The notes under the pieces were generated by a model. That model searched no databases. It was not told where the DNA came from and saw nothing but the letters and a program-made list of their open reading frames with translations. 64,000 nucleotides of DNA from Flavobacterium sp. J49 (GTDB lineage: Bacteria; Bacteroidota; Bacteroidia; Flavobacteriales; Flavobacteriaceae): assembly GCF_011742145.1 (NCBI RefSeq), contig NZ_JAAQQU010000104.1, positions 329,938 to 393,937 of the forward strand, written 5' to 3'. Below, piece after piece: positions 1 to 64,000 of this stretch; within the stretch, counting starts at the first letter, position 1; the number at the start of each line of letters is the position of its first letter. Position numbers and translations under genes: made by a program.

Positions 1-1
1 C

Positions 2-382
2 AATTATGGAGAAAACATTGTTGCCGATTTTTCTAATTTTGGAACTGATAATGTAGACGTTTTTGCTCCGGGCGTAAAGGTGTATGCTACTGTTCCGGGG
101 AACGATTATAAGTACCAACAAGGAACTTCAATGGCTTCTCCAAACGTTGCCGGAGTAGCGGCTCTCATTCGTTCGTATTATCCTAATTTGAAAGCCAAGC
201 AAGTCAAGCAAATTATAATGCAATCGGGAACGCCTTTAAACTTTGATGTGGTAGTTGGAGAAAATGGCGAAAAAAGGCCTTTCTCAAAAACCGGTGTTTC
301 CGGCAAAATCGTTAATGCTTACAATGCCTTGAAAATGGCCGAAGAACTATCAAAAGAAACACAAAAAGAACCAAAACTATAA
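2..382 (+). CDS. S8 family (subtilisin-like) serine peptidase, C-terminal part
   Basis: The gene begins before the window; only its last ~126 residues are visible. The segment GTSMASPNVAGVAAL is the classic subtilase block around the catalytic serine (the Ser of TSMA). The Asp and His of the triad would lie upstream, outside the window. The protein ends soon after the catalytic domain with a short hydrophilic Lys/Glu tail, and no T9SS sorting domain or other C-terminal module follows. Subtilases of this kind are usually exported proteases, but the signal peptide cannot be seen here. A 42-bp gap separates it from the M1 peptidase gene on the same strand, so the two may be co-transcribed. Family assignment is secure; substrate is unknown. 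Confidence 0.93.
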   Translation, partial: NYGENIVADFSNFGTDNVDVFAPGVKVYATVPGNDYKYQQGTSMASPNVAGVAALIRSYYPNLKAKQVKQIIMQSGTPLNFDVVVGENGEKRPFSKTGVSGKIVNAYNALKMAEELSKETQKEPKL

Positions 383-424
383 TTTTACGGGGAGGATAAA
401 ACCTTCCCTTTTTCTTAGAGAATC

Positions 425-2299
425 ATGACTAACAAACTTTTTTCTATTTCTGTTTTACTGTTTACTACAGCAGCCATGGCACAATCTGATGGTTATTGGC
501 AACAAAAAGCCGACTATAAAATGGAAATATCGATGGATGTCAAAACCTATCAATACACAGGCAAACAAGAATTACTTTACTCCAATAATTCCCAAGATAC
601 TTTAAGACGCGTTTACTATCATTTGTACAATAATGCTTTTCAACCCGGAAGCGAAATGGATGCCCGTATACAGTCTATTTCAGATCCAGATGCCAGAATG
701 GTTGACAAAATCAAAACTGGTGGTGACAAAGAGATCAATGAAAGCAGAGTGGCCAAATTAAAACCGAATGAAATAGGTTTTCTGAGAATATCGAATTTTA
801 AACAAGATGGTGTTTCTGCCAAAATCAAAGAAGTCGGTACTATTTTAGAAGTCGATTTGACACAACCTCTTCTGCCGGGAAAATCCACTTTACTCACTTT
901 GGATTTCAATGGACAAGTCCCTATGCAAATTCGCCGCTCGGGCAGAAACAATAAAGAAGGCATCGAACTTTCTATGGCGCAATGGTACCCAAAAATGGCG
1001 GAATTTGATTTTGAAGGTTGGCATGCTGACCCCTATATTTCCAGAGAATTTCATGGTGTTTGGGGCAATTTTGATGTCAAAATTACTATCGATAAAAATT
1101 ATGTTTTGGGTGGAACCGGTTATTTGCAAAACGCCAATGAAATTGGTCATGGCTATCAAGACGATGGAATATTGGTTAGCGTTCCCAAGAAGCAAAAAAC
1201 ACTGACTTGGCATTTCTTAGCGCCCAACGTACACGATTTTACTTGGGCTGCTGACAGGGAGTACATTCACGACAAACTGGTTACAGATGAAGGTGTAACG
1301 CTTCATTTTCTTTACAAAAACAATCCGAAAATCATTGACACTTGGAAAAAAGCACAATCGTATACCGCTAAAATCTTAACGTATTACAATAACATGGTTG
1401 GGGAATATCCGTACCAACAATACTCCGTAATTCAAGGTGGTGACGGCGGAATGGAATATGCTATGTGTACTTTGGTCTTAGGTGAAGGAGAATTGAATGG
1501 GTTCGTGGGTTTGATTGCCCATGAATTTGGGCACTCTTGGTTCCAACATGTTTTGGCTAACAATGAAAGCAAACACAGTTGGATGGACGAAGGGTTTACC
1601 TCTTTTATTGAAGATTCGGTTATGAATGAATTGGCCACCAAAAAATCATCCAATCCCTATTCGGGTGCTTACAAAAGCTATGTTGATTTGGCTAATTCAG
1701 GAAAAGAACAGCCTTTATCCACTCACGCTGATCGTTTTGACTTTAACAAATGTTACAGCACTGCATCCTACAGCAAAGGAGAAGTTTTTTTGGCCCAATT
1801 AATCTATTTAATAGGCAGAGAAAATTTAGCAAAAACTTTAAAGCGCTATTACGCCGATTTTAAATTCAAACACCCAACACCCAACGATATTAAAAGAACC
1901 GCTGAAAGGGTTTCCGGAGCCAATTTAGATTGGTATTTAACCGATTGGACGCAAACAACCAATACCATTGATTATGGTGTAAAAGAAATCAGTGCCAAAG
2001 AAAATTCTACCACCATCACTTTGGAGAGAATCGGCAGAATTCCGATGCCTATTGATATGATAGTAGAATATACTGATGGTTCCCGAGAAAGTTTTTACAT
2101 TCCGTTGCGCATGATGAGTTTTGAGAAAGAAAATCCCTATTCAAGTCTCAAAAGAACCGTTATTGCTGATTGGGCTTGGGCTTTTCCAACCTACAGTTAT
2201 TCCTTGCCAACAACAAAAACCGTCAAAAAAGTTATCCTCGATCCAAGCGGTTTAATGGCCGATGTTAACAAAGCGAATAATATTTATGAAGTGAAATAA
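425..2299 (+). CDS. Secreted M1 family metallopeptidase (gluzincin aminopeptidase-like)
   Basis: 624 residues with an N-terminal signal peptide (about 1-19, ending AAMAQ). The zinc site is HEFGH at 366-370 with the third ligand Glu389 in WMDEGF, exactly the HExxH-18-E spacing of M1 enzymes. Upstream, GGMEY (341-345) stands where aminopeptidases have GAMEN; Met and Glu are kept and Asn is Tyr. The motif YSKGE downstream of the zinc site fits the transition-state Tyr. The N-terminal third is the usual M1 beta-sandwich region. It probably cleaves peptides in the periplasm or outside the cell. It follows the subtilase gene by 42 bp and ends at a strong terminator. The altered exopeptidase motif makes strict aminopeptidase activity uncertain. 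Confidence 0.93.
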   Translation: MTNKLFSISVLLFTTAAMAQSDGYWQQKADYKMEISMDVKTYQYTGKQELLYSNNSQDTLRRVYYHLYNNAFQPGSEMDARIQSISDPDARMVDKIKTGGDKEINESRVAKLKPNEIGFLRISNFKQDGVSAKIKEVGTILEVDLTQPLLPGKSTLLTLDFNGQVPMQIRRSGRNNKEGIELSMAQWYPKMAEFDFEGWHADPYISREFHGVWGNFDVKITIDKNYVLGGTGYLQNANEIGHGYQDDGILVSVPKKQKTLTWHFLAPNVHDFTWAADREYIHDKLVTDEGVTLHFLYKNNPKIIDTWKKAQSYTAKILTYYNNMVGEYPYQQYSVIQGGDGGMEYAMCTLVLGEGELNGFVGLIAHEFGHSWFQHVLANNESKHSWMDEGFTSFIEDSVMNELATKKSSNPYSGAYKSYVDLANSGKEQPLSTHADRFDFNKCYSTASYSKGEVFLAQLIYLIGRENLAKTLKRYYADFKFKHPTPNDIKRTAERVSGANLDWYLTDWTQTTNTIDYGVKEISAKENSTTITLERIGRIPMPIDMIVEYTDGSRESFYIPLRMMSFEKENPYSSLKRTVIADWAWAFPTYSYSLPTTKTVKKVILDPSGLMADVNKANNIYEVK

Positions 2300-2329
2300 A
2301 AAAAGGCAACCTAATTGGTTGCCTTTTTT
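2299..2329. terminator. Bidirectional rho-independent terminator
   Basis: A perfect stem GGCAACC/GGTTGCC with loop TAATT is flanked by an A run on the left and a T run on the right, so it can terminate both the M1 peptidase (+) and the convergent small secreted protein (-). Confidence 0.9.
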
Positions 2330-2918
2330 ATAATAGTTTAATACTAGTTATCTCGTTATAAATTCGGTATTTGTTTTGTTTGGGGTCAAAAAATTCTTGC
2401 TGGCGGTAATGAACCTCTAATTTATCGCCTTTGACTATTTTGTTCTTTACAAACAAACTGTCCCCGTCAAAAGAAAACAACCAAATAAACTCTTGCTTTA
2501 CATTCTTATCGTCTAAAAGGTAAATAGTATTGAATTCTACAGCTGCTATGCTCTCAAAAGTACCGCTGTAAAACAAATCCAATTCGTCTTCCTCTGTCAC
2601 AAAAGTTCCTTCTGTATCACTTTCTTTGGCTATTTTAACAAACACTTCAGGGCAAATAACGGCCATTTCCAATCCAACACTTTCAGCAATCTTTTCAATA
2701 GATGCCATTTTATTATCAATGTCAACGTTAACTGTTTTACGTTCTTTATCCGTCAATTTGTTAATGGCATCAAAAATGCAAATCCCTAAATTGATGTCGG
2801 TTACTTCTTTAGTGGTTATACATTCGCAAGTTGAATTGGCCAACTTTTTATAAACAATTTCTTTTTTTTGTGCCATTAGGCCTAAGGGCAACAGGAGCAA
2901 CAACAGTTTTAACTTCAT
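2328..2918 (-). CDS. Hypothetical secreted protein
   Basis: 196 residues beginning with a clear signal peptide (MKLKLLLLLLPLGLMAQ). The mature part starts with a Cys-containing segment (STCECITTKEV, then GICIF) and continues as an acidic alpha/beta protein with no motif I recognise. The pattern of paired Cys near the N-terminus followed by a C-terminal beta-rich half ending in YRIYNEITSIKLL is typical of small exported proteins in Flavobacteria, but no function can be assigned. It stands alone: the next gene upstream runs on the opposite strand, and its 3' end meets the shared terminator of the M1 peptidase. Confidence 0.75.
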   Translation of the reverse strand: MKLKLLLLLLPLGLMAQKKEIVYKKLANSTCECITTKEVTDINLGICIFDAINKLTDKERKTVNVDIDNKMASIEKIAESVGLEMAVICPEVFVKIAKESDTEGTFVTEEDELDLFYSGTFESIAAVEFNTIYLLDDKNVKQEFIWLFSFDGDSLFVKNKIVKGDKLEVHYRQQEFFDPKQNKYRIYNEITSIKLL

Positions 2919-3072
2919 GTCAAATGATTTTTGAATAGAACACGAATGTAAAATAAACCAACATATAAAAAAAACATTTTCACTTTATTTGTTTAAAGCT
3001 TGAAAGGAGTTCTGTTGGGGAATTTGATTTTTGTGGAATAGAATTTGTAGATTTACCCCAAATTTTTTCCCT

Positions 3073-3486
3073 ATGAAAAACTTAAGATTTTTATTGCTGT
3101 TCCTGGCTTTAGGGTTCGGTTTTCAAAAAAGTTATGCCCAGCCTATTCGTTTCAAATCAAGCAGTGTCAGTTTTACTGATAAAAAAAATGACGGAACGTG
3201 GAATGGATGGTCTGATTTTGTAGACGCCAATGTTTTAATCACTTTGGATCCCAAAAAAGATTTGATTCTAATCAATTCTGCCGAAGTACAATCGTTTAAA
3301 ATTAAAGCTTACGGTGAAATTGAAGACAATGAAGAAGTAAACATTGTGCCTTTTGAATGTATTGACAATCGGTATTCTAATTGCAATATATTCATCATCA
3401 CCAAGAAAAAGGAAAACAACCGCATGCAGATTTACATCAATTACAACGAAGTAAAATTTGTGTACAACGTTTACAATTCCAATTAA
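3073..3486 (+). CDS. Hypothetical small secreted protein
   Basis: 137 residues from the ATG at 3073. I chose this start because it opens a good signal peptide (MKNLRFLLLFLALGFGF...SYAQ); the longer frame from 3031 would put 14 polar residues in front of it. The mature part is about 115 residues, predicted mostly beta, with one Cys pair near the middle (FECIDNRYSNCNIF). No family is recognised. It ends 13 bp before rnpA on the same strand, so it may share a transcript with rnpA, although a functional link is not apparent. Confidence 0.7.
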   Translation: MKNLRFLLLFLALGFGFQKSYAQPIRFKSSSVSFTDKKNDGTWNGWSDFVDANVLITLDPKKDLILINSAEVQSFKIKAYGEIEDNEEVNIVPFECIDNRYSNCNIFIITKKKENNRMQIYINYNEVKFVYNVYNSN

Positions 3487-3499
3487 TTTACCCACAAAA

Positions 3500-3874
3500 A
3501 TGGATTTCTCGTATCCGAAAGCTGAAAAACTCAAAAGCAAAAACCTCATCGATTTGTTGTTCTCCGAGGGCAAATCTGTGAGCAAATACCCTTTGCGATT
3601 GGTTTATGTGCCTTGTGATTTTGAAGAAGATGTTCCTTTGAAAATGGGGGTTTCTGTTTCTAAAAAGCATTTTAAAAAAGCCGTTGACCGCAATTATTTC
3701 AAACGGGTTTTGCGCGAATGTTATCGGTTAAACAAAGCCCAATTAATAGACACTTTGGACAAAAAATACTGCTTTATGTTCTTCTATCAAACCCAAGAAA
3801 AATTACCCTATTCCGAAATAGAACAAAAGACCAAACAGCTTTTCGAAAAGTTTGGAAAAACCATTCATGAATAA
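3500..3874 (+). CDS. rnpA: Ribonuclease P protein component
   Basis: 124 residues from the ATG at 3500; the longer frame adds a non-homologous leader that overlaps the gene before it. RnpA assists the catalytic RNase P RNA in trimming 5' leaders from pre-tRNAs. The family signature is present: GVSVSKKHFKKAVDRNYFKR, with the RNxxKR basic motif of the RNA-binding helix. Length is normal. In many bacteria rnpA sits between rpmH and yidC next to dnaA; here it is followed instead by an S41 peptidase gene. Its presence with mnmG in the same 16 kb is of interest for the origin question raised below. Confidence 0.95.
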   Translation: MDFSYPKAEKLKSKNLIDLLFSEGKSVSKYPLRLVYVPCDFEEDVPLKMGVSVSKKHFKKAVDRNYFKRVLRECYRLNKAQLIDTLDKKYCFMFFYQTQEKLPYSEIEQKTKQLFEKFGKTIHE

Positions 3875-3952
3875 AAAAATGTTAACAGATAACGTATCCG
3901 TTTTTGTTTACAGTAATTTAGTATATTCGTTATCCCAATAAATCAAAGCGTT

Positions 3953-5590
3953 ATGTTTTCAAAACTCAAAAAAAGATATATAATTCCATTTGTTCTTAGC
4001 GGATTCCTGTTTGTAGGCGTAAGTTTCAAAGATGATTTTTTTGAAATTTCCAAGCAAATAGAAATCTTCACCACGCTGTTTAAAACCATCAACCAAAACT
4101 ATGTTGATGAAACCAATCCGGCCGAATTGATGGACAAAGCCATTAAAAGTATGTTGGCCGATTTGGATCCGTATACCAATTATTTTAACGAAGCCGATGT
4201 CATTAAATTCAAAATCAACAATACCGGAGAATATACCGGCATTGGCGCGATGATTACCAGAAAAGAAGACAAACTGATTATCAAAGAACCTTACAAAGGA
4301 TTTCCGGCAGACAAAGCCGGATTGAAAGCCGGAGATGAAATTATTCAAATTGGTGATGTCTTGCTGGCCGATTTTAAAGACGATGCTTCGCAATTGCTGA
4401 AAGGCGCCAAAAACACCAAAATCGACATCAAATATTTACGCCAAGGGAAACCTTTGACCGCTCAATTGGTTTTGGATGAAGTTGAAGTTAAAGCCGTTCC
4501 GTTTTATGGCAAAATTGACGATAAAACAGGTTATATCGTTCTGTCACAATTCAACAAGAAAGCTTCCTCAGAAACCAAAGAAGCACTGGAAAAATTGAAA
4601 GACCAAGGCGCAACCCAAATCATTTTAGACTTGCGTGGCAATCCGGGCGGCTTGTTGAATGAAGCGGTTAATATTTGCAATTTGTTTGTACCCAAAGGCG
4701 AAATCATTGTAACCACCAAATCTAAAAACGAAAAATACAACAACACTTATAAAACCACACGCGAACCTATAGACACTGAAATTCCTTTGGTAGTAATTGT
4801 AGATGGCAAAAGTGCTTCGGCTTCTGAAATTGTTTCGGGTGCGTTACAGGATTTAGACCGCGCCGTAATTGTGGGCAGCAGAAGTTTCGGAAAAGGCTTG
4901 GTACAGCGTCCGATTGACATGACTTACGGCACCCAAGTTAAAGTGACCATTTCAAGATACTACACGCCTTCGGGAAGATGTATTCAAGCTTTGAATTACA
5001 ACAAAAAAGACAAAACCGGAAAAGCCACCCGTACCGATGAGAAAAATTACAATGCTTTTAAAACCAAAAAAGGCAGACCCGTGTATGATGGTGGTGGCGT
5101 TTTACCGGATGTGGAAATTGAAGAAACCAAAACGAGTACCATCGCGGAAGCTTTGCAAAAAAACGATGGGATTTTCAATTATGTAACTTCCTATTACTAC
5201 AAAAATCCAAATCTTGGCGATAAAATTCCAACGATTACCGATGCGGATTTTGCGGATTTTAAAGCTTTCTTGAAACGCGAAAAAATTGATTTCAATACCG
5301 AAACCGAAGTCGCTCTCAAAAATACTTTGGAAAAAGCCAAAAAAGAAAATGTTGATTCGGCCATCAATGCAGAATACCAACAACTGTTAACTGCATTACA
5401 AAAAAGCGAAGAAACTTTGATTGACAAAAATCAGAAAGAAATCAAGAATTTAATTTTGGATGAAATCATCAAACGTTACCAATACAAAGAAGGATTATAT
5501 CAGTATTATGCCAAAAGTAATTTGGAAATCAAAAAAGCCATCGGCCTGTTGAATAACACTACCGAATACCATAAGATTTTAAAAATTTAA
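3953..5590 (+). CDS. S41 family C-terminal processing peptidase with PDZ domain
   Basis: 545 residues. An N-terminal hydrophobic segment (about 9-25) targets it to the periplasm or anchors it in the inner membrane. A PDZ domain follows (about 95-165, GIGAMI...FPADKAGLKAGDEI), then the tail-specific protease core. The catalytic dyad is visible: Ser289 within GKSASASEIV and Lys314 in SFGKG, 25 residues apart as in the Prc/CtpA family. The C-terminal ~150 residues are helical and Lys/Glu-rich. Such enzymes remove C-terminal tails of envelope proteins. The OmpA-family gene begins one base after its stop codon, so the two are very likely translated from one message. Confidence 0.95.
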   Translation: MFSKLKKRYIIPFVLSGFLFVGVSFKDDFFEISKQIEIFTTLFKTINQNYVDETNPAELMDKAIKSMLADLDPYTNYFNEADVIKFKINNTGEYTGIGAMITRKEDKLIIKEPYKGFPADKAGLKAGDEIIQIGDVLLADFKDDASQLLKGAKNTKIDIKYLRQGKPLTAQLVLDEVEVKAVPFYGKIDDKTGYIVLSQFNKKASSETKEALEKLKDQGATQIILDLRGNPGGLLNEAVNICNLFVPKGEIIVTTKSKNEKYNNTYKTTREPIDTEIPLVVIVDGKSASASEIVSGALQDLDRAVIVGSRSFGKGLVQRPIDMTYGTQVKVTISRYYTPSGRCIQALNYNKKDKTGKATRTDEKNYNAFKTKKGRPVYDGGGVLPDVEIEETKTSTIAEALQKNDGIFNYVTSYYYKNPNLGDKIPTITDADFADFKAFLKREKIDFNTETEVALKNTLEKAKKENVDSAINAEYQQLLTALQKSEETLIDKNQKEIKNLILDEIIKRYQYKEGLYQYYAKSNLEIKKAIGLLNNTTEYHKILKI

Positions 5591-5591
5591 G

Positions 5592-6404
5592 ATGAAACTG
5601 CTAAAATATTTGCCTTTATTTTTCTTTGGTTTTTTACACGCTCAAGAAGAAGTAGTTCATTCGGTATATTTTGATTTTGACAAGTTTGTTCTGAATGAAA
5701 TTCAAGTCAAAGACGTAGTCGATTTTATCAAAAAAACCGATTCTACCCGAATTGAATCCATACAGATTTTTGGGTATACTGATGACATTGGTAAGGAAGC
5801 CTACAACTTCAAATTGTCTACCAAACGCGCTAACGAAATTCAGAATAAATTTATTGAAAACGGAATCAAAAGCAAAATCATCGTTACCATCGAGGGCAAA
5901 GGAAGAATCCTTATTGATGATGATATCGTTGAAAATCTCCCTGAAAAACGCTCAAAAAACAGACGCGTTGATGTGGTGCTTAATTTAAAACCACTACCCA
6001 AAATTGAAATTCCGGGATATTACAATTCGATTCAAAAAAAACATATTATCGGCGACCACATTTATCTCAACGATGTTTTATTTGAAAGAGGCAGCAGCAA
6101 GTTAACTTTTAAATCGAAAACCGAATTAGATAAGATTGCCAAACTCTTATTGAAATACAAAAACCTGCAATTTGAAATTCAAGGCCATGTCTGTTGTACG
6201 CCGCCCTATCAAAAAGAGGCTATTGACAAAGACACCAAAAAAAGACAGCTTTCTACTAACAGAGCTCAAACCGTTTATAAATATTTAATTTGGAAAAAAA
6301 TTCCAAAGGAAAGAATGACTTTTAAAGGATACGGCAACACTGTTCCGCTGGGAAAAGGAACCGAATATGACCGTAGAGTAGAATTGGTGATTTCCAAAGT
6401 ATAA
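5592..6404 (+). CDS. OmpA-family protein with two peptidoglycan-binding-like domains
   Basis: 270 residues with a signal peptide (MKLLKYLPLFFFGFLHAQ). Two OmpA/MotB-type domains follow in tandem with no beta-barrel: the first about 25-130 and the second about 150-268. Each carries the family helix motif: NFKLSTKRANEI in the first and KRQLSTNRAQTV in the second, and each ends in an RRVDVVL or RRVELVI strand. The second has an unusual Cys-Cys (GHVCCTPP) in the loop before that helix. The role is probably tethering something to the cell wall. Its ATG follows the S41 peptidase stop by one base. It ends immediately next to the convergent GNAT gene, with no terminator between them. Confidence 0.88.
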   Translation: MKLLKYLPLFFFGFLHAQEEVVHSVYFDFDKFVLNEIQVKDVVDFIKKTDSTRIESIQIFGYTDDIGKEAYNFKLSTKRANEIQNKFIENGIKSKIIVTIEGKGRILIDDDIVENLPEKRSKNRRVDVVLNLKPLPKIEIPGYYNSIQKKHIIGDHIYLNDVLFERGSSKLTFKSKTELDKIAKLLLKYKNLQFEIQGHVCCTPPYQKEAIDKDTKKRQLSTNRAQTVYKYLIWKKIPKERMTFKGYGNTVPLGKGTEYDRRVELVISKV

Positions 6405-6851
6405 TTATTCTTTGCGCATTTCAATGTGCGGAATATCATCTTCCAAATACATATCGCTGGTTTGAATAAAGCCATGACTTTCGTAGAACTTCTTTAAGTA
6501 CAACTGGGCCGAAATAGTAATTTTTCTTTGGTCAAAATGACTTTTGATGACTTGAACAGCTTCGCGCATTAAGATGTGTCCCAGCTTTTGAGAACGCGAT
6601 GTTTCTTTTACCACCACTCGACCGATAGAAGCTTGCTCAAAATAATCGTGTGGTTTAAAAAGTCGGGCATAAGCCACAATTTCTCCATTATCTTCTCCTA
6701 TCAAATGCAAGGCTTTCTCATCTTTGCCGTCTATGTCCTGATAAACGCAATTTTGCTCCACGATAAAGACTTCGGCGCGCAATTGCAGCAAATCATAAAG
6801 CTCTTTGGTAGAAAGTGCTTCAAATCGCTTTATTTTCCATTCTAAGTTCAT
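6405..6851 (-). CDS. GNAT family N-acetyltransferase (ElaA-like)
   Basis: 148 residues from the ATG at 6851 (MNLEWKIKRFEAL); a longer frame exists but runs into the next gene and lacks family similarity. The N-terminal ELYDLLQLRAEVFIVEQNCVYQDIDGKD segment is the hallmark of ElaA-type GNATs. The acetyl-CoA loop is represented by IGRVVV...RSQKLGHILM, and the C-terminal FYESHGFIQTSDMYLEDDIPHIEM closes the fold. Substrate is unknown. It is 5 bp downstream of the DUF4837 lipoprotein gene on the same strand, so the two probably form an operon. Confidence 0.92.
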   Translation of the reverse strand: MNLEWKIKRFEALSTKELYDLLQLRAEVFIVEQNCVYQDIDGKDEKALHLIGEDNGEIVAYARLFKPHDYFEQASIGRVVVKETSRSQKLGHILMREAVQVIKSHFDQRKITISAQLYLKKFYESHGFIQTSDMYLEDDIPHIEMRKE

Positions 6852-6856
6852 GCTGT

Positions 6857-7828
6857 TTATTTTTTGATTTGGATGGATTTGATAATGGATTCCAATTCGA
6901 ACATCAAATCGCGTTTTTCTTTGGATGGTGCGTAACAAAATCCTTCGAGCACCAATATTCTTTTGTGTTCTTTATCGAAAATGGCGTAATTGATAAACGG
7001 TCCCGACATGAAGTCGTTTTTCATTTGCCAAGTGCCTTTGGTTTCATAGGTTTTTCTTCCGGCCAAAGTGGTTTTAGAAAAATAAGGCGAATAAGCTTCT
7101 TCCGTGACCATTCGGGTGTTGTAGGCAGAACCGTGTATGTATTTCCTGCCGATGGAATCTCGGGTTTTCACAATGTCATTCACTGCAGTATTAGACCTGA
7201 TGCCATTCCAGGGAATTTGGTAAATAATTACAGAGGTATTGCCACTTGTGATTTCGCTTTTAAGCCAAATAAAATTCTTTCTTCGCATCACGTATTCGTA
7301 TTTGGAAGGAATGAGTAAATCGATGTTGAATTTTTTCTGGATTTTTTTGGTATCCAGCAGCGAATCTTTGAAAATTTTTTGGTTTTGGGCTATTTCAATG
7401 TTCCGCATTTTTTGAATAATATCCAAAGCGTTTTCTTCTAATATTTGGATAATTTCTGCGGTGCTTCCTCCGGAAATATGAACCGCATTTTGCGGGGAAG
7501 CAAACTCGTTTTCCTTGATTTCAAATTTGTTTTCATTGTCCTTTTTGACGATGATAATGTTTCTGGAATCGGTTGAAAAACCTTCAAATAGTTTTACGGG
7601 ATATTGGTTGATGGTAAAAAGCGGTTCTTCTTGTGGCAAACCCAAAACCGGTGAGGCAAATTTGTTTCGAATACTGTCGCCTACTTCGCCATTCCAAAGT
7701 TGATCATCAATGATTACGGCAATAGTGTTGATAGCGGCAGAAGAATCGTCGGGAAACTTGTCCTTTTTAAACGAACAAGAACTCGCAATACACGCGACAA
7801 AAAGCCATAAAAAAAGGGTTTTATTCAT
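6857..7828 (-). CDS. DUF4837 family lipoprotein
   Basis: 323 residues from the ATG at 7828, chosen because it places the lipobox (ACIASSC, Cys18) directly after a hydrophobic h-region; an in-frame upstream ATG would add six residues. The remainder matches my memory of DUF4837, a Bacteroidota-restricted family of exported proteins of unknown function: repeated alpha/beta halves with WNGEVGDSIR near the start and the IPWNGIRSNTAVND and EGFCYAPSKEKRDLM segments later. It should be anchored in the outer or inner membrane by its lipid. It lies 38 bp downstream of the lytic transglycosylase gene and just before the GNAT gene, all on the minus strand. This could link it to cell-wall maintenance, which is inference only. 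Confidence 0.85.
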   Translation of the reverse strand: MNKTLFLWLFVACIASSCSFKKDKFPDDSSAAINTIAVIIDDQLWNGEVGDSIRNKFASPVLGLPQEEPLFTINQYPVKLFEGFSTDSRNIIIVKKDNENKFEIKENEFASPQNAVHISGGSTAEIIQILEENALDIIQKMRNIEIAQNQKIFKDSLLDTKKIQKKFNIDLLIPSKYEYVMRRKNFIWLKSEITSGNTSVIIYQIPWNGIRSNTAVNDIVKTRDSIGRKYIHGSAYNTRMVTEEAYSPYFSKTTLAGRKTYETKGTWQMKNDFMSGPFINYAIFDKEHKRILVLEGFCYAPSKEKRDLMFELESIIKSIQIKK

Positions 7829-7866
7829 AATTGAAATAAAACCCAAATTTATAGAAGATTTTCGGA

Positions 7867-10122
7867 TTAACCGTTGTTAATTTTCAACTTCATCCCCGGT
7901 TTCAAACTTTCGTTTTTGATACCGTTCCATTTTTTGATATCGGAAATGGTTACACCCGGATATTTTTTGGCAATGCTGAAAAGAGAATCCCCTTTTTTCA
8001 CGTAGTATGTTTCTACTTCTTTTCTTTCATTAGCCGCAATGCTTTCTTTTTTAGAAGATTTTGTGTCATTGATGGCCACTTCTTTTTTCGAAACTATCAA
8101 GGTTTGACCCAGTTTTACATTGTTGTCCTCCAATTCGTTCCACTCTTTGATTTCGGCCAAACTAACATTGTATTTTTTGGCTATTGAACTTAAATATTCT
8201 CCTTTTCTAACTTTGTGTTCAACAATTTTAGTTTCGGTTTTTGGTTCTTCATCAACAACTGTTTCTTCTTTATTCACTAGGGCTAATTTAGATCCTGACT
8301 GAACATTCAAATCATTCAAATTGTTCCATTTTTTTAAGTCCTCTAAACTAACATTGAATTTTTTAGCAATGCTGAATAAGTTATCTCCTCTTTGCACTTC
8401 GTAGTAATCACTAGGATTTTCGTTAGCGTCAACATTATTGTCATTTGATGCTACAGCGGTTTCTGCTTTATGGTCAACGATTGCTTTATCCGCTTTCACT
8501 TCTCTTCTAACTGTCGTTACAACTCTTTCGTTTTTAATAATTTTTAAATTGGCGCCCAAAGCGATATTGTTGCTTTTCAATTTATTCCATTTTTTAACTT
8601 CCGCTACAGAAACTCCGTATTTACCGGATATTTCACCTAAGTTATCTCCTTTTCTAACTTTGTGGTATTTCACAACGTCTTTGTAGGCAACCACTTTTTC
8701 TTCTTTGTAAATTTTATTAGAATTGGAAGTTACAACAGTAGTATCTGTCACTTTTGATGGTTTGCTTTCATTGGAAGCGATAGCAGTGTTATTATCGGCT
8801 ACATAAATTTTTAGGCTTCTGCCCAGCGGTGCTTTGCTGCTTTTTAAACGATTCCATTTTTTTAATTCTGAAACAGTAACACCATATCGGTCTGAAATCT
8901 TGCTCAGGCTTTCACCCCGTCTTACTTTGTGATACTTAATGTTACCAAAGTCAGTTGCTGCTATACTGGTTCTTTCAAAAGGTCTTTCTCTTTTGCTGAA
9001 TTCATAATCCGCGTAAGCGTAAATTTTATCCTCATTAGAAGTGAAAACCGCGATTTTATCTACCGGTAATCTTAAAAAGTGTTTTTGTCCCGAAATATAA
9101 GGCACTTCCTCTCTTTTATATGATGGATTCAAAAATTGTAATTCGGCTACTGAAACATCCAATAAATCGGCTATCTGTTTGAAAGTCAAAGCTCTTTTTA
9201 CCATAACCGTATCGGTGGCAAAATGATTGGCAATCGCTCTGTCCGGTTTGATTCCGTGTTCTTTATGGTATTCGAAAATATACATCGTTGCCAAGAAAGC
9301 AGGAACATAACCTTGCGTTTCTTTGTGCAAATAAGGTCTGATGTTCCAATAGTTTTGTTTTCCGCCCGAGCGACGAATAGCTTTAGCTACATTCCCCGGA
9401 CCGGTATTGTAAGACGCTAAAACCAAATCCCAATCGCCAAAAATAGCATACATGTTTTTCATGTATTGTGTTGCTGCATTACTGGCTTTCAAAGGATCGC
9501 TTCTTTCGTCTACATAAGTATCAACTTTTAGTCCGTATTGTTTTCCGGTTTGGTACATAAACTGCCATAAACCCGTAGCACCTACTCTGGAAACCGCTCT
9601 CGGATTCAAAGCAGATTCTACAACTGATAAATACTTAATTTCAAGTGGAATATTTTGTGCCGCTAACGACTCTTCAAACATTGGGAAATAATATTGTGAA
9701 ATCCCTATTAATCTTTCAAAAGAACGTTTTCTGTTCTTTAAAAACGATTTGATTACGTTTTCTAACCCTTGATTGTATTCGATGTTGAATGGCGATTTCT
9801 CATCCATTGCCTTGAGTCTTTCTTTCAAAAGTTCAGTGGGTAATTCATAGTCTACTTTATGATCCACATCAATATTTTTGATGTCAAAAGTCAACTCGTT
9901 ATACAAATCCAAACTCGCCAATTCCTTCATCCACATACTGTCAATACATTTGGCAATATTGTCGTGAACAAAAGAAGCTTTGATTGAATCCAAAACTTCT
10001 CTTTTGGTTAATTCTCTTTTGGGCAGTTTGGCCTGAACCGGAATCACCTTAATGGTGTCTTGGGCAAAAATTGCCGAAGAAGCCAAAAGGAGCGCTAACG
10101 TTGTGATTTTTCTAATATTCAT
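7867..10122 (-). CDS. MltD-like lytic transglycosylase with five LysM repeats
   Basis: 751 residues. Signal peptide 1-20. The soluble lytic transglycosylase domain spans about 140-290: catalytic Glu169 in VVESALNP, then GATGLWQFM (181-189) and the SYNTGPGNV block (238-245). Five LysM peptidoglycan-binding repeats follow at about 396-441, 485-530, 572-617, 633-678 and 704-748, each of the form HKVRxGxxLxxI...VKKWN, separated by Lys/Glu/Thr-rich linkers. A degenerate LysM-like stretch (FKQIADLLDVSVAELQFLNP) lies between the catalytic domain and the first good repeat. It cleaves glycan strands in the periplasm or at the outer membrane. A 26-bp perfect palindrome lies 32 bp upstream of its start. 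Confidence 0.95.
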   Translation of the reverse strand: MNIRKITTLALLLASSAIFAQDTIKVIPVQAKLPKRELTKREVLDSIKASFVHDNIAKCIDSMWMKELASLDLYNELTFDIKNIDVDHKVDYELPTELLKERLKAMDEKSPFNIEYNQGLENVIKSFLKNRKRSFERLIGISQYYFPMFEESLAAQNIPLEIKYLSVVESALNPRAVSRVGATGLWQFMYQTGKQYGLKVDTYVDERSDPLKASNAATQYMKNMYAIFGDWDLVLASYNTGPGNVAKAIRRSGGKQNYWNIRPYLHKETQGYVPAFLATMYIFEYHKEHGIKPDRAIANHFATDTVMVKRALTFKQIADLLDVSVAELQFLNPSYKREEVPYISGQKHFLRLPVDKIAVFTSNEDKIYAYADYEFSKRERPFERTSIAATDFGNIKYHKVRRGESLSKISDRYGVTVSELKKWNRLKSSKAPLGRSLKIYVADNNTAIASNESKPSKVTDTTVVTSNSNKIYKEEKVVAYKDVVKYHKVRKGDNLGEISGKYGVSVAEVKKWNKLKSNNIALGANLKIIKNERVVTTVRREVKADKAIVDHKAETAVASNDNNVDANENPSDYYEVQRGDNLFSIAKKFNVSLEDLKKWNNLNDLNVQSGSKLALVNKEETVVDEEPKTETKIVEHKVRKGEYLSSIAKKYNVSLAEIKEWNELEDNNVKLGQTLIVSKKEVAINDTKSSKKESIAANERKEVETYYVKKGDSLFSIAKKYPGVTISDIKKWNGIKNESLKPGMKLKINNG

Positions 10123-10153
10123 ATGTAATATTATAAGTGGTATTTTATTTCAG

Positions 10154-10179
10154 CGTTGTTAATGATATCATTAACAACG
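10154..10179. promoter_or_regulatory. 26-bp perfect palindrome (possible operator)
   Basis: The half-site CGTTGTTAATGAT is followed directly by its exact reverse complement, with no spacer. It lies between pgk (ending at 10211 on the minus strand) and the transglycosylase start at 10122. No T run follows on the minus strand, so it does not look like an intrinsic terminator for pgk. Its position fits a dimeric regulator site controlling the transglycosylase. Which protein binds is unknown. Confidence 0.5.
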
Positions 10180-10210
10180 TAATTTGTTGTCTTTTATTGT
10201 GTTGCAAATG

Positions 10211-11398
10211 TTAATTTAAAATGGCTGCAATTCCGGGTAAAACTTTTCCTTCTAACATTTCCAACATAGCGCCGCCGCCGGTGGAAACATAACTCATTTT
10301 GTCTTCTAGGCCAAACTGTTTTACCGCTGCAACTGAATCTCCTCCTCCTACGAGTGAAAAAGCGCCGTTTGCTGTTGATTCAGCGATATAATTTCCTAAT
10401 GTAATGGTTCCTTTGGCAAAATTTTCCATTTCAAAAACACCTAATGGTCCGTTCCAAAGAATAGTTTTGGATTCCATAATCACTTGCTTGAAATTTTCTA
10501 ACGATTTTGGACCGGCGTCTAAACCTTGCCATCCGTCAGGAATTTCGCGAACGTCAACTACTTGAGTATTGGCATCATTAGAAAACGCATCAGCTGCAAT
10601 CACATCCACCGGAATATGTATCTGAACATTTTTTTCTTTGGCCAAACGCAAAATTTCTAAGGCCAAATCTTGTTTGTCATCTTCACAAATCGAATCTCCG
10701 ATATTTCCACCCAAGGCTTTCACAAAAGTAAACGTCATTCCGCCGCCGATTATCATGTGGTCTACTTTGTCTAAAATATTTTCAATCACCGTAATTTTAG
10801 AAGACACTTTCGAACCTCCAAGTACTGCGGTTACCGGTTTTACTGAATTATTCAACACGCGGTTTAAACTGTCTATTTCTTTGGCCAAAAGCGTTCCAAA
10901 ACATTTATGGGTTGGGAAAAACTTTGCTATAATCGTGGTTGATGCGTGCGCTCTGTGTGCTGTCCCGAAAGCATCATTCACATAAATATCGCCTAATGAA
11001 GCTAATTCTTTGGCAAAATTTTCATCTCCTGATTCTTCTTCGGCATAAAAACGAAGGTTTTCTAACAGTAAAACTTCGCCAGGCTTTAAATTTTTCGCTG
11101 CATTTTGAGCCATTTCACCTCTGCAATCTTCCGCAAAAAGAACCTTAACGCCTAAAACTTCTGATGTTTTTGCTACAATATGTCTTAATGAATATTGGTC
11201 TTGTTTTCCTTTGGGTCTTCCTAAATGTGACATCAAAATTACACTTCCTCCATCGGCTAAAATCTTATCTATAGTTGGCTTTGCGGCTTCAATTCGGTTA
11301 GCATCGGTAACCTTAAAATTCTCGTCTAACGGCACATTAAAATCAACTCTGATTATCGCTTTTTGGGCATGGAAATTAAAATCTTGAAGTGTTTTCAT
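10211..11398 (-). CDS. pgk: Phosphoglycerate kinase
   Basis: 395 residues, full length. It transfers the acyl phosphate of 1,3-bisphosphoglycerate to ADP in glycolysis, in the cytosol. Family blocks are all present: RVDFNVPLD near the N-terminus, SHLGRPKGK, the [14 protein letters not shown] substrate loop, [10 protein letters not shown] in the middle, and GGGDSVAAV with the C-terminal [11 protein letters not shown] that bind nucleotide. It reads away from holB; a good promoter box lies at 11427-11434. It is not clustered with gap or other glycolytic genes here. Confidence 0.98.
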
Positions 11399-11426
11399 CT
11401 AAAATTTAAGTGGTTATGATTCCTTG

Positions 11427-11434
11427 CAAATATA
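11427..11434 (-). promoter_or_regulatory. Promoter -7 box for pgk
   Basis: Read on the minus strand this is TATATTTG, an exact match to the Bacteroidota TAnnTTTG element, 29 bp upstream of the pgk start. No clear -33 TTTG is visible at the usual distance. Confidence 0.6.
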
Positions 11435-11609
11435 ATAAAATTTAATTTCATCGGTTAATTTTGTGCTTTTGTCGATGATTTTTAAGAAAAAATTAAGGCG
11501 TAAGCTATTTATTTTCAAATGGATAGTAAATAATTGTCTTTAACCTTACAGATTAGTAATGGTGTAAAATTTGAATTTGTTCCATGTTGATTGCTTTTCT
11601 TTTAGCCAA

Positions 11610-11631
11610 ATATTTGCTCTATATTTGCTCT
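11610..11631 (+). repeat. 11-bp tandem duplication with promoter box abutting the holB start
   Basis: ATATTTGCTCT occurs twice head to tail, ending one base before the holB ATG at 11632. The second copy, with the preceding T, gives a perfect TATATTTG box at 11620-11627. If that box is used, the transcript would begin close to the start codon and be nearly leaderless; the first copy offers a shifted alternative (ATATTTG without the leading T). Confidence 0.6.
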
Positions 11632-12780
11632 ATGCAGTTTTCAGAAATACTCGGTCAGGATTACCTGAAAAAACACCTCGTTACCAGTGCTGTATCGGGA
11701 AGGATTCCACATGCTCAGTTGTTTGTTGGTCCGGAAGGCAGCGGAACTTTGGCCATGGCCATTGCTTATGCCCAATTTGTTCTGTGCAATAATACTGGCG
11801 CAGAAAACACCGGCGGAAATGAAAGTTGTAATTTGAAATTTCATTCGCTTTCCCATCCTGATTTGCATTTTATTTACCCTAATGTGGCCAACGAGGAGGT
11901 AAAATCAAAACCTAAAAGTGCTGACTTTATCAACGATTGGCGAGAGTTTGTCTTAAAAAATCCCTACGGAAGTTTATTTGACTGGTACAAACATTTAGGG
12001 GTTGAAAAAAAACAGGGAATGATTCGTGTGGAAGATGCACAAGACATCCTAAAATCATTGGCCTTAAAATCTTATGAAGGCGGTTATAAAATTATGATTG
12101 TTTGGATGGTGGAAAAAATGAATCTTGAAGCGTCTAATAAGCTTTTAAAGCTTTTGGAAGAACCACCGGAAAAAACACTGTTCATCCTGATTTCGGAGAA
12201 TGAAGAAGAAATCATTCAAACCATTCGTTCGCGTTGTCAATCCTTGCATTTTGGGGCTTTACCGGAAGCTGTAATCGTCAAAGCCATGAGAGAACGGTTT
12301 TTTTTAGATGAATCTTCAGCCCTAAAAGTAGCGCATCTTTCTCAAGGAAATTACAACAAAGCCATCCATATTTTAAACAATGACAATAAGGATTTCCCTT
12401 TTGAAGAATGGTTTGTAGGTTGGGTCAGAGCTGCTTTCAGAGCCAAAGGAAATGCTGCGGCCATTCACGACTTGATCTCTTGGAGTGAGGAAGTGGCCGG
12501 CATCGGGAGAGAAGGTCAAAAACAGTTTTTGGCTTACTGTATTGATATGTTCCGTCAGGCACTATTGTTAAACTATCAGGCCGAAAAGTTAGTGTATTTA
12601 GATCCTGAAGTTGAAGGTTTTAAATTGGAAAAGTTTGCTCCTTTTGTGACCGGAAACAACATTAATGAAATTTTTAAGGAACTGTCGGATGCTTCTTATC
12701 ACATTGAACGAAATGGCAATGCCAAAATCATATTGACTGATTTATCAATAAAATTAACGCGATTAATCCATAATAATTAA
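11632..12780 (+). CDS. holB: DNA polymerase III subunit delta' (clamp loader)
   Basis: 382 residues from the ATG at 11632 (MQFSEILGQDYLKKHL); the in-frame ATG at 11584 lies upstream of the promoter-like repeat and adds a non-homologous hydrophobic leader. AAA+ fold: the P-loop is degenerate (GPEGSGTLA, no GKT lysine), as expected of the non-hydrolysing delta' subunit. The segment KIMIVWMVEKMNLEASNKLLKLLEEPPE is the Walker B and sensor region of the family, followed by TIRSRCQSLHF (SRC motif). The zinc-binding Cys cluster of delta' is reduced to two Cys (FVLC...NESC). Works in loading the sliding clamp. A DoxX gene follows 4 bp later. Confidence 0.93.
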   Translation: MQFSEILGQDYLKKHLVTSAVSGRIPHAQLFVGPEGSGTLAMAIAYAQFVLCNNTGAENTGGNESCNLKFHSLSHPDLHFIYPNVANEEVKSKPKSADFINDWREFVLKNPYGSLFDWYKHLGVEKKQGMIRVEDAQDILKSLALKSYEGGYKIMIVWMVEKMNLEASNKLLKLLEEPPEKTLFILISENEEEIIQTIRSRCQSLHFGALPEAVIVKAMRERFFLDESSALKVAHLSQGNYNKAIHILNNDNKDFPFEEWFVGWVRAAFRAKGNAAAIHDLISWSEEVAGIGREGQKQFLAYCIDMFRQALLLNYQAEKLVYLDPEVEGFKLEKFAPFVTGNNINEIFKELSDASYHIERNGNAKIILTDLSIKLTRLIHNN

Positions 12781-12784
12781 ACCT

Positions 12785-13168
12785 ATGAACAATACTGCTT
12801 CTATCTTAGTTTTGCTTTTTTTAGCGGTTACTTTTGTACAATCTGCTTATGATAAAGTCTTTGAATGGAAAGGAAATGTGGAGTGGCTTAAAGGTCATTT
12901 TGCCCAAACCATTTTAAAAAATTATGTCCCTTTGGCACTGTTTATTATCTTAGCGTTAGAACTAATCACCGGGATTTTCACCCTTGTTGGCTGTGTAGAA
13001 TTAATGGTCAATGGCGGAAAAACGTATGGTAAATACGGTGCTATTTTTTCATCTGTAACATTGATATTATTGTTGTTAGGGCAACGATTAGCCAAAGATT
13101 ATGATGGTGCCAGAACGATTGCGATTTATTTTGTGCCTTCTGTTTTAGCTGTTTGGTGGTTAAGTTAA
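12785..13168 (+). CDS. DoxX family membrane protein
   Basis: 127 residues with four predicted membrane helices (about 5-22, 47-68, 80-97, 108-126). The pattern matches short DoxX-family proteins: an N-terminal FVQSAYDKVFEWKGN segment after the first helix, a conserved acidic LELITGIF in the second, and a short C-terminal helix. Molecular function of this subfamily is not established. It starts 4 bp after holB, suggesting co-transcription, and its last 9 bp overlap the convergent helicase gene. Confidence 0.85.
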   Translation: MNNTASILVLLFLAVTFVQSAYDKVFEWKGNVEWLKGHFAQTILKNYVPLALFIILALELITGIFTLVGCVELMVNGGKTYGKYGAIFSSVTLILLLLGQRLAKDYDGARTIAIYFVPSVLAVWWLS

Positions 13169-15433
13169 ACCACTTCTTTTGGCTGCTTGGAACATTTTTA
13201 ATTCATCCCAAGTAAATTGATCACCATATTGTTCTTTCAAACCGCTCAAAGATTCTTCATTATATCCTTTGAACGCTTTGGATAATTCGGCTAATTTATC
13301 TTCCGGTAAAACATCGTGAATGGAAATGATTTCCGTTTCAATCAGTTTGGCCAAATGACTGCCAATCGTTTGAGGGGTTAACTTTCTGATGGTGGCAATT
13401 TCCTTGATGGAGTTTTTTTGCAACCACAATTCATAAGTTTCTTGAACCGTTGATTTTTTGGGTTCTTTAGTTTTTTTCTTTTTGGTATATCTTTCAATAT
13501 CGTCTTCGTCTTCCACAAGCGTGACATTGAGGTTCTTGAATTCTTGTTTTATGGTTTCCAATTTGTTAACCCTGTAATTTCGAATCTCGTCTGAAGACAA
13601 TTTTTCCTTTGAAATGGTTTCGCCTCTCAGTATGGTTTCTATTAATAATTTGGCTTTCATCAACCGCAAAACGGCTTTGATTTGGAGTTCTTCCAGTGCC
13701 AATAATTCTTCATAATAGGCTTTTGCTTTTTTGAGGCGTTGCACTTCTTCCAATTTCCAAAGAATTTCGGAAACCAAGTTGTCCATTGGCGGCAAAAAGT
13801 AGCTGAATGCGGCTTGAAATCTTTCGTTTATGAATTGAAAATCAAGTTCATCCGCAAATAATTTATTTAATTGAGAAATGAATTTTTTTGACGGATCAAT
13901 TAGTTTTTCTATTTCTTCGGATTGTTTTTTGGCCCAAATAGCCTGTTTGGATTTTGCCGAAACGGTTGAGGCTTCATTATAACTGAATTGATGATTGCGC
14001 CATTCTTGCGCCAAGTCATTCCAATCAAAACTATTACTCAAATATTGGTGAATAAAAGCTTTGGTTTCCTGTTGCAAAGTGGTTTGAAGCATTGCTTTGG
14101 TGGCTTTATTCAACGAATAATCCATGACATCTTGATCATTTGAAATGCCATTCATTTGCAACGGTGAAAGCAAAATCAAGCCGTTTAACGAACGCAAACG
14201 CGAAAGTGCTACATAAGCTTGTCCCGGAAGAAAAACTTGTGATACATCGAGCGCAGCTTTGTCGAAAGTTAACCCTTGGCTTTTGTGAACCGTAATCGCC
14301 CAAGCCAATTTGATAGGATAATGGACAAACGTTCCCAAAACCTCTTCGTCTATTTCTTTGGTGTTTTCGTTTACGGTGTATCGGATGTTTTCCCATTCAT
14401 ATTTTTCAACTTCAATGGTTTTATTTTCATCTGGGAAATGAACAAGGATTTCTCTCTCGGAAAGCGATTTGATAATGCCCATTTTTCCGTTAAAGAATTT
14501 TTTCTCAAAGGACAAATCATTTTTAATGAACATGATTTGGGCGCCAATTTTCAATTCCAACTCTTGTTCCAAAGGGTAAATTTTATCCGGAAAGTCGCCT
14601 GTAATTTCAGCTTTATAACTTCTAGAATTTCCTTCTAAATCTATAAGCGATTGTGAATTAATATTGTCGGCTTTGGCATTATGCGTGGTTAAAATGATAT
14701 AACCTTTATTGGTTTTCAAATCAAAATCAGGTTTTACAAATTGATTTAAAATTTGAATGTCATCCTTGGTAATCTTATTGTTTCGAAGATTATTTAAAAC
14801 CGAAATAAAAGTGTCATCGGTTTGACGGAAAATGGTAGATAATTCAATATATAGCGGTGGGTTTTTTTCGATGACATGCGCGTGAAAAAAGAATTTTCCT
14901 TTGTAATAATTACGTAACGTTCGCCATTCTTCATCTCTGATTACCGGAGGTAATTGTAGCAAATCACCAATAAATAAAACTTGAATTCCTCCAAACGAAC
15001 GATTGCTTTTCCTAACGGTCTGCATCATAAAATCCATCGCGTCTAATAAATCGGCGCGCAACATACTGACTTCATCAATAATCAGCAATTCCATATTTCG
15101 GATAACCGATTTCTTTAAACCACTCATTTTAAAGTGTCTGCGTAAAGTTAATCGGCTTTCAAACTTGGAATTTTCAGTAAATTGAGGCGCTGAATTATCG
15201 GGTAAAAATCCGCCAAAAGGCAATTGAAACATAGAATGAATCGTAACACCACCGGCATTTAAGGCCGCAATTCCTGTTGGTGCCACAACAACTGTGTTTT
15301 TATGTGTCGTTTTGATTATTTCTTTGAGCAATGTAGTCTTGCCCGTTCCTGCTTTTCCGGTTAAAAAAACAGATCGGTTGGTTTGGTTGATGAATTGCAA
15401 AACAAAATTTGCCTCGGCTGTTACTGATTTCAT
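13160..15433 (-). CDS. Pif1/RecD2-like DNA helicase with C-terminal helix-turn-helix domain
   Basis: 757 residues. Superfamily 1B helicase core: Walker A GKAGTGKTT at 26-34, APTGIAALNAGG (motif Ia), IIDEVSML (Walker B), the motif III GDLLQLPP, IFRQTDD (motif IV), and the C-terminal WAITVHKSQGLTFDKA plus YVALSRLRSL (motifs V and VI) that define Pif1/RecD2 enzymes. A long charged region follows, then a winged-helix-like HTH (about 660-740, YELWLQKNSIKEIATIRKLT). The HTH resembles the HTH_40 domain found at helicase C-termini. Likely role: unwinding 5'-overhang or G-rich DNA during replication or repair. It overlaps the end of the DoxX gene tail to tail by 9 bp. Confidence 0.9.
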   Translation of the reverse strand: MKSVTAEANFVLQFINQTNRSVFLTGKAGTGKTTLLKEIIKTTHKNTVVVAPTGIAALNAGGVTIHSMFQLPFGGFLPDNSAPQFTENSKFESRLTLRRHFKMSGLKKSVIRNMELLIIDEVSMLRADLLDAMDFMMQTVRKSNRSFGGIQVLFIGDLLQLPPVIRDEEWRTLRNYYKGKFFFHAHVIEKNPPLYIELSTIFRQTDDTFISVLNNLRNNKITKDDIQILNQFVKPDFDLKTNKGYIILTTHNAKADNINSQSLIDLEGNSRSYKAEITGDFPDKIYPLEQELELKIGAQIMFIKNDLSFEKKFFNGKMGIIKSLSEREILVHFPDENKTIEVEKYEWENIRYTVNENTKEIDEEVLGTFVHYPIKLAWAITVHKSQGLTFDKAALDVSQVFLPGQAYVALSRLRSLNGLILLSPLQMNGISNDQDVMDYSLNKATKAMLQTTLQQETKAFIHQYLSNSFDWNDLAQEWRNHQFSYNEASTVSAKSKQAIWAKKQSEEIEKLIDPSKKFISQLNKLFADELDFQFINERFQAAFSYFLPPMDNLVSEILWKLEEVQRLKKAKAYYEELLALEELQIKAVLRLMKAKLLIETILRGETISKEKLSSDEIRNYRVNKLETIKQEFKNLNVTLVEDEDDIERYTKKKKTKEPKKSTVQETYELWLQKNSIKEIATIRKLTPQTIGSHLAKLIETEIISIHDVLPEDKLAELSKAFKGYNEESLSGLKEQYGDQFTWDELKMFQAAKRSGLT

Positions 15434-15487
15434 GGCTTGTAAGTTTTATAAGACACAAAGTTAAAGTATTGTATTTCAATACACAAC

Positions 15488-15512
15488 AAAAAAACGCCTC
15501 AATTTTGAGGCG
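15488..15512 (-). terminator. Rho-independent terminator of the Skp-like gene
   Basis: Stem CGCCTCAA/TTGAGGCG with a 2-nt loop; read on the minus strand it is followed by seven T. It lies 30 bp past the stop of the Skp-like gene and upstream of the helicase gene, separating the two. Confidence 0.88.
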
Positions 15513-15541
15513 CTTTACAATCTTTTAAGTTGAAAAAGATA

Positions 15542-16123
15542 TTATTTCTTGTCTTCTTTTTTGGCTTCCGGTTTTTCTTCTTTCTTGTCTGAAGATTTGT
15601 ATTTGTCGTTAACCAATTTGATTATTTCTTTGGTAATATCATAACTGTCTTTAGCATACAAAATAGAGGGCGATGCATCACCGGATCCATAGATATAATC
15701 ATAGCCTTTTTCTTTACCATAGTCTTTAATTATTTTTCTGTAGTTTTTCACTAAGGAATCCATTTCAACACCGCTTTCGTCTTGTAACTGTCTTAACATG
15801 GCTTGTTGTGCATAGCTTAATTCTTGCTCTCTTTGTTGTAATTCAGCACCTTTTTGTTGCGCCCAAACTTGTCCGTTTGCCTGGGCATTTTTTTGGAAAT
15901 TGGCGGCCTCAGATTTGAAGCGATTAACCTCTACTTCCAATTGGCTTCCCATTACTTTGGATTTATCTTTGTATTTCTCACCGATATCTTTAGCCTCGGT
16001 TGATTCTTCCATTAGCATAGATGTGTCAATATAAGCGGTTTTGAAATCTTTGGTTTCTGTGGTTTTATTGCATGAAATTATGGAAATGGCCAATGCAAAA
16101 AGGATAACTGTTTTCTTACTCAT
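15542..16123 (-). CDS. OmpH/Skp-family periplasmic chaperone-like lipoprotein
   Basis: 193 residues from the ATG at 16123 (MSKKTVILFALAISIISC); the longer in-frame start adds 15 polar residues before the signal. The signal ends in a lipobox-like IISC, so the protein is probably lipidated, unlike E. coli Skp. The core is a long Gln/Glu/Lys-rich helical hairpin (about 45-115) between the start AYIDTSMLMEES and the end DYIYGSGDASPSILYAKDSYDIT, the Skp/OmpH arrangement. The C-terminus is a highly charged Lys/Glu tail. Likely role: holding unfolded outer-membrane proteins in the periplasm. It is monocistronic, with its own terminator at 15488-15512. Confidence 0.9.
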   Translation of the reverse strand: MSKKTVILFALAISIISCNKTTETKDFKTAYIDTSMLMEESTEAKDIGEKYKDKSKVMGSQLEVEVNRFKSEAANFQKNAQANGQVWAQQKGAELQQREQELSYAQQAMLRQLQDESGVEMDSLVKNYRKIIKDYGKEKGYDYIYGSGDASPSILYAKDSYDITKEIIKLVNDKYKSSDKKEEKPEAKKEDKK

Positions 16124-16232
16124 GATTTTATAATTGATTTTTTGGTATTCGTGATTTTTCAATTTCATTATGATTTGATAAATTAATTTTCGATTTCAAA
16201 AGTATAAAAATAAACGGCAATAAGCTAACGAT

Positions 16233-16263
16233 AAAAAAAGGTCAATTTAATGGAATATTGACC
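16233..16263 (-). terminator. Putative terminator downstream of the methyltransferase gene
   Basis: Inverted repeat GGTCAAT/ATTGACC with a 10-nt loop, followed on the minus strand by seven T. It lies about 150 bp past the methyltransferase stop and upstream of the Skp-like gene. The rest of 16124-16415 is AT-rich and shows no gene. Confidence 0.65.
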
Positions 16264-16415
16264 CAATAAGGTTTAATTATGGTTTAAATTAAAACGATAA
16301 TCTGTTGCTATTGTTTTTGGTTTTAAATAAAGCGTTTTAAGCAAACTTCTCTTGTCCTTCTGCCAAATACACCTTTCTGTTGTTTTAAATTAAATAGCGT
16401 TCGTTTATTTGATTT

Positions 16416-17261
16416 TTATTGGTTTTTTATGATGTAAATATGTGAGGAATACTCTTTTGTTTTGTTTCCGTTCAAATTTGACTTCCAACCAACAAAAAAA
16501 GCTCTGATAAAATTCATGCGTCGTGATTTGTATTTTTCTGAAAGCAAGCTTACATAAAAGCTGTCAAATTTCATGGGTAAGACTTGAATCAATTTCATTT
16601 CTTTTTCTGCAAATAATTTTTCAATAGCCGTTTTAGAAAAATGCCAGATGTGTCTAGGAACATCAAATGCCGCCCAATACTTTCCGTAGAAATTAGCATC
16701 AAAAGATTTAAAATTGGGAACTGCTACAATTATGGTTCCTGTTGGTTTAATCAGTCTTTTTAATTCGGCCATGTATTCCTCCAAATTAGGAACGTGTTCT
16801 AAAACGTGCCACATGGTTATTACATCAAAAGAATGAGTTTCAAGTTCGGATAAGCTTTCTGCAAAATTCACTCCTTTTTGAATCGCTATTCCCTTTGCTT
16901 TTGAACTGGGTTCGACTCCTGTAATTTGCCATCCGTCATTTTTGGCCACCACCAAAAAATCTCCGGTTCCCGCACCAATGTCTAAAAGTTTTCCTTTGGG
17001 CGATTGTGCATTAATCAGTTTTAATTTGTTTTTTAGGGCTATGCCTTTAATAAAATGATAGGCTCTTTCAAACAAGGATCGCTTTCCATCGGTATGTGAA
17101 ATATAATCGTCACTTTCGTAATAGCTTGGTAGTTTTTCTAAACTTGGCTTTGGAAATGTTATTAAGATGTCATATTCGGGATTGTGGTGTAGTTCGAAAA
17201 TTTCTTTGGAAACCGAATAATCTCTAACTTTTTGAAAAAAAATATTGTTTTGAAAACTCAT
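16416..17261 (-). CDS. Class I SAM-dependent methyltransferase
   Basis: 281 residues. SAM-binding motif I is LLDIGAGTGDFL (about 92-103); motif II acidic end is GVEPSSKA; the central DVITMWHVLEHVPNLEEYM and the AVPNF block follow, typical of Methyltransf_23 enzymes acting on small molecules, lipids or quinone-like substrates. The N-terminal ~80 residues (DYSVSKEIFELHHNPEYDILITFPKP) form a domain often seen in flavobacterial relatives. Substrate is unknown. It lies downstream of mnmG on the same strand; the 79-bp gap holds a near-perfect parS site. Confidence 0.9.
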   Translation of the reverse strand: MSFQNNIFFQKVRDYSVSKEIFELHHNPEYDILITFPKPSLEKLPSYYESDDYISHTDGKRSLFERAYHFIKGIALKNKLKLINAQSPKGKLLDIGAGTGDFLVVAKNDGWQITGVEPSSKAKGIAIQKGVNFAESLSELETHSFDVITMWHVLEHVPNLEEYMAELKRLIKPTGTIIVAVPNFKSFDANFYGKYWAAFDVPRHIWHFSKTAIEKLFAEKEMKLIQVLPMKFDSFYVSLLSEKYKSRRMNFIRAFFVGWKSNLNGNKTKEYSSHIYIIKNQ

Positions 17262-17294
17262 ATAAACGCTTTATTGATAAGGCTTGACAAACTT

Positions 17295-17310
17295 AGTTTC
17301 ACGTGGAACG
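17295..17310. promoter_or_regulatory. Probable parS site (second copy)
   Basis: AGTTTCACGTGGAACG differs from the canonical 16-bp ParB-binding palindrome only in its two outermost bases. It lies in the short gap between mnmG and the methyltransferase gene, 1.9 kb from the perfect copy at 19221-19236. ParB spreads from such sites to organise the origin region. Confidence 0.75.
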
Positions 17311-17340
17311 TGATTATTATTAAATAGCTGAAATTAAAAT

Positions 17341-19212
17341 TTATCTTCCCATATAAATTAATAAAACCGAAATGTCGGCCGGTGAAACGCCACTGATTCT
17401 GGAAGCTTGAGAAATAGTTACCGGACGAATGTTACTCAGTTTTTGTTTGGCTTCAATTGACATTGATTTGATTTTGTGATAATCGAAATTCTCGGGGATT
17501 TTAATGTCTTCTAATCGAATTAATTTTTCGGCATTATTTCTTTCTTTTTCAATATATCCCGAATACTTAACATGAATTTCAGCTTGCTCAATTATTTCTT
17601 TGTCCAAATCATTTTCTTGAATGTACTTTTGAACTTTGTCAAATTTCAAAATGTCATCCAATTCAATTTGCGGACGAGAAAACACTTTAAACATTTTATC
17701 AGATTGATTCATCGGTGCACTTTCCTTTTCTATTAAAATAGGATTCGCTTCTTCTTGGGTAACACTTGTTTCCTTAAAGAAAGTCACCATTTTTTCACTT
17801 TCATTGAATTTATGCTCCATTCTTCTCATCCTTTTTTCAGAAGCCAAGCCTATTTCGAAAGACTTTGGTGTTAATCTGAAATCCGCGTTGTCCTGACGCA
17901 ATAGTGTTCTGTATTCAGCTCGAGAAGTAAACATGCGATAAGGCTCTTCTGTTCCTTTAGTGATTAAATCGTCGATTAAAACGCCAATATAGGCTTCATC
18001 ACGACGTAGAATCATCGGCGCCATATCTTTTACTTTCAAAGCCGCGTTGATTCCGGCCATCATACCTTGGGAAGCCGCTTCTTCGTAACCGGTCGTTCCG
18101 TTAATCTGACCTGCAAAATACAATCCTTCCACCAGCTTTGTTTCTAAGGTGTGCTTCAATTGTGTTGGCGGAAAATAATCGTATTCAATAGCATAACCAG
18201 GACGGAAAAACTTAACTTTTTCAAAACCTTCTACAGATCGTAAAGCTTTAAACTGAATGTCTTCAGGTAAGGAAGTGGAAAATCCATTAACATAAACTTC
18301 GACTGTATTCCATCCTTCGGGTTCCACAAAAAGTTGGTGTCGCTCTTTATCCGCAAACCGGTTAATTTTATCTTCAATAGATGGGCAATATCTTGGACCT
18401 ATACTTTTAATTCTTCCATTAAACATTGGTGAACGATCAAATCCTTCACGTAAAATATTGTGCACCTCGTTAGAAGTATAAGTCATATGACACAACATTT
18501 GATGCGACAAAGGTTTGGTTTCATCAGAATAAGAAAACTTATCCGGAATCAAATCTCCGGGTTCTTCACGCATTTTAGAATAATCCAAAGAGCGACCGTC
18601 AACTCGTGGCGGTGTTCCGGTTTTCATTCTTCCTGATTCGAAACCAACTTTAATTAAATCTTCCGTTATTCCATAGGCTGCACTTTCACCCGCTCTACCT
18701 CCGCCAAATTGTTTGTCTCCAATATGAATCAACCCGTTGAGAAAAGTACCGTTGGTTAGAACAACCGTTTTAGCCTTTATTTCAATTCCGAGAGAGGTTA
18801 CAATCCCTTCAATTTTATTGTTCTTGATCAAAAGTCCTTTGACCATTTCCTGATAGAAATCGAGATTCTCTGTTCGCTCTAACATCAATCGCCACTCTTC
18901 TGCGAAACGCATTCTGTCGCTTTGAACTCTCGGCGACCACATAGCCGGTCCTTTTGATTTATTAAGCATTTTAAACTGCACTGCGGTTTTATCCGAAACA
19001 ATTCCCGAATAACCTCCAAGCGCATCAATCTCTCGGACAATTTGCCCTTTGGCAATGCCTCCCATCGCCGGGTTACATGACATCTGTGCGATGTTCTGCA
19101 AACTCATCGTGACCAATAAGGTTTTGCAACCTAAATTGGCCGAGGCCGCTGCCGCTTCACAACCCGCATGTCCTGCGCCAACTACTATAGTATCGTACTT
19201 TTCTAAAAACAT
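17341..19212 (-). CDS. mnmG: tRNA uridine-5-carboxymethylaminomethyl modification enzyme MnmG (GidA)
   Basis: 623 residues, full length. With MnmE it installs the cmnm5 group on U34 of several tRNAs, using FAD, NADH and methylene-tetrahydrofolate. FAD-binding GAGHAGCEAA (about 12-21) opens the protein; the family blocks CNPAMGGIAKG, GRAGESAAYG, RMKTGTPPR, GPRYCPSIEDK and GQINGTTGYEEAASQG are all present, as is the C-terminal helical domain for MnmE binding. In many bacteria mnmG lies close to oriC. Here it is bracketed by two parS sites. ybeY ends 1 bp before its start, so the two are likely co-transcribed. Confidence 0.98.
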   Translation of the reverse strand: MFLEKYDTIVVGAGHAGCEAAAASANLGCKTLLVTMSLQNIAQMSCNPAMGGIAKGQIVREIDALGGYSGIVSDKTAVQFKMLNKSKGPAMWSPRVQSDRMRFAEEWRLMLERTENLDFYQEMVKGLLIKNNKIEGIVTSLGIEIKAKTVVLTNGTFLNGLIHIGDKQFGGGRAGESAAYGITEDLIKVGFESGRMKTGTPPRVDGRSLDYSKMREEPGDLIPDKFSYSDETKPLSHQMLCHMTYTSNEVHNILREGFDRSPMFNGRIKSIGPRYCPSIEDKINRFADKERHQLFVEPEGWNTVEVYVNGFSTSLPEDIQFKALRSVEGFEKVKFFRPGYAIEYDYFPPTQLKHTLETKLVEGLYFAGQINGTTGYEEAASQGMMAGINAALKVKDMAPMILRRDEAYIGVLIDDLITKGTEEPYRMFTSRAEYRTLLRQDNADFRLTPKSFEIGLASEKRMRRMEHKFNESEKMVTFFKETSVTQEEANPILIEKESAPMNQSDKMFKVFSRPQIELDDILKFDKVQKYIQENDLDKEIIEQAEIHVKYSGYIEKERNNAEKLIRLEDIKIPENFDYHKIKSMSIEAKQKLSNIRPVTISQASRISGVSPADISVLLIYMGR

Positions 19213-19213
19213 T

Positions 19214-19636
19214 TTAATTTTGTTTCACGTGGAACATCTTCATTTTCTCTTCTTCCTTTTCGCGCATTAATTGTTCGTCTTGTTCGGACTTGTCCTTGTA
19301 ACCACAATAATGTAAAACACCATGCACCATCACTCGTCTTAATTCATCTTCAAAAGAAACATTAAAATCAGCAGCGTTCTCTTGAACTCTTTCTATGGAA
19401 ATGAAAATATCTCCATGTAGCTCATTTCCTATAGAATAATCAAAACTGATGATGTCTGTAAGCGTGTCATGATGGAGGTATTGTTGGTTTATTTCCAACA
19501 AATAATCATCATCGCAGAAGATGTAGTTGATTTCGCCTTCGTTCTTTATTTCGGAGCTAATGACTTTGGAAAGCCAATCAGCATAAACCGTTTCATTGTC
19601 TAAATTGAAATCTGACTCGTAATTGAAACTAATCAT
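19214..19636 (-). CDS. ybeY: Endoribonuclease YbeY (rRNA maturation factor)
   Basis: 140 residues. A zinc-dependent RNase for 16S rRNA 3'-end processing and ribosome quality control. The metal motif reads H105-GVL-H109-YCGYK-D115; most bacteria have a third His at the last position, so the third ligand here would be Asp. DTLTDIISFDY and LHGDIFISIERV are the family's conserved strands. The C-terminus ends MFHVKQN because the gene's last codons contain a complete parS site. The gene overlaps the DUF4175 gene upstream by 8 bp and is followed by mnmG after 1 bp, making a DUF4175-ybeY-mnmG operon. Confidence 0.95.
   Translation of the reverse strand: MISFNYESDFNLDNETVYADWLSKVISSEIKNEGEINYIFCDDDYLLEINQQYLHHDTLTDIISFDYSIGNELHGDIFISIERVQENAADFNVSFEDELRRVMVHGVLHYCGYKDKSEQDEQLMREKEEEKMKMFHVKQN
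19221..19236. promoter_or_regulatory. parS site (perfect match), inside the ybeY 3' end
   Basis: TGTTTCACGTGGAACA is the reverse complement of TGTTCCACGTGAAACA, the classic bacterial parS sequence bound by ParB/Spo0J. It is embedded in the last codons of ybeY, where it encodes FHVK. Origin-proximal parS sites load ParB and condensin for chromosome segregation. No parA or parB gene is in the window. Confidence 0.88.
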
Positions 19637-22600
19637 TTTTTATAAAATATTCTTGAACCTTTTGGTTAAAATTGGAGCGCAAAGGTAAGCTTTGTCTATT
19701 TAAAATTTCAATACTATTTAAATATTCTTGAAGCTTGCTCGGAAGCGCATTGGCTTGATTACTAAATTCTTTCTTATTCGTTTCTGATTGTCGTTTTTTG
19801 TCTTCGCCTTGTTGTTGTAAAGCCTTTTCTAATTTCAATAATTCATACTTAACATTTAGAATTTTTTGCAAGGTTTCGTTATTGAAGCCTTTATTCAATA
19901 ATTGCTTTTCAATTTGTTTCATTTGATTCAAGGTATTTTGACCATTACCTCCAAGTCCTTGTTTCTTTAATTCCTTTTCTAAAGCTTCTCGCAATTGTTG
20001 CTGCTCTTTGTAAATTTCCATTATGGCTTTGGCGTCACCTTCTCCATCTTGTCCTTCTTCACCTCCTTTTTCATTTCCTTGGCTTTGACCGGATTTACCA
20101 CCTTGTTGGCCCTTGCCTCCTTTGTTGCCTTGTTGGCCTTCGCCGGATTTGTCCCCTTCTTTGCCCTCTTGACCTTCGCCAGGTTTATCTCCTTTCTTCA
20201 TGCCTTTTTTCATCTTTTCGCCCAGTCCTTCTTGCTTCTTAATGATATCGGGTAATTGCATCCCGGAGCCTTGTCCTTGACCTGGTTTTGGTTTTCCTTG
20301 TCCTTGTCCTTGCATTTGCATCTGCATTTGCATGCCATTGAGAATGTCACTCAACATATCGGCTAATTTATTTGAAGAAGAAACAGCGTATTGTTGGTGT
20401 GAATTACCTTTTGCGACATTGGCTTCAGCTAAATTATCTAAAGCTTTGTCAACGTTATACTGAACATTTCCGATTTCTTTAGTTACATCCTCAGCGATTT
20501 TTGGATTGCGCAAAGACATCGCAAACAAACTGTCATCCACATGTTTGAACTGTTGTTTTAAATCTTGCTGAATTTTTAAATTCTTATTAAACGATGGCGC
20601 TCCTCGTTTCAGGTTTTTAAACTGTTTCATTACATCTTCCTGAGAGAAAGAATAAGCCAAAAGATTGTCTAAAATTTGTCTTAACATAGCAACATCTTCT
20701 TCCATTTGCTCCATATCACCCGATTGCATTTGCTCCATCATTTGTTGGCTCATTTGCTTCATCTTTTTGGAAGCGCTCTTTTGCTTTGGTTTGGCCTTGT
20801 CTTTTTGTTGCTTTTGCAATTGGTCTTTGGCATTCTTTAAATCTTCGTCTATGCTTTTCTCCTTTTCATCTGTATTTGGCAACTCCATAGGAGATTTTAA
20901 TTCCTTATTGTCTTTGTCTAACTCATTCAATTCTTCTTGAAGTTTGTCAAACTCATTATTGATGTCTTCCTGCTTTTCGGCATTGTTTTCCTCATTCTTA
21001 TCGGCTAATTTTTCTTGCTTTTCAGCTAGTTTATCAAGTTTATCCGCAATTTGTTCCGCTTTCTTCTCTATGTAATAACGCTTAGTTAATTCCACCAATT
21101 GTTCCAAACTCTTGGTCTGGTTTTTGCTGGCTTGCTGGAATTTTTGCATCTTTTCAAACAACTCTTCTTTACTGATTTTATCATTCAGTTTTTGAAGTTC
21201 ATCTAATAGTTTTTGATTTTTTTCTAATTCCTCTTTGGTTTTCTCTAAACGCTCTTGCAAGAGCTCTTTCTTCTCATCTTTTTTCTCGGTTTTGAATTGC
21301 TCCAAATTGTCTTTCATCTTCTCTGAAAACTCTTTCATCAATTCATCCTGTTGTTTCTGACGTTGGATAAAATCGTTAACTTTTTGTTGTTCTTTGTAAT
21401 CCAAATTGTTTTTCTCTTTGCCCATTTTTTGCAGTTTTTCCATTTCGGATAATTGCTTGTCTTGCGCTTTTAAAGATTTAGCCAATGAATTAATATTGTC
21501 GTTTTGCTGTTGTAGCATTTCGTCTTGCTTCTCTGTTTCAGTGGCAATTCGGTTGCTGAATACAGAAGATTTGGTGCTTTTCAAACCGTGAATCGCATCG
21601 TTGTCAAAAATCTCAAAATAATATTCATACGAAACGCCTTCCTCTACCGGAAGATTACTCGGGAACGAAAACACAAACTGGTCATAAACATCTTTCTTGA
21701 CGTTTATAAATGCTTTTTTAGCGCTGTTTGGCGTGTCTTTTGGATAATAGACAATTTGTAGTTTTGATAGTCCGTAATCGTCGGAAACTTGTCCTAGTAC
21801 GTAATTCTTATTGACTTTCAAACTATCCGGTGCGTTGTTAACTGTTATCGTTGGGAATTGGTCTTTGATGACAGAAATCTGATAATTCAATTTCTCGTAG
21901 TTCAGGACCTTATTGTTGGACGTTAGAATTTGATAATCTACATTTTGAAGGATGCTTTTTGATAACGTAAACACATTGTCTTGTTTAGCAAAAGCAAAAC
22001 GATTGTTGGCATTCACCCAATCCACTTTTTGAGTAGCTAAGGTGTTCATTCGCCAGGTAACTTTGGTTCCTTCGGGAATAATGGCGTTTCCGGTTCCTTT
22101 AATGACTTCAGATTTTTTATTTAAATAACCCGGGAAATTCAAGACCATTTCAAAGTTGGCAATCGATGGAACGGTTACCACTTTCAATTCATAATCATGA
22201 GAAGAAACGTCATTGGCTTCGATATGAAACTCTAAATCTTCGGAAGGCTTTGGAATGACAAACTGGAATTCACCGGCCTTGTTGCTCTCCATAAAATAGC
22301 TTTCCTCACCAATAAAAATCATGGCATTCTCGGGAAAAACTTTACCAACGGTTTTTACTTTTAATAAAAAGTCTTTGTTTTGTTCAGTTTGTAAATTATC
22401 ATTCACTACCACGAATTCGAATGGTGCCGGTGGCAAAAACTGCTGTTTAAAATGCACCACACGATTCAAACTTTGAGACAAAATATCGCCCTTGCCTGAA
22501 ATCAGAAAAAACAAAAAGAATAAAATCGGAATAACCGCTAACGGTAAATATTTCTTATTCTTGCCTAAATTGATGGCGTTGCCAAAAGGTATAGGTTGCA

Positions 22601-23003
22601 AGGTGTTTGCCTTTTGTTCAATCGATGCCAAAAGTAACTCTGACTTATTTTGGTCTTGGGATAGTTGTAAAAAATTGGTCAGCCTGTCACCTACTTCACT
22701 GAAATGGTTTCCGATGATGTTTGAAGCTTGGTTGTAATCAATTCCTTTTTGGAGTTTAAAAAGTTTGAAAAGCGGAAATAATATAAATCGCAACAGCAGA
22801 AACAATTCCACAGCAATGAAAACCAAGAAAAGTATTGTTCTGGCTGTAGGTTTCAACCACAGAAAATATTCCACAAAAAGGGTGAAGATAAAATACAACA
22901 ATCCTAAGCCTACGAAAAATATCGTTCCACGCAGCAATTCATTGGTATAAAACTTCCGAATAAAGTCTTCTAACTTTTGATAAATAAGGGTTGATTTTTC
23001 CAC
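19629..23003 (-). CDS. DUF4175 family membrane protein with long coiled coil and low-complexity tail
   Basis: 1124 residues. Membrane helices at about 24-47, 54-75 and 150-168 are followed by a beta-rich periplasmic region of about 300 residues, where PPAPFEFVVVNDN and several Ig-like repeats appear. Then come ~300 residues of heptad-rich Glu/Lys/Gln coiled coil, a segment rich in Met and Gln, and a Gly/Gln/Lys low-complexity stretch (around 920-1010). It matches the Bacteroidota DUF4175 family in order and size. Function is unknown; the architecture suggests an envelope scaffold. It begins the DUF4175-ybeY-mnmG operon. Confidence 0.88.
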   Translation of the reverse strand: MEKSTLIYQKLEDFIRKFYTNELLRGTIFFVGLGLLYFIFTLFVEYFLWLKPTARTILFLVFIAVELFLLLRFILFPLFKLFKLQKGIDYNQASNIIGNHFSEVGDRLTNFLQLSQDQNKSELLLASIEQKANTLQPIPFGNAINLGKNKKYLPLAVIPILFFLFFLISGKGDILSQSLNRVVHFKQQFLPPAPFEFVVVNDNLQTEQNKDFLLKVKTVGKVFPENAMIFIGEESYFMESNKAGEFQFVIPKPSEDLEFHIEANDVSSHDYELKVVTVPSIANFEMVLNFPGYLNKKSEVIKGTGNAIIPEGTKVTWRMNTLATQKVDWVNANNRFAFAKQDNVFTLSKSILQNVDYQILTSNNKVLNYEKLNYQISVIKDQFPTITVNNAPDSLKVNKNYVLGQVSDDYGLSKLQIVYYPKDTPNSAKKAFINVKKDVYDQFVFSFPSNLPVEEGVSYEYYFEIFDNDAIHGLKSTKSSVFSNRIATETEKQDEMLQQQNDNINSLAKSLKAQDKQLSEMEKLQKMGKEKNNLDYKEQQKVNDFIQRQKQQDELMKEFSEKMKDNLEQFKTEKKDEKKELLQERLEKTKEELEKNQKLLDELQKLNDKISKEELFEKMQKFQQASKNQTKSLEQLVELTKRYYIEKKAEQIADKLDKLAEKQEKLADKNEENNAEKQEDINNEFDKLQEELNELDKDNKELKSPMELPNTDEKEKSIDEDLKNAKDQLQKQQKDKAKPKQKSASKKMKQMSQQMMEQMQSGDMEQMEEDVAMLRQILDNLLAYSFSQEDVMKQFKNLKRGAPSFNKNLKIQQDLKQQFKHVDDSLFAMSLRNPKIAEDVTKEIGNVQYNVDKALDNLAEANVAKGNSHQQYAVSSSNKLADMLSDILNGMQMQMQMQGQGQGKPKPGQGQGSGMQLPDIIKKQEGLGEKMKKGMKKGDKPGEGQEGKEGDKSGEGQQGNKGGKGQQGGKSGQSQGNEKGGEEGQDGEGDAKAIMEIYKEQQQLREALEKELKKQGLGGNGQNTLNQMKQIEKQLLNKGFNNETLQKILNVKYELLKLEKALQQQGEDKKRQSETNKKEFSNQANALPSKLQEYLNSIEILNRQSLPLRSNFNQKVQEYFIKND

Positions 23004-23132
23004 TTTTTAGCCAATCTTTTTTATAACCGATAAATGTACAATTTTTGGCGAATAACCAACGTTAAAAATTTGCCAATGAAAAAGTGCTGAAAATGACCGT
23101 TTAAAGCTGGTGAAAAACTTCCAACTTCTGAC

Positions 23133-23140
23133 TATCTTTG
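23133..23140 (+). promoter_or_regulatory. Promoter -7 box for gltX
   Basis: TATCTTTG, an exact TAnnTTTG match, lies 18 bp upstream of the gltX ATG and is followed by an A-rich leader. The -33 element is weak. Confidence 0.6.
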
Positions 23141-23158
23141 CACCAAAATTTTATTAAA

Positions 23159-24664
23159 ATGTCAAGACCTGTTAGAGTTCGTTTTGCCCCAAGTCCGACC
23201 GGACCATTGCACATTGGTGGCGTGAGAACCGCTTTATTTAATTATTTATTTGCCAAAAAACATAACGGTGTTTTCTATTTGCGAGTTGAAGATACCGACC
23301 AAAATCGCTTTGTTCCCGGAGCCGAACAATACATCTTTGAAGCTTTAGAATGGCTAGGCATTGCGCCAAGCGAAACTGTTGGTAAGAATGAAAAATTCGG
23401 TCCGTACCGTCAAAGCGAGAGAAAACCGTTGTACAAACAATACGCTGATCAGTTGGTTAATTCAGGTTGGGCTTATTATGCTTTTGACACGGCTGAAGCT
23501 TTGGATGCACACAGAAAACAACACGAAGAGCAAGGGAAAACCTTTATTTACAATTGGCACAACCGTGAAAAACTGGATACTTCATTAGTTATTTCAAAGG
23601 AAGAAACCGAGAAAAGAATCGCGGCTGGAGAAGCTTATGTCATTCGTTTTAAAACACCGGTGAATGAGACTTTGCATTTACATGACATCATTCGTGGAGA
23701 TATTAATTTTGAAACTAATTTGTTAGACGACAAAGTTTTGTTCAAGTCCGACGGAATGCCAACTTATCATTTGGCGAATATAGTCGATGATCATTTGATG
23801 GAAACGTCACATGTAATTCGCGGTGAAGAATGGTTGCCATCAATGCCGTTACATAGTTTATTATACAAAGCTTTCGGTTGGGAAGCGCCTGAATTTGCAC
23901 ATTTACCCTTAATTCTAAAACCAATTGGTAACGGAAAATTATCCAAACGCGATGGCGACAAAATGGGCTTTCCGGTATTTCCATTAGAATGGAAAAGTGA
24001 AGAAGGCATTTCCTCCGGTTACAGAGAAAAAGGATTTTTCCCGGAAGCTGTGGTTAACTTTTTGGCACTATTAGGCTGGAATGACGGAACTGAACAGGAA
24101 TTATTTTCCTTAGAAGAATTGGCTGAAAAATTTGATTTGAATCGTGTTCACAAAGCCGGAGCCAAATTTGACCCGGAGAAAAACAAATGGTTCAACCACC
24201 AATATTTGCAAAAACAAAGTGATGAAAGTTTGGCAGAAGCCTTTGCTCCTACTTTGATTGAAAAAGGAATTACAATTGAAAGCGATAAACTGATTAGAAT
24301 CGTTTCTTCGATAAAAGAACGCGCTAATTTCGTTTCAGAATTTTGGGATTTAGCCGATTATTTCTTTGTAGCACCAACATCGTATGATGAAAAAGCCGCT
24401 AAGAATTGGGCAGCAGAAACGCCGAATTTAATGCAACAATTGATTTCTGTTTTGGAAAACGTGGGCGAATTTAGTTCTGCCAATATTGAAACGATTGTCA
24501 AAGATTGGATGACTAAAAACGAAATCGGAATGGGGAAAGTGATGCAGCCGTTTCGTTTGAGTTTGGTTGGCGCTTTGAAAGGTCCGCATCTTTTTGACAT
24601 CGTGGAATTGATTGGAAAAGAAGAAACCATCAAGCGATTGGAGAAAGCAATTGCTACATTATAA
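23159..24664 (+). CDS. gltX: Glutamyl-tRNA synthetase
   Basis: 501 residues from the ATG at 23159; the alternative start at 23138 lies inside the promoter box. Class I synthetase: APSPTGPLHIGG at 10-21 carries the HIGH-equivalent HIGG, and KLSKR at 260-264 is the KMSKS loop. The middle holds the VRFKTP and RGDINFETNLLDDKVL blocks and the C-terminal half the helical anticodon-binding domain. Since glnS is also present in the window, this enzyme is probably a discriminating GluRS. It is monocistronic, with a terminator directly after it. Confidence 0.97.
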   Translation: MSRPVRVRFAPSPTGPLHIGGVRTALFNYLFAKKHNGVFYLRVEDTDQNRFVPGAEQYIFEALEWLGIAPSETVGKNEKFGPYRQSERKPLYKQYADQLVNSGWAYYAFDTAEALDAHRKQHEEQGKTFIYNWHNREKLDTSLVISKEETEKRIAAGEAYVIRFKTPVNETLHLHDIIRGDINFETNLLDDKVLFKSDGMPTYHLANIVDDHLMETSHVIRGEEWLPSMPLHSLLYKAFGWEAPEFAHLPLILKPIGNGKLSKRDGDKMGFPVFPLEWKSEEGISSGYREKGFFPEAVVNFLALLGWNDGTEQELFSLEELAEKFDLNRVHKAGAKFDPEKNKWFNHQYLQKQSDESLAEAFAPTLIEKGITIESDKLIRIVSSIKERANFVSEFWDLADYFFVAPTSYDEKAAKNWAAETPNLMQQLISVLENVGEFSSANIETIVKDWMTKNEIGMGKVMQPFRLSLVGALKGPHLFDIVELIGKEETIKRLEKAIATL

Positions 24665-24695
24665 AAAAAGTCCCGAATCATTCGGGACTTTTTTA
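24664..24695. terminator. Bidirectional rho-independent terminator
   Basis: Stem AGTCCCGAA/TTCGGGACT with a 3-nt loop, A run on the left and T run on the right, between convergent gltX and the outer-membrane protein gene. Confidence 0.92.
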
Positions 24696-25322
24696 TTAGA
24701 AGTAAAAAATAATATTTCCGTTCACCACCGAAGCATTACCTTTAAAATCGCCATCAATCTTCCCAAACATATTATTGATTCCGTATTGATAAGTAACATT
24801 CAGTCTAACGTTTCTAACACCGGCTGTTAAACCAACTACGGGATAAATCGTGACATTGCTGATATCGGTCAAATCTTTGGCTAAAACCGTTGGATTACCT
24901 TTGACAATATAATCTTCATCGGTTTCCTCAATCGCTAATTTGCCGTTGATTTGAACCATTGGGCCAAACTCGACACTCAAATGGTTTTCTATAAACTTAT
25001 AACTCAACTGAAAAGTTACATTGGCACAAGACAATTTATAATTGGTTTCTCTTTCGCTCATCAATTGGTTTAAAGTTACTACTTTGAAATTATACTCGCT
25101 AAACTGCAAACCATAAATAGCATCCCAATCGTTAAAGGCATTTCCTCGCATAGAAAGGCCAATGTTCCAACCATCACCGGGTTTGGTTTCGAAATCTGAA
25201 GTTTTTAAATTGAATTGATTTAATCCTAAGGTTATTCCAATCATGTTGGAATCTCTGTAGCCATACTGTGCGTTCCCAACTGTTGCGACAAACAACAAAA
25301 GAACGATAAGATTTTTGTTCAT
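24696..25322 (-). CDS. Outer-membrane beta-barrel protein (porin-like family)
   Basis: 208 residues from the ATG at 25322 (MNKNLIVLLLFVATVGNAQ, a signal peptide); the longer frame adds a 21-residue non-signal leader. The mature part alternates hydrophobic and polar residues in about eight strands and ends in the C-terminal aromatic pattern VNGNIIFYF typical of outer-membrane barrels. GNAFNDWDAIYGLQFSEYNF and LSVEFGPMVQINGKL are strand-loop-strand units. Small barrel proteins of this kind are common in Flavobacteria and mostly uncharacterised. The divergent stomatin-like gene starts 78 bp away. Confidence 0.8.
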   Translation of the reverse strand: MNKNLIVLLLFVATVGNAQYGYRDSNMIGITLGLNQFNLKTSDFETKPGDGWNIGLSMRGNAFNDWDAIYGLQFSEYNFKVVTLNQLMSERETNYKLSCANVTFQLSYKFIENHLSVEFGPMVQINGKLAIEETDEDYIVKGNPTVLAKDLTDISNVTIYPVVGLTAGVRNVRLNVTYQYGINNMFGKIDGDFKGNASVVNGNIIFYF

Positions 25323-25400
25323 GAAATGATGACAGTTAATTTGTAACAAACATACATATATTTCGTATAAACACTGTATTAACAATTTAAATAATCAAAA

Positions 25401-26384
25401 ATGGATATTTTTTTAATTGCCTTTCTGGTCTTCGGACTTTTTGTATTGTTCTCTTCTTTTTTTACGGTAAAGCAACAAACCGCTGTTATCATTGAACGTT
25501 TTGGGAAATTTTTGAGTATCCGACAATCCGGACTTCATTTAAAAATTCCTTTAATTGACAGAATTGCCGGTCGTGTGAATTTGAAAATTCAACAATTGGA
25601 TGTGATTATTGAAACCAAAACCAAGGATAACGTATTCGTAAAACTAAAAGTTTCTGTACAGTTTATGGTCGTAAAAGATACCGTTTACGATGCTTTTTAT
25701 AAATTAGAATATCCGCATGATCAAATCACTTCTTATGTATTTGACGTGGTTCGTGCCGAAGTACCAAAATTGATTTTGGATGATGTATTCGAAAGAAAAG
25801 ACGATATCGCCATTGCGGTAAAAAGAGAATTGAATGAAGCCATGACGACCTATGGTTATACGATCATCAATACTTTGGTGACCGATATTGATCCGGATAT
25901 TCAAGTAAAAAATGCGATGAACCGAATCAATGCGGCCGATAGAGAAAAAACGGTAGCTGAATTTGAAGCAGAAGCCTCTAGAATCAGAATTGTAGCCAAA
26001 GCCAAAGCTGAAGCAGAAAGCAAACGCTTACAAGGACAAGGTATCGCCGACCAAAGAAGAGAAATCGCAAAAGGTTTAGTAGAAAGTGTGGATGTTTTAA
26101 ATAAAGTTGGGATCAATTCCCAAGAAGCTTCGGCTTTGATTGTGGTAACGCAACACTATGATACTTTACAGGCTATTGGCGCTGATACCAATTCGAATTT
26201 GATTTTGTTGCCTAATTCACCACAAGCCGGAAGCGACATGTTAAACAATATGGTGGCGAGTTTTACCGCAAGTAATCAAGTGGGGGAAGCAATGAAAAGA
26301 GCGGACAGTACCAAAAGAGTGAAAAATTTGAAACAAAAAAATAACGATGAATACTTCACTGAAGAAAATGAAGATAATCAGTAA
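25401..26384 (+). CDS. SPFH/band 7 membrane protein (stomatin-like, QmcA type)
   Basis: 327 residues. One N-terminal membrane helix (about 2-20), then the SPFH domain (FTVKQQTAVIIERFGKF ... YTIINTLVTDIDPD), a helical Ala/Glu-rich stretch (EFEAEASRIRIVAKAKAEAE), and the Band_7_C extension (about 230-290). This order fits the QmcA/paraslipin group of lipid-microdomain scaffolds. No NfeD partner gene is adjacent, although one often accompanies related proteins. The gene is alone on the plus strand in a minus-strand neighbourhood and ends at a bidirectional terminator. Confidence 0.93.
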   Translation: MDIFLIAFLVFGLFVLFSSFFTVKQQTAVIIERFGKFLSIRQSGLHLKIPLIDRIAGRVNLKIQQLDVIIETKTKDNVFVKLKVSVQFMVVKDTVYDAFYKLEYPHDQITSYVFDVVRAEVPKLILDDVFERKDDIAIAVKRELNEAMTTYGYTIINTLVTDIDPDIQVKNAMNRINAADREKTVAEFEAEASRIRIVAKAKAEAESKRLQGQGIADQRREIAKGLVESVDVLNKVGINSQEASALIVVTQHYDTLQAIGADTNSNLILLPNSPQAGSDMLNNMVASFTASNQVGEAMKRADSTKRVKNLKQKNNDEYFTEENEDNQ

Positions 26385-26401
26385 ATTTTGTTTTAAAAAA
26401 T

Positions 26402-26430
26402 AAAAAAAGAGGCTTAATCGCCTCTTTTTC
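26402..26430. terminator. Bidirectional rho-independent terminator
   Basis: Perfect 10-bp stem AAAAAGAGGC/GCCTCTTTTT with a 6-nt loop. It ends the SPFH gene on the plus strand and overlaps the last codons of the convergent small gene. Confidence 0.92.
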
Positions 26431-26668
26431 TATTTATAAACCAACTGATGGCATATGGAATCAATAGCTTTAAAATCATACCAAAAGTTCCTGAAAAAAT
26501 CTTTTTGTAAACCGAATAAAAACCTTCTAGAGGTTCAGATGGAAGTATACTTTCCTTGGTTTTATCAAAGCTGAGCTTCATTTTCTGATAATAGATTTCC
26601 TTTTCCAATTTCAGGATTTCTAAATCGTGCTCGATTTCGGCGTAGGATGAATATTTTTTTGTTCCCAT
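26414..26668 (-). CDS. Small protein, DUF6327-like
   Basis: 84 residues. The N-terminal half is a charged amphipathic helix (SYAEIEHDLEILKLEKEIYYQKMKL), and the C-terminal half is hydrophobic and could form one membrane helix (FGMILKLLIPYAISWFIN) ending RKRGD. It resembles the family I know as DUF6327 in Flavobacteriaceae, but that is from memory of the pattern. It is the last gene of a three-gene operon with the holin-like and YtxH proteins (3-bp and 1-bp junctions), which suggests a shared envelope role. Confidence 0.75.
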   Translation of the reverse strand: MGTKKYSSYAEIEHDLEILKLEKEIYYQKMKLSFDKTKESILPSEPLEGFYSVYKKIFSGTFGMILKLLIPYAISWFINRKRGD

Positions 26669-26671
26669 AAT

Positions 26672-27022
26672 TTAGTCGTTAAAGAATATTTCTGAGAACT
26701 TCTCTAAAATTGGTCCTTCGACAATTTTGTCTTTGACTAAAAATAAAAGCATCGCCAAAACCAAATAAATTCCGGCCACAGCTAAAAATCCTAACGGATA
26801 ACTATCAAACATTTTACCTAAAGCCAAGGCACCGGCAATCGAAACAAAAAGTAAAACAATAGTCAGGCAAAGGGCAATCAACATAAATTTGACCATCAAA
26901 GTCGTTGACTTCATAGCCACTTTAAAACCCCAAAGTTTATAGTAAGCGATACTGCTTTCCATATAAGCTTTGGCATTTTCCTGAATGTCTTCTACATTTT
27001 CTTTGATTTCTTCAAAAGCCAT
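26672..27022 (-). CDS. Phage-holin-like membrane protein (holin superfamily III type)
   Basis: 116 residues. An N-terminal amphipathic segment (EEIKENVEDIQENAKAYMESS) precedes two membrane helices (about 44-69 and 76-98). This is the Phage_holin_3_6/YqjE-like arrangement found in chromosomal genes of many bacteria; despite the name there is no phage nearby and lysis is not implied. In other bacteria such proteins are co-encoded with YtxH or ElaB/YqjD proteins and respond to stress, as here. Its ATG overlaps the YtxH stop by one base (TAATG). Confidence 0.85.
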   Translation of the reverse strand: MAFEEIKENVEDIQENAKAYMESSIAYYKLWGFKVAMKSTTLMVKFMLIALCLTIVLLFVSIAGALALGKMFDSYPLGFLAVAGIYLVLAMLLFLVKDKIVEGPILEKFSEIFFND

Positions 27023-27351
27023 TATTTCTGCAATTTGGCGTTTTGCTTTTTAAGCTCGGCTAATTTCTCTTCTAAAAAAGAAATGGCTTCTTCGGCTTTA
27101 TAACTCGATTTTGAAAGTAAATTTTCAACCGTTTCTTTTAGCTCGTCTTTTGAATGAGAAAATTTTTCTTTGGCTTCTTCTTCAAAAGAACTGAACTTCG
27201 ATTTGGCTTGGTCTTTTAAATCATCAAAACTGTTTTTAATTTTTTCTCTTGTCTTTGACCCTTTATCAGGTGCAAATAAAATTCCGATACCAACACCAAT
27301 GGCTGCACCGGCCAAAAGTGCCAAAATGCTATCTCCTGTTCTACTAGACAT
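27022..27351 (-). CDS. YtxH domain-containing protein
   Basis: 109 residues. A glycine-rich N-terminal membrane segment (ILALLAGAAIGVGIGILFAPDKGSKTREKI) is the YtxH signature, followed by a long charged helix of Lys/Glu/Ser repeats that resembles LEA-like or apolipoprotein-type helices. Likely an inner-membrane-tethered stress protein. First gene of the YtxH/holin-like/DUF6327-like operon. The 280 bp upstream (27352-27631) carry its promoter region and the glnS terminator; no other gene was found there. Confidence 0.9.
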   Translation of the reverse strand: MSSRTGDSILALLAGAAIGVGIGILFAPDKGSKTREKIKNSFDDLKDQAKSKFSSFEEEAKEKFSHSKDELKETVENLLSKSSYKAEEAISFLEEKLAELKKQNAKLQK

Positions 27352-27581
27352 AATTTTGAATTTTTAATTTTATTAAAGTTACGAAAATTTTGCTGAAAAG
27401 CTGTTAAGAGTGCGTTAAACAGTAGAAATTCATTTTAAAGCGATTTAAAAGCAGTTTGCTTCCTTTCTTATAAATTGACATTCCGAATTTTCAAAAATCC
27501 AACAAATTCAATTTATGAAGGCTGATTTTAATTGAATAAAATTATAAGGTTTTAAGTTGCAATAATTTTTACTAATAATAG

Positions 27582-27609
27582 AAAAAGCCTGCTATCACAC
27601 AGGCTTTTC
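27582..27609 (-). terminator. Rho-independent terminator of glnS
   Basis: AAAAGCCTG/CAGGCTTTT with an 8-nt loop, 22 bp past the glnS stop. On the minus strand the stem runs into a T-rich stretch. Confidence 0.85.
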
Positions 27610-27631
27610 ATTTGTAAAATCTATACTAAAT

Positions 27632-29317
27632 TTATTCTTTACTTTCCACTTTGGCCCAAGTATCTCTTAAGCCAACCGTTTTGTTGAAAACCAATTTTTC
27701 TGAAGAAGAATCTTTGTCTACACAAAAATACCCCAAACGTTGGAATTGAAATTGGTCTAAATTTTTAGCCGATTGCAAACTTGGTTCCACATAACCGGTA
27801 ATTACTTCCAAAGAATTTGGGTTGATGAATTCTTTGAAGTCGATTTCTTTATTGCCATCCGGACTTTCATGTGAAAACAAACGGTCATAAATTCGCACTT
27901 CCGCCGGAATCGCATGATTGATAGAAACCCAATGAATTGTTCCTTTTACTTTTCGTTGAGACGCTTCCGTGCCGCTTCCGCTTCGGGAATCGGTATCGTA
28001 AGTACAATGGATTTCAGTGATATTGCCTTCTGCATCTTTAACAACGCTTTCGCCTTTAATGATATAAGCGTTTTTCAAACGCACTTCGGTTCCTAACGTT
28101 AGGCGGAAAAACTTCTTATTGGCTTCTTCCTGAAAATCTTCTCTTTCGATGTATAATTCCTTGGAAAAAGGCACTTTTCTATAGGTCATGACAGCTTCTT
28201 CCGGATTGTTTTCGGCTTCTAACCATTCTTCCTGACCTTCAGGATAATTGGTAATAACCAACTTCACCGGATTCAAAACCGCCATAACACGGTGTGTAGT
28301 TTTATTCAATTCTTCGCGAACGCAAAACTCTAAAAGCGAAACATCAATCAAATTAGTACGCTTGGCAATTCCGATAGTTTTGGCAAAATTCCGAATAGCC
28401 ATTGGCGGATAACCGCGACGACGCATCCCGGAAATGGTACTCATTCTCGGATCATCCCAACCGGTAACGTGTTTTTCTTCAACTAATTGCAATAACTTAC
28501 GTTTAGAAACTACCGTATGTGATAAATTTCTACGAGCGAATTCTCTTTGCTTTGGACGCACCTTAGTTGAATCATACACTTGGTCTAAAAACCAGTCGTA
28601 TAATTCTCGGTGAGGCAAGAACTCAAGTGTACAAAACGAGTGGGATATTTGTTCCAAATAATCACTTTCACCATGTGCCCAATCGTACATGGGATAAATA
28701 CACCATTTATTTCCTGTACGGTGATGATGCGAATGCAAAATGCGGTACATAATCGGATCACGCATCAACATGTTGTTATGTGACATATCGATTTTGGCTC
28801 GAAGAATGTGCGTTCCATTGGGAAACTCACCATTTTTCATTCTTTCAAATAGGTCTAAATTCTCTTCTACTGAACGGTTTCTGTAAGGTGAATCGGTTCC
28901 GGCTTGTGTAGGCGTTCCTTTTTGCTTGGCCATTTCTTCTGAAGATTGGCTGTCCACATAAGCTTTACCTTTTTTGATGAATTCAACAGCCCAATCGTAT
29001 AATTGTTGGAAATAATCCGAAGCATAACATTCGGTATCCCATTGATAACCCAACCATTCGATGTCTTTTTTAATTGCGTCAACGTATTCCTGCTCTTCTT
29101 TAGCCGGATTGGTGTCATCAAAACGCAAATTTACAGGCGCCTGATAATCAATTCCTAAACCAAAATTTAAACAAATAGCACTAGCATGCCCAACGTGTAA
29201 ATAGCCGTTAGGTTCAGGTGGAAAACGAAAACGCAACTTGTCTTTAGACAAACCGTTTTTCATATCTTCTTCGATAATTTGTTCGAGGAAATTAAGTGAC
29301 TTCTCTTCTGTTGACAT
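27632..29317 (-). CDS. glnS: Glutaminyl-tRNA synthetase
   Basis: 561 residues from the ATG at 29317 (MSTEEKSLNFLEQIIEEDMKNG); an upstream in-frame start adds ten non-conserved residues. Class I synthetase: RFPPEPNGYLHVGHA contains the HIGH motif as HVGH, and the KMSKS loop is VVSKRKL. GMRRRGYPPMAIRNF and the C-terminal two beta-barrel anticodon-binding domain (ending KTVGLRDTWAKV) are characteristic of GlnRS. Charges tRNA-Gln directly. It is monocistronic with a terminator downstream. Confidence 0.97.
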   Translation of the reverse strand: MSTEEKSLNFLEQIIEEDMKNGLSKDKLRFRFPPEPNGYLHVGHASAICLNFGLGIDYQAPVNLRFDDTNPAKEEQEYVDAIKKDIEWLGYQWDTECYASDYFQQLYDWAVEFIKKGKAYVDSQSSEEMAKQKGTPTQAGTDSPYRNRSVEENLDLFERMKNGEFPNGTHILRAKIDMSHNNMLMRDPIMYRILHSHHHRTGNKWCIYPMYDWAHGESDYLEQISHSFCTLEFLPHRELYDWFLDQVYDSTKVRPKQREFARRNLSHTVVSKRKLLQLVEEKHVTGWDDPRMSTISGMRRRGYPPMAIRNFAKTIGIAKRTNLIDVSLLEFCVREELNKTTHRVMAVLNPVKLVITNYPEGQEEWLEAENNPEEAVMTYRKVPFSKELYIEREDFQEEANKKFFRLTLGTEVRLKNAYIIKGESVVKDAEGNITEIHCTYDTDSRSGSGTEASQRKVKGTIHWVSINHAIPAEVRIYDRLFSHESPDGNKEIDFKEFINPNSLEVITGYVEPSLQSAKNLDQFQFQRLGYFCVDKDSSSEKLVFNKTVGLRDTWAKVESKE

Positions 29318-29467
29318 ATTCAAAATTTTGAGTCGCAAAGTTATCAAATTTGTTGGTTATTTGGTTATGCGTTCATTTGGTTATTTGACATTTTGAAAAG
29401 AGAAACGTAAATATTTAGTACATTTATCGAATAAACAAATTACCAAATCCACAAATTAACTTTAAAA

Positions 29468-29827
29468 ATGGGAACTATTAAATTGCAAAATATCAGAACC
29501 TTTTCCTTTCACGGTTGTTTGGAAGAAGAAGGCAGAATTGGTTCGGATTACCGAGTTGATTTGGAAATTAAGACCGATTTGAGAAAATCTTCGATTTCCG
29601 ATGACCTCAAAGACACGGTTGATTATGTGCTTTTGAACAAAATTGTAGAAGAAGAAATGGCCATTCGCTCCAAGTTATTGGAACATGTTGCACACAGAAT
29701 CGTAACCCGAATCTTCAAAGAAATCCCAGCGGTTTCAAGAATTCTATTAGCCGTTTCCAAGCTCAATCCACCAATTGGTGGTGATGTTGAAGCGGTTACC
29801 ATTGAAATGGAAGAATATCGTAGTTAA
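29468..29827 (+). CDS. folB: Dihydroneopterin aldolase
   Basis: 119 residues, normal length. It converts dihydroneopterin to 6-hydroxymethyl-dihydropterin and glycolaldehyde in folate synthesis. The conserved Glu-containing GCLEEEGRIGSDYRVDLEI near the N-terminus, TVDYVLLNKIV in the middle, LLEHVAHRI with the pterin-anchoring Glu, and the catalytic-Lys SKLNPPIGG at the end are all visible. Starts 150 bp after the divergent glnS start; a tRNA gene follows on the same strand. No other folate genes are nearby. Confidence 0.95.
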   Translation: MGTIKLQNIRTFSFHGCLEEEGRIGSDYRVDLEIKTDLRKSSISDDLKDTVDYVLLNKIVEEEMAIRSKLLEHVAHRIVTRIFKEIPAVSRILLAVSKLNPPIGGDVEAVTIEMEEYRS

Positions 29828-29885
29828 GTGTGATTTGTAAAGTTGGAAGTACAAAGTAGTAAAAGAAAACTTTTTGCCTTTTGCC

Positions 29886-29915
29886 TTTTGCCTTTTAACT
29901 TTTTTAGTATATTTG
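29886..29915 (+). promoter_or_regulatory. Promoter of tRNA-Cys
   Basis: A TTTTG element at 29886-29890 and an exact TATATTTG box at 29908-29915 are separated by 17 bp, within the Bacteroidota range. Three copies of the 7-bp unit TTTTGCC precede it, giving -33-like TTTTG elements at three registers. The box ends 10 bp before the tRNA. Confidence 0.75.
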
Positions 29916-29925
29916 CCGTCCAACT

Positions 29926-29996
29926 GGCATCGTGGCCGAGCGGCTAGGCACCGGTCTGCAAAACCGTATACTCCGGTTCGAATCCGGACGATGCCT
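29926..29996 (+). tRNA. tRNA-Cys (GCA)
   Basis: 71 nt cloverleaf: acceptor stem GGCATCG pairs with CGATGCC (29989-29995), discriminator T at 29996, no encoded CCA. Anticodon GCA at 29958-29960 in loop CTGCAAA. T arm CCGGTTCGAATCCGG is canonical. Its T-arm and 3' end are duplicated downstream. Confidence 0.95.
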
Positions 29997-30176
29997 CTGA
30001 AACCTTCAAGGAAACTTGGAGGTTTTTTTATGGGTTAATTTTTAGAAAAAATTAATTAAAGTTATGTTCGAATCCGGACTGTGCCTCTAAAACCTTTAAG
30101 CAAACTTGGAGGTTTTATTATGGGCTAATTTTTAGAAAAAATTAATTAAAGATATTGTTCGATTCCGGAACAGAGA
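29976..30176 (+). repeat. Tandem duplication of the tRNA-Cys 3' end (period ~90 bp)
   Basis: The segment starting at GTTCGAATCCGG of the tRNA T arm (29976-30065) is repeated at 30066-30156 with about 8 differences in 90 bases, and a third, truncated and diverged start (GTTCGATTCCGG) occurs at 30157. Each full copy carries the tRNA 3' end, the hairpin terminator and the AT-rich tail TTTTTAGAAAAAATTAATTA. The 5' half of the tRNA is not repeated, so copies 2 and 3 are not genes. Confidence 0.9.
30001..30029 (+). terminator. Terminator of tRNA-Cys
   Basis: AACCTTCAAG/CTTGGAGGTT stem with a GAAA loop and one G-U pair, followed by seven T. A slightly weaker copy of the same hairpin lies at 30090-30119 in the duplicated unit. 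Confidence 0.85.
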
Positions 30177-30188
30177 CTTTTTGAAAGT

Positions 30189-30884
30189 TTATTGATGCTC
30201 GTTTTCTAATTTCTCTATTGCAGAATTTACAATTTTTTGTTCTTTTGGAAACCAGGCTTGCGATAGTAAAACAACACCACAAATGATTAATGCGATACTG
30301 ATTACTTTCTTAATTAAAAGGATATTTTTTGGGTTGAGCTTGCTTCGTAATTGTTTGGCCAGTATTATTTTAAACAAATCGGTGATGAAATAAACGATGA
30401 TTAACGTAGCAAAAAAAGTTATCATTCTGGATGCTTTTAATTCCAATTGCGGACCAATGGTAATAAGAATAGCCAACCAAAATCCGAGGACACCAATGTT
30501 AATAAAGTTCAGGAAAAAACCTTTGATAAATAACGAAAAGTAATTGGTTTTTGCCAATTCTTTCGGATCAATCTCATCGATACTTTTTTTGGATTCTTTT
30601 TTGTTTTTTACAAAGGAAATAATGCCGTAAGTCAACATCACTAATCCGCCAAAAATAAACAATGCCGGATCATCTTTGATGCTTTGAATCAAACGATAAC
30701 TACTAAAAAAAGCTATCAGAATAAATATAATATCTGCTAAAACTACTCCTAAATCAAACATTACAGCAGCTCTGAATCCTTTGACTACACTGGTTTCCAG
30801 TAGTACAAAAAAAACAGGACCAATCATAAAACTTAAGAAAAATCCAAGCGGAATGGCAGATAAAATATCGTTAAGGAAAATCAT
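30189..30884 (-). CDS. LysE/RhtB family amino-acid exporter
   Basis: 231 residues with six predicted membrane helices. The N-terminal GFFLSFMIGPVFFVLLETSVVKGFRAAVMFDLGVVLAD is the LysE-family signature (the GP-x-F-x-x-L block followed by a long hydrophilic linker after helix 3, here KNKKESKKSIDEIDP). Such proteins export amino acids or related small solutes through the inner membrane. It stands alone, transcribed toward the tRNA-Cys repeat. Substrate cannot be predicted. Confidence 0.92.
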   Translation of the reverse strand: MIFLNDILSAIPLGFFLSFMIGPVFFVLLETSVVKGFRAAVMFDLGVVLADIIFILIAFFSSYRLIQSIKDDPALFIFGGLVMLTYGIISFVKNKKESKKSIDEIDPKELAKTNYFSLFIKGFFLNFINIGVLGFWLAILITIGPQLELKASRMITFFATLIIVYFITDLFKIILAKQLRSKLNPKNILLIKKVISIALIICGVVLLSQAWFPKEQKIVNSAIEKLENEHQ

Positions 30885-30940
30885 AGTTTGAGTTTTGACA
30901 TTGCAAGTTAGAATTAAATTTTAACAATTTAAAACTATTT

Positions 30941-31606
30941 CTACTTTGCTTCTTCTATACTTCCTCCGGCTATTACTTTTTGATTGATTTGTTTGGGTTT
31001 GCCATGAATAGTGATGTCACCGCCGGCACGAACTTTGGCTTCAACCAAATTGGTAGCAAAAATATCTGCTTCTCCACCGGCATTGGCGGTAATGGTTGTT
31101 TGGCTGGTTTTCAACTTTTGGGCTTCATAAATTCCACCTGAATTCACTAAAACATCTTGATTGTCAGCCGTTCCTTCCAATGTAATTTTAGAACCATTGG
31201 CCACGCGAACATTTAATTTTTGGGTTTCTAAAATCAATTTTACTTCGGAACCTTCTTTGGCATTGATGTTAAAACTAATTGCTTCTAATTGATCACCACA
31301 AGCAATTCGAGAACCTTCATTGGCTTCAACAGCGGTAAGATTATCGAAATAAACAGTTACCGAAATGTGATCGCCACCTAATAATTTATTTAACGGCATT
31401 CTGATTTTTAATTCGCCATTTTTATTGACCAATTCTACTTCATTACTTTCTTTACCATCAATAACTACTTTGTTTTCATTGCTTTTTACCAATAAAACAT
31501 CAATCTGGTCAAAGGAAGTTACTTTGGTAAAATCACCTACATTTTTTTCAACTTGTCCGAAAGCTAACGAACTGAAAATTAATAAACTATAAAATACATT
31601 TTTCAT
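30941..31606 (-). CDS. Head GIN domain (DUF2807) secreted protein
   Basis: 221 residues. Signal peptide MKNVFYSLLIFSSLAFGQ, then a right-handed beta-helix type DUF2807 (putative auto-transporter adhesin, head GIN) domain: repeated strands such as VSVTVYFDNL-like, VEANEGSRIACGDQLEAISFNINAKEGSEVKL and AKVRAGGDITIHGKPKQIN, with regular Gly turns. Exported to the periplasm or surface; function unknown. It is 27 bp downstream of rnr on the same strand, and the promoter may be shared. Confidence 0.9.
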   Translation of the reverse strand: MKNVFYSLLIFSSLAFGQVEKNVGDFTKVTSFDQIDVLLVKSNENKVVIDGKESNEVELVNKNGELKIRMPLNKLLGGDHISVTVYFDNLTAVEANEGSRIACGDQLEAISFNINAKEGSEVKLILETQKLNVRVANGSKITLEGTADNQDVLVNSGGIYEAQKLKTSQTTITANAGGEADIFATNLVEAKVRAGGDITIHGKPKQINQKVIAGGSIEEAK

Positions 31607-31633
31607 TTTAAAAAAAATTTAATGGAACACTAA

Positions 31634-33814
31634 CTATTCATTTCTTCTGATAAAATGGAAATCCAATTGTTTTTTTACCAAATCGGCATTTTTTACTTTG
31701 ACATAAACTTCATCACCTAGCTGTAATAATCCTTTGGAAACCTGACCAACCAACGCATACTGTTTCTCATCAAAAACATAATAATCTTCTTTGATTTCTC
31801 TGATTCTGACCATGCCTTCGCATTTATTTTCGATGATTTCCACATAAATTCCCCATTCGGTTACGCCTGAAATTACCCCTAGAAACTCTTGGTCTTTGTG
31901 GTCTTGCATGTATTTCACCTGCATGTATTTGACCGAATCTCTTTCGGCTTGTGCAGCCAAACCTTCCATATCACTGGAATGCGCACATTTCTCTTCGTAT
32001 TCTTCTTGGCTCACACTTTTACCTCCGTCAAGATAATACTGCAACAATCGGTGTGCCATCACATCAGGATAACGTCGAATAGGTGAAGTAAAATGACTGT
32101 AGAAATCAAAAGCTAAACCATAATGGCCAATATTTTCAGTTGAATATTTGGCTTTGCTCATGCTTCGAATCGTCAACGTATCAACCAAATTTTGTTCCTT
32201 TTTACCATTGACTTCATTCAATAAATTATTCAACGATTTAGAAATATCTTGTTTGGATTTCATATTGATAGAATAGCCAAATTTAGAAATCACGGTTTGT
32301 AGGTTAATCAACTTGTCTTCGTTAGGTTCGTCGTGAATACGATAGACAAAAGTTTTCTTTTGCTTGCCTATAAATTCAGCTACTTTTCGGTTGGCCAACA
32401 ACATAAATTCTTCTATCAAATGATTGGCATCTTTAGAGATTTTAAAGAACACACCAACCGGTTCGGCTGCTTCATTTAAATTGAATTTTACTTCTACTTT
32501 ATCAAATGAAATCGCTCCGGCTGCCATTCTTTTTCTGCGAAGAATTTTAGCCAAATCATCCATTTTTAAAGTGGCTTCCACAATTTCCTTTGGTGCTTTA
32601 TATGCTGCACCGGTAAGTGAAATTTCTGCCGGAATCACATCTGATTTGGTTTCAATAATTTGTTGCGCTTCTTCATAAGCAAAACGCTGGTCGGAATAAA
32701 TGACGGTTCGCCCAAACCATTGGTTAACCACTTCTGCTTTGGGTGTTAATTCAAACACAGCAGAAAAAGTGTATTTTTCTTCATGCGGTCTGAGTGAACA
32801 AGCAAAATTAGATAATACTTCGGGTAACATTGGCACCACTCTGTCAACCAAATAAACTGAAGTAGCTCTTCGGTAAGCTTCATCATCGAGTATGGTTCCT
32901 TCTTTTAAATAATGGGAAACATCGGCAATATGAACGCCTATTTCAAAGTTTCCATTCTCTAAAACTTGGAAAGATAAAGCATCATCAAAATCTTTGGCAT
33001 CTTTCGGGTCAATGGTGAAGGTTAAAACCTTTCGCATGTCGCGACGTTTGGCAATTTCTTCCTGAGTGATTGACGTATCTAATTTGTTGGCGTAAGCATC
33101 AACTTCTATCGGGAAATCATACGGTAAACCATATTCGGCTAAAATGGCATGAATTTCAGTATTGTGTTCTCCCGGTTTTCCTAAAACTTTAATCACGGAA
33201 CCAAAAGGAGAATCCGCTTTCGCTGGCCAATCTTCTAGTTTCACTAAAACTACATCTCCGTGTTCGGCCTCGCCTAGTTTATTTTTTGGGATAAAAATAT
33301 CAGTGTACATTTTGGCATTTGCCGTAGTGACAAAACCAAAGTTCTTTTGAATATCAACTACTCCAACGAATTCCTCTTTATGTCTTTCTAAAATTTCTAA
33401 GACTTCCGCTTCGGGTTTTCTGGAACTTCTTCGGTCATACACATAGGCTTTTACCGTATCACCGTCTAAAGCGTGATTCAAATTCACAAACGGAACAAAA
33501 ACATCGTGCTCTAATTCGTCACAAACAAAATAAGCCGTTTTTCGCGAAGTCATATCAATGGTTCCTTCATAGTATTTTTGGCTGCTGGCTTTGACTAAAT
33601 ACTTTCCTGGTTCGGATTCTATAATTAGTTTTTGGGCAGCTAATATCTTTAAATCTTTGATAATTTCGTTTCTGCTTTTGGTATCATCCAGTTCCAGGAT
33701 TGCAGCTATTTGTTTGTAGTTGAATGGTTTATTGGCATTCTTGGATAATATTTTAAAAATCTTTTCGGAAAATGTTTTAGTATTCTTTCCGAACTTTTTG
33801 GGTTTCTTACTCAT
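31634..33814 (-). CDS. rnr: Ribonuclease R
   Basis: 726 residues. 3'-to-5' exoribonuclease of the RNB/RNase II family that degrades structured RNA. Domain order: N-terminal helix-turn-helix (about 15-70), two cold-shock domains (about 75-220), the catalytic RNB domain with the DPKDAKDFDDAL motif whose Asp residues bind Mg, and a C-terminal S1 domain (about 640-715, GVISGVTEWGIYVEIIENKCEGMVRI). The C-terminal Lys-rich tail seen in E. coli is absent. It reads leftward from the start of the gene-free region at 34.2 kb, with the small DUF2007 gene divergent. Confidence 0.97.
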   Translation of the reverse strand: MSKKPKKFGKNTKTFSEKIFKILSKNANKPFNYKQIAAILELDDTKSRNEIIKDLKILAAQKLIIESEPGKYLVKASSQKYYEGTIDMTSRKTAYFVCDELEHDVFVPFVNLNHALDGDTVKAYVYDRRSSRKPEAEVLEILERHKEEFVGVVDIQKNFGFVTTANAKMYTDIFIPKNKLGEAEHGDVVLVKLEDWPAKADSPFGSVIKVLGKPGEHNTEIHAILAEYGLPYDFPIEVDAYANKLDTSITQEEIAKRRDMRKVLTFTIDPKDAKDFDDALSFQVLENGNFEIGVHIADVSHYLKEGTILDDEAYRRATSVYLVDRVVPMLPEVLSNFACSLRPHEEKYTFSAVFELTPKAEVVNQWFGRTVIYSDQRFAYEEAQQIIETKSDVIPAEISLTGAAYKAPKEIVEATLKMDDLAKILRRKRMAAGAISFDKVEVKFNLNEAAEPVGVFFKISKDANHLIEEFMLLANRKVAEFIGKQKKTFVYRIHDEPNEDKLINLQTVISKFGYSINMKSKQDISKSLNNLLNEVNGKKEQNLVDTLTIRSMSKAKYSTENIGHYGLAFDFYSHFTSPIRRYPDVMAHRLLQYYLDGGKSVSQEEYEEKCAHSSDMEGLAAQAERDSVKYMQVKYMQDHKDQEFLGVISGVTEWGIYVEIIENKCEGMVRIREIKEDYYVFDEKQYALVGQVSKGLLQLGDEVYVKVKNADLVKKQLDFHFIRRNE

Positions 33815-33926
33815 TGTATCAGTTCTATTATTGTTGAAAATTACGAAATAGTAATTAGTAAATAGTAATTAGTGATTAGTTTTAATTAAAAAATAACAAT
33901 TTGTATCTTTATAAAAACTATAAAAG

Positions 33927-34160
33927 ATGACCGAATTTGTAACCATTGCCACTTTTAATTTTGTTCACGAAATCTCGGTTTTAAAAAGCATTTTAGACCG
34001 AGAAAATATTCCGTATTTATTCCAAAATGAAAACCTGGTTTCTATAGATCCTATGGCCAGTTTGGCATATGGCGGCATCCAATTAAAAATTCATCCCAAC
34101 GATATTCTGGCTGTTCAAACTATTTTAGACGACCTAAATAATAATTTAAAAATCGTTTAA
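33927..34160 (+). CDS. DUF2007 putative signal-transducing protein
   Basis: 77 residues, one compact ferredoxin-like domain: TIATFNFVHEISVLKSILDRENIPYLFQNENLVSIDP, then YGGIQLKIHPNDILAVQTILDDL. This matches DUF2007, whose members bind a partner or ligand of unknown nature. The gene is divergent from rnr (112 bp between starts) and lies immediately left of the gene-free region 34161-34795. Confidence 0.88.
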   Translation: MTEFVTIATFNFVHEISVLKSILDRENIPYLFQNENLVSIDPMASLAYGGIQLKIHPNDILAVQTILDDLNNNLKIV

Positions 34161-34763
34161 AATTTCAAAGTTGTCAACATATATTAAAAACAACAAAAAA
34201 GAATTTTAAAAAATTTAAATTTTATAATGGTTATTATAGGGTGTTAATAGCTGTAATAACTTTTTTCTTAAGGATGAGTTTTAAAAGTTATCTAAACTTA
34301 TACAGAGAAATTAACAATAGTATGAAAAGTCAAAAGGCTTAAAATGAGTAAATTTTTAGGAGTTGTCAACAGTTGTTAACATGTAAAAAATCAGTCAAAT
34401 TTTTAATAAGTTTACTTGTTGATTTGTGTTGAAAACCTGTTTTTTTATGCTGATAAGTATTCCAAAAAAAGAGCAAACTAAATTTGATTTTCTCGTTTCA
34501 ATTTTTGATTAGAAAAAATTCTGTTACAACCTCAAAAAACTTCTGATTTTCTATCCAAAGTTGTTAACAATTCATGTTAATTTAAAGTTAACTGATTATC
34601 AACGATTTGCAAAACACTATCAACATTGTATAATTTTAACATTTGAAATGAAATTTATGCAATGATTTTCAAATAGTTATAGAAAGTTCTCAGTTGGCAA
34701 ATAATCTTAGATTTTAAAAATCAAGTAGTTACAATAAAGTAAAAATCCAACCGATAGTTTCCT
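34161..34763. other. Gene-free AT-rich region with DnaA-box-like cluster; candidate oriC
   Basis: No open frame of useful length on either strand. It contains many 9-mers close to the DnaA box TTATCCACA but with A at position 6: TTGTCAACA at 34171 and 34363, TTGTTAACA at 34373 and 34561, TTATCAACG at 34596, CTATCAACA at 34617, and on the minus strand TTTTCAACA at 34427-34435 and TTATCAGCA at 34448-34456. A very AT-rich stretch at 34187-34245 could be the unwinding element. It is the longest non-coding interval in the window. Calling it the origin is inference. Confidence 0.55.
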
Positions 34764-34771
34764 TAAATTTG
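34764..34771 (+). promoter_or_regulatory. Promoter -7 box for rpiB
   Basis: TAAATTTG, an exact TAnnTTTG match, 24 bp before the rpiB ATG with an A-rich leader (ACACAAAAAAATCAAC) and no Shine-Dalgarno. Confidence 0.6.
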
Positions 34772-34795
34772 TAGTCACAACACAAAAAAATCAAC

Positions 34796-35227
34796 ATGAA
34801 AATTTCTATCGGAAACGATCACGCCGGACCGGATTACAAAAAAGCCATTGTCGCATTTTTAGAACAAAAAGGATATCAAATTTTTAACCATGGAACCGAC
34901 ACTTTTGACAGTGTAGATTATCCTGATTTTGGTCATCCTGTTGCTGTAGACGTCGAAACTAAAAGAGCCAATTTTGGCATAGTGATTTGCGGTTCCGGAA
35001 ACGGAATAGCCATGTCGGCCAATAAACACCAAGGCATCCGCGCTGCACTTTGTTGGACCAAAGAAATTTCCGCTCTGGCACGCCAACACAACGATGCCAA
35101 TGTTATTAGTATTCCGGCACGATACACTTCTATTCAACAAGCTGTGGAAATGGTAGATACTTTTTTAAATACCGCTTTCGAAGGCGGAAGACATGCCACC
35201 AGAGTGAATAAAATAAGCTGTCTTTAA
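34796..35227 (+). CDS. rpiB: Ribose 5-phosphate isomerase B
   Basis: 143 residues. Interconverts ribose 5-phosphate and ribulose 5-phosphate in the pentose phosphate pathway. The family pattern is complete: GNDHAGPDYKK at the start, catalytic Cys65 in ICGSGNGIAM, His98 in LARQHNDANV and the phosphate-binding CWTKEISAL/PARYTS block. First gene after the gene-free region and first of a plus-strand series; the next gene starts 5 bp later. Confidence 0.95.
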   Translation: MKISIGNDHAGPDYKKAIVAFLEQKGYQIFNHGTDTFDSVDYPDFGHPVAVDVETKRANFGIVICGSGNGIAMSANKHQGIRAALCWTKEISALARQHNDANVISIPARYTSIQQAVEMVDTFLNTAFEGGRHATRVNKISCL

Positions 35228-35232
35228 AAACT

Positions 35233-35565
35233 ATGATAGCCGACTTAAAAACTTTTAAAGAGGTTAATGCTGTCAGCAGGAAAGTGGCACTTTTTTCCTT
35301 TTTAACAGGAACGATGATTTTGGCACTTTATTTTTTCTCCCATTATCATGGGGTAATTTATTTTGGCTTGTTTTTTATCACCGTTGCTTTTATCGGCAAT
35401 AGTTTTTTTACGGTTCTTTTAATGAATTATTTTATCAAAGAAAAAGTACATAGAAGAGCTATACTGTTTTCTCTTTTTTTAATTTTTTTAAATGTACCGA
35501 TTGGATTTTTTTACCTTGATTTAGGATTTGAGATTTACAATCATATAGAGATAATTAATGAGTGA
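35233..35565 (+). CDS. Hypothetical membrane protein
   Basis: 110 residues with about three membrane helices (19-37, 42-66, 76-95). The middle contains ITVAFIGNSFFTVLLMNYFIKEKVHRRAI. I do not recognise the family. Its last 8 bp overlap the CDF transporter gene and it begins 5 bp after rpiB, so it belongs to an rpiB - membrane protein - CDF - nnrD operon. It may assist the transporter, but that is only positional inference. Confidence 0.75.
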   Translation: MIADLKTFKEVNAVSRKVALFSFLTGTMILALYFFSHYHGVIYFGLFFITVAFIGNSFFTVLLMNYFIKEKVHRRAILFSLFLIFLNVPIGFFYLDLGFEIYNHIEIINE

Positions 35566-36460
35566 AATACACATCCATAAACATGAAGTACAAGGGAAAA
35601 ACTTAGTCCTTTCCATAATCCTGAATTTGATTATTACCATTGCTCAGGTAATAGGCGGTATCATTTCCGGGAGTTTGGCGCTAATTTCTGATGCCCTGCA
35701 CAATTTTTCCGATGTACTTTCTTTGGTTTTCAGCTGGATTGCCCATAAACTTTCCCGAAGAAAAGCATCTTTGGAACACACTTTTGGCTACAAAAGAGCG
35801 GAATTAATTGCCGCTTTTGTCAACGCTTCTACCTTAGTGATTGTCGCTTTTATATTGATTTATGGTGCTGTAGAAAGATTTTTTAATCCGCATCCTATTC
35901 AATCCGGATTGGTAATTTGGCTGGCACTTTTAGGAATAGTGGTTAATGGTCTTTCGGTTATTTTTCTACGAAAAGATGCAGAGCACAATATCAATATGAA
36001 ATCCGCTTATTTGCATTTACTGACGGATATGATGGCTTCTGTAGCGGTTTTGGTAGGTGGTTTGTTGATGAAATTTTACGGTTGGTTTTGGGTCGATAGT
36101 GTGATGACAATTGCTATTGCACTCTATTTAATTGTAGTTGGAGCCAAATTATTAATCACTTCCACCAAAATGCTGATGCTGTTCACACCCGATTTTATTG
36201 ACATCAAAGAACTGGTTCGCGAAGTACATAAAATCCCGGGAGTTAATAAACTGCATCACATTCACGTTTGGCATCTCAATGACGAAGAATTACATCTTGA
36301 AGCCCATTTGGATTGCTCCGAAGATATTAAAATGAGCGAATTCAATGTATTATTACATGAGGTAGAACAGGTTTTATTTCTTAAATTTAACATCAATCAC
36401 ATCAACATTCAACCCGAATTCAGAAAAGCCGATCCTAAAGATTTTATAGTTCAGGACTAA
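35558..36460 (+). CDS. Cation diffusion facilitator (CDF) transporter
   Basis: 300 residues, six membrane helices and a cytoplasmic C-terminal domain. The metal site residues are visible: SDALHNFSD in helix 2 (Asp, His, Asp) and HLLTDMM in helix 5 (His, Asp), an arrangement common in Zn transporters. The C-terminal domain contains HHIHVWHLNDEELHLEAHLD. A His-rich N-terminus (EIHIHKHEVQGK) is typical of zinc exporters. Likely extrudes Zn2+ or a similar divalent cation using the proton gradient. Followed 1 bp later by nnrD. Confidence 0.93.
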   Translation: MSEIHIHKHEVQGKNLVLSIILNLIITIAQVIGGIISGSLALISDALHNFSDVLSLVFSWIAHKLSRRKASLEHTFGYKRAELIAAFVNASTLVIVAFILIYGAVERFFNPHPIQSGLVIWLALLGIVVNGLSVIFLRKDAEHNINMKSAYLHLLTDMMASVAVLVGGLLMKFYGWFWVDSVMTIAIALYLIVVGAKLLITSTKMLMLFTPDFIDIKELVREVHKIPGVNKLHHIHVWHLNDEELHLEAHLDCSEDIKMSEFNVLLHEVEQVLFLKFNINHINIQPEFRKADPKDFIVQD

Positions 36461-36461
36461 T

Positions 36462-37295
36462 ATGACAACACTTGATTTAAACAATATTCAGAGCATTTTT
36501 AAAAAGCGGTTGTCCGGCTCTCACAAAGGCAACCATGGTCATGCTTTGATAATAGCCGGAGGAAAAGCCAAAATGGGTGCGGCAATTATCGCCGCAAAAT
36601 CGGCGCTTCGCGCCGGTGCCGGTTTGGTTACGGTCAATATTCCCAAAAAAGAGCGCTTGGCCGTTTTTAGTTCGGTTCCCGAGGCTATGATTGAATTTAG
36701 AGAAGAAAACAACAATTGGGAAAAATACAATGCTTTTGCCATTGGACCGGGTTTAGGAACGGATAAACCGGCGGAGAAGAAAATAGAATTTGTAATCGAA
36801 AATGTAAAACAACCAATTGTTTTTGATGCAGACACCTTGAATTTTTTGGCTAAAAAGCAAAATTGGCTCAAAAAACTTCCTCCAAAATCAATCTTAACAC
36901 CACACGAAAAAGAGTTTGACCGATTATTCGGCATTCATTTTTCAGCAGAAAAGAGGCAACAAAAAGCCATTGAAAAAGCCACCGAACTCAATTGCATTAT
37001 TGTCTTAAAAAGCCATAAAACCTTCATCACCGATGGGAAACAAAGCTTTCAAAACACCACCGGGAATTCAGGCTTAGCCAAAGGTGGTTCGGGCGATGCG
37101 TTAACCGGAATGATTACGGCTTTTTTAGCCCAAGGGTATGAACCTGTAAATGCAGCAAATATCGGGGTATACCTTCACGGATTGGCAGCGGATATTACCT
37201 TGGAAACCCAAAGCGAAGAAAGCATGCTCATTACCGATGTGATTGAAAATCTCGGGAAAGCTTTCCAAAAAATTCGGCTAAAAAAAGGAAATTAA
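36462..37295 (+). CDS. nnrD: ADP-dependent NAD(P)H-hydrate dehydratase (repair enzyme)
   Basis: 277 residues, the YjeF C-terminal (carbohydrate kinase-like) domain only. It dehydrates damaged S-NADHX/NADPHX back to NAD(P)H using ADP. Diagnostic blocks: GSHKGNHGHALIIAGG near the start, FDADTLNFLA, LTPHEKEFDRLFG and the active-site GNSGLAKGGSGDALTGMI near the C-terminus. In many bacteria this domain is fused to the NnrE epimerase; here no epimerase domain precedes it. Last gene of the operon beginning at rpiB; its final 4 bp overlap the convergent small membrane-protein gene. Confidence 0.93.
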   Translation: MTTLDLNNIQSIFKKRLSGSHKGNHGHALIIAGGKAKMGAAIIAAKSALRAGAGLVTVNIPKKERLAVFSSVPEAMIEFREENNNWEKYNAFAIGPGLGTDKPAEKKIEFVIENVKQPIVFDADTLNFLAKKQNWLKKLPPKSILTPHEKEFDRLFGIHFSAEKRQQKAIEKATELNCIIVLKSHKTFITDGKQSFQNTTGNSGLAKGGSGDALTGMITAFLAQGYEPVNAANIGVYLHGLAADITLETQSEESMLITDVIENLGKAFQKIRLKKGN

Positions 37296-37567
37296 CCATG
37301 AAGGGCTTTCCAAAACAGGACAAAACTTACCACAATAAAAACGAAAACCGGAATTCCGGCGAAGAGGTTAAAATTTCGTTTCATTATCAAGGACTTTTTA
37401 TGGAAAAAGTAACTTTCGCACAACAAAAAAACCGACCAAAAAAATAAACCTGTGTAAATACTCAAAGCATAGGCAAGATAAAACTCTTCAAAATCGAGGA
37501 AGAAAATAATACTTACCAAACAAAGTACAATCAATAATAGAATCCGCAGAAAAAAATATTTTATCAT
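37292..37567 (-). CDS. Small hypothetical membrane protein
   Basis: 91 residues from the ATG at 37567 (MIKYFFLRILLLIVLC); a 107-residue frame from 37615 would overlap the start of tex. Three hydrophobic helices with a YTGLFFWSVFLLCESYFFHKK segment between the second and third. No family recognised. It is the only minus-strand gene among neighbours that all read right, with its start 28 bp from the divergent tex start. Codon use and hydrophobic periodicity look real, but this is the weakest of the small genes here. Confidence 0.6.
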   Translation of the reverse strand: MIKYFFLRILLLIVLCLVSIIFFLDFEEFYLAYALSIYTGLFFWSVFLLCESYFFHKKSLIMKRNFNLFAGIPVFVFIVVSFVLFWKALHG

Positions 37568-37595
37568 TGCAGGAGATTTAGCCAAATATACAAAA

Positions 37596-39719
37596 ATGAC
37601 TAACATACAATTCATTCAAAACCAAGTTACGGCTGCGCCCAAAAGCATTGAAGCCACTTTAAAACTATTATCCGAAGATTGCACAATCCCTTTTATTTCT
37701 CGTTACCGAAAAGACCAAACCGGAAACTTGGATGAAGTAGTCATTGAAAACATTGCCAAACTTTCCAAACAATTTGACGAAATCCAGAAACGAAAAGACA
37801 GCGTTTTAAAAGCCATTGAGGAACAAGGACAACTGACTTCGGAACTAAAAAGCAAAATCGAAAACAGTTTCGATTTGCAGGAAATAGAAGATTTGTATTT
37901 GCCTTTTAAAAAGAAGAAAAAAACCCGTGCCGATGTCGCTAGAGAAAACGGGTTGGAGCCATTGGCTAAAATTATCATGGCACAAAATAGCGATGATATT
38001 GAGTTTATCGCCTCTAAATATTTGAATGGCAAAGTACCAAATGAAGACGAGGCTTTACAAGGTGCGCGCGACATTATAGCCGAATGGATCAACGAAAACA
38101 TCTACATCCGAAAAAATTTACGTCGAATGTTTCAGCGTAAAGCAATGGTTGAAACCAAAGTGGTCAAAACTAAAAAAGACGACGAAGCGGCACAAAAATT
38201 CTCCCAATATTTTGATTGGGCCGAACCGATTTCCAAAGCGCCATCGCATCGATTATTGGCCATGTTGCGCGCCGAAGCCGAAGGTTTTGTCAAATTAAAC
38301 GTTGAAATCGAGAAAGAAGAAGCTATCGAATTTATCGAAAACAATACCATAAAAAACAACAGAGAAACGGCAGACCAATTGCGGTTGGCCATCAAAGACA
38401 GTTACAAAAGATTGTTAGAACCGGCGATTTCCAACGAAACACTGCAAGAAGCCAAAGCCAAAGCCGATGCCAAAGCGATTGAAGTGTTTGCCGGGAATTT
38501 GGGCCAGCTTTTGTTAGCGCCGCCATTAGGTGAAAAGCGAATTTTAGCCATCGATCCGGGTTACCGAAGTGGTTGTAAAGCGGTTTGTTTGGATGAAAAA
38601 GGAGATTTGTTATACAACGAAACTATTTATCCGCACCAACCGCAAAACGAAACTGCGATGGCGATCAAAAAAATCAAATCGATGGTCAATGCCTACAACA
38701 TTGAAGCGATTTCCATCGGTAACGGAACGGCAAGTCGCGAAACCGAATTCTTTATCAAAAAGATTGCTTTCGATAAACCGGTACAAGTTTTTGTGGTTTC
38801 CGAAGCCGGAGCATCGGTGTATTCTGCAAGCAAAATTGCTAGAGATGAATTTCCAAATTTTGACGTAACGGTTCGTGGTTCGGTTTCCATAGGAAGAAGA
38901 CTTTCCGATCCGCTGGCCGAATTGGTAAAAATTGATGCCAAATCAATCGGCGTTGGACAATACCAACATGATGTTGATCAAACTAAACTTAAAGAAGAAT
39001 TGGATACGGTCGTAGTTCGTTGCGTGAATTCTGTCGGTATTAACATCAATACGGCGAGTAAATCATTACTGAGCTATGTCTCCGGAATTGGCGAAAAAAT
39101 GGCAGAAAACATCGTCGCTTTCCGCAGTGAAAATGGTCCTTTTGAAGACAGAAAGCAACTCAAGAAAGTCCCAAGATTGGGTGATAAAGCTTACCAACAA
39201 GCCGCCGCGTTTATCCGAATCAAAGATGGAAAAAATCCACTAGATAATTCAGCCGTACATCCGGAAGCTTACCCAATAGTAGAAAAAATGGCGAAAGATT
39301 TAGGCTTAAAAACTGCGGAATTGATTGGCAAAAAAGACAAAATCAGTTTGATAAAACCTGAAACTTATGTCACTTCCGAAATTGGAATTTTGGGCATCAA
39401 AGACATTTTAAAAGAGCTCGAAAAGCCCGGACTCGATCCAAGAAAAGCGGCGAAAGTTTTCGAATTTGATGCCAATGTCAAAACCATAAAAGACGTTCGC
39501 TCGGGAATGATATTACCGGGAATTGTCAATAATATTACAGCTTTCGGCTGTTTTGTTGATATCGGAATTAAGGAAAGCGGATTGGTCCACATTTCCCAAC
39601 TCAAAGAAGGGTTTGTTTCCGATGTGAATGAAGTGGTTAAATTACACCAACACGTTCAGGTAAAAGTTGTTGAAGTTGATGAAGAGCGAAAACGCATTCA
39701 GCTGACGATGGTTTTCTAA
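37596..39719 (+). CDS. tex: Tex family RNA-binding transcription accessory protein
   Basis: 707 residues. Domain order of the Tex/YhgF family: N-terminal HTH-like region (ISRYRKDQTGNLDEVVIENI), YqgF/RNase H-like domain with AIDPGYRSGCKAVCLD, two helix-hairpin-helix motifs (SYVSGIGEKMAENIVAFR), and a C-terminal S1 RNA-binding domain (about 632-705, GIVNNITAFGCFVDIGIKESGLVHIS). In other bacteria Tex affects transcription and stress tolerance. It lies between a divergent small gene and a shared terminator with tatA. Confidence 0.96.
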   Translation: MTNIQFIQNQVTAAPKSIEATLKLLSEDCTIPFISRYRKDQTGNLDEVVIENIAKLSKQFDEIQKRKDSVLKAIEEQGQLTSELKSKIENSFDLQEIEDLYLPFKKKKKTRADVARENGLEPLAKIIMAQNSDDIEFIASKYLNGKVPNEDEALQGARDIIAEWINENIYIRKNLRRMFQRKAMVETKVVKTKKDDEAAQKFSQYFDWAEPISKAPSHRLLAMLRAEAEGFVKLNVEIEKEEAIEFIENNTIKNNRETADQLRLAIKDSYKRLLEPAISNETLQEAKAKADAKAIEVFAGNLGQLLLAPPLGEKRILAIDPGYRSGCKAVCLDEKGDLLYNETIYPHQPQNETAMAIKKIKSMVNAYNIEAISIGNGTASRETEFFIKKIAFDKPVQVFVVSEAGASVYSASKIARDEFPNFDVTVRGSVSIGRRLSDPLAELVKIDAKSIGVGQYQHDVDQTKLKEELDTVVVRCVNSVGININTASKSLLSYVSGIGEKMAENIVAFRSENGPFEDRKQLKKVPRLGDKAYQQAAAFIRIKDGKNPLDNSAVHPEAYPIVEKMAKDLGLKTAELIGKKDKISLIKPETYVTSEIGILGIKDILKELEKPGLDPRKAAKVFEFDANVKTIKDVRSGMILPGIVNNITAFGCFVDIGIKESGLVHISQLKEGFVSDVNEVVKLHQHVQVKVVEVDEERKRIQLTMVF

Positions 39720-39723
39720 AAAT

Positions 39724-39791
39724 AAAAAATCCCAAACACCGATTAATTGTCGGAATTTGGGATTTTTACTATTGCTCCCGAAGCTTCGGGA
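39724..39791. terminator. Double hairpin terminator between tex and tatA
   Basis: First hairpin: AAATCCCAAA (39728-39737) with TTTGGGATTT (39756-39765), flanked by A and T runs, serving both directions. Second: the palindrome TCCCGAAGCTTCGGGA at 39776-39791, closer to tatA. Such CCCGAAGCTTCGGG palindromes recur in flavobacterial intergenic DNA as I remember it, but I cannot confirm that here. Confidence 0.75.
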
Positions 39792-39800
39792 TAAAAGAGT

Positions 39801-40001
39801 TTACTCCTTAGTAGAATCCTCTTCTTTTTTAGGCTCTGTTGTATCGTCTTTAGCCGCTTTTTTGAATTCTTTCACTCCGCTACCCAAACCTTTCATCAGT
39901 TCCGGAATCTTTTTACCTCCAAAAAGTAATAAAATAACAGCCAAAACCAAAAGAATTTGAGGCATTCCAAATTCGCCTAAGAATATTGTTAAAAAGTTCA
40001 T
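39801..40001 (-). CDS. tatA: Sec-independent translocase subunit TatA
   Basis: 66 residues. TatA/E signature: short N-terminus, one membrane helix ([31 protein letters not shown]), an amphipathic helix ([10 protein letters not shown]) and a charged Lys/Glu tail. With TatC it moves folded proteins across the inner membrane. tatC is not in the window. It is on the minus strand, ending at the terminator shared with tex, and its start is 140 bp from the divergent M23 peptidase start. Confidence 0.93.
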
Positions 40002-40115
40002 GATTTCTGAAATTAGATTTAATATTTGGCAAATGTAGAAAATAAATTAATAGCTGGTTACGTTTTAGCGCTAAAGAACGTTAAACATTATGAATTCTTA
40101 AGCAGATTTAATTTC

Positions 40116-40123
40116 TATATTTG
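40116..40123 (+). promoter_or_regulatory. Promoter -7 box for the M23 peptidase operon
   Basis: TATATTTG, an exact TAnnTTTG match, 18 bp upstream of the ATG at 40142. Confidence 0.65.
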
Positions 40124-40141
40124 TGGTATAATCAAATACCA

Positions 40142-41011
40142 ATGTCCGAAAAACGGCTTAAGCGTAAAATCATCAAGAAAAAATTATTCACGAAAAACCG
40201 GTTGGTTATCCTGAATGAAGAAACCTTTGAAGAAGTCTTTTCTTTGCGTTTGACGTTGATGAATGTCTTTGTAGTAGCCACAATCGGTGCTTTGTTGATT
40301 ATTTTTATCACCACTTACATCATTGCTTTTACACCTCTTCGCGAATATATTCCGGGTTATGCTTCTACCAAATTAAAAAGAGACGCAACAGAATTAGCCC
40401 TAAAATCCGATTCCTTAAGCAACGCCTTAAAGAAAAATGAAGCTTACATTGCATCTATTAAAAAGATTTTGACGGGTGATTTGGATTATGCCAAATTCAG
40501 TAAAGATTCTATTACCGCCACCAATATTGAAACGATATCTGAAGAAAATTTACAACCCACAGAAGCCGATTTATTGCTAAGAGAACAAGTGGCTCGAGAG
40601 GACAAATACAATCTTTTTGAAAAAGCCAAACCTAAGGTGAGTGTAGTGTTTTTTCCACCGGCAAAAGGAATGATTACCGAGAAGTTTAACCCCAAAGAAA
40701 AGCATTATGCCGTTGATGTGGCTTTGGCCAAAAACACACCAATAAAAGCCGTTTTGGCCGGAACCGTCATTTTTGCTGATTGGACACCAAGCACAGGAAA
40801 CGTAGTAATCATAAGACATAATAACGGTTTTATTTCAGTTTATAAACACGCCGCTTCTTTAACTAAAGAACAAGGCAATGATGTAAGAACCGGTGAGGTT
40901 ATAGCCTTAGCAGGTTCAACCGGACAAGAATCAACCGGAGTGCATTTGCATTTTGAACTGTGGAAAGACGGTTACCCAATTGACCCAACGATTTTTATAG
41001 CCTTTGAATAA
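40142..41011 (+). CDS. M23 family (LytM-type) peptidoglycan endopeptidase, membrane-anchored
   Basis: 289 residues from the ATG at 40142; the longer frame starts inside the promoter box. One membrane helix (about 37-62), a coiled region, then the LytM domain with zinc ligands His188 and Asp192 (HYAVD) and His268/His270 (VHLHFELW). All metal and catalytic residues are present, so it should be an active hydrolase or a LytM regulator. Likely functions at the septum or lateral wall. The SdpI-family gene begins 1 bp after its stop. Confidence 0.95.
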   Translation: MSEKRLKRKIIKKKLFTKNRLVILNEETFEEVFSLRLTLMNVFVVATIGALLIIFITTYIIAFTPLREYIPGYASTKLKRDATELALKSDSLSNALKKNEAYIASIKKILTGDLDYAKFSKDSITATNIETISEENLQPTEADLLLREQVAREDKYNLFEKAKPKVSVVFFPPAKGMITEKFNPKEKHYAVDVALAKNTPIKAVLAGTVIFADWTPSTGNVVIIRHNNGFISVYKHAASLTKEQGNDVRTGEVIALAGSTGQESTGVHLHFELWKDGYPIDPTIFIAFE

Positions 41012-41012
41012 T

Positions 41013-41381
41013 ATGGAAGAAACATTAATTTACTTTATAGAAAACACTTTGTTTATTTCCTTTTTAGTGGGATTCATTTTTTTGATTACGGCTTTAATCA
41101 CTTTGAAATTTCCACCCAAGAAAATCAATTATTTATACGGTTATCGAACGACAGCTTCTATGAAAAACCAAGAAGTTTGGGATTTTGCCCAAAGGTATTC
41201 AGGAATAAAAATGATTCAAGCGGGTTTGTTTTTAATGCTTATTTCCTTTGTCAATGTATTTTTAAACCCACAAGATGAATTTTTGCAAATAGTTTTTGGA
41301 ATTGTATTCATAACAGCCGCCGTTATTTACTTATTTATTTCGACTGAAAAAGCCATTAGAAAGAATTTTCCAAACGTTTAA
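41013..41381 (+). CDS. SdpI-family membrane protein
   Basis: 122 residues from the ATG at 41013; a TTG nine bases earlier would overlap the gene before. Three membrane helices. The motif NYLYGYRTTASMKNQEVWDFAQRYSGIKM is the SdpI signature (YGYRT, then Asn-x-x-x-Trp-x-x-Ala). B. subtilis SdpI confers immunity to a toxin, but the family is broad and the role here is unknown. It lies 1 bp after the M23 peptidase and 2 bp before the GH3 gene, so all three are probably one transcript. Confidence 0.85.
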   Translation: MEETLIYFIENTLFISFLVGFIFLITALITLKFPPKKINYLYGYRTTASMKNQEVWDFAQRYSGIKMIQAGLFLMLISFVNVFLNPQDEFLQIVFGIVFITAAVIYLFISTEKAIRKNFPNV

Positions 41382-41383
41382 TC

Positions 41384-42871
41384 ATGTCTATAAAATCAAT
41401 AGCCGCCAAATTATTAGCCAAAAAAGTCCATAAAAAAGTCCAAGCTTGGGCTTCAAAACCTGTGGAAACCCAACAAAAAGTCTTAGAGGGTTTAATTGGC
41501 AAAGCCAAATTTACGGTCTTTGGCAACGACCATGATTTTGCCAACATCAAAACCTTTCAAGACTTTGCGGCCAGAGTGCCTATAAGAGATTACGAGGAAT
41601 TGCGACCTTATGTAGACCAAGTGGTGAAAGGCGAAGAAAACATACTTTGGAAAGGCAAACCCATTTATTTTGCCAAAACATCCGGAACAACTTCCGGGGC
41701 AAAATACATTCCGCTCACTAAAGAATCCATGCCGTTTCATATTCAAGCCGCGCGAAACGCCATTTTAAGTTACATACACGAAACCGGGAAAGCTGATTTC
41801 GTTGACGGTAAAATGATTTTCCTGCAAGGCAGCCCAATTTTAGAAGAAAAAAACGGCATCAAACTCGGAAGGCTTTCCGGGATTGTAGCGCATTTTGTGC
41901 CAAAATATCTCCAAAAAAACCGCATGCCAAGCTGGGAAACCAATTGTATCGAAGATTGGGAAACCAAAGTAGATGCGATTGTAGAGGAAACGTTTAACGA
42001 AAACATGACGGTGATTTCAGGGATTCCTTCTTGGGTGCAAATGTATTTTGAAAAGCTTCAGCAAAAAGGAGGAAAACCCGTAGGCGATATTTTCAAGAAC
42101 TTCAATTTGTTTATTTACGGCGGCGTCAATTACGAACCGTATCGTGCCAAATTTGAAAACCTAATCGGGAGAAAAGTAGATTCTATCGAATTGTTTCCGG
42201 CGTCAGAAGGTTTTTTTGCGTACCAGGATTCCCAAAAAGAAAAGGGCATGTTGTTGTTGTTGAATTCGGGTATTTTCTACGAATTTGTCAAAGCCGATGA
42301 ATTTTTCACCGAAAAACCTAGACGATATACCATAGGTGAAGTCGAATTAGGCATCAATTACGTTTTAATCATTTCCACCAATGCCGGATTGTGGGCTTAT
42401 AACATCGGCGACACGGTTCAGTTTACCTGTTTGAAACCATATCGCGTCATCGTTTCCGGAAGGATTAAACATTATATTTCGGCTTTTGGCGAACATGTGA
42501 TTGGCAAGGAAGTCGAAAGCGCTTTACAAGAAGCCATGCAAGGAACAACTGTTCGGGTGAATGAATTTACCGTCGCACCACAAATCACGCCAAGCGAAGG
42601 ATTGCCTTACCACGAATGGTTTATCGAGTTTGAAAATGAACCTGATAATTTAGAAGATTTTGCGTTGAGAATTGACCAAGCCATGCGCCAACAAAACACC
42701 TATTACGACGATTTGATTGTGGGTAATGTGTTGCGAACGCTTGTCATTACCAAAGTCGCCCAAAACGGCTTTCAAGACTATATGAAATCCATCGGGAAAC
42801 TCGGCGGACAAAACAAATTACCAAGATTGGCCAATGATAGAAAAATAGCGGATTTTTTTAGTAGAAAATAG
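41384..42871 (+). CDS. GH3-family acyl-acid-amido synthetase-like protein
   Basis: 495 residues, full length for the GH3 family known from plant auxin and jasmonate conjugation. The adenylate-forming phosphate loop is KTSGTTSGAKYIPLT (about 102-116), followed by YGGVNYEPYRAKFENLIG, LFPASEGFFAYQD and YNIGDTVQFTCLKPYRV, the blocks that hold the acyl adenylate. In bacteria the acid and amino acid substrates are usually unknown. The gene is 2 bp after the SdpI gene, and the next gene starts 7 bp later. Nothing else in the cluster suggests a substrate. Confidence 0.93.
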   Translation: MSIKSIAAKLLAKKVHKKVQAWASKPVETQQKVLEGLIGKAKFTVFGNDHDFANIKTFQDFAARVPIRDYEELRPYVDQVVKGEENILWKGKPIYFAKTSGTTSGAKYIPLTKESMPFHIQAARNAILSYIHETGKADFVDGKMIFLQGSPILEEKNGIKLGRLSGIVAHFVPKYLQKNRMPSWETNCIEDWETKVDAIVEETFNENMTVISGIPSWVQMYFEKLQQKGGKPVGDIFKNFNLFIYGGVNYEPYRAKFENLIGRKVDSIELFPASEGFFAYQDSQKEKGMLLLLNSGIFYEFVKADEFFTEKPRRYTIGEVELGINYVLIISTNAGLWAYNIGDTVQFTCLKPYRVIVSGRIKHYISAFGEHVIGKEVESALQEAMQGTTVRVNEFTVAPQITPSEGLPYHEWFIEFENEPDNLEDFALRIDQAMRQQNTYYDDLIVGNVLRTLVITKVAQNGFQDYMKSIGKLGGQNKLPRLANDRKIADFFSRK

Positions 42872-42878
42872 AAGAAAG

Positions 42879-43742
42879 ATGCAAGAAAAAAGACTTTTCC
42901 TTTGGTTGATTTTACTGTGTTTTTCTGCAAATGCTCAAATCAAGGGTATCGTTGTTGACGAAAAAGACAAACCAATTCCGTATGTGAATATTTGGGTGGA
43001 AAATGAAAATATCGGAACAACGGCAGAAGAAGACGGTACTTTTTCATTACTGTTAAAAGAAACAAAAAACCTCGTTTTTTCGGCCTTAGGCTTTGAAACT
43101 AAAATTATTTTATCCACAAATCTCACCGTAGTCGTATTGCATTCAAAAGCTTTAGAACTTAATGAAGTTGTTGTTGAAAGAAAAAAAGAGACAAGTGAAA
43201 TAGTGATTGGGGATTTTTCGGGTATAAAATTAAATTCGGGCGTTACCAATACTGGACAAGAGAATGTTCATGTTTGGGCAAAATTTATAAAATCTAATGA
43301 AAGAATAAAAGAACATCCTTTTATTAAGTCAATCGAATTTGTTACCGGTTCGAGACTAAAAAATGTTTTATTGAGAATTAGGATTTTCAAGGTGAATAAA
43401 GAAGGATTCCCTACGGAAGATGAGGTAGAAGAAGACATTTTGGTATCTATAAAAAAAGGGAAAAATAATAATATTGTAGATTTAACAAAATACAACATTA
43501 AAATTCCCGAAGAAGGAATAATAGTAGGTTTTGAATATCTAAAATTAGAACAAAACAAATATGAGTATAGTTATACCGTAAAAGGGGAAAAAGGAAGTCA
43601 AAAAGGATATGCTTATGAACCATCTATCAAAGGTTTTTTTCCGGGAAGTGAATCACTTTTACTACTCAACCGTGACGGAAGTCCTCGTTCAATAAGATAT
43701 GGAAACGTAGAAATTGCCTTAAAAATGAAACTCTCAAACTAA
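42879..43742 (+). CDS. CarboxypepD_reg-like secreted protein (paralogue 1)
   Basis: 287 residues. Signal peptide (MQEKRLFLWLILLCFSANAQ), then a CarboxypepD_reg-like beta-sandwich (about 21-95) containing IPYVNIWVENENIGTT, as in the N-terminal plug extension of TonB-dependent receptors, but no receptor follows. A second, less familiar domain (about 110-285) contains RIRIFKVNKEGFP, ISIKKG-like and PEEGIIVGFEYLKLEQNK. First of three head-to-tail paralogues; the second starts directly after its stop codon. Function unknown; likely surface or periplasmic. Confidence 0.85.
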   Translation: MQEKRLFLWLILLCFSANAQIKGIVVDEKDKPIPYVNIWVENENIGTTAEEDGTFSLLLKETKNLVFSALGFETKIILSTNLTVVVLHSKALELNEVVVERKKETSEIVIGDFSGIKLNSGVTNTGQENVHVWAKFIKSNERIKEHPFIKSIEFVTGSRLKNVLLRIRIFKVNKEGFPTEDEVEEDILVSIKKGKNNNIVDLTKYNIKIPEEGIIVGFEYLKLEQNKYEYSYTVKGEKGSQKGYAYEPSIKGFFPGSESLLLLNRDGSPRSIRYGNVEIALKMKLSN

Positions 43743-44615
43743 ATGAAATTTTTCTTCGCTTTATTTTCTTTTTTGTCACTTTCCGCCCAAACAAAAGGCA
43801 TTGTCGTTGATGAAAACAACAAACCAATTCCGTACGTCAATATTTGGGTTGAAAATGAAAATATCGGAACAACTTCGGATGAGAATGGAGCTTTTATAAT
43901 GAATATTTCTGAAGACAAGACACTTGTTTTTTCTTCCGTTGGATTTGAAGTAAAAAAGACTACTGTAAAAGACGGAGAGAAAGTAATTTTAGTAACCGCT
44001 ATTTATAATTTAAGAGAAGTAGTCATTTCCAAAAGAAAACAAGATAAAGAAATTGAAATCGGCGATGCGCAAAGAATACACCACCGACAGTTATCAGGAG
44101 ACAAACCCTGGATTTACGGTAAATTATTCGAACAAGATACTATTTACAAAAAAACACCGTTTCTAAAAAAGATTGTCTTTTATTCAGACAGCGATAAAAA
44201 AGGCGCTAAGCTAAAAATCAGGATTTTCGAGTTCAACGATTCTATTCCCGGAAATGACCTAATAAATGAAGACTTGATTGTCAAGGTTAATAAAGGTATG
44301 AAACGAAATGTAATAGATGTTTCCAAATACAATCTCTTATTTCCCGAAAAAGGCATCGTGATTGGCTTAGAATGGATGATTATTGAAGAAAACAGGGCTG
44401 ATTTTGAATACAAAGATTCTAAAACAAAAAAATTGGTGAAACTTGAAGATTACGCACCATCATTGGTGGTCAATTATTCTGATAAAGAAAATGCGTTTAC
44501 CTATTCTAGAGGTAAATGGATTAGAAGCAAAATATTCCTTATTGAAAAGAAGAGCAAGGAACCATGGTCAAATAAGGTCATGATGCCGGCCATAAACCTC
44601 ATACTCTCAAACTAA
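43743..44615 (+). CDS. CarboxypepD_reg-like secreted protein (paralogue 2)
   Basis: 290 residues. Signal peptide MKFFFALFSFLSLSAQ. The same two-domain plan as paralogue 1: KGIVVDENNKPIPYVNIW is almost identical to its neighbour, while the second domain has drifted (KIRIFEFNDSIPGNDLINED; PEKGIVIGLEWMIIEENRADFEY). It begins on the base after the previous stop and its own stop is followed directly by the third copy. The conserved first domain and diverging second domain suggest local duplication then specialisation. Confidence 0.85.
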   Translation: MKFFFALFSFLSLSAQTKGIVVDENNKPIPYVNIWVENENIGTTSDENGAFIMNISEDKTLVFSSVGFEVKKTTVKDGEKVILVTAIYNLREVVISKRKQDKEIEIGDAQRIHHRQLSGDKPWIYGKLFEQDTIYKKTPFLKKIVFYSDSDKKGAKLKIRIFEFNDSIPGNDLINEDLIVKVNKGMKRNVIDVSKYNLLFPEKGIVIGLEWMIIEENRADFEYKDSKTKKLVKLEDYAPSLVVNYSDKENAFTYSRGKWIRSKIFLIEKKSKEPWSNKVMMPAINLILSN

Positions 44616-45512
44616 ATGAAGTCATTTTTATTTTTATTTTTGTTTTCAATCTCACTTTCCGCTCAAACCACCCGAGGTATAGCCGAACGCAATGAAGTTA
44701 AAGGCGTCGTCAAAGACAGTTTATCAGGACAACCGATTCCGTATGTCAATATTTGGGTCGAAAATGAAAACATCGCAACGACTTCGGAAGAAGATGGGAC
44801 TTTTTCCATCAATGTCGCTTCTGATAAAAACCTGATTTTTTCGGCTTTGGGTTATGAAAAGAAAACCATTAAAGCTTCCCAAGCCACAGCAGTTTTTTTG
44901 AGCTCAAAAGCGTTTGATTTGGACGAAGTCATTATTTCAAACAGCATCGGAACCAAACAAATGGTCATTGGTCAAACGGAAAACACCGTTGCTCAGGCTT
45001 TTGATAACGGACCAAGAATAGACGTTAAATATTTCCCTTATAACTCAGCTTATCAAAAAACAAAGTACATCAAAAAAATAATGCTTAATACGGACAGCAG
45101 AATAGAAGATGCGACAGTTAAAATTCGTTTTTACCGAGTTGACGCCAATGGTTTTCCGGGAGAAGAAATGCTAAAAAAGGACTTAATCGTTTCGGTTAAA
45201 TATGGCACCAGACATAATAAAATTGACTTGTCTGATTATAATTTGGTCATGCCAAAAGCCGGACTTTTTGTGGGTTTTGAAAAACTGATGATTGAAAAAA
45301 ACAAGAAGGAAAAAACTGTTACAGACCAGAATACTAAAACCATACAAATACAGAAAATTTATTACCCGTTTATCCTCTACAACTATGTAGAAAGAGAAGC
45401 GTTGTTTACTTTTTCGGGAGGAAAGTGGCAAAAACAGGCAATGGAATCCAACGGAATAAAAGGAAAAGTCAAAGGATACGAACCCGCAATCAACCTAGTA
45501 CTGACCAACTAA
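44616..45512 (+). CDS. CarboxypepD_reg-like secreted protein (paralogue 3)
   Basis: 298 residues. Signal peptide MKSFLFLFLFSISLSAQ, then a short insertion (TTRGIAERNEV) not in the other two copies, then the same CarboxypepD_reg-like core (IPYVNIWVENENIATTSEEDGTFS) and second domain (KIRFYRVDANGFPGEE; PKAGLFVGFEKLMIEKNK). Last of the triplet; the next gene starts 42 bp after its end. Its overall architecture is intact, so all three copies are likely functional. Confidence 0.85.
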   Translation: MKSFLFLFLFSISLSAQTTRGIAERNEVKGVVKDSLSGQPIPYVNIWVENENIATTSEEDGTFSINVASDKNLIFSALGYEKKTIKASQATAVFLSSKAFDLDEVIISNSIGTKQMVIGQTENTVAQAFDNGPRIDVKYFPYNSAYQKTKYIKKIMLNTDSRIEDATVKIRFYRVDANGFPGEEMLKKDLIVSVKYGTRHNKIDLSDYNLVMPKAGLFVGFEKLMIEKNKKEKTVTDQNTKTIQIQKIYYPFILYNYVEREALFTFSGGKWQKQAMESNGIKGKVKGYEPAINLVLTN

Positions 45513-45554
45513 ACGACAAAAAACCTATATTTGCAGGTTAGTAAAAACAATTTA

Positions 45555-47246
45555 ATGAAAGAAATTAAAAACATTTCGCGCTCCAGAGCGCAAGAATCGT
45601 CGGCAGCTATCGAACGATTGTACATTACCATGAGACATTTATTCAACAGAGGTTTTTATAAACCCATGGGTGTTTCAGGGGAAACATTAAGAGAAGCTTT
45701 ATTGTCTCTGAGACCGGAAATTTACGGCAGTATAGCCGAAGAAAAAGTAGAGCTCAACGGTTTGCTTTACGTGATTGAAAGACTTCCGGTAGGCATTGAA
45801 GAATGTCGTTTTATCAACTTAACTTCGGATGAAGGGTATTCCAAATCGCATTTTCAAGCGATAGTTCCACCCAAGAGAAGAAGAAATTGTTATCGCATAG
45901 ATGAAGAGCAAATGAACGTGGAAATTACCCGTGGGCGCTCAGACATTTATGATATTTTAACGCATTTGACTTTTATTTTTATCGAATCACACAAAATCAA
46001 AGACCGCGTTTTGTTAGACGAAGGCAATGTTGAGCTTACACGTGATTGGCAAAAATTAGAGCAAGCGGTTTTACAAAATAAGAAGTTTACCCAGTCGGAA
46101 AAAGAAGTGGCGATTTCACATGCCGCCAATGTTTTGGGCAGAAGTTTTTCGGAAGTGTTGGATATTTATGACGCTTTTGGCACCAAAGAAAAACCGGATA
46201 GATTTCTACACGTCATTTATTGGTTAGGCAAATTAGCCATCGAGGAAATTGTTGACAACAACAAAAGAACCATTACGTTCAGCCCGATTTTAAGAGAAAG
46301 ATTAGGGCATCACATACACGGTGAAATTTGGGCCACCACCATCAAAGAAACCTTGAAAGCCAATAATTTATTAGAAAGACCGATTCACATTATCAGTGCC
46401 AACATGCACAGCGTGATGAATTCCATTTTTGCTACTACGGTTTTGAAAACCAAGTTCAAAGACAAATCGGATTTCTTTATTTATGAAGAATTGAGTAAAT
46501 CGGGTGCAGATCCTGTTAGAAATAAAGTGGAAGAGTTTGCCGTAAAACACGGTATGATTTCTTTGCCCGACCAATCAGGAACTAACATCGATGTTCAGAT
46601 TTTTGACACGGCCAAAATTGATTGGGCCAAATCAAGTTTTCCAAACGCTAAAATCGGCAAAGAAAGTCCTGTACTGATTGTCATGGATTATGCTTTTGGC
46701 GAGCAGGCTTTTGAAACGATAGATGAATTATTGAAACCTTACAAAGAAGGAAAAAACAAAACTTTTCTAAAAGTTGAATCGGTATCCATCATGGGTAAAG
46801 CCGGAATTTTGGAAGGAGGAAAAGGCGATATCATGATTCCTTCGGCGCACATCAATGAAGGCACAGCAGACAATTATCCTTTTGAAAACGAATTGACCGC
46901 CAAGATGTTTGACGGAAACGATATTCCGGTTTATTCGGGACCAATGGTTACGGTGTTGGGAACATCACTCCAAAACAAAGATTTACTGAAGTTTTTCCAC
47001 GAATCAACCTGGGAAGTGATAGGTCTCGAAATGGAAGGCGCTTATTATCAAAAAGCGATACAATCAGCCTCTAAAATCAGAAAGAGCATTCACCCGAATG
47101 TAAAAGTACGATATGCTTATTATGCTTCTGATAATCCTTTGGAAACCGGAAGCACATTGGCATCGGGCGGATTGGGTACTACTGGAGTAAAGCCAACGTA
47201 TTTGATTACTATTAAAATATTAGAACAAATTTTTAACGTTAAATAA
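45555..47246 (+). CDS. DUF6909-like protein with nucleoside-phosphorylase-type C-terminal half
   Basis: 563 residues from the ATG at 45555; a TTG 24 bases upstream is less likely. The N-terminal half is helical with LTRDWQKLEQAVLQNKKFT and GRSFSEVLDIYDAFG. The C-terminal ~300 residues contain the PNP/UDP phosphorylase-like pattern: HIISANMHSVMNSIF, then SIMGKAGILEGGKGDIMIPSAHINEGTADNYPF and the late VIGLEMEGAYY block, where the EMEG motif is diagnostic of AMP nucleosidase and MTA/SAH nucleosidase folds. I recall it as DUF6909, but have not confirmed the name. A nucleotide-salvage role is possible. Confidence 0.7.
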   Translation: MKEIKNISRSRAQESSAAIERLYITMRHLFNRGFYKPMGVSGETLREALLSLRPEIYGSIAEEKVELNGLLYVIERLPVGIEECRFINLTSDEGYSKSHFQAIVPPKRRRNCYRIDEEQMNVEITRGRSDIYDILTHLTFIFIESHKIKDRVLLDEGNVELTRDWQKLEQAVLQNKKFTQSEKEVAISHAANVLGRSFSEVLDIYDAFGTKEKPDRFLHVIYWLGKLAIEEIVDNNKRTITFSPILRERLGHHIHGEIWATTIKETLKANNLLERPIHIISANMHSVMNSIFATTVLKTKFKDKSDFFIYEELSKSGADPVRNKVEEFAVKHGMISLPDQSGTNIDVQIFDTAKIDWAKSSFPNAKIGKESPVLIVMDYAFGEQAFETIDELLKPYKEGKNKTFLKVESVSIMGKAGILEGGKGDIMIPSAHINEGTADNYPFENELTAKMFDGNDIPVYSGPMVTVLGTSLQNKDLLKFFHESTWEVIGLEMEGAYYQKAIQSASKIRKSIHPNVKVRYAYYASDNPLETGSTLASGGLGTTGVKPTYLITIKILEQIFNVK

Positions 47247-47252
47247 ATTTTT

Positions 47253-48233
47253 ATGAGCGCAACACCTCAAAACAATGATAACCAAGAAATAGATTTATCG
47301 TTGGTTTCTAAAAAAATAGGAGGCTTTTTTGAAAACATTTCTACCCAAATTTTCAAAGGCTTTTTGTTCTTTAAAAGAAACAGCATTTGGGTCGGAATCT
47401 TATTTGTACTAGGAGCCGGATTGGGTTTTTATTTAGACAGGACCTCAAAAGCTTATGACAATCAGGTTATTGTAATGCCTAATTTTGGGTCAACCGATTA
47501 TTTGTATGCTAAAATTGACTTAATCAACTCCAAGATAGAAGAAGGCGATACTGTTTTCTTGAAAAAAGTGGTGCAAATAAAAGAACCTAAAACGATTAAA
47601 AAAATTGAAATAAAACCCATAACAGACGTCTATAAATTTATCGATAACAAAGCACAGAATTTTGAATTGATAAAATTAATGGCTGAAGATGGCGACATCA
47701 AGAAGATAGTAGAAGAAAGTTTGACCAGTAAAAACTATCCTTTTCATTCTATTACATTTGTGACGGACAAGAAAATTTCCAATGAAAATACGGTCTCTCC
47801 ATTGCTTAACTACCTTAATGACTCAGAATATTTCGCCAAAGTTCAAAAGGAATATTTAAACAATATCAAAGTGAAAATGGTTGAAAACGACTCTATTATT
47901 GCTCAAATTAACGGGTTCTTAAATACTTTTAACGGTACCTTGAACGGTTCGCAAAAAAGTGACAAACTGGTTTACTACAACGAAAACTCCCAATTGGATG
48001 AGGTAATCAAAACCAAAGATAATTTGATCACAGAACAAGGAAATCATCGTTTAGAATTGATTAACTTGGATAAAATAGTCAAGGAAAACAGTACGGCACT
48101 AAACATTAGAAACAACAAAGCCATAAACGGGAAAATGAAATTAATTTTACCGGTTTTATTCATCGGACTTTTTGTTTTGGTCGGACTTTTAAAATCCTTT
48201 TACCAATACCAAATGGCCAAACTGAACAGTTAA
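47253..48233 (+). CDS. Wzz-like polysaccharide chain-length or envelope protein
   Basis: 326 residues with two membrane helices, one at about 46-64 and one near the C-terminus (about 290-311), bracketing a periplasmic helical region. That topology, and the position directly before rmlA, fits a chain-length determinant (Wzz-type), but the Pro-rich motif next to the second helix is not obvious and the sequence matches no family I can name confidently. Cytoplasmic tails are short. It is 6 bp after the DUF6909-like gene and 3 bp before rmlA. Confidence 0.65.
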   Translation: MSATPQNNDNQEIDLSLVSKKIGGFFENISTQIFKGFLFFKRNSIWVGILFVLGAGLGFYLDRTSKAYDNQVIVMPNFGSTDYLYAKIDLINSKIEEGDTVFLKKVVQIKEPKTIKKIEIKPITDVYKFIDNKAQNFELIKLMAEDGDIKKIVEESLTSKNYPFHSITFVTDKKISNENTVSPLLNYLNDSEYFAKVQKEYLNNIKVKMVENDSIIAQINGFLNTFNGTLNGSQKSDKLVYYNENSQLDEVIKTKDNLITEQGNHRLELINLDKIVKENSTALNIRNNKAINGKMKLILPVLFIGLFVLVGLLKSFYQYQMAKLNS

Positions 48234-48236
48234 TTT

Positions 48237-49094
48237 ATGAAAGGAATTATATTAGCGGGCGGTTCAGGAACAAGATTACATCCCTTAACGTTGGCCGTGA
48301 GCAAGCAACTAATGCCCATTTATGACAAACCGATGATTTATTATCCGTTGTCAACCTTAATGTGGGCAGGAATTCGAGAAATATTAATCATTTCAACGCC
48401 ACATGACTTGCCGCTTTTCAGACAGTTATTGGGCGATGGTACCAGTTTAGGTTGTCGGTTTGAATATGCCGTTCAGGAAAATCCCAATGGTTTGGCCGAG
48501 GCCTTTATCATCGGAAAAGAGTTTATAGGTAACGACAAAGTAGCTTTGGTTTTGGGCGATAATATATTTTACGGCACCGGACTTTCCGAATTGCTTTTGG
48601 CCAACAACAATCCCGATGGCGGTGTCATTTATGCTTACCACGTTCACGATCCGGAACGTTATGGTGTGGTAGATTTTGATGCTCATGGTAATGTATTGTC
48701 TATTGAGGAAAAACCCGAAAAACCCAAGTCAAATTATGCTGTGCCCGGCATTTATTTTTATGACAATGATGTTGTAGAAATTGCGTCCAATATACAACCA
48801 AGTCACCGAGGAGAATTAGAAATTACCGATGTTAATAAAGAGTACCTTACCAGAGGGAAACTCAAAGTAAGCATACTCGACAGAGGAACGGCTTGGTTAG
48901 ATACCGGAACGTTTAACTCTTTAATGCAAGCCAGCCAGTTTGTTCAGGTTATAGAAGAACGACAAGGATTAAAAATAGGCGCCATTGAAGAAGCGGCTTA
49001 CAGAATGGGTTTCATCGATGATAAACAGTTAAAAAAATTAGCCCAACCGTTATTAAAAAGTGGTTATGGCAATCATTTATTAAGTTTAATTTAA
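48237..49094 (+). CDS. rmlA: Glucose-1-phosphate thymidylyltransferase
   Basis: 285 residues. Makes dTDP-glucose from dTTP and glucose 1-phosphate, the first step of dTDP-L-rhamnose synthesis. Nucleotide-binding [11 protein letters not shown] at the start, [22 protein letters not shown] and [20 protein letters not shown] are the family's fingerprints. Start of an rmlA-rmlC-rmlD run with 0-13 bp junctions. Confidence 0.97.
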
Positions 49095-49652
49095 ATGAAT
49101 TTTATCCCAACAAAACTCGAAGGTTGTTTTATCATTGAGCCCAAAATAATTCTCGATGAAAGAGGTTATTTTATGGAAAGCTTCAATGAAAAGACTTTTC
49201 AAAAAGGCATTGGCCAAGAGGTTCATTTTGTGCAAGACAACCAATCCTATTCTTCCAAAGGAGTTTTGCGCGGCTTGCATTACCAAACCGGAGTGCATGC
49301 ACAAGCTAAATTGGTTAGGGTTTTGCAAGGTGAAGTGTTGGATGTAGCCGTTGATTTGAGACCGAATTCCCCAACCTATGGTCAATATGAATCGGTGATT
49401 TTAAGCGGAGAAAACCAAAGACAGTTTTTTGTGCCGAGAGGTTTTGCCCACGGATTTTTGGTGACGAGTAATACGGCTGTTTTTTTCTATAAATGTGATA
49501 ATTTTTATAACAAAGAAAGTGAGGCCGGCGTTATTTATAATGACAAAACCATCAATATTGACTGGAATTTCCCTTCCGAAAACTTAATCATTTCTGAAAA
49601 AGACAGAATCCAACCTAATTTGGAAAAAGCCGAAACAGTATGGTCATTTTAG
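49095..49652 (+). CDS. rmlC: dTDP-4-dehydrorhamnose 3,5-epimerase
   Basis: 185 residues. Epimerises C3 and C5 of the 4-keto sugar. Family blocks: FVQDNQSYSSKGVLRGLHYQTG (catalytic His in RGLHYQ), EVLDVAVDLRPNSPTYGQ, and FFVPRGFAHGFLV. It follows rmlA with no gap and overlaps rmlD by 13 bp. Confidence 0.97.
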   Translation: MNFIPTKLEGCFIIEPKIILDERGYFMESFNEKTFQKGIGQEVHFVQDNQSYSSKGVLRGLHYQTGVHAQAKLVRVLQGEVLDVAVDLRPNSPTYGQYESVILSGENQRQFFVPRGFAHGFLVTSNTAVFFYKCDNFYNKESEAGVIYNDKTINIDWNFPSENLIISEKDRIQPNLEKAETVWSF

Positions 49653-50497
49653 TCACCGGAAGCACCGGACAATTAGGTCAAAGTTTGCAATATATTGCAC
49701 ACCAATATCCTGAGATTGACTTTTTGTTCTGCCCATCAAGTGAGTTAGACATCACCAATTTGGAGCAATGCAGAGCGGCCTTTTCAAAATACAAACCCCA
49801 ATATTGTATCAATACAGCAGCTTATACAGCAGTTGACAAAGCGGAAATCGAACCTCAAAAAGCACATTTAATCAATGCAATTGGCGCTAAAAATTTAGCT
49901 GAGGTTTGTAAAGAGTTCAATACTGTCTTGCTTCATATCTCTACCGATTTTGTTTTTGACGGCAACAAAAAATCGCCTTATACCGAAGAAGACTTAGCTA
50001 ATTCGACAGGTGTTTACGGGCAAACAAAAATGGAGGGCGAAATCGCTATTCAACAAACTTGGGAAAAGCACTTTATCATTAGAACTTCTTGGGTTTATTC
50101 TCAGTTTGGTAATAACTTCATGAAAACCATGTTGCGTTTGGCTTCGGAAAGAGATAGTCTTTCTGTGGTCAATGACCAAATCGGAACACCAACGAATGCG
50201 GTTGATTTAGCAACGGTTTTGATTAAAATCATTTTAACCGACAACCAACAACCGACAGCCGACAACTTCGGCATTTACAATTACAGTAATGAAGGGCAAT
50301 GTTCTTGGTACGAATTTGCCCAAAAAATATTTGAAATCAATAATATTCGAATAAATTTACAACCAATTCCTACTTCAGGTTTTCCAACACCCGCAAAACG
50401 GCCAAAGTTTAGTGTTTTGGATAAACGAAAAATTAAAGAAGTTTTTGGAATTAACATTCAAGATTGGATAACAAGTTTAAAAGAACATCAAGGTTAA
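49640..50497 (+). CDS. rmlD: dTDP-4-dehydrorhamnose reductase
   Basis: 285 residues. Reduces the 4-keto group to give dTDP-L-rhamnose using NAD(P)H. Rossmann start VTGSTGQLGQSLQ, HISTDFVFDG and the catalytic YGQTKMEGE (Tyr-x-x-x-Lys) are present, as is GQCSWYEFAQ further on. The dehydratase RmlB needed between RmlA and RmlC is not in this cluster and must be encoded elsewhere. Confidence 0.97.
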   Translation: MVILVTGSTGQLGQSLQYIAHQYPEIDFLFCPSSELDITNLEQCRAAFSKYKPQYCINTAAYTAVDKAEIEPQKAHLINAIGAKNLAEVCKEFNTVLLHISTDFVFDGNKKSPYTEEDLANSTGVYGQTKMEGEIAIQQTWEKHFIIRTSWVYSQFGNNFMKTMLRLASERDSLSVVNDQIGTPTNAVDLATVLIKIILTDNQQPTADNFGIYNYSNEGQCSWYEFAQKIFEINNIRINLQPIPTSGFPTPAKRPKFSVLDKRKIKEVFGINIQDWITSLKEHQG

Positions 50498-50499
50498 TC

Positions 50500-51456
50500 A
50501 TGACAAGATTTGATATCTCAATTATAGTTCCGCTTTATAACGAGGAAAAAGTATTTGAACAGTTAGTCCAAAGAATTACTAATGTCATTAATGCTACCCA
50601 ATTTTCTTGTGAAGTTATTTTAATCAATGACGGGAGCACGGATGATACAGAGAAACTAATTGAAAAAACTTGTAAAGCAGATTCTCGTTTTACTGGAATT
50701 ATATTGTCAAGGAACCATGGCCATCAGTTAGCCGTAAGTGCCGGATTGATGAATGTCAGAGGAGGAAAAGGCGCGATGATTATTGATGGAGACTTGCAAG
50801 ATCCGCCGGAATTAGTGAACGAATTTTACGCGCTCTTATCAGACGGTTATGATGTTATTTACGCCATTAGAAAAAACAGAAAAGAAGGTTTTTTGAAAAA
50901 ATTGGCTTATTCCACTTATTACAGATTACAAAAAAAGATATCTAGTTTTAATATCCCAATTGACAGCGGTGATTTTTCAATGCTAAGCCGACGAGTGGTT
51001 GACACCATGAATGCGATGCCGGAGCAAAGTCGATATTTAAGAGGCATGCGCGCGTGGGTTGGATTTAAACAAATTGGTTACGAATACAACCGTGATGAAA
51101 GACAAGCCGGCGAAACCAAATACAGCTGGACAAAATTGTTTGAATTGGCGTTCAACGGGATTTTTAACTTTAGCGATTTCCCGGTGAAAATCATTACCAG
51201 ACTTGGATTTATAACAGTCGTTTTTTCCTTAATTTATTTTGCTTACAACTTGTACCGAAAGTTTTATTACAATGACGTGCCACAAGGGTTCACAGCAACC
51301 ATTTTGGCGATTATTTTATTTAGCGGCGTACAGATGATTTCTTTAGGATTGATAGGAGAATACGTGTTGAGAATTTACAATCAAGTTAGAAACAGACCAT
51401 TATTTGTCATTGATAAATTGATTCAGGACCAAGAAGAAAAACCTTTGGGCAAGTAA
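50500..51456 (+). CDS. Family 2 glycosyltransferase with two C-terminal membrane helices (DPM1/GtrB-like)
   Basis: 318 residues from the ATG at 50500 (MTRFDISIIVPLYNEE); the longer frame starts inside rmlD. GT-A domain: VPLYNEE, INDGSTDDT, and the metal-binding DGDLQDPPE (about 101-109). RDERQAGETKYSW and two C-terminal helices (about 235-255 and 269-291) place it with polyprenyl-phosphate glycosyltransferases such as GtrB, ArnC and DPM1. It probably loads a sugar onto undecaprenyl phosphate for the large membrane protein two genes on. Starts 2 bp after rmlD. Confidence 0.93.
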   Translation: MTRFDISIIVPLYNEEKVFEQLVQRITNVINATQFSCEVILINDGSTDDTEKLIEKTCKADSRFTGIILSRNHGHQLAVSAGLMNVRGGKGAMIIDGDLQDPPELVNEFYALLSDGYDVIYAIRKNRKEGFLKKLAYSTYYRLQKKISSFNIPIDSGDFSMLSRRVVDTMNAMPEQSRYLRGMRAWVGFKQIGYEYNRDERQAGETKYSWTKLFELAFNGIFNFSDFPVKIITRLGFITVVFSLIYFAYNLYRKFYYNDVPQGFTATILAIILFSGVQMISLGLIGEYVLRIYNQVRNRPLFVIDKLIQDQEEKPLGK

Positions 51457-51468
51457 AAAAAACAGACT

Positions 51469-51528
51469 ATGAAATTCATTGAAATATTAAGAGAGAATAA
51501 AGACTATTGTACACTAATCCCCAATTAA
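51469..51528 (+). other. 19-codon mini-ORF in the gap before the DUF6311 gene
   Basis: ATG at 51469 to TAA at 51528, encoding MKFIEILRENKDYCTLIPN. Too short to judge; it may be the remnant of a deleted gene or a leader peptide. The rest of the 79-bp gap holds nothing recognisable. Confidence 0.15.
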
Positions 51529-51535
51529 TCAATTA

Positions 51536-54043
51536 ATGAAAATCAAAGCCTTTTTTGATGATAAACACACAAAAATTTATCTATTTTCTTTTGTAATCGT
51601 ACTGATTTTTTTTCAAATTTCTTATGGTTTGGATGTCGTGTTACCAACCAATATCGCTTGGTTGCTTGACGCTCATCACGATTGGGGAACCCATTATTTA
51701 GGCTGGGCTTTTTACCGAAATGAACCTTGGACATTTCCCCTTGGACAAATGGAGAATCTCTGTTATCCGGTTGGGACCAATGTTGGTTATTTTGACTCAA
51801 TACCATTATTGGCCTTATTTTTTAAAATTTTTTCAGGTATACTTCCGGATGATTTTCAGTTTTTAGGCGCTTGGTTGTTGTTTTGTCAATTGATGTTGGC
51901 AGTATTTGTTGTCAAAATTGCCAAACTATACAATGTAAAAGGAATTTACATATTGGCAGGCGTAATCTTAATCGCTTGTAATCCGGTGCTTATTTACAGA
52001 GGAATGCATCCATCGTTGTGTTGCCATTTTTTTATTTTAGGGTCACTCTATTATTATCTGAAACCGCTTGACAAAACAAATGTAATCGGGGTAAATAACA
52101 AGCAAGTATACTTGCTACTACTGAGCTCCTTGATAAGTCCATATGTTTGTTTTATGATTATCGGATTTAACTTTATATTGCCTTTCAAAAGCTATTTTTA
52201 CGATAAACTTATATCCCTTAAAAGAGCTCTTGTGTATCCAATTGTAAGCTTGTTTTTAGTACTTATTCTCTGGTCAGTTTTTGGGATGGTTGATTTTTCA
52301 GATTCTGTGAATTTGGAAGTGCAAAACAGTTATGGTTTATATGGCTTTAATCTGAATTCCTTTTTCAACTCCAGTGGATTTTCCTCCATTTTCCCTGCCT
52401 TACCGCAAGTTACGCCTTTTCAATATGAAGGCTTTATGTACTTGGGATTGGGTATGATGATTTTGATAGGAATGTCTTTAATCGTGTTATTTACAAAGAA
52501 GAAAAGGGGGGCAGTTCTTGAACTTAAGACAACTAATTTACCCTTGTTGATTTTAGTTATTTTACTTTCCTTATTTGCCGTTTCCAATAAAGTAACCTAT
52601 GGAAGCAATACCCTTTTGGAATATCCACTTCCTTCATTCATAATGAAAGCGGGTGGTGTTTTTAGGGCAAGCGGAAGATTCGTCTGGGTAGCATATTATT
52701 TGATAATGCTCTTAACGTTGCTGCTTTTCGTAAAATCAAAATACAATGAAAAACTGAAAATCACTGTTATAGCCATTATCGTTTTCATTCAACTATATGA
52801 TATAAAAACAATTTATTTGTATCGTGATTTGAAATCCGGAACATATACTTCGCCGTTGTCTAATGAGAAATGGTCAAATCTATTAAAGCATTTCGATAGG
52901 GTTATTACTTATCCGCCATTCAATAATAATTTACTCAGACCTTGGGATTATCAAGACTTATGTTTTTTAGCTTTGAAATCAAACAAGGCTATTTCTGCGG
53001 GTTATGCTGCTCGAGAAAATTTAGAGAAAAACCATGGTTTTATTGATTCATTGAACACCAATTTAAATCAAGGTATTATTTTCGAGAACGAATTAATGGT
53101 AACTGCACCAAAATATTTAGATGCATTTAGTGTCGCTTTACACAATAAGACAGCTAACATAACTTATTTGGACGGTTATTATCTTTTGTATTCAAAAAAG
53201 AATAAAGGTGTTTCACCAATTGTTTTGGATAAAAAAGACCAGTCCAAAATCGATTCGGTTTACAACCAATATAACAAATCAAATGTTTTAGAGCCAATTG
53301 ACAAACCCGGTTTTAAAGATGACTTCCAATTCAATATTGAAGAGTTAAACGCCACCCAAACCGTAATTAATATTAGCGGCTGGGTTTTCCGAAAAGGGAT
53401 AAATAACAACCAAAAAGATTCGATTTTTGTTGCGGTTTCAAACAATTCTAAGACCTATTTAATGAAGGCAAAGCCAATAAAAAGACCGGATATTAACGAA
53501 ATATTCAATAAAGGAAATCTCGATAATGCGGGCTTTAACGCTACAGTATTTGCCGGGAACTTTAAAAAAGGGAAATATGATTTAGGATTGGCAATAAAAA
53601 GTGGAGACGGGAAATGGTTTTTCTCAGCGACAGGGAACATTGTTGATATTGGCAGAGAAGACTTTGTTAAGCCAGGACCATTAAAAAAGCTACCTAAATC
53701 TGAAGGAACCATTGGAAATGTTGATTTTTTTGAAGTCAAAAAAGATTATGTTTCTATTAGCGGTTGGGCGGCATTCCAAAATCAAGATTCAAAAGATAAC
53801 GGAATTAGTATTGTATTTATTGGTTCCAAAGGCAATTTCTGTATACCGACGCAAAAAAGCCAGCGCAAGGATGTAACCGCTTTTTTCAAGAGCAAATACA
53901 ATTTCGACAACTCAGGCTTTGCTTCAAAGATGAAATTAAAAGAACTTCCAAAAGGAGAATACAAAGTTGCTTTGCTGATAAAAAACAAAGTAACTAATGC
54001 AGAAGCACTATACACTTCTAAACGGATTCTGGAAGTAAAGTAG
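51536..54043 (+). CDS. DUF6311-type membrane glycosyltransferase-like protein with duplicated C-terminal domains
   Basis: 835 residues. The first ~430 hold about ten membrane helices. The first loop (SYGLDVVLPTNIAWLLDAHHDWGTHYLGWAFYRNEPWTFPLG) matches the DUF6311 family of GT-C-like polyprenyl-sugar transferases. A periplasmic region follows, ending in two related ~100-residue beta modules: about 600-690 (VINISGWVFRKG...NAGFNATVF...KKGKYDLGLAIK) and about 725-830 (YVSISGWAAFQN...NSGFASKMK...PKGEYKVALLIK). It likely adds or ligates sugars to the growing glycan outside the inner membrane. Donor sugars may come from the GT2 before it. Confidence 0.82.
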   Translation: MKIKAFFDDKHTKIYLFSFVIVLIFFQISYGLDVVLPTNIAWLLDAHHDWGTHYLGWAFYRNEPWTFPLGQMENLCYPVGTNVGYFDSIPLLALFFKIFSGILPDDFQFLGAWLLFCQLMLAVFVVKIAKLYNVKGIYILAGVILIACNPVLIYRGMHPSLCCHFFILGSLYYYLKPLDKTNVIGVNNKQVYLLLLSSLISPYVCFMIIGFNFILPFKSYFYDKLISLKRALVYPIVSLFLVLILWSVFGMVDFSDSVNLEVQNSYGLYGFNLNSFFNSSGFSSIFPALPQVTPFQYEGFMYLGLGMMILIGMSLIVLFTKKKRGAVLELKTTNLPLLILVILLSLFAVSNKVTYGSNTLLEYPLPSFIMKAGGVFRASGRFVWVAYYLIMLLTLLLFVKSKYNEKLKITVIAIIVFIQLYDIKTIYLYRDLKSGTYTSPLSNEKWSNLLKHFDRVITYPPFNNNLLRPWDYQDLCFLALKSNKAISAGYAARENLEKNHGFIDSLNTNLNQGIIFENELMVTAPKYLDAFSVALHNKTANITYLDGYYLLYSKKNKGVSPIVLDKKDQSKIDSVYNQYNKSNVLEPIDKPGFKDDFQFNIEELNATQTVINISGWVFRKGINNNQKDSIFVAVSNNSKTYLMKAKPIKRPDINEIFNKGNLDNAGFNATVFAGNFKKGKYDLGLAIKSGDGKWFFSATGNIVDIGREDFVKPGPLKKLPKSEGTIGNVDFFEVKKDYVSISGWAAFQNQDSKDNGISIVFIGSKGNFCIPTQKSQRKDVTAFFKSKYNFDNSGFASKMKLKELPKGEYKVALLIKNKVTNAEALYTSKRILEVK

Positions 54044-54109
54044 CTTTTGTAAATTGGCTTTGTCGAACCATTTATCGAAAGTAATTTTTATATAAACTCA
54101 ATAAAATTA

Positions 54110-54117
54110 TATATTTG
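54110..54117 (+). promoter_or_regulatory. Promoter -7 box for the small lipoprotein gene
   Basis: TATATTTG, an exact TAnnTTTG match, 20 bp before the ATG at 54138. A TTTTT stretch about 22 bp upstream is a weak -33 candidate. Confidence 0.65.
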
Positions 54118-54137
54118 CATCAAAAATATTTAAAAAA

Positions 54138-54686
54138 ATGAAATCAACTATTTTATCATTAGCCGCAGTTTTAGTGCTGTTTACATCTTGTAAAGATGAC
54201 AAAAAGAGTGAAGCTGAAGTTGTAGCACCAAAAGATTTACCATTTACAATTACAGTCAATGCTATTGTTGAAAAAGATGATATTTTCCAGATTTTTTTTA
54301 ATGAAGACGGAAAAGAATCCTACGCTCCTGAAGATGCGATTACGGTAAACGTTACCGGAAAACCACAAGCACAGGACATTGTATTCGTTTTACCAGAAGA
54401 AATTACACCAATGTCGTTAAGATTTGATGTTGGCGCCAATAAAGAATTAGGACAAGTAAAAGTAAACGGGTTCACCCTAAATTATTTAGATGCCTCTTTT
54501 AACGGAACGAGTGCACAATTCTTCAAATCATTTTACCCAAATGACAATGCAGAGTTTGATGTTGCTAACAACACCATTAAATTAAAAAGTATTGAAGGAA
54601 AACCATATGATCCGATTTTAGGAGCAACAGTCGATTTGAAAACAGAAATGACAAAATTGTACAATAAGGCACAAGGGAAAAAATAA
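54138..54686 (+). CDS. Hypothetical small lipoprotein
   Basis: 182 residues. Signal peptide with lipobox at Cys17 (LVLFTSC), then an acidic, probably beta-sandwich domain (PFTITVNAIVEKDDIFQIFFNEDG; VFVLPEEITPMSLRFDVGANKELG). No family recognised, but it has the look of a carbohydrate-binding or DUF protein that accompanies glycan loci. It has its own promoter and terminator and lies between two operons that converge, so it may have no link to the glycan genes. Confidence 0.75.
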   Translation: MKSTILSLAAVLVLFTSCKDDKKSEAEVVAPKDLPFTITVNAIVEKDDIFQIFFNEDGKESYAPEDAITVNVTGKPQAQDIVFVLPEEITPMSLRFDVGANKELGQVKVNGFTLNYLDASFNGTSAQFFKSFYPNDNAEFDVANNTIKLKSIEGKPYDPILGATVDLKTEMTKLYNKAQGKK

Positions 54687-54720
54687 AAAAAACAGGAGCA
54701 ATTTGCTCCTATTTTTTTTT
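54681..54720. terminator. Bidirectional rho-independent terminator
   Basis: AGGAGCAA/TTGCTCCT perfect inverted repeat at 54694-54710, A run on the left and T run on the right, overlapping the end of the convergent glycosyltransferase gene. Confidence 0.92.
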
Positions 54721-55479
54721 CGTCAATTTATTGTAATGACATTTTAAAAAGATGGTAGTGAAGTCGAAATACGCTACCAATGCCGAAGAACTTTTGTGTT
54801 TTAACTTTACATCCAATGCCTCTTTTAGCGCTTTGTAAATTTGGTTACTTACGCCTTCGTTGAGCATCTTGGCGGTTATTTCTTCAAAGTAGGCCGGTTT
54901 GATATGAGGTTTACAGCGAATGTAAAATTCTAAATCGCCCACAATTTTATAATGGTCGTTGAACAGACCAACATTCTCAAAAAGCTGTTTGTGATGAAAA
55001 GAACCTACTTGCGCGATTTCCATATTGCGGACTACTTTTTCCCAAACGAAAGCCTTCCCGATGACATTTAAAACTTCTTTTTTAGTATTGGTTAATTCCA
55101 CTTGGGAAGAAATATAATTGCAATCAGGAGCTTGTTTTAAGTGGAAAAAATAACGCTCCAAGGCGTTGGGCAAATACTCGTCATCGGAACCTAAAAAACT
55201 GATCCAAGTGCCTTGGCTGAGTTTAATTCCTTTGTTCCAGGCATCGTAAATGCCACGGTCTTTCTCGGAAACAAACTTAAACGTGATGTTTTTTTCCTGA
55301 AAATGGGGAGCGAAGCTTTTCACTATTTCCATGGTATTATCGGATGATTTTCCATCAACAATAATAAATTCGAAATCCGTAAAACTTTGGTTTAACACAG
55401 ACGAGATGGTATCTGCAATCGTTTTTCCGCTGTTATAGGAAGCCGTAATTACCGTGAAAAACGGAGTATTATTTTCCAT
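54709..55479 (-). CDS. Family 2 glycosyltransferase
   Basis: 256 residues, no membrane helix. GT-A fold: VITASYNSGKTIADTISSVLNQSF, IIVDGKSSDNTM (UDP-binding Asp) and the metal motif GSDDEYLP. DRGIYDAWNKGIKLSQG is the conserved loop of these WcaA-like enzymes. It transfers a sugar to the repeat unit on the cytosolic side; donor unknown, possibly GDP-colitose given its neighbours. It is the last gene of the gmd-colC-colD-flippase-GT2 operon, overlapping the flippase by 11 bp. Confidence 0.93.
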   Translation of the reverse strand: MENNTPFFTVITASYNSGKTIADTISSVLNQSFTDFEFIIVDGKSSDNTMEIVKSFAPHFQEKNITFKFVSEKDRGIYDAWNKGIKLSQGTWISFLGSDDEYLPNALERYFFHLKQAPDCNYISSQVELTNTKKEVLNVIGKAFVWEKVVRNMEIAQVGSFHHKQLFENVGLFNDHYKIVGDLEFYIRCKPHIKPAYFEEITAKMLNEGVSNQIYKALKEALDVKLKHKSSSALVAYFDFTTIFLKCHYNKLTKKK

Positions 55480-56776
55480 TTAAAATGGTTTTAGATTGTA
55501 AAAATAAAAATATGGAACTAATCAGTAAAAATAGACAAGTACTCAGCAATACCGAAGCAATCCCAAAATTATTTTTAAAAAGGTATACTGATAGCGGAAT
55601 CTTAATAAGCGCCGCTATTCCCATTAATATGATCTGACTGTTAAGTTTGCCCAATCCATTAAAGAAGTTGGCATAAAAGGTAAATAATACCCTAAAAACA
55701 GTCATAAACACTACCGAAGCGATAACCAAAACCGATACATAATCCATTTTGCGAATCCATAAAAACAAGATTTGGTTGCTCAACAGTCCCAAAACAATAA
55801 TGCCCAATGCTATCAGTAGAAAAACAAGGTGGAATTTGGCAAATAATTTTTTGATGCCTTCAAAATCATGTTCGTGAAACTTTTTTGAAAAAAGTGGCCA
55901 GAATGGTGCCAGTGCCGATAAAATTATGAGCAGCGGAAATTGAAATAATTTGGTGATGACGTCGTATTTCGCCGTTTCTTCCGGTAACAGATAATGCGAT
56001 ATCAAATAAGGATCTGAGAAAAAAACGATAACCATAAAGCATTGGATTAGCATGAATTTCAACCCCATTTTTAACAGCTCTTTATTTTTGGCCATAAAAT
56101 CATTTTTTTCAAACGAAACGACCTTGTAGCTGGTCTTCTTAAAGAAAAGAAAGGTATAATAGGCGTTGATGGCAATGGTGGTAAAGCCGTTTAAAAAAGT
56201 AATCAGGTATAATTTACGGATACTTTCTTCCTTGCTAAAAAGCGATATAGATAAGATTAGAAAAATGAAAAATGAAAACTGAGTCACCGTAGAAGATTGC
56301 TCAGCAATGTGGTTTTTATTAATGCCAATAAATAAAGATTTGTTCATTGACAGCACTAAATTGAGACAAAAGAAAGCGCCGTTGATAAGGATTAAATAGT
56401 TGACCGGTTTTTCCTCAAAAGGCAAATTAAAAAACTGCGAAAGGTTAACTGAGAAAACTACGATTAACAACGCCAAAAACATCAGCAATGCTAAAATCCC
56501 GGTTGAAATATAGGATGTGGTTATGTATTCATTGGTGTTTTTCGTTTCGTTTTTTACGACAAACTCCGGTATTTTAGTTTTCAATACGTTAGAAATGCCA
56601 AAGTCAAAAAACAAACTCCATTGAAACATGGATAAAATCAACACCCATACGCCATAAGTTTTATCTCCGAAAAAAGCAATTAAAAAGGAAACCGATAAAA
56701 ACATGATAACACCGGTTAAGCCTTTAAAAAAAGCGCTTAGCAGAAACTGGCTCTTGAGTAGGGTTGAAATTTTCAA
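55469..56776 (-). CDS. wzx: Oligosaccharide flippase (Wzx/MATE-like)
   Basis: 435 residues, about twelve membrane helices spread evenly, with charged loops such as VVKNETKNTNEYITT and FKKTSYKVVSFEKNDFMAKNKEL. Size, topology and position in a glycan operon fit the polysaccharide transport (Wzx) branch of the MOP superfamily, which flips undecaprenyl-linked repeat units across the inner membrane. The sequence itself diverges quickly, so specificity cannot be read from it. Starts 1 bp after colD and overlaps the glycosyltransferase by 11 bp. Confidence 0.85.
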   Translation of the reverse strand: MKISTLLKSQFLLSAFFKGLTGVIMFLSVSFLIAFFGDKTYGVWVLILSMFQWSLFFDFGISNVLKTKIPEFVVKNETKNTNEYITTSYISTGILALLMFLALLIVVFSVNLSQFFNLPFEEKPVNYLILINGAFFCLNLVLSMNKSLFIGINKNHIAEQSSTVTQFSFFIFLILSISLFSKEESIRKLYLITFLNGFTTIAINAYYTFLFFKKTSYKVVSFEKNDFMAKNKELLKMGLKFMLIQCFMVIVFFSDPYLISHYLLPEETAKYDVITKLFQFPLLIILSALAPFWPLFSKKFHEHDFEGIKKLFAKFHLVFLLIALGIIVLGLLSNQILFLWIRKMDYVSVLVIASVVFMTVFRVLFTFYANFFNGLGKLNSQIILMGIAALIKIPLSVYLFKNNFGIASVLLSTCLFLLISSIFLFLQSKTILNGK

Positions 56777-56777
56777 A

Positions 56778-57938
56778 TTATGATAAAATGTTGTACAAAT
56801 GCTTAATTTCTGCAGCTAAAGAAACCTGATGGTTCCCCACAAAAAAACCGTTTTTGTCTAAGTATTGGGCGTTTTTCATTTCACCGAATATCTCGTAATC
56901 AAAAAAGCGCAGGACTTCATTTTTTGTAAAATCCCCGGTTACTATCGGACGACAATCAATGCCGTTAGCTTCCAGTTTGGCTACAATATCACTGCGTTTT
57001 AGAGTAGATTCGGGTTTGATGATAAAACTAAAACCAAACCAACTGCTCGAATCTATGTCCTGCTGAATGTAAAAGTCTTTGTGATTGGCAAAAAGCGACG
57101 TAAACAAGACGGCATTTTCCCTTCTTTTATCCAAGAAATCAGGCAGTTTTTTTAATTGTTCAATCCCGATGGCACCGCTCATTTCTACCGGTCTGAAATT
57201 GTAACCCGGCAAAACAAAACGGAAAGATTCTTCAAACGAGTTGTCACTTTTATTGGAAACTTTGTTCTCTTTGGGCAAATGTCTGGTCCAACCATGCGCT
57301 CTGATACAAACCAAAACATGGAAAAGCTCTTCGTCATCGGTTACCACAAGTCCGCCTTCCATAGTGGCCATATGGTGAGAATAGAAGGTAGAAAAGGTTC
57401 CCATAATTCCGAAAGTTCCGGTTTGTTTCCCCTTATATTCAGCGCCCATCGATTCGCAATTGTCTTCCAGTAAAAGAATATCACGTCCGGCAATGATTTT
57501 ATTGATGGCGTCAAAATCATTAGGGTTTCCCAACAAATTTACAGCAAAGATCATTTTGGTATTATCGGTTACGGCTTTTTCAAGTTGTTCCAAATCAAAA
57601 TTTAAGGTATGCAAATCCACGTCGACAAACTTTAATTTCAAACCGTATTGGTATAACGGATAATAAGTAGTTGACCAAGAAACCGCAGGAACAATGACTT
57701 CGTCACCTCTTTTCAGTTTTGGGTTCTTGGTATAGAATAAGGCTGCAACCGCCAGCAAATTGGCTGAAGAACCGGAGTTGACCATTACCGCGTATTTAGC
57801 ACCGCAAAATGCTGCAAAATTTTCTTCAAATTGTTTTACACTTTCACCCATAGTGTAAATGTCTTTGGCGATTACGGATTGAATCGCATTGATTTCTTTT
57901 TCATCCCAAGTGGAGGATGCTAATGGATATTTAATCAT
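56778..57938 (-). CDS. colD: GDP-4-keto-6-deoxy-D-mannose 3-dehydrase (DegT family), colitose synthesis
   Basis: 386 residues from the ATG at 57938. Belongs to the PLP-dependent DegT/DnrJ/EryC1/StrS family, but the usual catalytic Lys is His: the segment TFYSHHMATMEGG has His188-His189 six and five residues before the EGG Glu, as in ColD and RfbH, sugar 3-dehydrases that use His as base. PLYQYGLKLKFVDVDLHTLNFD, LLLEDNCESMG and the IRAHGWTR block are retained. It removes O3 to give GDP-4-keto-3,6-dideoxymannose. The start (MIKYPLASSTWD) fits the ColD N-terminus. Its ATG overlaps the colC stop by eight bases. Adjacent gmd and colC support the pathway. Confidence 0.9.
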   Translation of the reverse strand: MIKYPLASSTWDEKEINAIQSVIAKDIYTMGESVKQFEENFAAFCGAKYAVMVNSGSSANLLAVAALFYTKNPKLKRGDEVIVPAVSWSTTYYPLYQYGLKLKFVDVDLHTLNFDLEQLEKAVTDNTKMIFAVNLLGNPNDFDAINKIIAGRDILLLEDNCESMGAEYKGKQTGTFGIMGTFSTFYSHHMATMEGGLVVTDDEELFHVLVCIRAHGWTRHLPKENKVSNKSDNSFEESFRFVLPGYNFRPVEMSGAIGIEQLKKLPDFLDKRRENAVLFTSLFANHKDFYIQQDIDSSSWFGFSFIIKPESTLKRSDIVAKLEANGIDCRPIVTGDFTKNEVLRFFDYEIFGEMKNAQYLDKNGFFVGNHQVSLAAEIKHLYNILS

Positions 57939-58857
57939 GTAAAACGTGTTTTTTAAAATAGTCAAAAGTTTTTTCGATGCCTGATTTTAAAGAGGTAGAA
58001 TGTTTCCAACCAAAGGCTGTCAGTTTTGTATCGTCTATCAATTTTTGTTTCATCCCGGTTGGTTTGGTCAGGTCGTGAACAAAAGTTCCTTCATAGCCTA
58101 TAACCGAGGCAATGGTTTGATAGTATTCGTTTATGGTATAGTCAAAACCGAGTCCGGCATTGATGTTTTGCGGCATGGTATCAAAATGTTCAATCGCATA
58201 AAAAACAAAATCGGCTAAATCCTCAGCATACATGAATTCTCTTCTGGATAAACCGTCGCCCCAAATGTCAATCTCACTTTTATTTGAAATTTTAGCTTCA
58301 TATACTTTTCTGATCACCGCCGGAACCATGTGTGAATGTTCGGGCGAAAACTTATCAAATTTCCCGTATAAATTACAGGGGATTATGGTTTTGTATAAAA
58401 AGCTTGGATCTTCTTTATGGATGTATTCACAAAGTCGGGTTGCCATGATTTTGGCTATGGCATAACCTTCATTGGTTGGTTCCAATTCGCCTTGTAAAAT
58501 AAGCTCTTCCTTTAAGGGATTTTCAGCATTCCGCGGATACATGCAGGAACTGGCCAAGTTGATAAAGCGTTTCACGTTGTTTTCACGAGAAGCCATTATG
58601 ATGTTTTTCCCCATGTCTATATTATCCGTTAAAAATTTTACCGGATTAGCAATATTAGCATGAATACCACCAACGATACCGGCGGCATGGATGACAAAGT
58701 CGGGTTGGTGAAGCTTGATGTATTTAGTAACCGCTTGGTAATCCTTTAAATCAAGTTCCTTACTCGTTGGATGCAGAAAAGTATAATTTTTTGCTTTTGA
58801 GAAATGTAAAATGTTTTTGCCGACTAATCCATTTCCTCCGGTTAAAAAAATCTTCAT
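57931..58857 (-). CDS. colC: GDP-fucose synthase family reductase, probable GDP-L-colitose synthase
   Basis: 308 residues. NAD(P)-binding GGNGLVGKNI at 7-16, catalytic Ser104, Cys105 (LASSCMYP) and Tyr132/Lys136 (YAIAK), and His176 (EHSHMVPAVIRK) match the GDP-4-keto-6-deoxymannose epimerase/reductase family (Fcl/WcaG and ColC). Because it sits between gmd and colD it most likely performs the last two steps of colitose synthesis (C5 epimerisation and C4 reduction). A plain GDP-L-fucose synthase remains possible; sequence alone cannot separate them. It lies 23 bp after gmd. Confidence 0.88.
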   Translation of the reverse strand: MKIFLTGGNGLVGKNILHFSKAKNYTFLHPTSKELDLKDYQAVTKYIKLHQPDFVIHAAGIVGGIHANIANPVKFLTDNIDMGKNIIMASRENNVKRFINLASSCMYPRNAENPLKEELILQGELEPTNEGYAIAKIMATRLCEYIHKEDPSFLYKTIIPCNLYGKFDKFSPEHSHMVPAVIRKVYEAKISNKSEIDIWGDGLSRREFMYAEDLADFVFYAIEHFDTMPQNINAGLGFDYTINEYYQTIASVIGYEGTFVHDLTKPTGMKQKLIDDTKLTAFGWKHSTSLKSGIEKTFDYFKKHVLHD

Positions 58858-58880
58858 AGGATTTAGGTAAAAGTTTGGAT

Positions 58881-59966
58881 TTATTCAAAAAGCTTCAATG
58901 AATCGCGGTCTTTAAAACGTACGACATATTCCAAATCGTGTTTCATCATGATTTTAACAAGCGTTTCCAGCGATGTTTGGTTCGGGTTCCAACCCAATAT
59001 TGTTTTGGCTTTGGTTGGGTCGCCCAATAAACTTTCTACTTCAGCCGGTCTGTAATAATTAGGGTCAACTTCAATTAAAATACGACCGGTTTTTTTGCAA
59101 ACACCTACTTCGTCTTCATTTTGGCCTTGCCATTCTAATTCGATGCCGGCTTCGCGGAAAGCCAATTCACAAAACGTTCTTACCGAATGTTGTATTCCGG
59201 TCGCAATTACGAAATCTTCCGGAGTTTGCTGTTGGAGCATTAGCCACATACATTCTACATAGTCTTTGGCGTAACCCCAATCTCTTAAAGCATCGAGGTT
59301 TCCTAAATATAATTTTTCCTGAATGCCGTGGGCAATTCTTGAGGCCGAAAGCGTAATTTTTCGGGTCACAAAGGTTTCACCGCGTCGTTCCGATTCGTGG
59401 TTGAATAAAATCCCGTTAACGGCAAAAATTCCATAGGATTCGCGGTAATTTTTTGAAATCCAAAAGGCATATAATTTGGCCACACCATAAGGGGAACGAG
59501 GATAGAAAGGAGTGGTTTCTTTTTGAGGCACTTCTTGTACTTTACCGTACAGTTCAGAGGTTGACGCTTGGTATATTTTAGTTTTTTCGACCAAATTACA
59601 GATTCGAACCGCTTCAAGCAATCGAAGCGTTCCTACACCATCCGTTTCAGCTGTATACTCAGGCATGTCAAAAGAAACCTTGACATGCGATTGCGCGGCT
59701 AAATTATAAATTTCATCCGGTTGTATTTGTTGTACAAGTCTGATAAGATTGGTGGAGTCGGTCATGTCACCGTAGTGCAACTGGATTCGTTTTTTTTGGT
59801 GTAAATCCCGAATCAAAGATTCGATATATAAATGCTCGATTCTTTCGGTGTTAAAAGTGGAACTTCGTCTGATTATTCCATGAACTTCATAACCTTTTTC
59901 AAGTAAAAATTCTGCAAGATATGAGCCGTCTTGACCATTAATACCTGTTATTAACGCTTTCTTCAT
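58881..59966 (-). CDS. gmd: GDP-mannose 4,6-dehydratase
   Basis: 361 residues. Converts GDP-D-mannose to GDP-4-keto-6-deoxy-D-mannose. NADP-binding [20 protein letters not shown], catalytic Thr136 and Glu138 (STSELYG) with Tyr160/Lys164 (YGVAK), and [17 protein letters not shown] (the GMD loop) are all present. First gene of the minus-strand operon with colC, colD, wzx and a glycosyltransferase. A promoter box is seen at 59987-59994. manB and manC, which supply GDP-mannose, are not in the window. Confidence 0.97.
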
Positions 59967-59986
59967 TTCAATTTTGAATATAATTA

Positions 59987-59994
59987 CAAATATA
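59987..59994 (-). promoter_or_regulatory. Promoter -7 box for the gmd operon
   Basis: Minus-strand TATATTTG, an exact TAnnTTTG match, about 20 bp upstream of the gmd start. Confidence 0.65.
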
Positions 59995-60052
59995 GGGTTT
60001 ATTATAGAAATACATTTATCCGACTTTATGAATTCAAATAAAAATTATCTGT

Positions 60053-60060
60053 TATATTTG
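60053..60060 (+). promoter_or_regulatory. Promoter -7 box for the polymerase-like gene
   Basis: TATATTTG, an exact TAnnTTTG match, only 14 bp before the likely TTG start. A TTTATG at 60025-60030, 22 bp upstream, may be the -33 part. Confidence 0.65.
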
Positions 60061-60074
60061 AACCAAAAAAGAAA

Positions 60075-61307
60075 TTGAAGGCCAAAGTAAACATTTCATT
60101 ACTCTTTACACTGGTTGTTTTATGTGAGATTTACATAGTTTCATTTAGAATAAATTTATTGATTCAGTTTGCCTTTCTTTCTTTGTTGCTTTTCTCGGGC
60201 AAGACACAGTTTTCTAAATCCTTTTTAAGAACTATTCTGCCGGTTATTCTGCTGGTTTTTTTAGGTTTTTTAGGCACTTTTCTCGACAGCTACAATAGGG
60301 TCGACATTATAAAAGACATTTCCCATTTCATAAAACCGGTTTTTGTTTTGTGCATAGGGTTTTTGGTTTTTAAGGCCATTAATGACCAAAGGATTTTTCT
60401 TCGAACCATAATCCATATAGCAGCAGTTACAGCAGTAATTCATGTTGGCGGAATACTGTTATTTTCTAATTTTTTGTCTCGCTCTATTTCAGACATCAGA
60501 GGCGAGTATGGGTTGGATAACTTCATTGAGATTTTCGCGATGTTCTTTTTAATATTGGCACCAAAAACAGCCATAGAGCCTTTATATAAAAAAGATATTT
60601 ACCGAAAAATACTAATAGCCCTTTTTGCGGTTTCAATCATGTTTTATTTTTCCAGAACCATGTTTGGAATGATATTTTTCTTGGGATTGTCTTTTTATGG
60701 GTATGCCAAGTTAAACAAAAGAACACTCAAAGTATTGGGTGCTTTTATAGCAGTGGTTGTTTTGTTTTATATGTATTTGGAAACTTTAAAACCCGAGAGA
60801 AATTCAAAAGGAATTGAAGCCCTGTTGTATAAAATAAAAATAGCACCCGGAGAGGTTTTCAATGCCAAATTAGACCGGAGCAATCACACCAAACTTTGGG
60901 ACCATTGGAGAGCTTATGAAGCCAAAAGAGCCTTAATTTTGATGAATGAAAATCCTAAAAGCTACGTTTTTGGTAACGGACACGGATCTTTGGTTAATCT
61001 GAAATTTAAAGCACCCTTGAGTGAAGAAGGCATGCGTTACATTTCTGTTTTACACAACGGGTACATTTTTGTGCTTTATAAAACCGGCTTCATCGGATTG
61101 TTTCTATACCTGTTTTTTTTGGTCAGTCTTTACAGGAGAAACTATCATAATCAAACCCAATCTGACATGGTTTTTTTTAAGATTCTCGTGGCCACTGTGG
61201 GAGCTTATTTTCTTTTTACGTCGCTCATTATTACCGGAATTTATATCCCGCAAGATTCTATTTTATTCCTCTTGGGCGGCGCTTTGTTTCATGAAAACAA
61301 AACATAA
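60075..61307 (+). CDS. O-antigen polymerase/ligase-like membrane protein (Wzy type)
   Basis: 410 residues from a TTG at 60075. No ATG precedes it in frame before a stop (TAA at 60039), and the next Met would remove several helices, so TTG is the best start. About ten membrane helices with a large periplasmic loop late in the protein (about 230-330, YVFGNGHGSLVNLKFKAPL and SVLHNGYIFVLYKTGFIGL), the layout of Wzy polymerases and WaaL ligases. It probably polymerises the repeat unit. Divergent from gmd with about 108 bp between starts; one-base overlap with the next glycosyltransferase. Confidence 0.85.
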   Translation: MKAKVNISLLFTLVVLCEIYIVSFRINLLIQFAFLSLLLFSGKTQFSKSFLRTILPVILLVFLGFLGTFLDSYNRVDIIKDISHFIKPVFVLCIGFLVFKAINDQRIFLRTIIHIAAVTAVIHVGGILLFSNFLSRSISDIRGEYGLDNFIEIFAMFFLILAPKTAIEPLYKKDIYRKILIALFAVSIMFYFSRTMFGMIFFLGLSFYGYAKLNKRTLKVLGAFIAVVVLFYMYLETLKPERNSKGIEALLYKIKIAPGEVFNAKLDRSNHTKLWDHWRAYEAKRALILMNENPKSYVFGNGHGSLVNLKFKAPLSEEGMRYISVLHNGYIFVLYKTGFIGLFLYLFFLVSLYRRNYHNQTQSDMVFFKILVATVGAYFLFTSLIITGIYIPQDSILFLLGGALFHENKT

Positions 61308-62461
61308 TGAAGAACATTCTTTTCATACACCAATCGGCTGATTTATACGGCTCAGACAGGACTTTGCTTTTATTGCTCACAAAACTCGATAAATCCAAAT
61401 TCAACCCTGTGGTGGTATTGCCACTGAGCGGACCCTTACAAGAAGAATTAGAAAAAGAAAACATAAAAGTTGTAATCGCACCGGTACTTAAATTGTACCG
61501 TAAAATGTTTACCATAAAAAACATGTCGCTTTTTGCGCAACAAATTAAAAGCGCATTGAGCACTCTTGATAAGCTGGATAAAGAACATCATTTTGATTTA
61601 ATTTACTCCAACACTTTAGCGGTTTTATTGGGGATGATGTATGCTAAGAAAACCGGGAAGCCACATATTTGGCATGTCCACGAAATCATAGTACACCCTA
61701 AAGTAATCGCTCATATTTTTCCTAAACTGCTAAAAAAATACGCCGATGTAGTGGTGTGTAATTCAAATACCACCAAAAATAATTTGGTTTCAAGGATAAA
61801 AAAACTATCCGATAAAACCGTGGTTATATACAACGGTTTGTCTCCCAAGGAAAATAATTTTTCGAAAATTGAGAAGACGGACATCGGATTTAAAGACGAT
61901 GACATTATAATCACATTAATTGGCCGAATCAGTCGATTAAAAGGACATAAGTTATTGCTTGAAACTTACCTCAATCATCTGGATAAAAAAGAAAACATTA
62001 AATTGTTATTTGTGGGTTCGCCTGTCGTAGGACAAGAGTATTATCTCGAAGAGGTGGAAGAAATTATAAAGGGCAATCAGCTTGGTAAGGATGTTAAAAT
62101 CCTTCCCTTTACCAAAGAATTGGCGCCCATATTTGATCTTTCAGACATAGTGGTTGTGCCTTCCACAGAGGCAGAATCCTTTGGTTTAGTGGCTTTAGAG
62201 GCCATGTTGGCTCAAAAACCGGTCATTGGCTCAAACCATGGTGGATTAACCGAAATGATTATCGACAATGAAACCGGATTTTTGGTAAAACCCAACAGCC
62301 CAGAAGAACTTTCTCAAGCCTTAAAAAAACTGACAGACAGTAAAGATTTGAGAAATGAGTTTGGTAAAAAAGGGTTTCAAAGAGCAATAAGCGAATTTTC
62401 AGAGGACAACTACACCTCCCGTTTACAGGCATTATTTGAAAAGATGACACAACGCCATTAG
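61307..62461 (+). CDS. Family 4 glycosyltransferase
   Basis: 384 residues. GT-B fold: HQSADLYGSDRTLL in the N-terminal domain, LIGRISRLKGHKLLLETY at the start of the donor domain, and the nucleotide-sugar site STEAESFGLVALEAMLAQKPVIGSNHGGLTEMI with the Glu-x7-Glu motif. No membrane helix; it works on the cytosolic face. The donor is unknown. Its ATG overlaps the polymerase stop by one base (TAATG). Confidence 0.93.
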   Translation: MKNILFIHQSADLYGSDRTLLLLLTKLDKSKFNPVVVLPLSGPLQEELEKENIKVVIAPVLKLYRKMFTIKNMSLFAQQIKSALSTLDKLDKEHHFDLIYSNTLAVLLGMMYAKKTGKPHIWHVHEIIVHPKVIAHIFPKLLKKYADVVVCNSNTTKNNLVSRIKKLSDKTVVIYNGLSPKENNFSKIEKTDIGFKDDDIIITLIGRISRLKGHKLLLETYLNHLDKKENIKLLFVGSPVVGQEYYLEEVEEIIKGNQLGKDVKILPFTKELAPIFDLSDIVVVPSTEAESFGLVALEAMLAQKPVIGSNHGGLTEMIIDNETGFLVKPNSPEELSQALKKLTDSKDLRNEFGKKGFQRAISEFSEDNYTSRLQALFEKMTQRH

Positions 62462-62497
62462 AAACTATTCTTTTTTTTCAAACCGTTTTTATTTCCC

Positions 62498-62505
62498 TAT
62501 TTTTG
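62498..62505 (+). promoter_or_regulatory. Promoter -7 box for the DUF1972 glycosyltransferase
   Basis: TATTTTTG, an exact TAnnTTTG match, 20 bp before the ATG at 62526. Confidence 0.6.
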
Positions 62506-62525
62506 ACACCTGAAAAACAAACCCA

Positions 62526-63641
62526 ATGAAAATAGCCATATTAGGAACTCGTGGTGTGCCCAATTATTACGGAGGTTTTGAACAGTTTGCCGAATTTTTT
62601 TCAGTGTTTCTTGTAGAGCAAGGACACGAGGTATATTGCTATAATTCACATGATCATCCTTTTCAGGAAAAATCTTTTCACGGTGTCAACATCATTCACC
62701 AGTATGATCCTGAACACAAAATGGGAACTTTTGGACAGTTTATTTATGATTTCAATTGCATTATGGATTCTCGAAAAAGAGATTTTGATATCATCTTGCA
62801 ATTGGGTTATACCAGTAATTCTATTTGGTATTTTCTTTTGCCCAAAAAATCCATTATCATAACCAATATGGACGGGCTCGAGTGGAAGCGGACAAAATAT
62901 TCCAAACCGGTACAGCAATTTTTAAGATTTGCCGAGCGACTGGCGGCCAAGAACAGTGATTTTTTGATCTCAGATTCGTTGGGAATTCAAAAGTTTTTAA
63001 AGGCGAAATACAAAAAAGAGTCAACCTATATAGCCTATGGCGCTTATCCTTTTACCAATCCAAACGAATCGGTGCTAAAGGAGTACGGCGTGGAAAAAAA
63101 CAGGTATAACATGATTATGGCTCGTTTTGAACCTGAAAACAATTTGGATATGGTATTGGAAGGTGTTGCCATGAACGAAGACAAGACCACAATTTTGGTC
63201 ATCGGCAAACACGAAACCAAATATGGTGAATACTTAAAAAGCAAATACAAAAACAATCCCAACATTCGTTTTATAGGAGGACTTTATAATTTGGAACACT
63301 TAAACAATCTTCGTTATTTTTCAAATTTGTATTTTCACGGTCATTCGGTGGGCGGTACAAATCCGTCATTGCTCGAGGCCATGGCTTCAAGAGCTTTTGT
63401 TATAGCTCATGATAACGATTTTAACAAAGGAATTTTAAAAGAGAACAGTTATTATTTTTCCAATCCGAAAGAGGTGAAAAATATTCTGAATACTATCAAA
63501 AAAAATGATAACTTGCAATTAGTTCAAAACAATTTTGACGCCATTGTCAATGAATTTAATTGGGAGAAAATAAATGGTGAATACTTACAGCTCTTTGAAG
63601 AGTGTTTTTCTAAATCTGATAAAAGAAAACAAGGAAAATAA
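62526..63641 (+). CDS. DUF1972 glycosyltransferase (rhamnosyltransferase-like, WchF/WsaF type)
   Basis: 371 residues. N-terminal DUF1972 signature GTRGVPNYYGGFEQFAEFFS with the HDHPFQEKSFHGVN block, a middle LQLGYTSNSIWYFLLPKKSIIITNMDGLEWKR segment, then a GT4-type donor domain with FHGHSVGGTNPSLLEAMASRAFVIAHDN. Relatives such as WchF transfer L-rhamnose, which matches the rmlA-rmlC-rmlD genes here. The next gene overlaps its 3' end by 68 bp in another frame. Confidence 0.92.
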   Translation: MKIAILGTRGVPNYYGGFEQFAEFFSVFLVEQGHEVYCYNSHDHPFQEKSFHGVNIIHQYDPEHKMGTFGQFIYDFNCIMDSRKRDFDIILQLGYTSNSIWYFLLPKKSIIITNMDGLEWKRTKYSKPVQQFLRFAERLAAKNSDFLISDSLGIQKFLKAKYKKESTYIAYGAYPFTNPNESVLKEYGVEKNRYNMIMARFEPENNLDMVLEGVAMNEDKTTILVIGKHETKYGEYLKSKYKNNPNIRFIGGLYNLEHLNNLRYFSNLYFHGHSVGGTNPSLLEAMASRAFVIAHDNDFNKGILKENSYYFSNPKEVKNILNTIKKNDNLQLVQNNFDAIVNEFNWEKINGEYLQLFEECFSKSDKRKQGK

Positions 63642-64000
63642 TTCTTTTATCCCTTTACTTTTAGTCTTAGTTACCATTCCGCTCAGCTATGCTTTTAATA
63701 ATATAGCTTTGGGTTTGTTTTTGGTGGTGACCATTGTTTCTTTTCGCAAAGCCCATTACAACTATCAAAGCCTGCTGGTTTGGCCGATACTTTTGTACGG
63801 CTTAATGGCGTTGTCCTACATGTGGTCTATAGACAGGCAGGATACTTTGTCAGCTTTGTCCAAAGAAATACCATTGCTTTTAATTCCCGCGGGATTTTTG
63901 TTGCTTAAAGATTTTAGCAAGGCACAAAAAGATAAAATTATTGCTTGTTTCAGTTATTCTATGGTGGTTTTAGCTTTGTATTTCGTAATCAGAGCTATAA
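63574..64000 (+). CDS. O-antigen ligase family protein, N-terminal part
   Basis: The window ends inside this gene; 142 residues are visible from the ATG at 63574 (MVNTYSSLKSVFLNLIKENKENNSF). Three or four membrane helices follow: IPLLLVLVTIPLSYAFNNIALGLFLVVTIVSF, then LLVWPILLYGLMALSYMW and VVLALYFVIRAI. LSYMWSIDRQDTLSALSKEIPLLLIPAGFLLL matches the N-terminal region of O-antigen ligase/Wzy-type proteins. The gene overlaps the preceding one by 68 bp, so its real start may be downstream, but no better ATG is available before the first helix. Likely the second polymerase or ligase of the locus. Confidence 0.75.
   Translation, partial: MVNTYSSLKSVFLNLIKENKENNSFIPLLLVLVTIPLSYAFNNIALGLFLVVTIVSFRKAHYNYQSLLVWPILLYGLMALSYMWSIDRQDTLSALSKEIPLLLIPAGFLLLKDFSKAQKDKIIACFSYSMVVLALYFVIRAI

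Follow-up and report, generated by a model that had tools for sequence, protein, structure and literature searches.

A probable DnaA-type replication origin between orf77 and rpiB, far from dnaA, in Flavobacterium sp. J49

The oriC of Escherichia coli combines a cluster of DnaA boxes with an AT-rich unwinding element and does not lie beside dnaA. In Elizabethkingia meningoseptica, the passages available describe a predicted oriC of 649 bp at positions 740,720 to 741,368, with dnaA at 2,613,273 (PMC8994065). Those on Flavobacterium enshiense R6S-5-6 describe a chromosome rotated to start at dnaA, with the origin placed by GC skew at 710,681 to 712,192, at gltX (PMC9867689). Two further predictions, both made with Ori-Finder, name mnmG. 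The Algorimicrobium origin is placed there in the portion of the paper available and said to agree with GC skew (PMC12843772). For Mariniflexile litorale, the corresponding text puts the origin at mnmG, expressly not at dnaA and in agreement with GC skew, and a figure legend in the same paper swaps oriC and ter (PMC11278836).

Genomes of this group are nevertheless frequently opened at dnaA, as though replication began there; the accessible parts of two reports indicate this (PMC9867689, PMC5219744), and the record starts at dnaA in 6 of 8 closed or nearly closed congeners of the strain studied here. A likely origin about 1 Mb from dnaA matters for read-depth estimates of growth rate and for gene-dosage studies, both of which need the right place. 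The window analyzed here is a 64-kb stretch of Flavobacterium sp. J49, positions 329938 to 393937 of a 930,373-base contig (C95) in a genome of 105 contigs. A gene-free gap in this window is very probably the chromosomal replication origin, of the DnaA type and far from dnaA.

Architecture of the gap between orf77 and rpiB

The oriC candidate occupies positions 34161 to 34795, between orf77 and rpiB and beyond rnr. Its G+C content is 23%, versus 36% for the 64-kb window. The initial annotation had described it as the only long gene-free gap; together with orf77, it is indeed the longest stretch of the window without a listed open reading frame of at least 90 amino acids. Rfam and tRNA scans of the window gave one match each, the tRNA being at 29926, and none in the gap. 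The features are as follows (window positions).

17295 to 17310: second parS-like site, 3 mismatches to TGTTCCACGTGGAACA
19221 to 19236, plus strand: parS-like site about 15 kb from the gap, 1 mismatch to TGTTCCACGTGGAACA
31634 to 33814, minus strand: rnr (RNase R), left neighbor (Pfam RNB and other matches)
33927 to 34160, plus strand: orf77, 77-aa protein with no match in a Pfam search
34161 to 34795, no strand: predicted oriC, the gene-free gap between orf77 and rpiB
34171 to 34179, plus strand: DnaA box A, TTGTCAACA, offset 0; exact TTnTYAACA, box place kept in the family
34179 to 34238, no strand: predicted DNA unwinding element (nearest-neighbor stability)
34227 to 34249, plus strand: conserved 23-bp element ATGGTTATTATAGnnTGTTAATA, present in 43 of 120 family genera
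34308 to 34316, plus strand: degenerate box AAATTAACA, offset +137; matching box-pair spacing in 10 of 21 genus loci
34363 to 34371, plus strand: DnaA box TTGTCAACA, offset +192; exact TTnTYAACA, genus alignment
34373 to 34381, plus strand: DnaA box TTGTTAACA, offset +202; exact TTnTYAACA, genus alignment
34427 to 34435, minus strand: DnaA box D, TTTTCAACA, offset +256; 134 bases before box E in 16 of 21 genus loci
34561 to 34570, no strand: DnaA box E, palindromic TTGTTAACAA, offset +390; exact TTnTYAACA, genus alignment
34596 to 34604, plus strand: weaker box-like site TTATCAACG; close variant, genus alignment
34617 to 34625, plus strand: weaker box-like site CTATCAACA, aligned consensus CTATTAACA; close variant, genus alignment
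34796 to 35227, plus strand: rpiB, right neighbor (Pfam LacAB_rpiB)

The gap contains six exact matches to TTnTYAACA at five places (34171+, 34363+, 34373+, 34427-, 34561+, and 34562-), the last two of which form one palindrome, TTGTTAACAA. Close variants are found at 34242- (CTATTAACA), 34374- (ATGTTAACA), 34308+ (AAATTAACA), 34596+ (TTATCAACG), and 34617+ (CTATCAACA). The earlier count of at least eight 9-mers therefore holds if the variants are included, but not for the exact matches. Such a cluster, as expected of a bacterial DnaA-dependent oriC, clearly exceeds chance: 0.55 matches are expected, and none of 5,000 shuffles of the gap that kept its dinucleotides reached six. The form TTGTYAACA is rarer in the 3.05-Mb genome than the reversed pattern (118 versus 164 occurrences), and five of the 118 are in the gap. 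No second group of three TTGTYAACA within 650 bases is found among the 100 genome places listed, and the top stretches listed include no other 600-bp stretch with three or more TTnTYAACA outside the gap. None of the 9-mers in the gap is within one mismatch of the DnaA box TTATCCACA; the nearest have two mismatches, which revises the initial estimate of one to three bases to two or more.

In the whole window, no 60-bp segment is predicted to be less stable than the one starting at 34179, beside box A, which corresponds to the AT-rich stretch singled out in the initial annotation. This adjacent, easily melted element is a prediction from nearest-neighbor stability. A run of DnaA-trios beside a box, as in the basal unwinding system of the Bacillus subtilis type, is a point of difference: for the motif YTW, no run of four or more is found in 34101 to 34795 on either strand. 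At its 3' end, the 23-bp element ATGGTTATTATAGnnTGTTAATA overlaps the minus-strand box-like site at 34242 to 34250. The element is the most conserved noncoding block, with a left part that reads GGTTATTATAG and a box-like end.

This arrangement suggests how the gap might work. DnaA, encoded about 1 Mb away, would bind the ordered 9-mers at offsets 0, +192, +202, +256 (reversed), and +390, as well as the weaker sites, and would assemble toward the AT-rich segment between box A and the conserved element (34179 to 34238). Once melted, this segment would allow the helicase to be loaded, and forks would leave in both directions.

Conservation of the boxes and of the 23-bp element

Within the genus, at least four boxes are found in the 1.1 kb upstream of rpiB in 21 of 30 loci, a sample in which locus L012 was unparsed and some loci are cut by contig ends. 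Among these 21 loci, 16 have the D-E spacing of 134 bases, and 10 have a box pair 137 bases apart. The usual offsets from box A in the genus are 0, +137, +192 or +202, +256 (reversed), and +390; the array in the window has every one of them except a good box at +137, where it reads AAATTAACA. A broader set of named loci, the best 80 of 581 relatives, possibly overlaps the genus genomes in species; in 62 of the 80, the 3.1 kb upstream of rpiB contain four or more boxes. An alignment of these 62 loci with the window displays conserved blocks outside the boxes too, and the genus boxes read TTnTYAACA; its 63 rows were chosen because they have clusters of four or more boxes, which biases the box columns.

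The element ATGGTTATTATAGnnTGTTAATA, at up to two mismatches, is found in 43 of 120 family genomes (one per genus), compared to 6 of 120 for a reversed-pattern control, and was not found in the other 77 genera. In an order-wide draw, it is present in all 11 genomes of the genus and in half (5 of 10) of those from elsewhere in the family, whereas it was found in none of the 127 genomes that represent the order's other families, 20 of them reduced (0.3 to 0.6 Mb) and some incomplete. Among the 30 family loci (own locus included) returned of 45 matches, a box lies 56 to 58 bases before the element in 24, 10 of which have a perfect TTATCCACA there, and 12 loci have a box at +332 to +335 relative to the element. 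The element is followed by rpiB in 29 of the 30 loci and preceded by rnr in 23. The array is thus conserved in relatives, and the 9-mers keep their places, as seen from the D-E spacing in the genus and the box before the element in the family. Element and array together provide a sequence tag for the origin in part of the family. Several genus loci, and 3 of 29 loci from other genera, have relatives of orf77 in the interval from rnr to the array or rpiB.

The A at position 6 of the boxes had been viewed as a possible lineage-specific trait. The genus boxes, reading TTnTYAACA, bear this out; the perfect TTATCCACA in 10 of 24 family loci speaks against it for the family. An altered DnaA helix was considered as the cause of this A and rejected: the DnaA recognition motif is DHA in 29 of 29 sequences, whether or not TTATCCACA is kept at the locus (30 genomes, with no DnaA in G126 and with weak second matches in G136 and G096 excluded). 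Because DHA is found in all 29 and TTATCCACA is still perfect in 10 loci, a changed DnaA is not needed, and the boxes appear to have drifted. The third recognition residue is threonine in most DnaA proteins studied, with serine or alanine also seen, according to the passages available of PMC5043019.

Position of dnaA and GC skew

The common layout, with dnaA within a few kilobases of oriC, is not found here: dnaA is on a different contig from the gap, and it lies 0.87 to 1.26 Mb from the array in all 8 closed or nearly closed congeners, in accordance with the proposal of an origin not marked by dnaA. In spaced 20-kb samples, GC skew on the 930-kb contig of the gap is negative in all 7 samples left of the gap and positive in all 8 right of it, whereas all 5 samples from the dnaA contig are positive, with no switch. 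With coding orientation in the fit, the effect of the side on skew is 0.071 (standard error, 0.013). In three closed congeners, the interpolated skew minimum and the array lie at 1.115 and 1.115 Mb, at 1.625 and 1.553 Mb, and at 0.95 and 0.999 Mb, respectively (20 samples each, for a resolution of about 100 kb), and dnaA is away from the sampled minimum in all three. On its own contig and in these sampled congeners, the array is thus at the GC-skew minimum, and the skew check suggested in the initial annotation comes out in favor of the gap and not of dnaA.

At short range, skew is not diagnostic of the origin here, because the divergent orientation of rnr and rpiB limits what it can tell. The minimum within the window is at 33568, and the best change point, with gene orientation left in, is at 33550; at third codon positions, the left-right difference in the window is only +0.018 for plus-strand genes and +0.083 for minus-strand genes. 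A local minimum lies within 0.3 kb of the array in all five closed or nearly closed congeners with an array at rpiB (G010, G036, G042, G045, and G057). Of 51 named loci with the array, 43 have their minimum no more than 2 kb from rpiB, but so do 8 of the 11 named loci without an array, and a local minimum at rpiB was therefore given little weight as origin evidence. Skew is higher on the right in 45 of 45 named loci (left side negative in 45, right side positive in 37), which is weak support given the same divergence of rnr and rpiB. Around the element in ten other genera, the right side exceeds the left in 8 of 10 loci, with skew passing from negative values on the left to positive ones on the right at only one of the ten, which is unconvincing.

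Relocated arrays, alternative readings, and known origins

Six congeners (G009, G011, G058, G018, G022, and G020) have the box array at gltX or ybeY-mnmG instead of at rpiB, with the relocation in G020 judged from coordinates. In G009, G011, and G058 (loci L107 to L112), the gene order mnmG, ybeY, gltX, glnS, folB, rnr, rpiB is as in the window, but the array sits some 15 kb away from rpiB, in the interval from gltX to the ybeY side; the BLAST ends of orf77 and rpiB are about 40 bases apart in G009 and G011. In G018 and G022 (L113 to L116), the array adjoins ybeY-mnmG. The arrays of G009 and G011 align with that of the window at 66 to 67% identity over 448 to 483 bases (E values of 3e-55 and 9e-49), like arrays at the rpiB site (65 to 68%). 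Those of G018, G058, and G022 are more weakly similar (59 to 60%; E values of 2e-17 to 2e-8); in the same comparison, the E value of an unrelated match in G036 is 5e-4. Judged by these alignments, the relocated arrays of five congeners are homologous to the array in the window.

By coordinates, 34 of the 58 congeners (a number that includes the own genome) have a D-E pair no more than 3 kb from rpiB, 4 (G009, G011, G020, and G058) have one no more than 3 kb from gltX, and none of the 58 has a pair near both. The box-pair pattern by itself is unspecific, a reversed control matching 5 of 16 and 17 of 42 genomes, and only nearness to rpiB or gltX was used for placement. The pair is elsewhere only in 8 of 58 genomes and nowhere in 12; these 20 include G018 and G022, with the array at ybeY-mnmG, and G010, G014, G026, and G051, with at least four boxes at rpiB, so that 14 of 58 stay unplaced. 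In a midpoint-rooted tree without support values, which kept 38 of 59 rows and lacks G058 and G020, the pairs G009-G011 and G018-G022 fall in two places. We lean toward the view that oriC is a portable cassette, in which a homologous array has moved by about 15 kb between an orf77-rpiB home and a gltX/ybeY-mnmG home, with the intervening gene order kept, apparently in at least two branches, and, by the box-pair pattern, never occupying both homes in the 58 genomes. Such relocations would offer a natural test of whether the position of an origin is important in an unchanged gene neighborhood.

The relocated array contains the local skew minimum in G058; the distance between the two is 2 kb in G018 and 8 to 17 kb in G009, G011, and G022. 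The idea that skew still points to the old home was rejected: only G011 has its minimum at rpiB, which gene orientation can explain, while the minimum is midway in G009 and not on the old-home side in G022.

Two other readings of the gap can be weighed against these data. The gap is the upstream region of rpiB, and TTGTTAACAA is palindromic, as are many repressor sites, so the 9-mers could be ordinary sites of a transcription regulator with no role in replication. A homologous array beside gltX, about 15 kb from rpiB, in G009 and G011 is hard to reconcile with such a regulator, as are the contig-scale skew switch at the gap and the perfect E. coli boxes at the place of box A in 10 of 24 family loci, and this reading is accordingly very improbable.

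The true origin might instead lie beside mnmG and parS, some 15 kb farther left, with the gap merely near it. Both mnmG (17341 to 19212) and rnpA (3515 to 3853) are in the window, as noted initially. The parS sites reported at about 15 kb were also recovered, as matches to the parS consensus TGTTCCACGTGGAACA with 1 mismatch at 19221 and 3 mismatches at 17295; two such matches occurred in 1 of 100 shuffles, and the two sites flank mnmG. An origin at mnmG would fit these sites, the array beside ybeY-mnmG in G018 and G022, and the published predictions as far as their available passages go (PMC12843772; PMC11278836, with a figure legend that contradicts the text), and short-range skew is unable to decide. 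However, a change point at 33550 is better than one at 17341 or 19221 by 15 to 18 log units (orientation left in), and the top stretches listed include no 600-bp stretch with three or more TTnTYAACA outside the gap, so there is very little chance that mnmG marks the origin. The gap itself is strongly preferred as the seat of oriC.

Compared to the oriC of E. coli, the gap has TTnTYAACA boxes, a different spacing, an extra conserved element, and other neighbors. The E. meningoseptica oriC, as described in the passages available, resembles it in being away from dnaA and in combining boxes (three) with AT-rich elements; its boxes are within one mismatch of TTATCCACA, whereas those of the gap have two or more, and a search of 127 genomes from the order's other families did not find the element of the window. 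F. enshiense R6S-5-6 belongs to the same genus, and its origin is likewise placed away from dnaA; the available passages give gltX and no boxes. In strain DK69 of that species, locus L203 has no four-box cluster and about 42 bases between orf77 and rpiB, which fits the relocated form, with gltX outside the locus. For the Algorimicrobium and Mariniflexile predictions, the portions available give no conserved array or element, unlike the gap. No origin between rnr and rpiB was found in the open literature, as far as the available parts of the papers go (including PMC2768785, PMC4759079, PMC10225481, PMC5043019, and PMC5219744); DoriC may contain such predictions. Origins away from dnaA have thus already been described, in the passages available, for the family (placed at gltX or mnmG) and for Elizabethkingia; what is added here is the exact seat of the predicted origin, its anatomy, and six congeners with relocated arrays.
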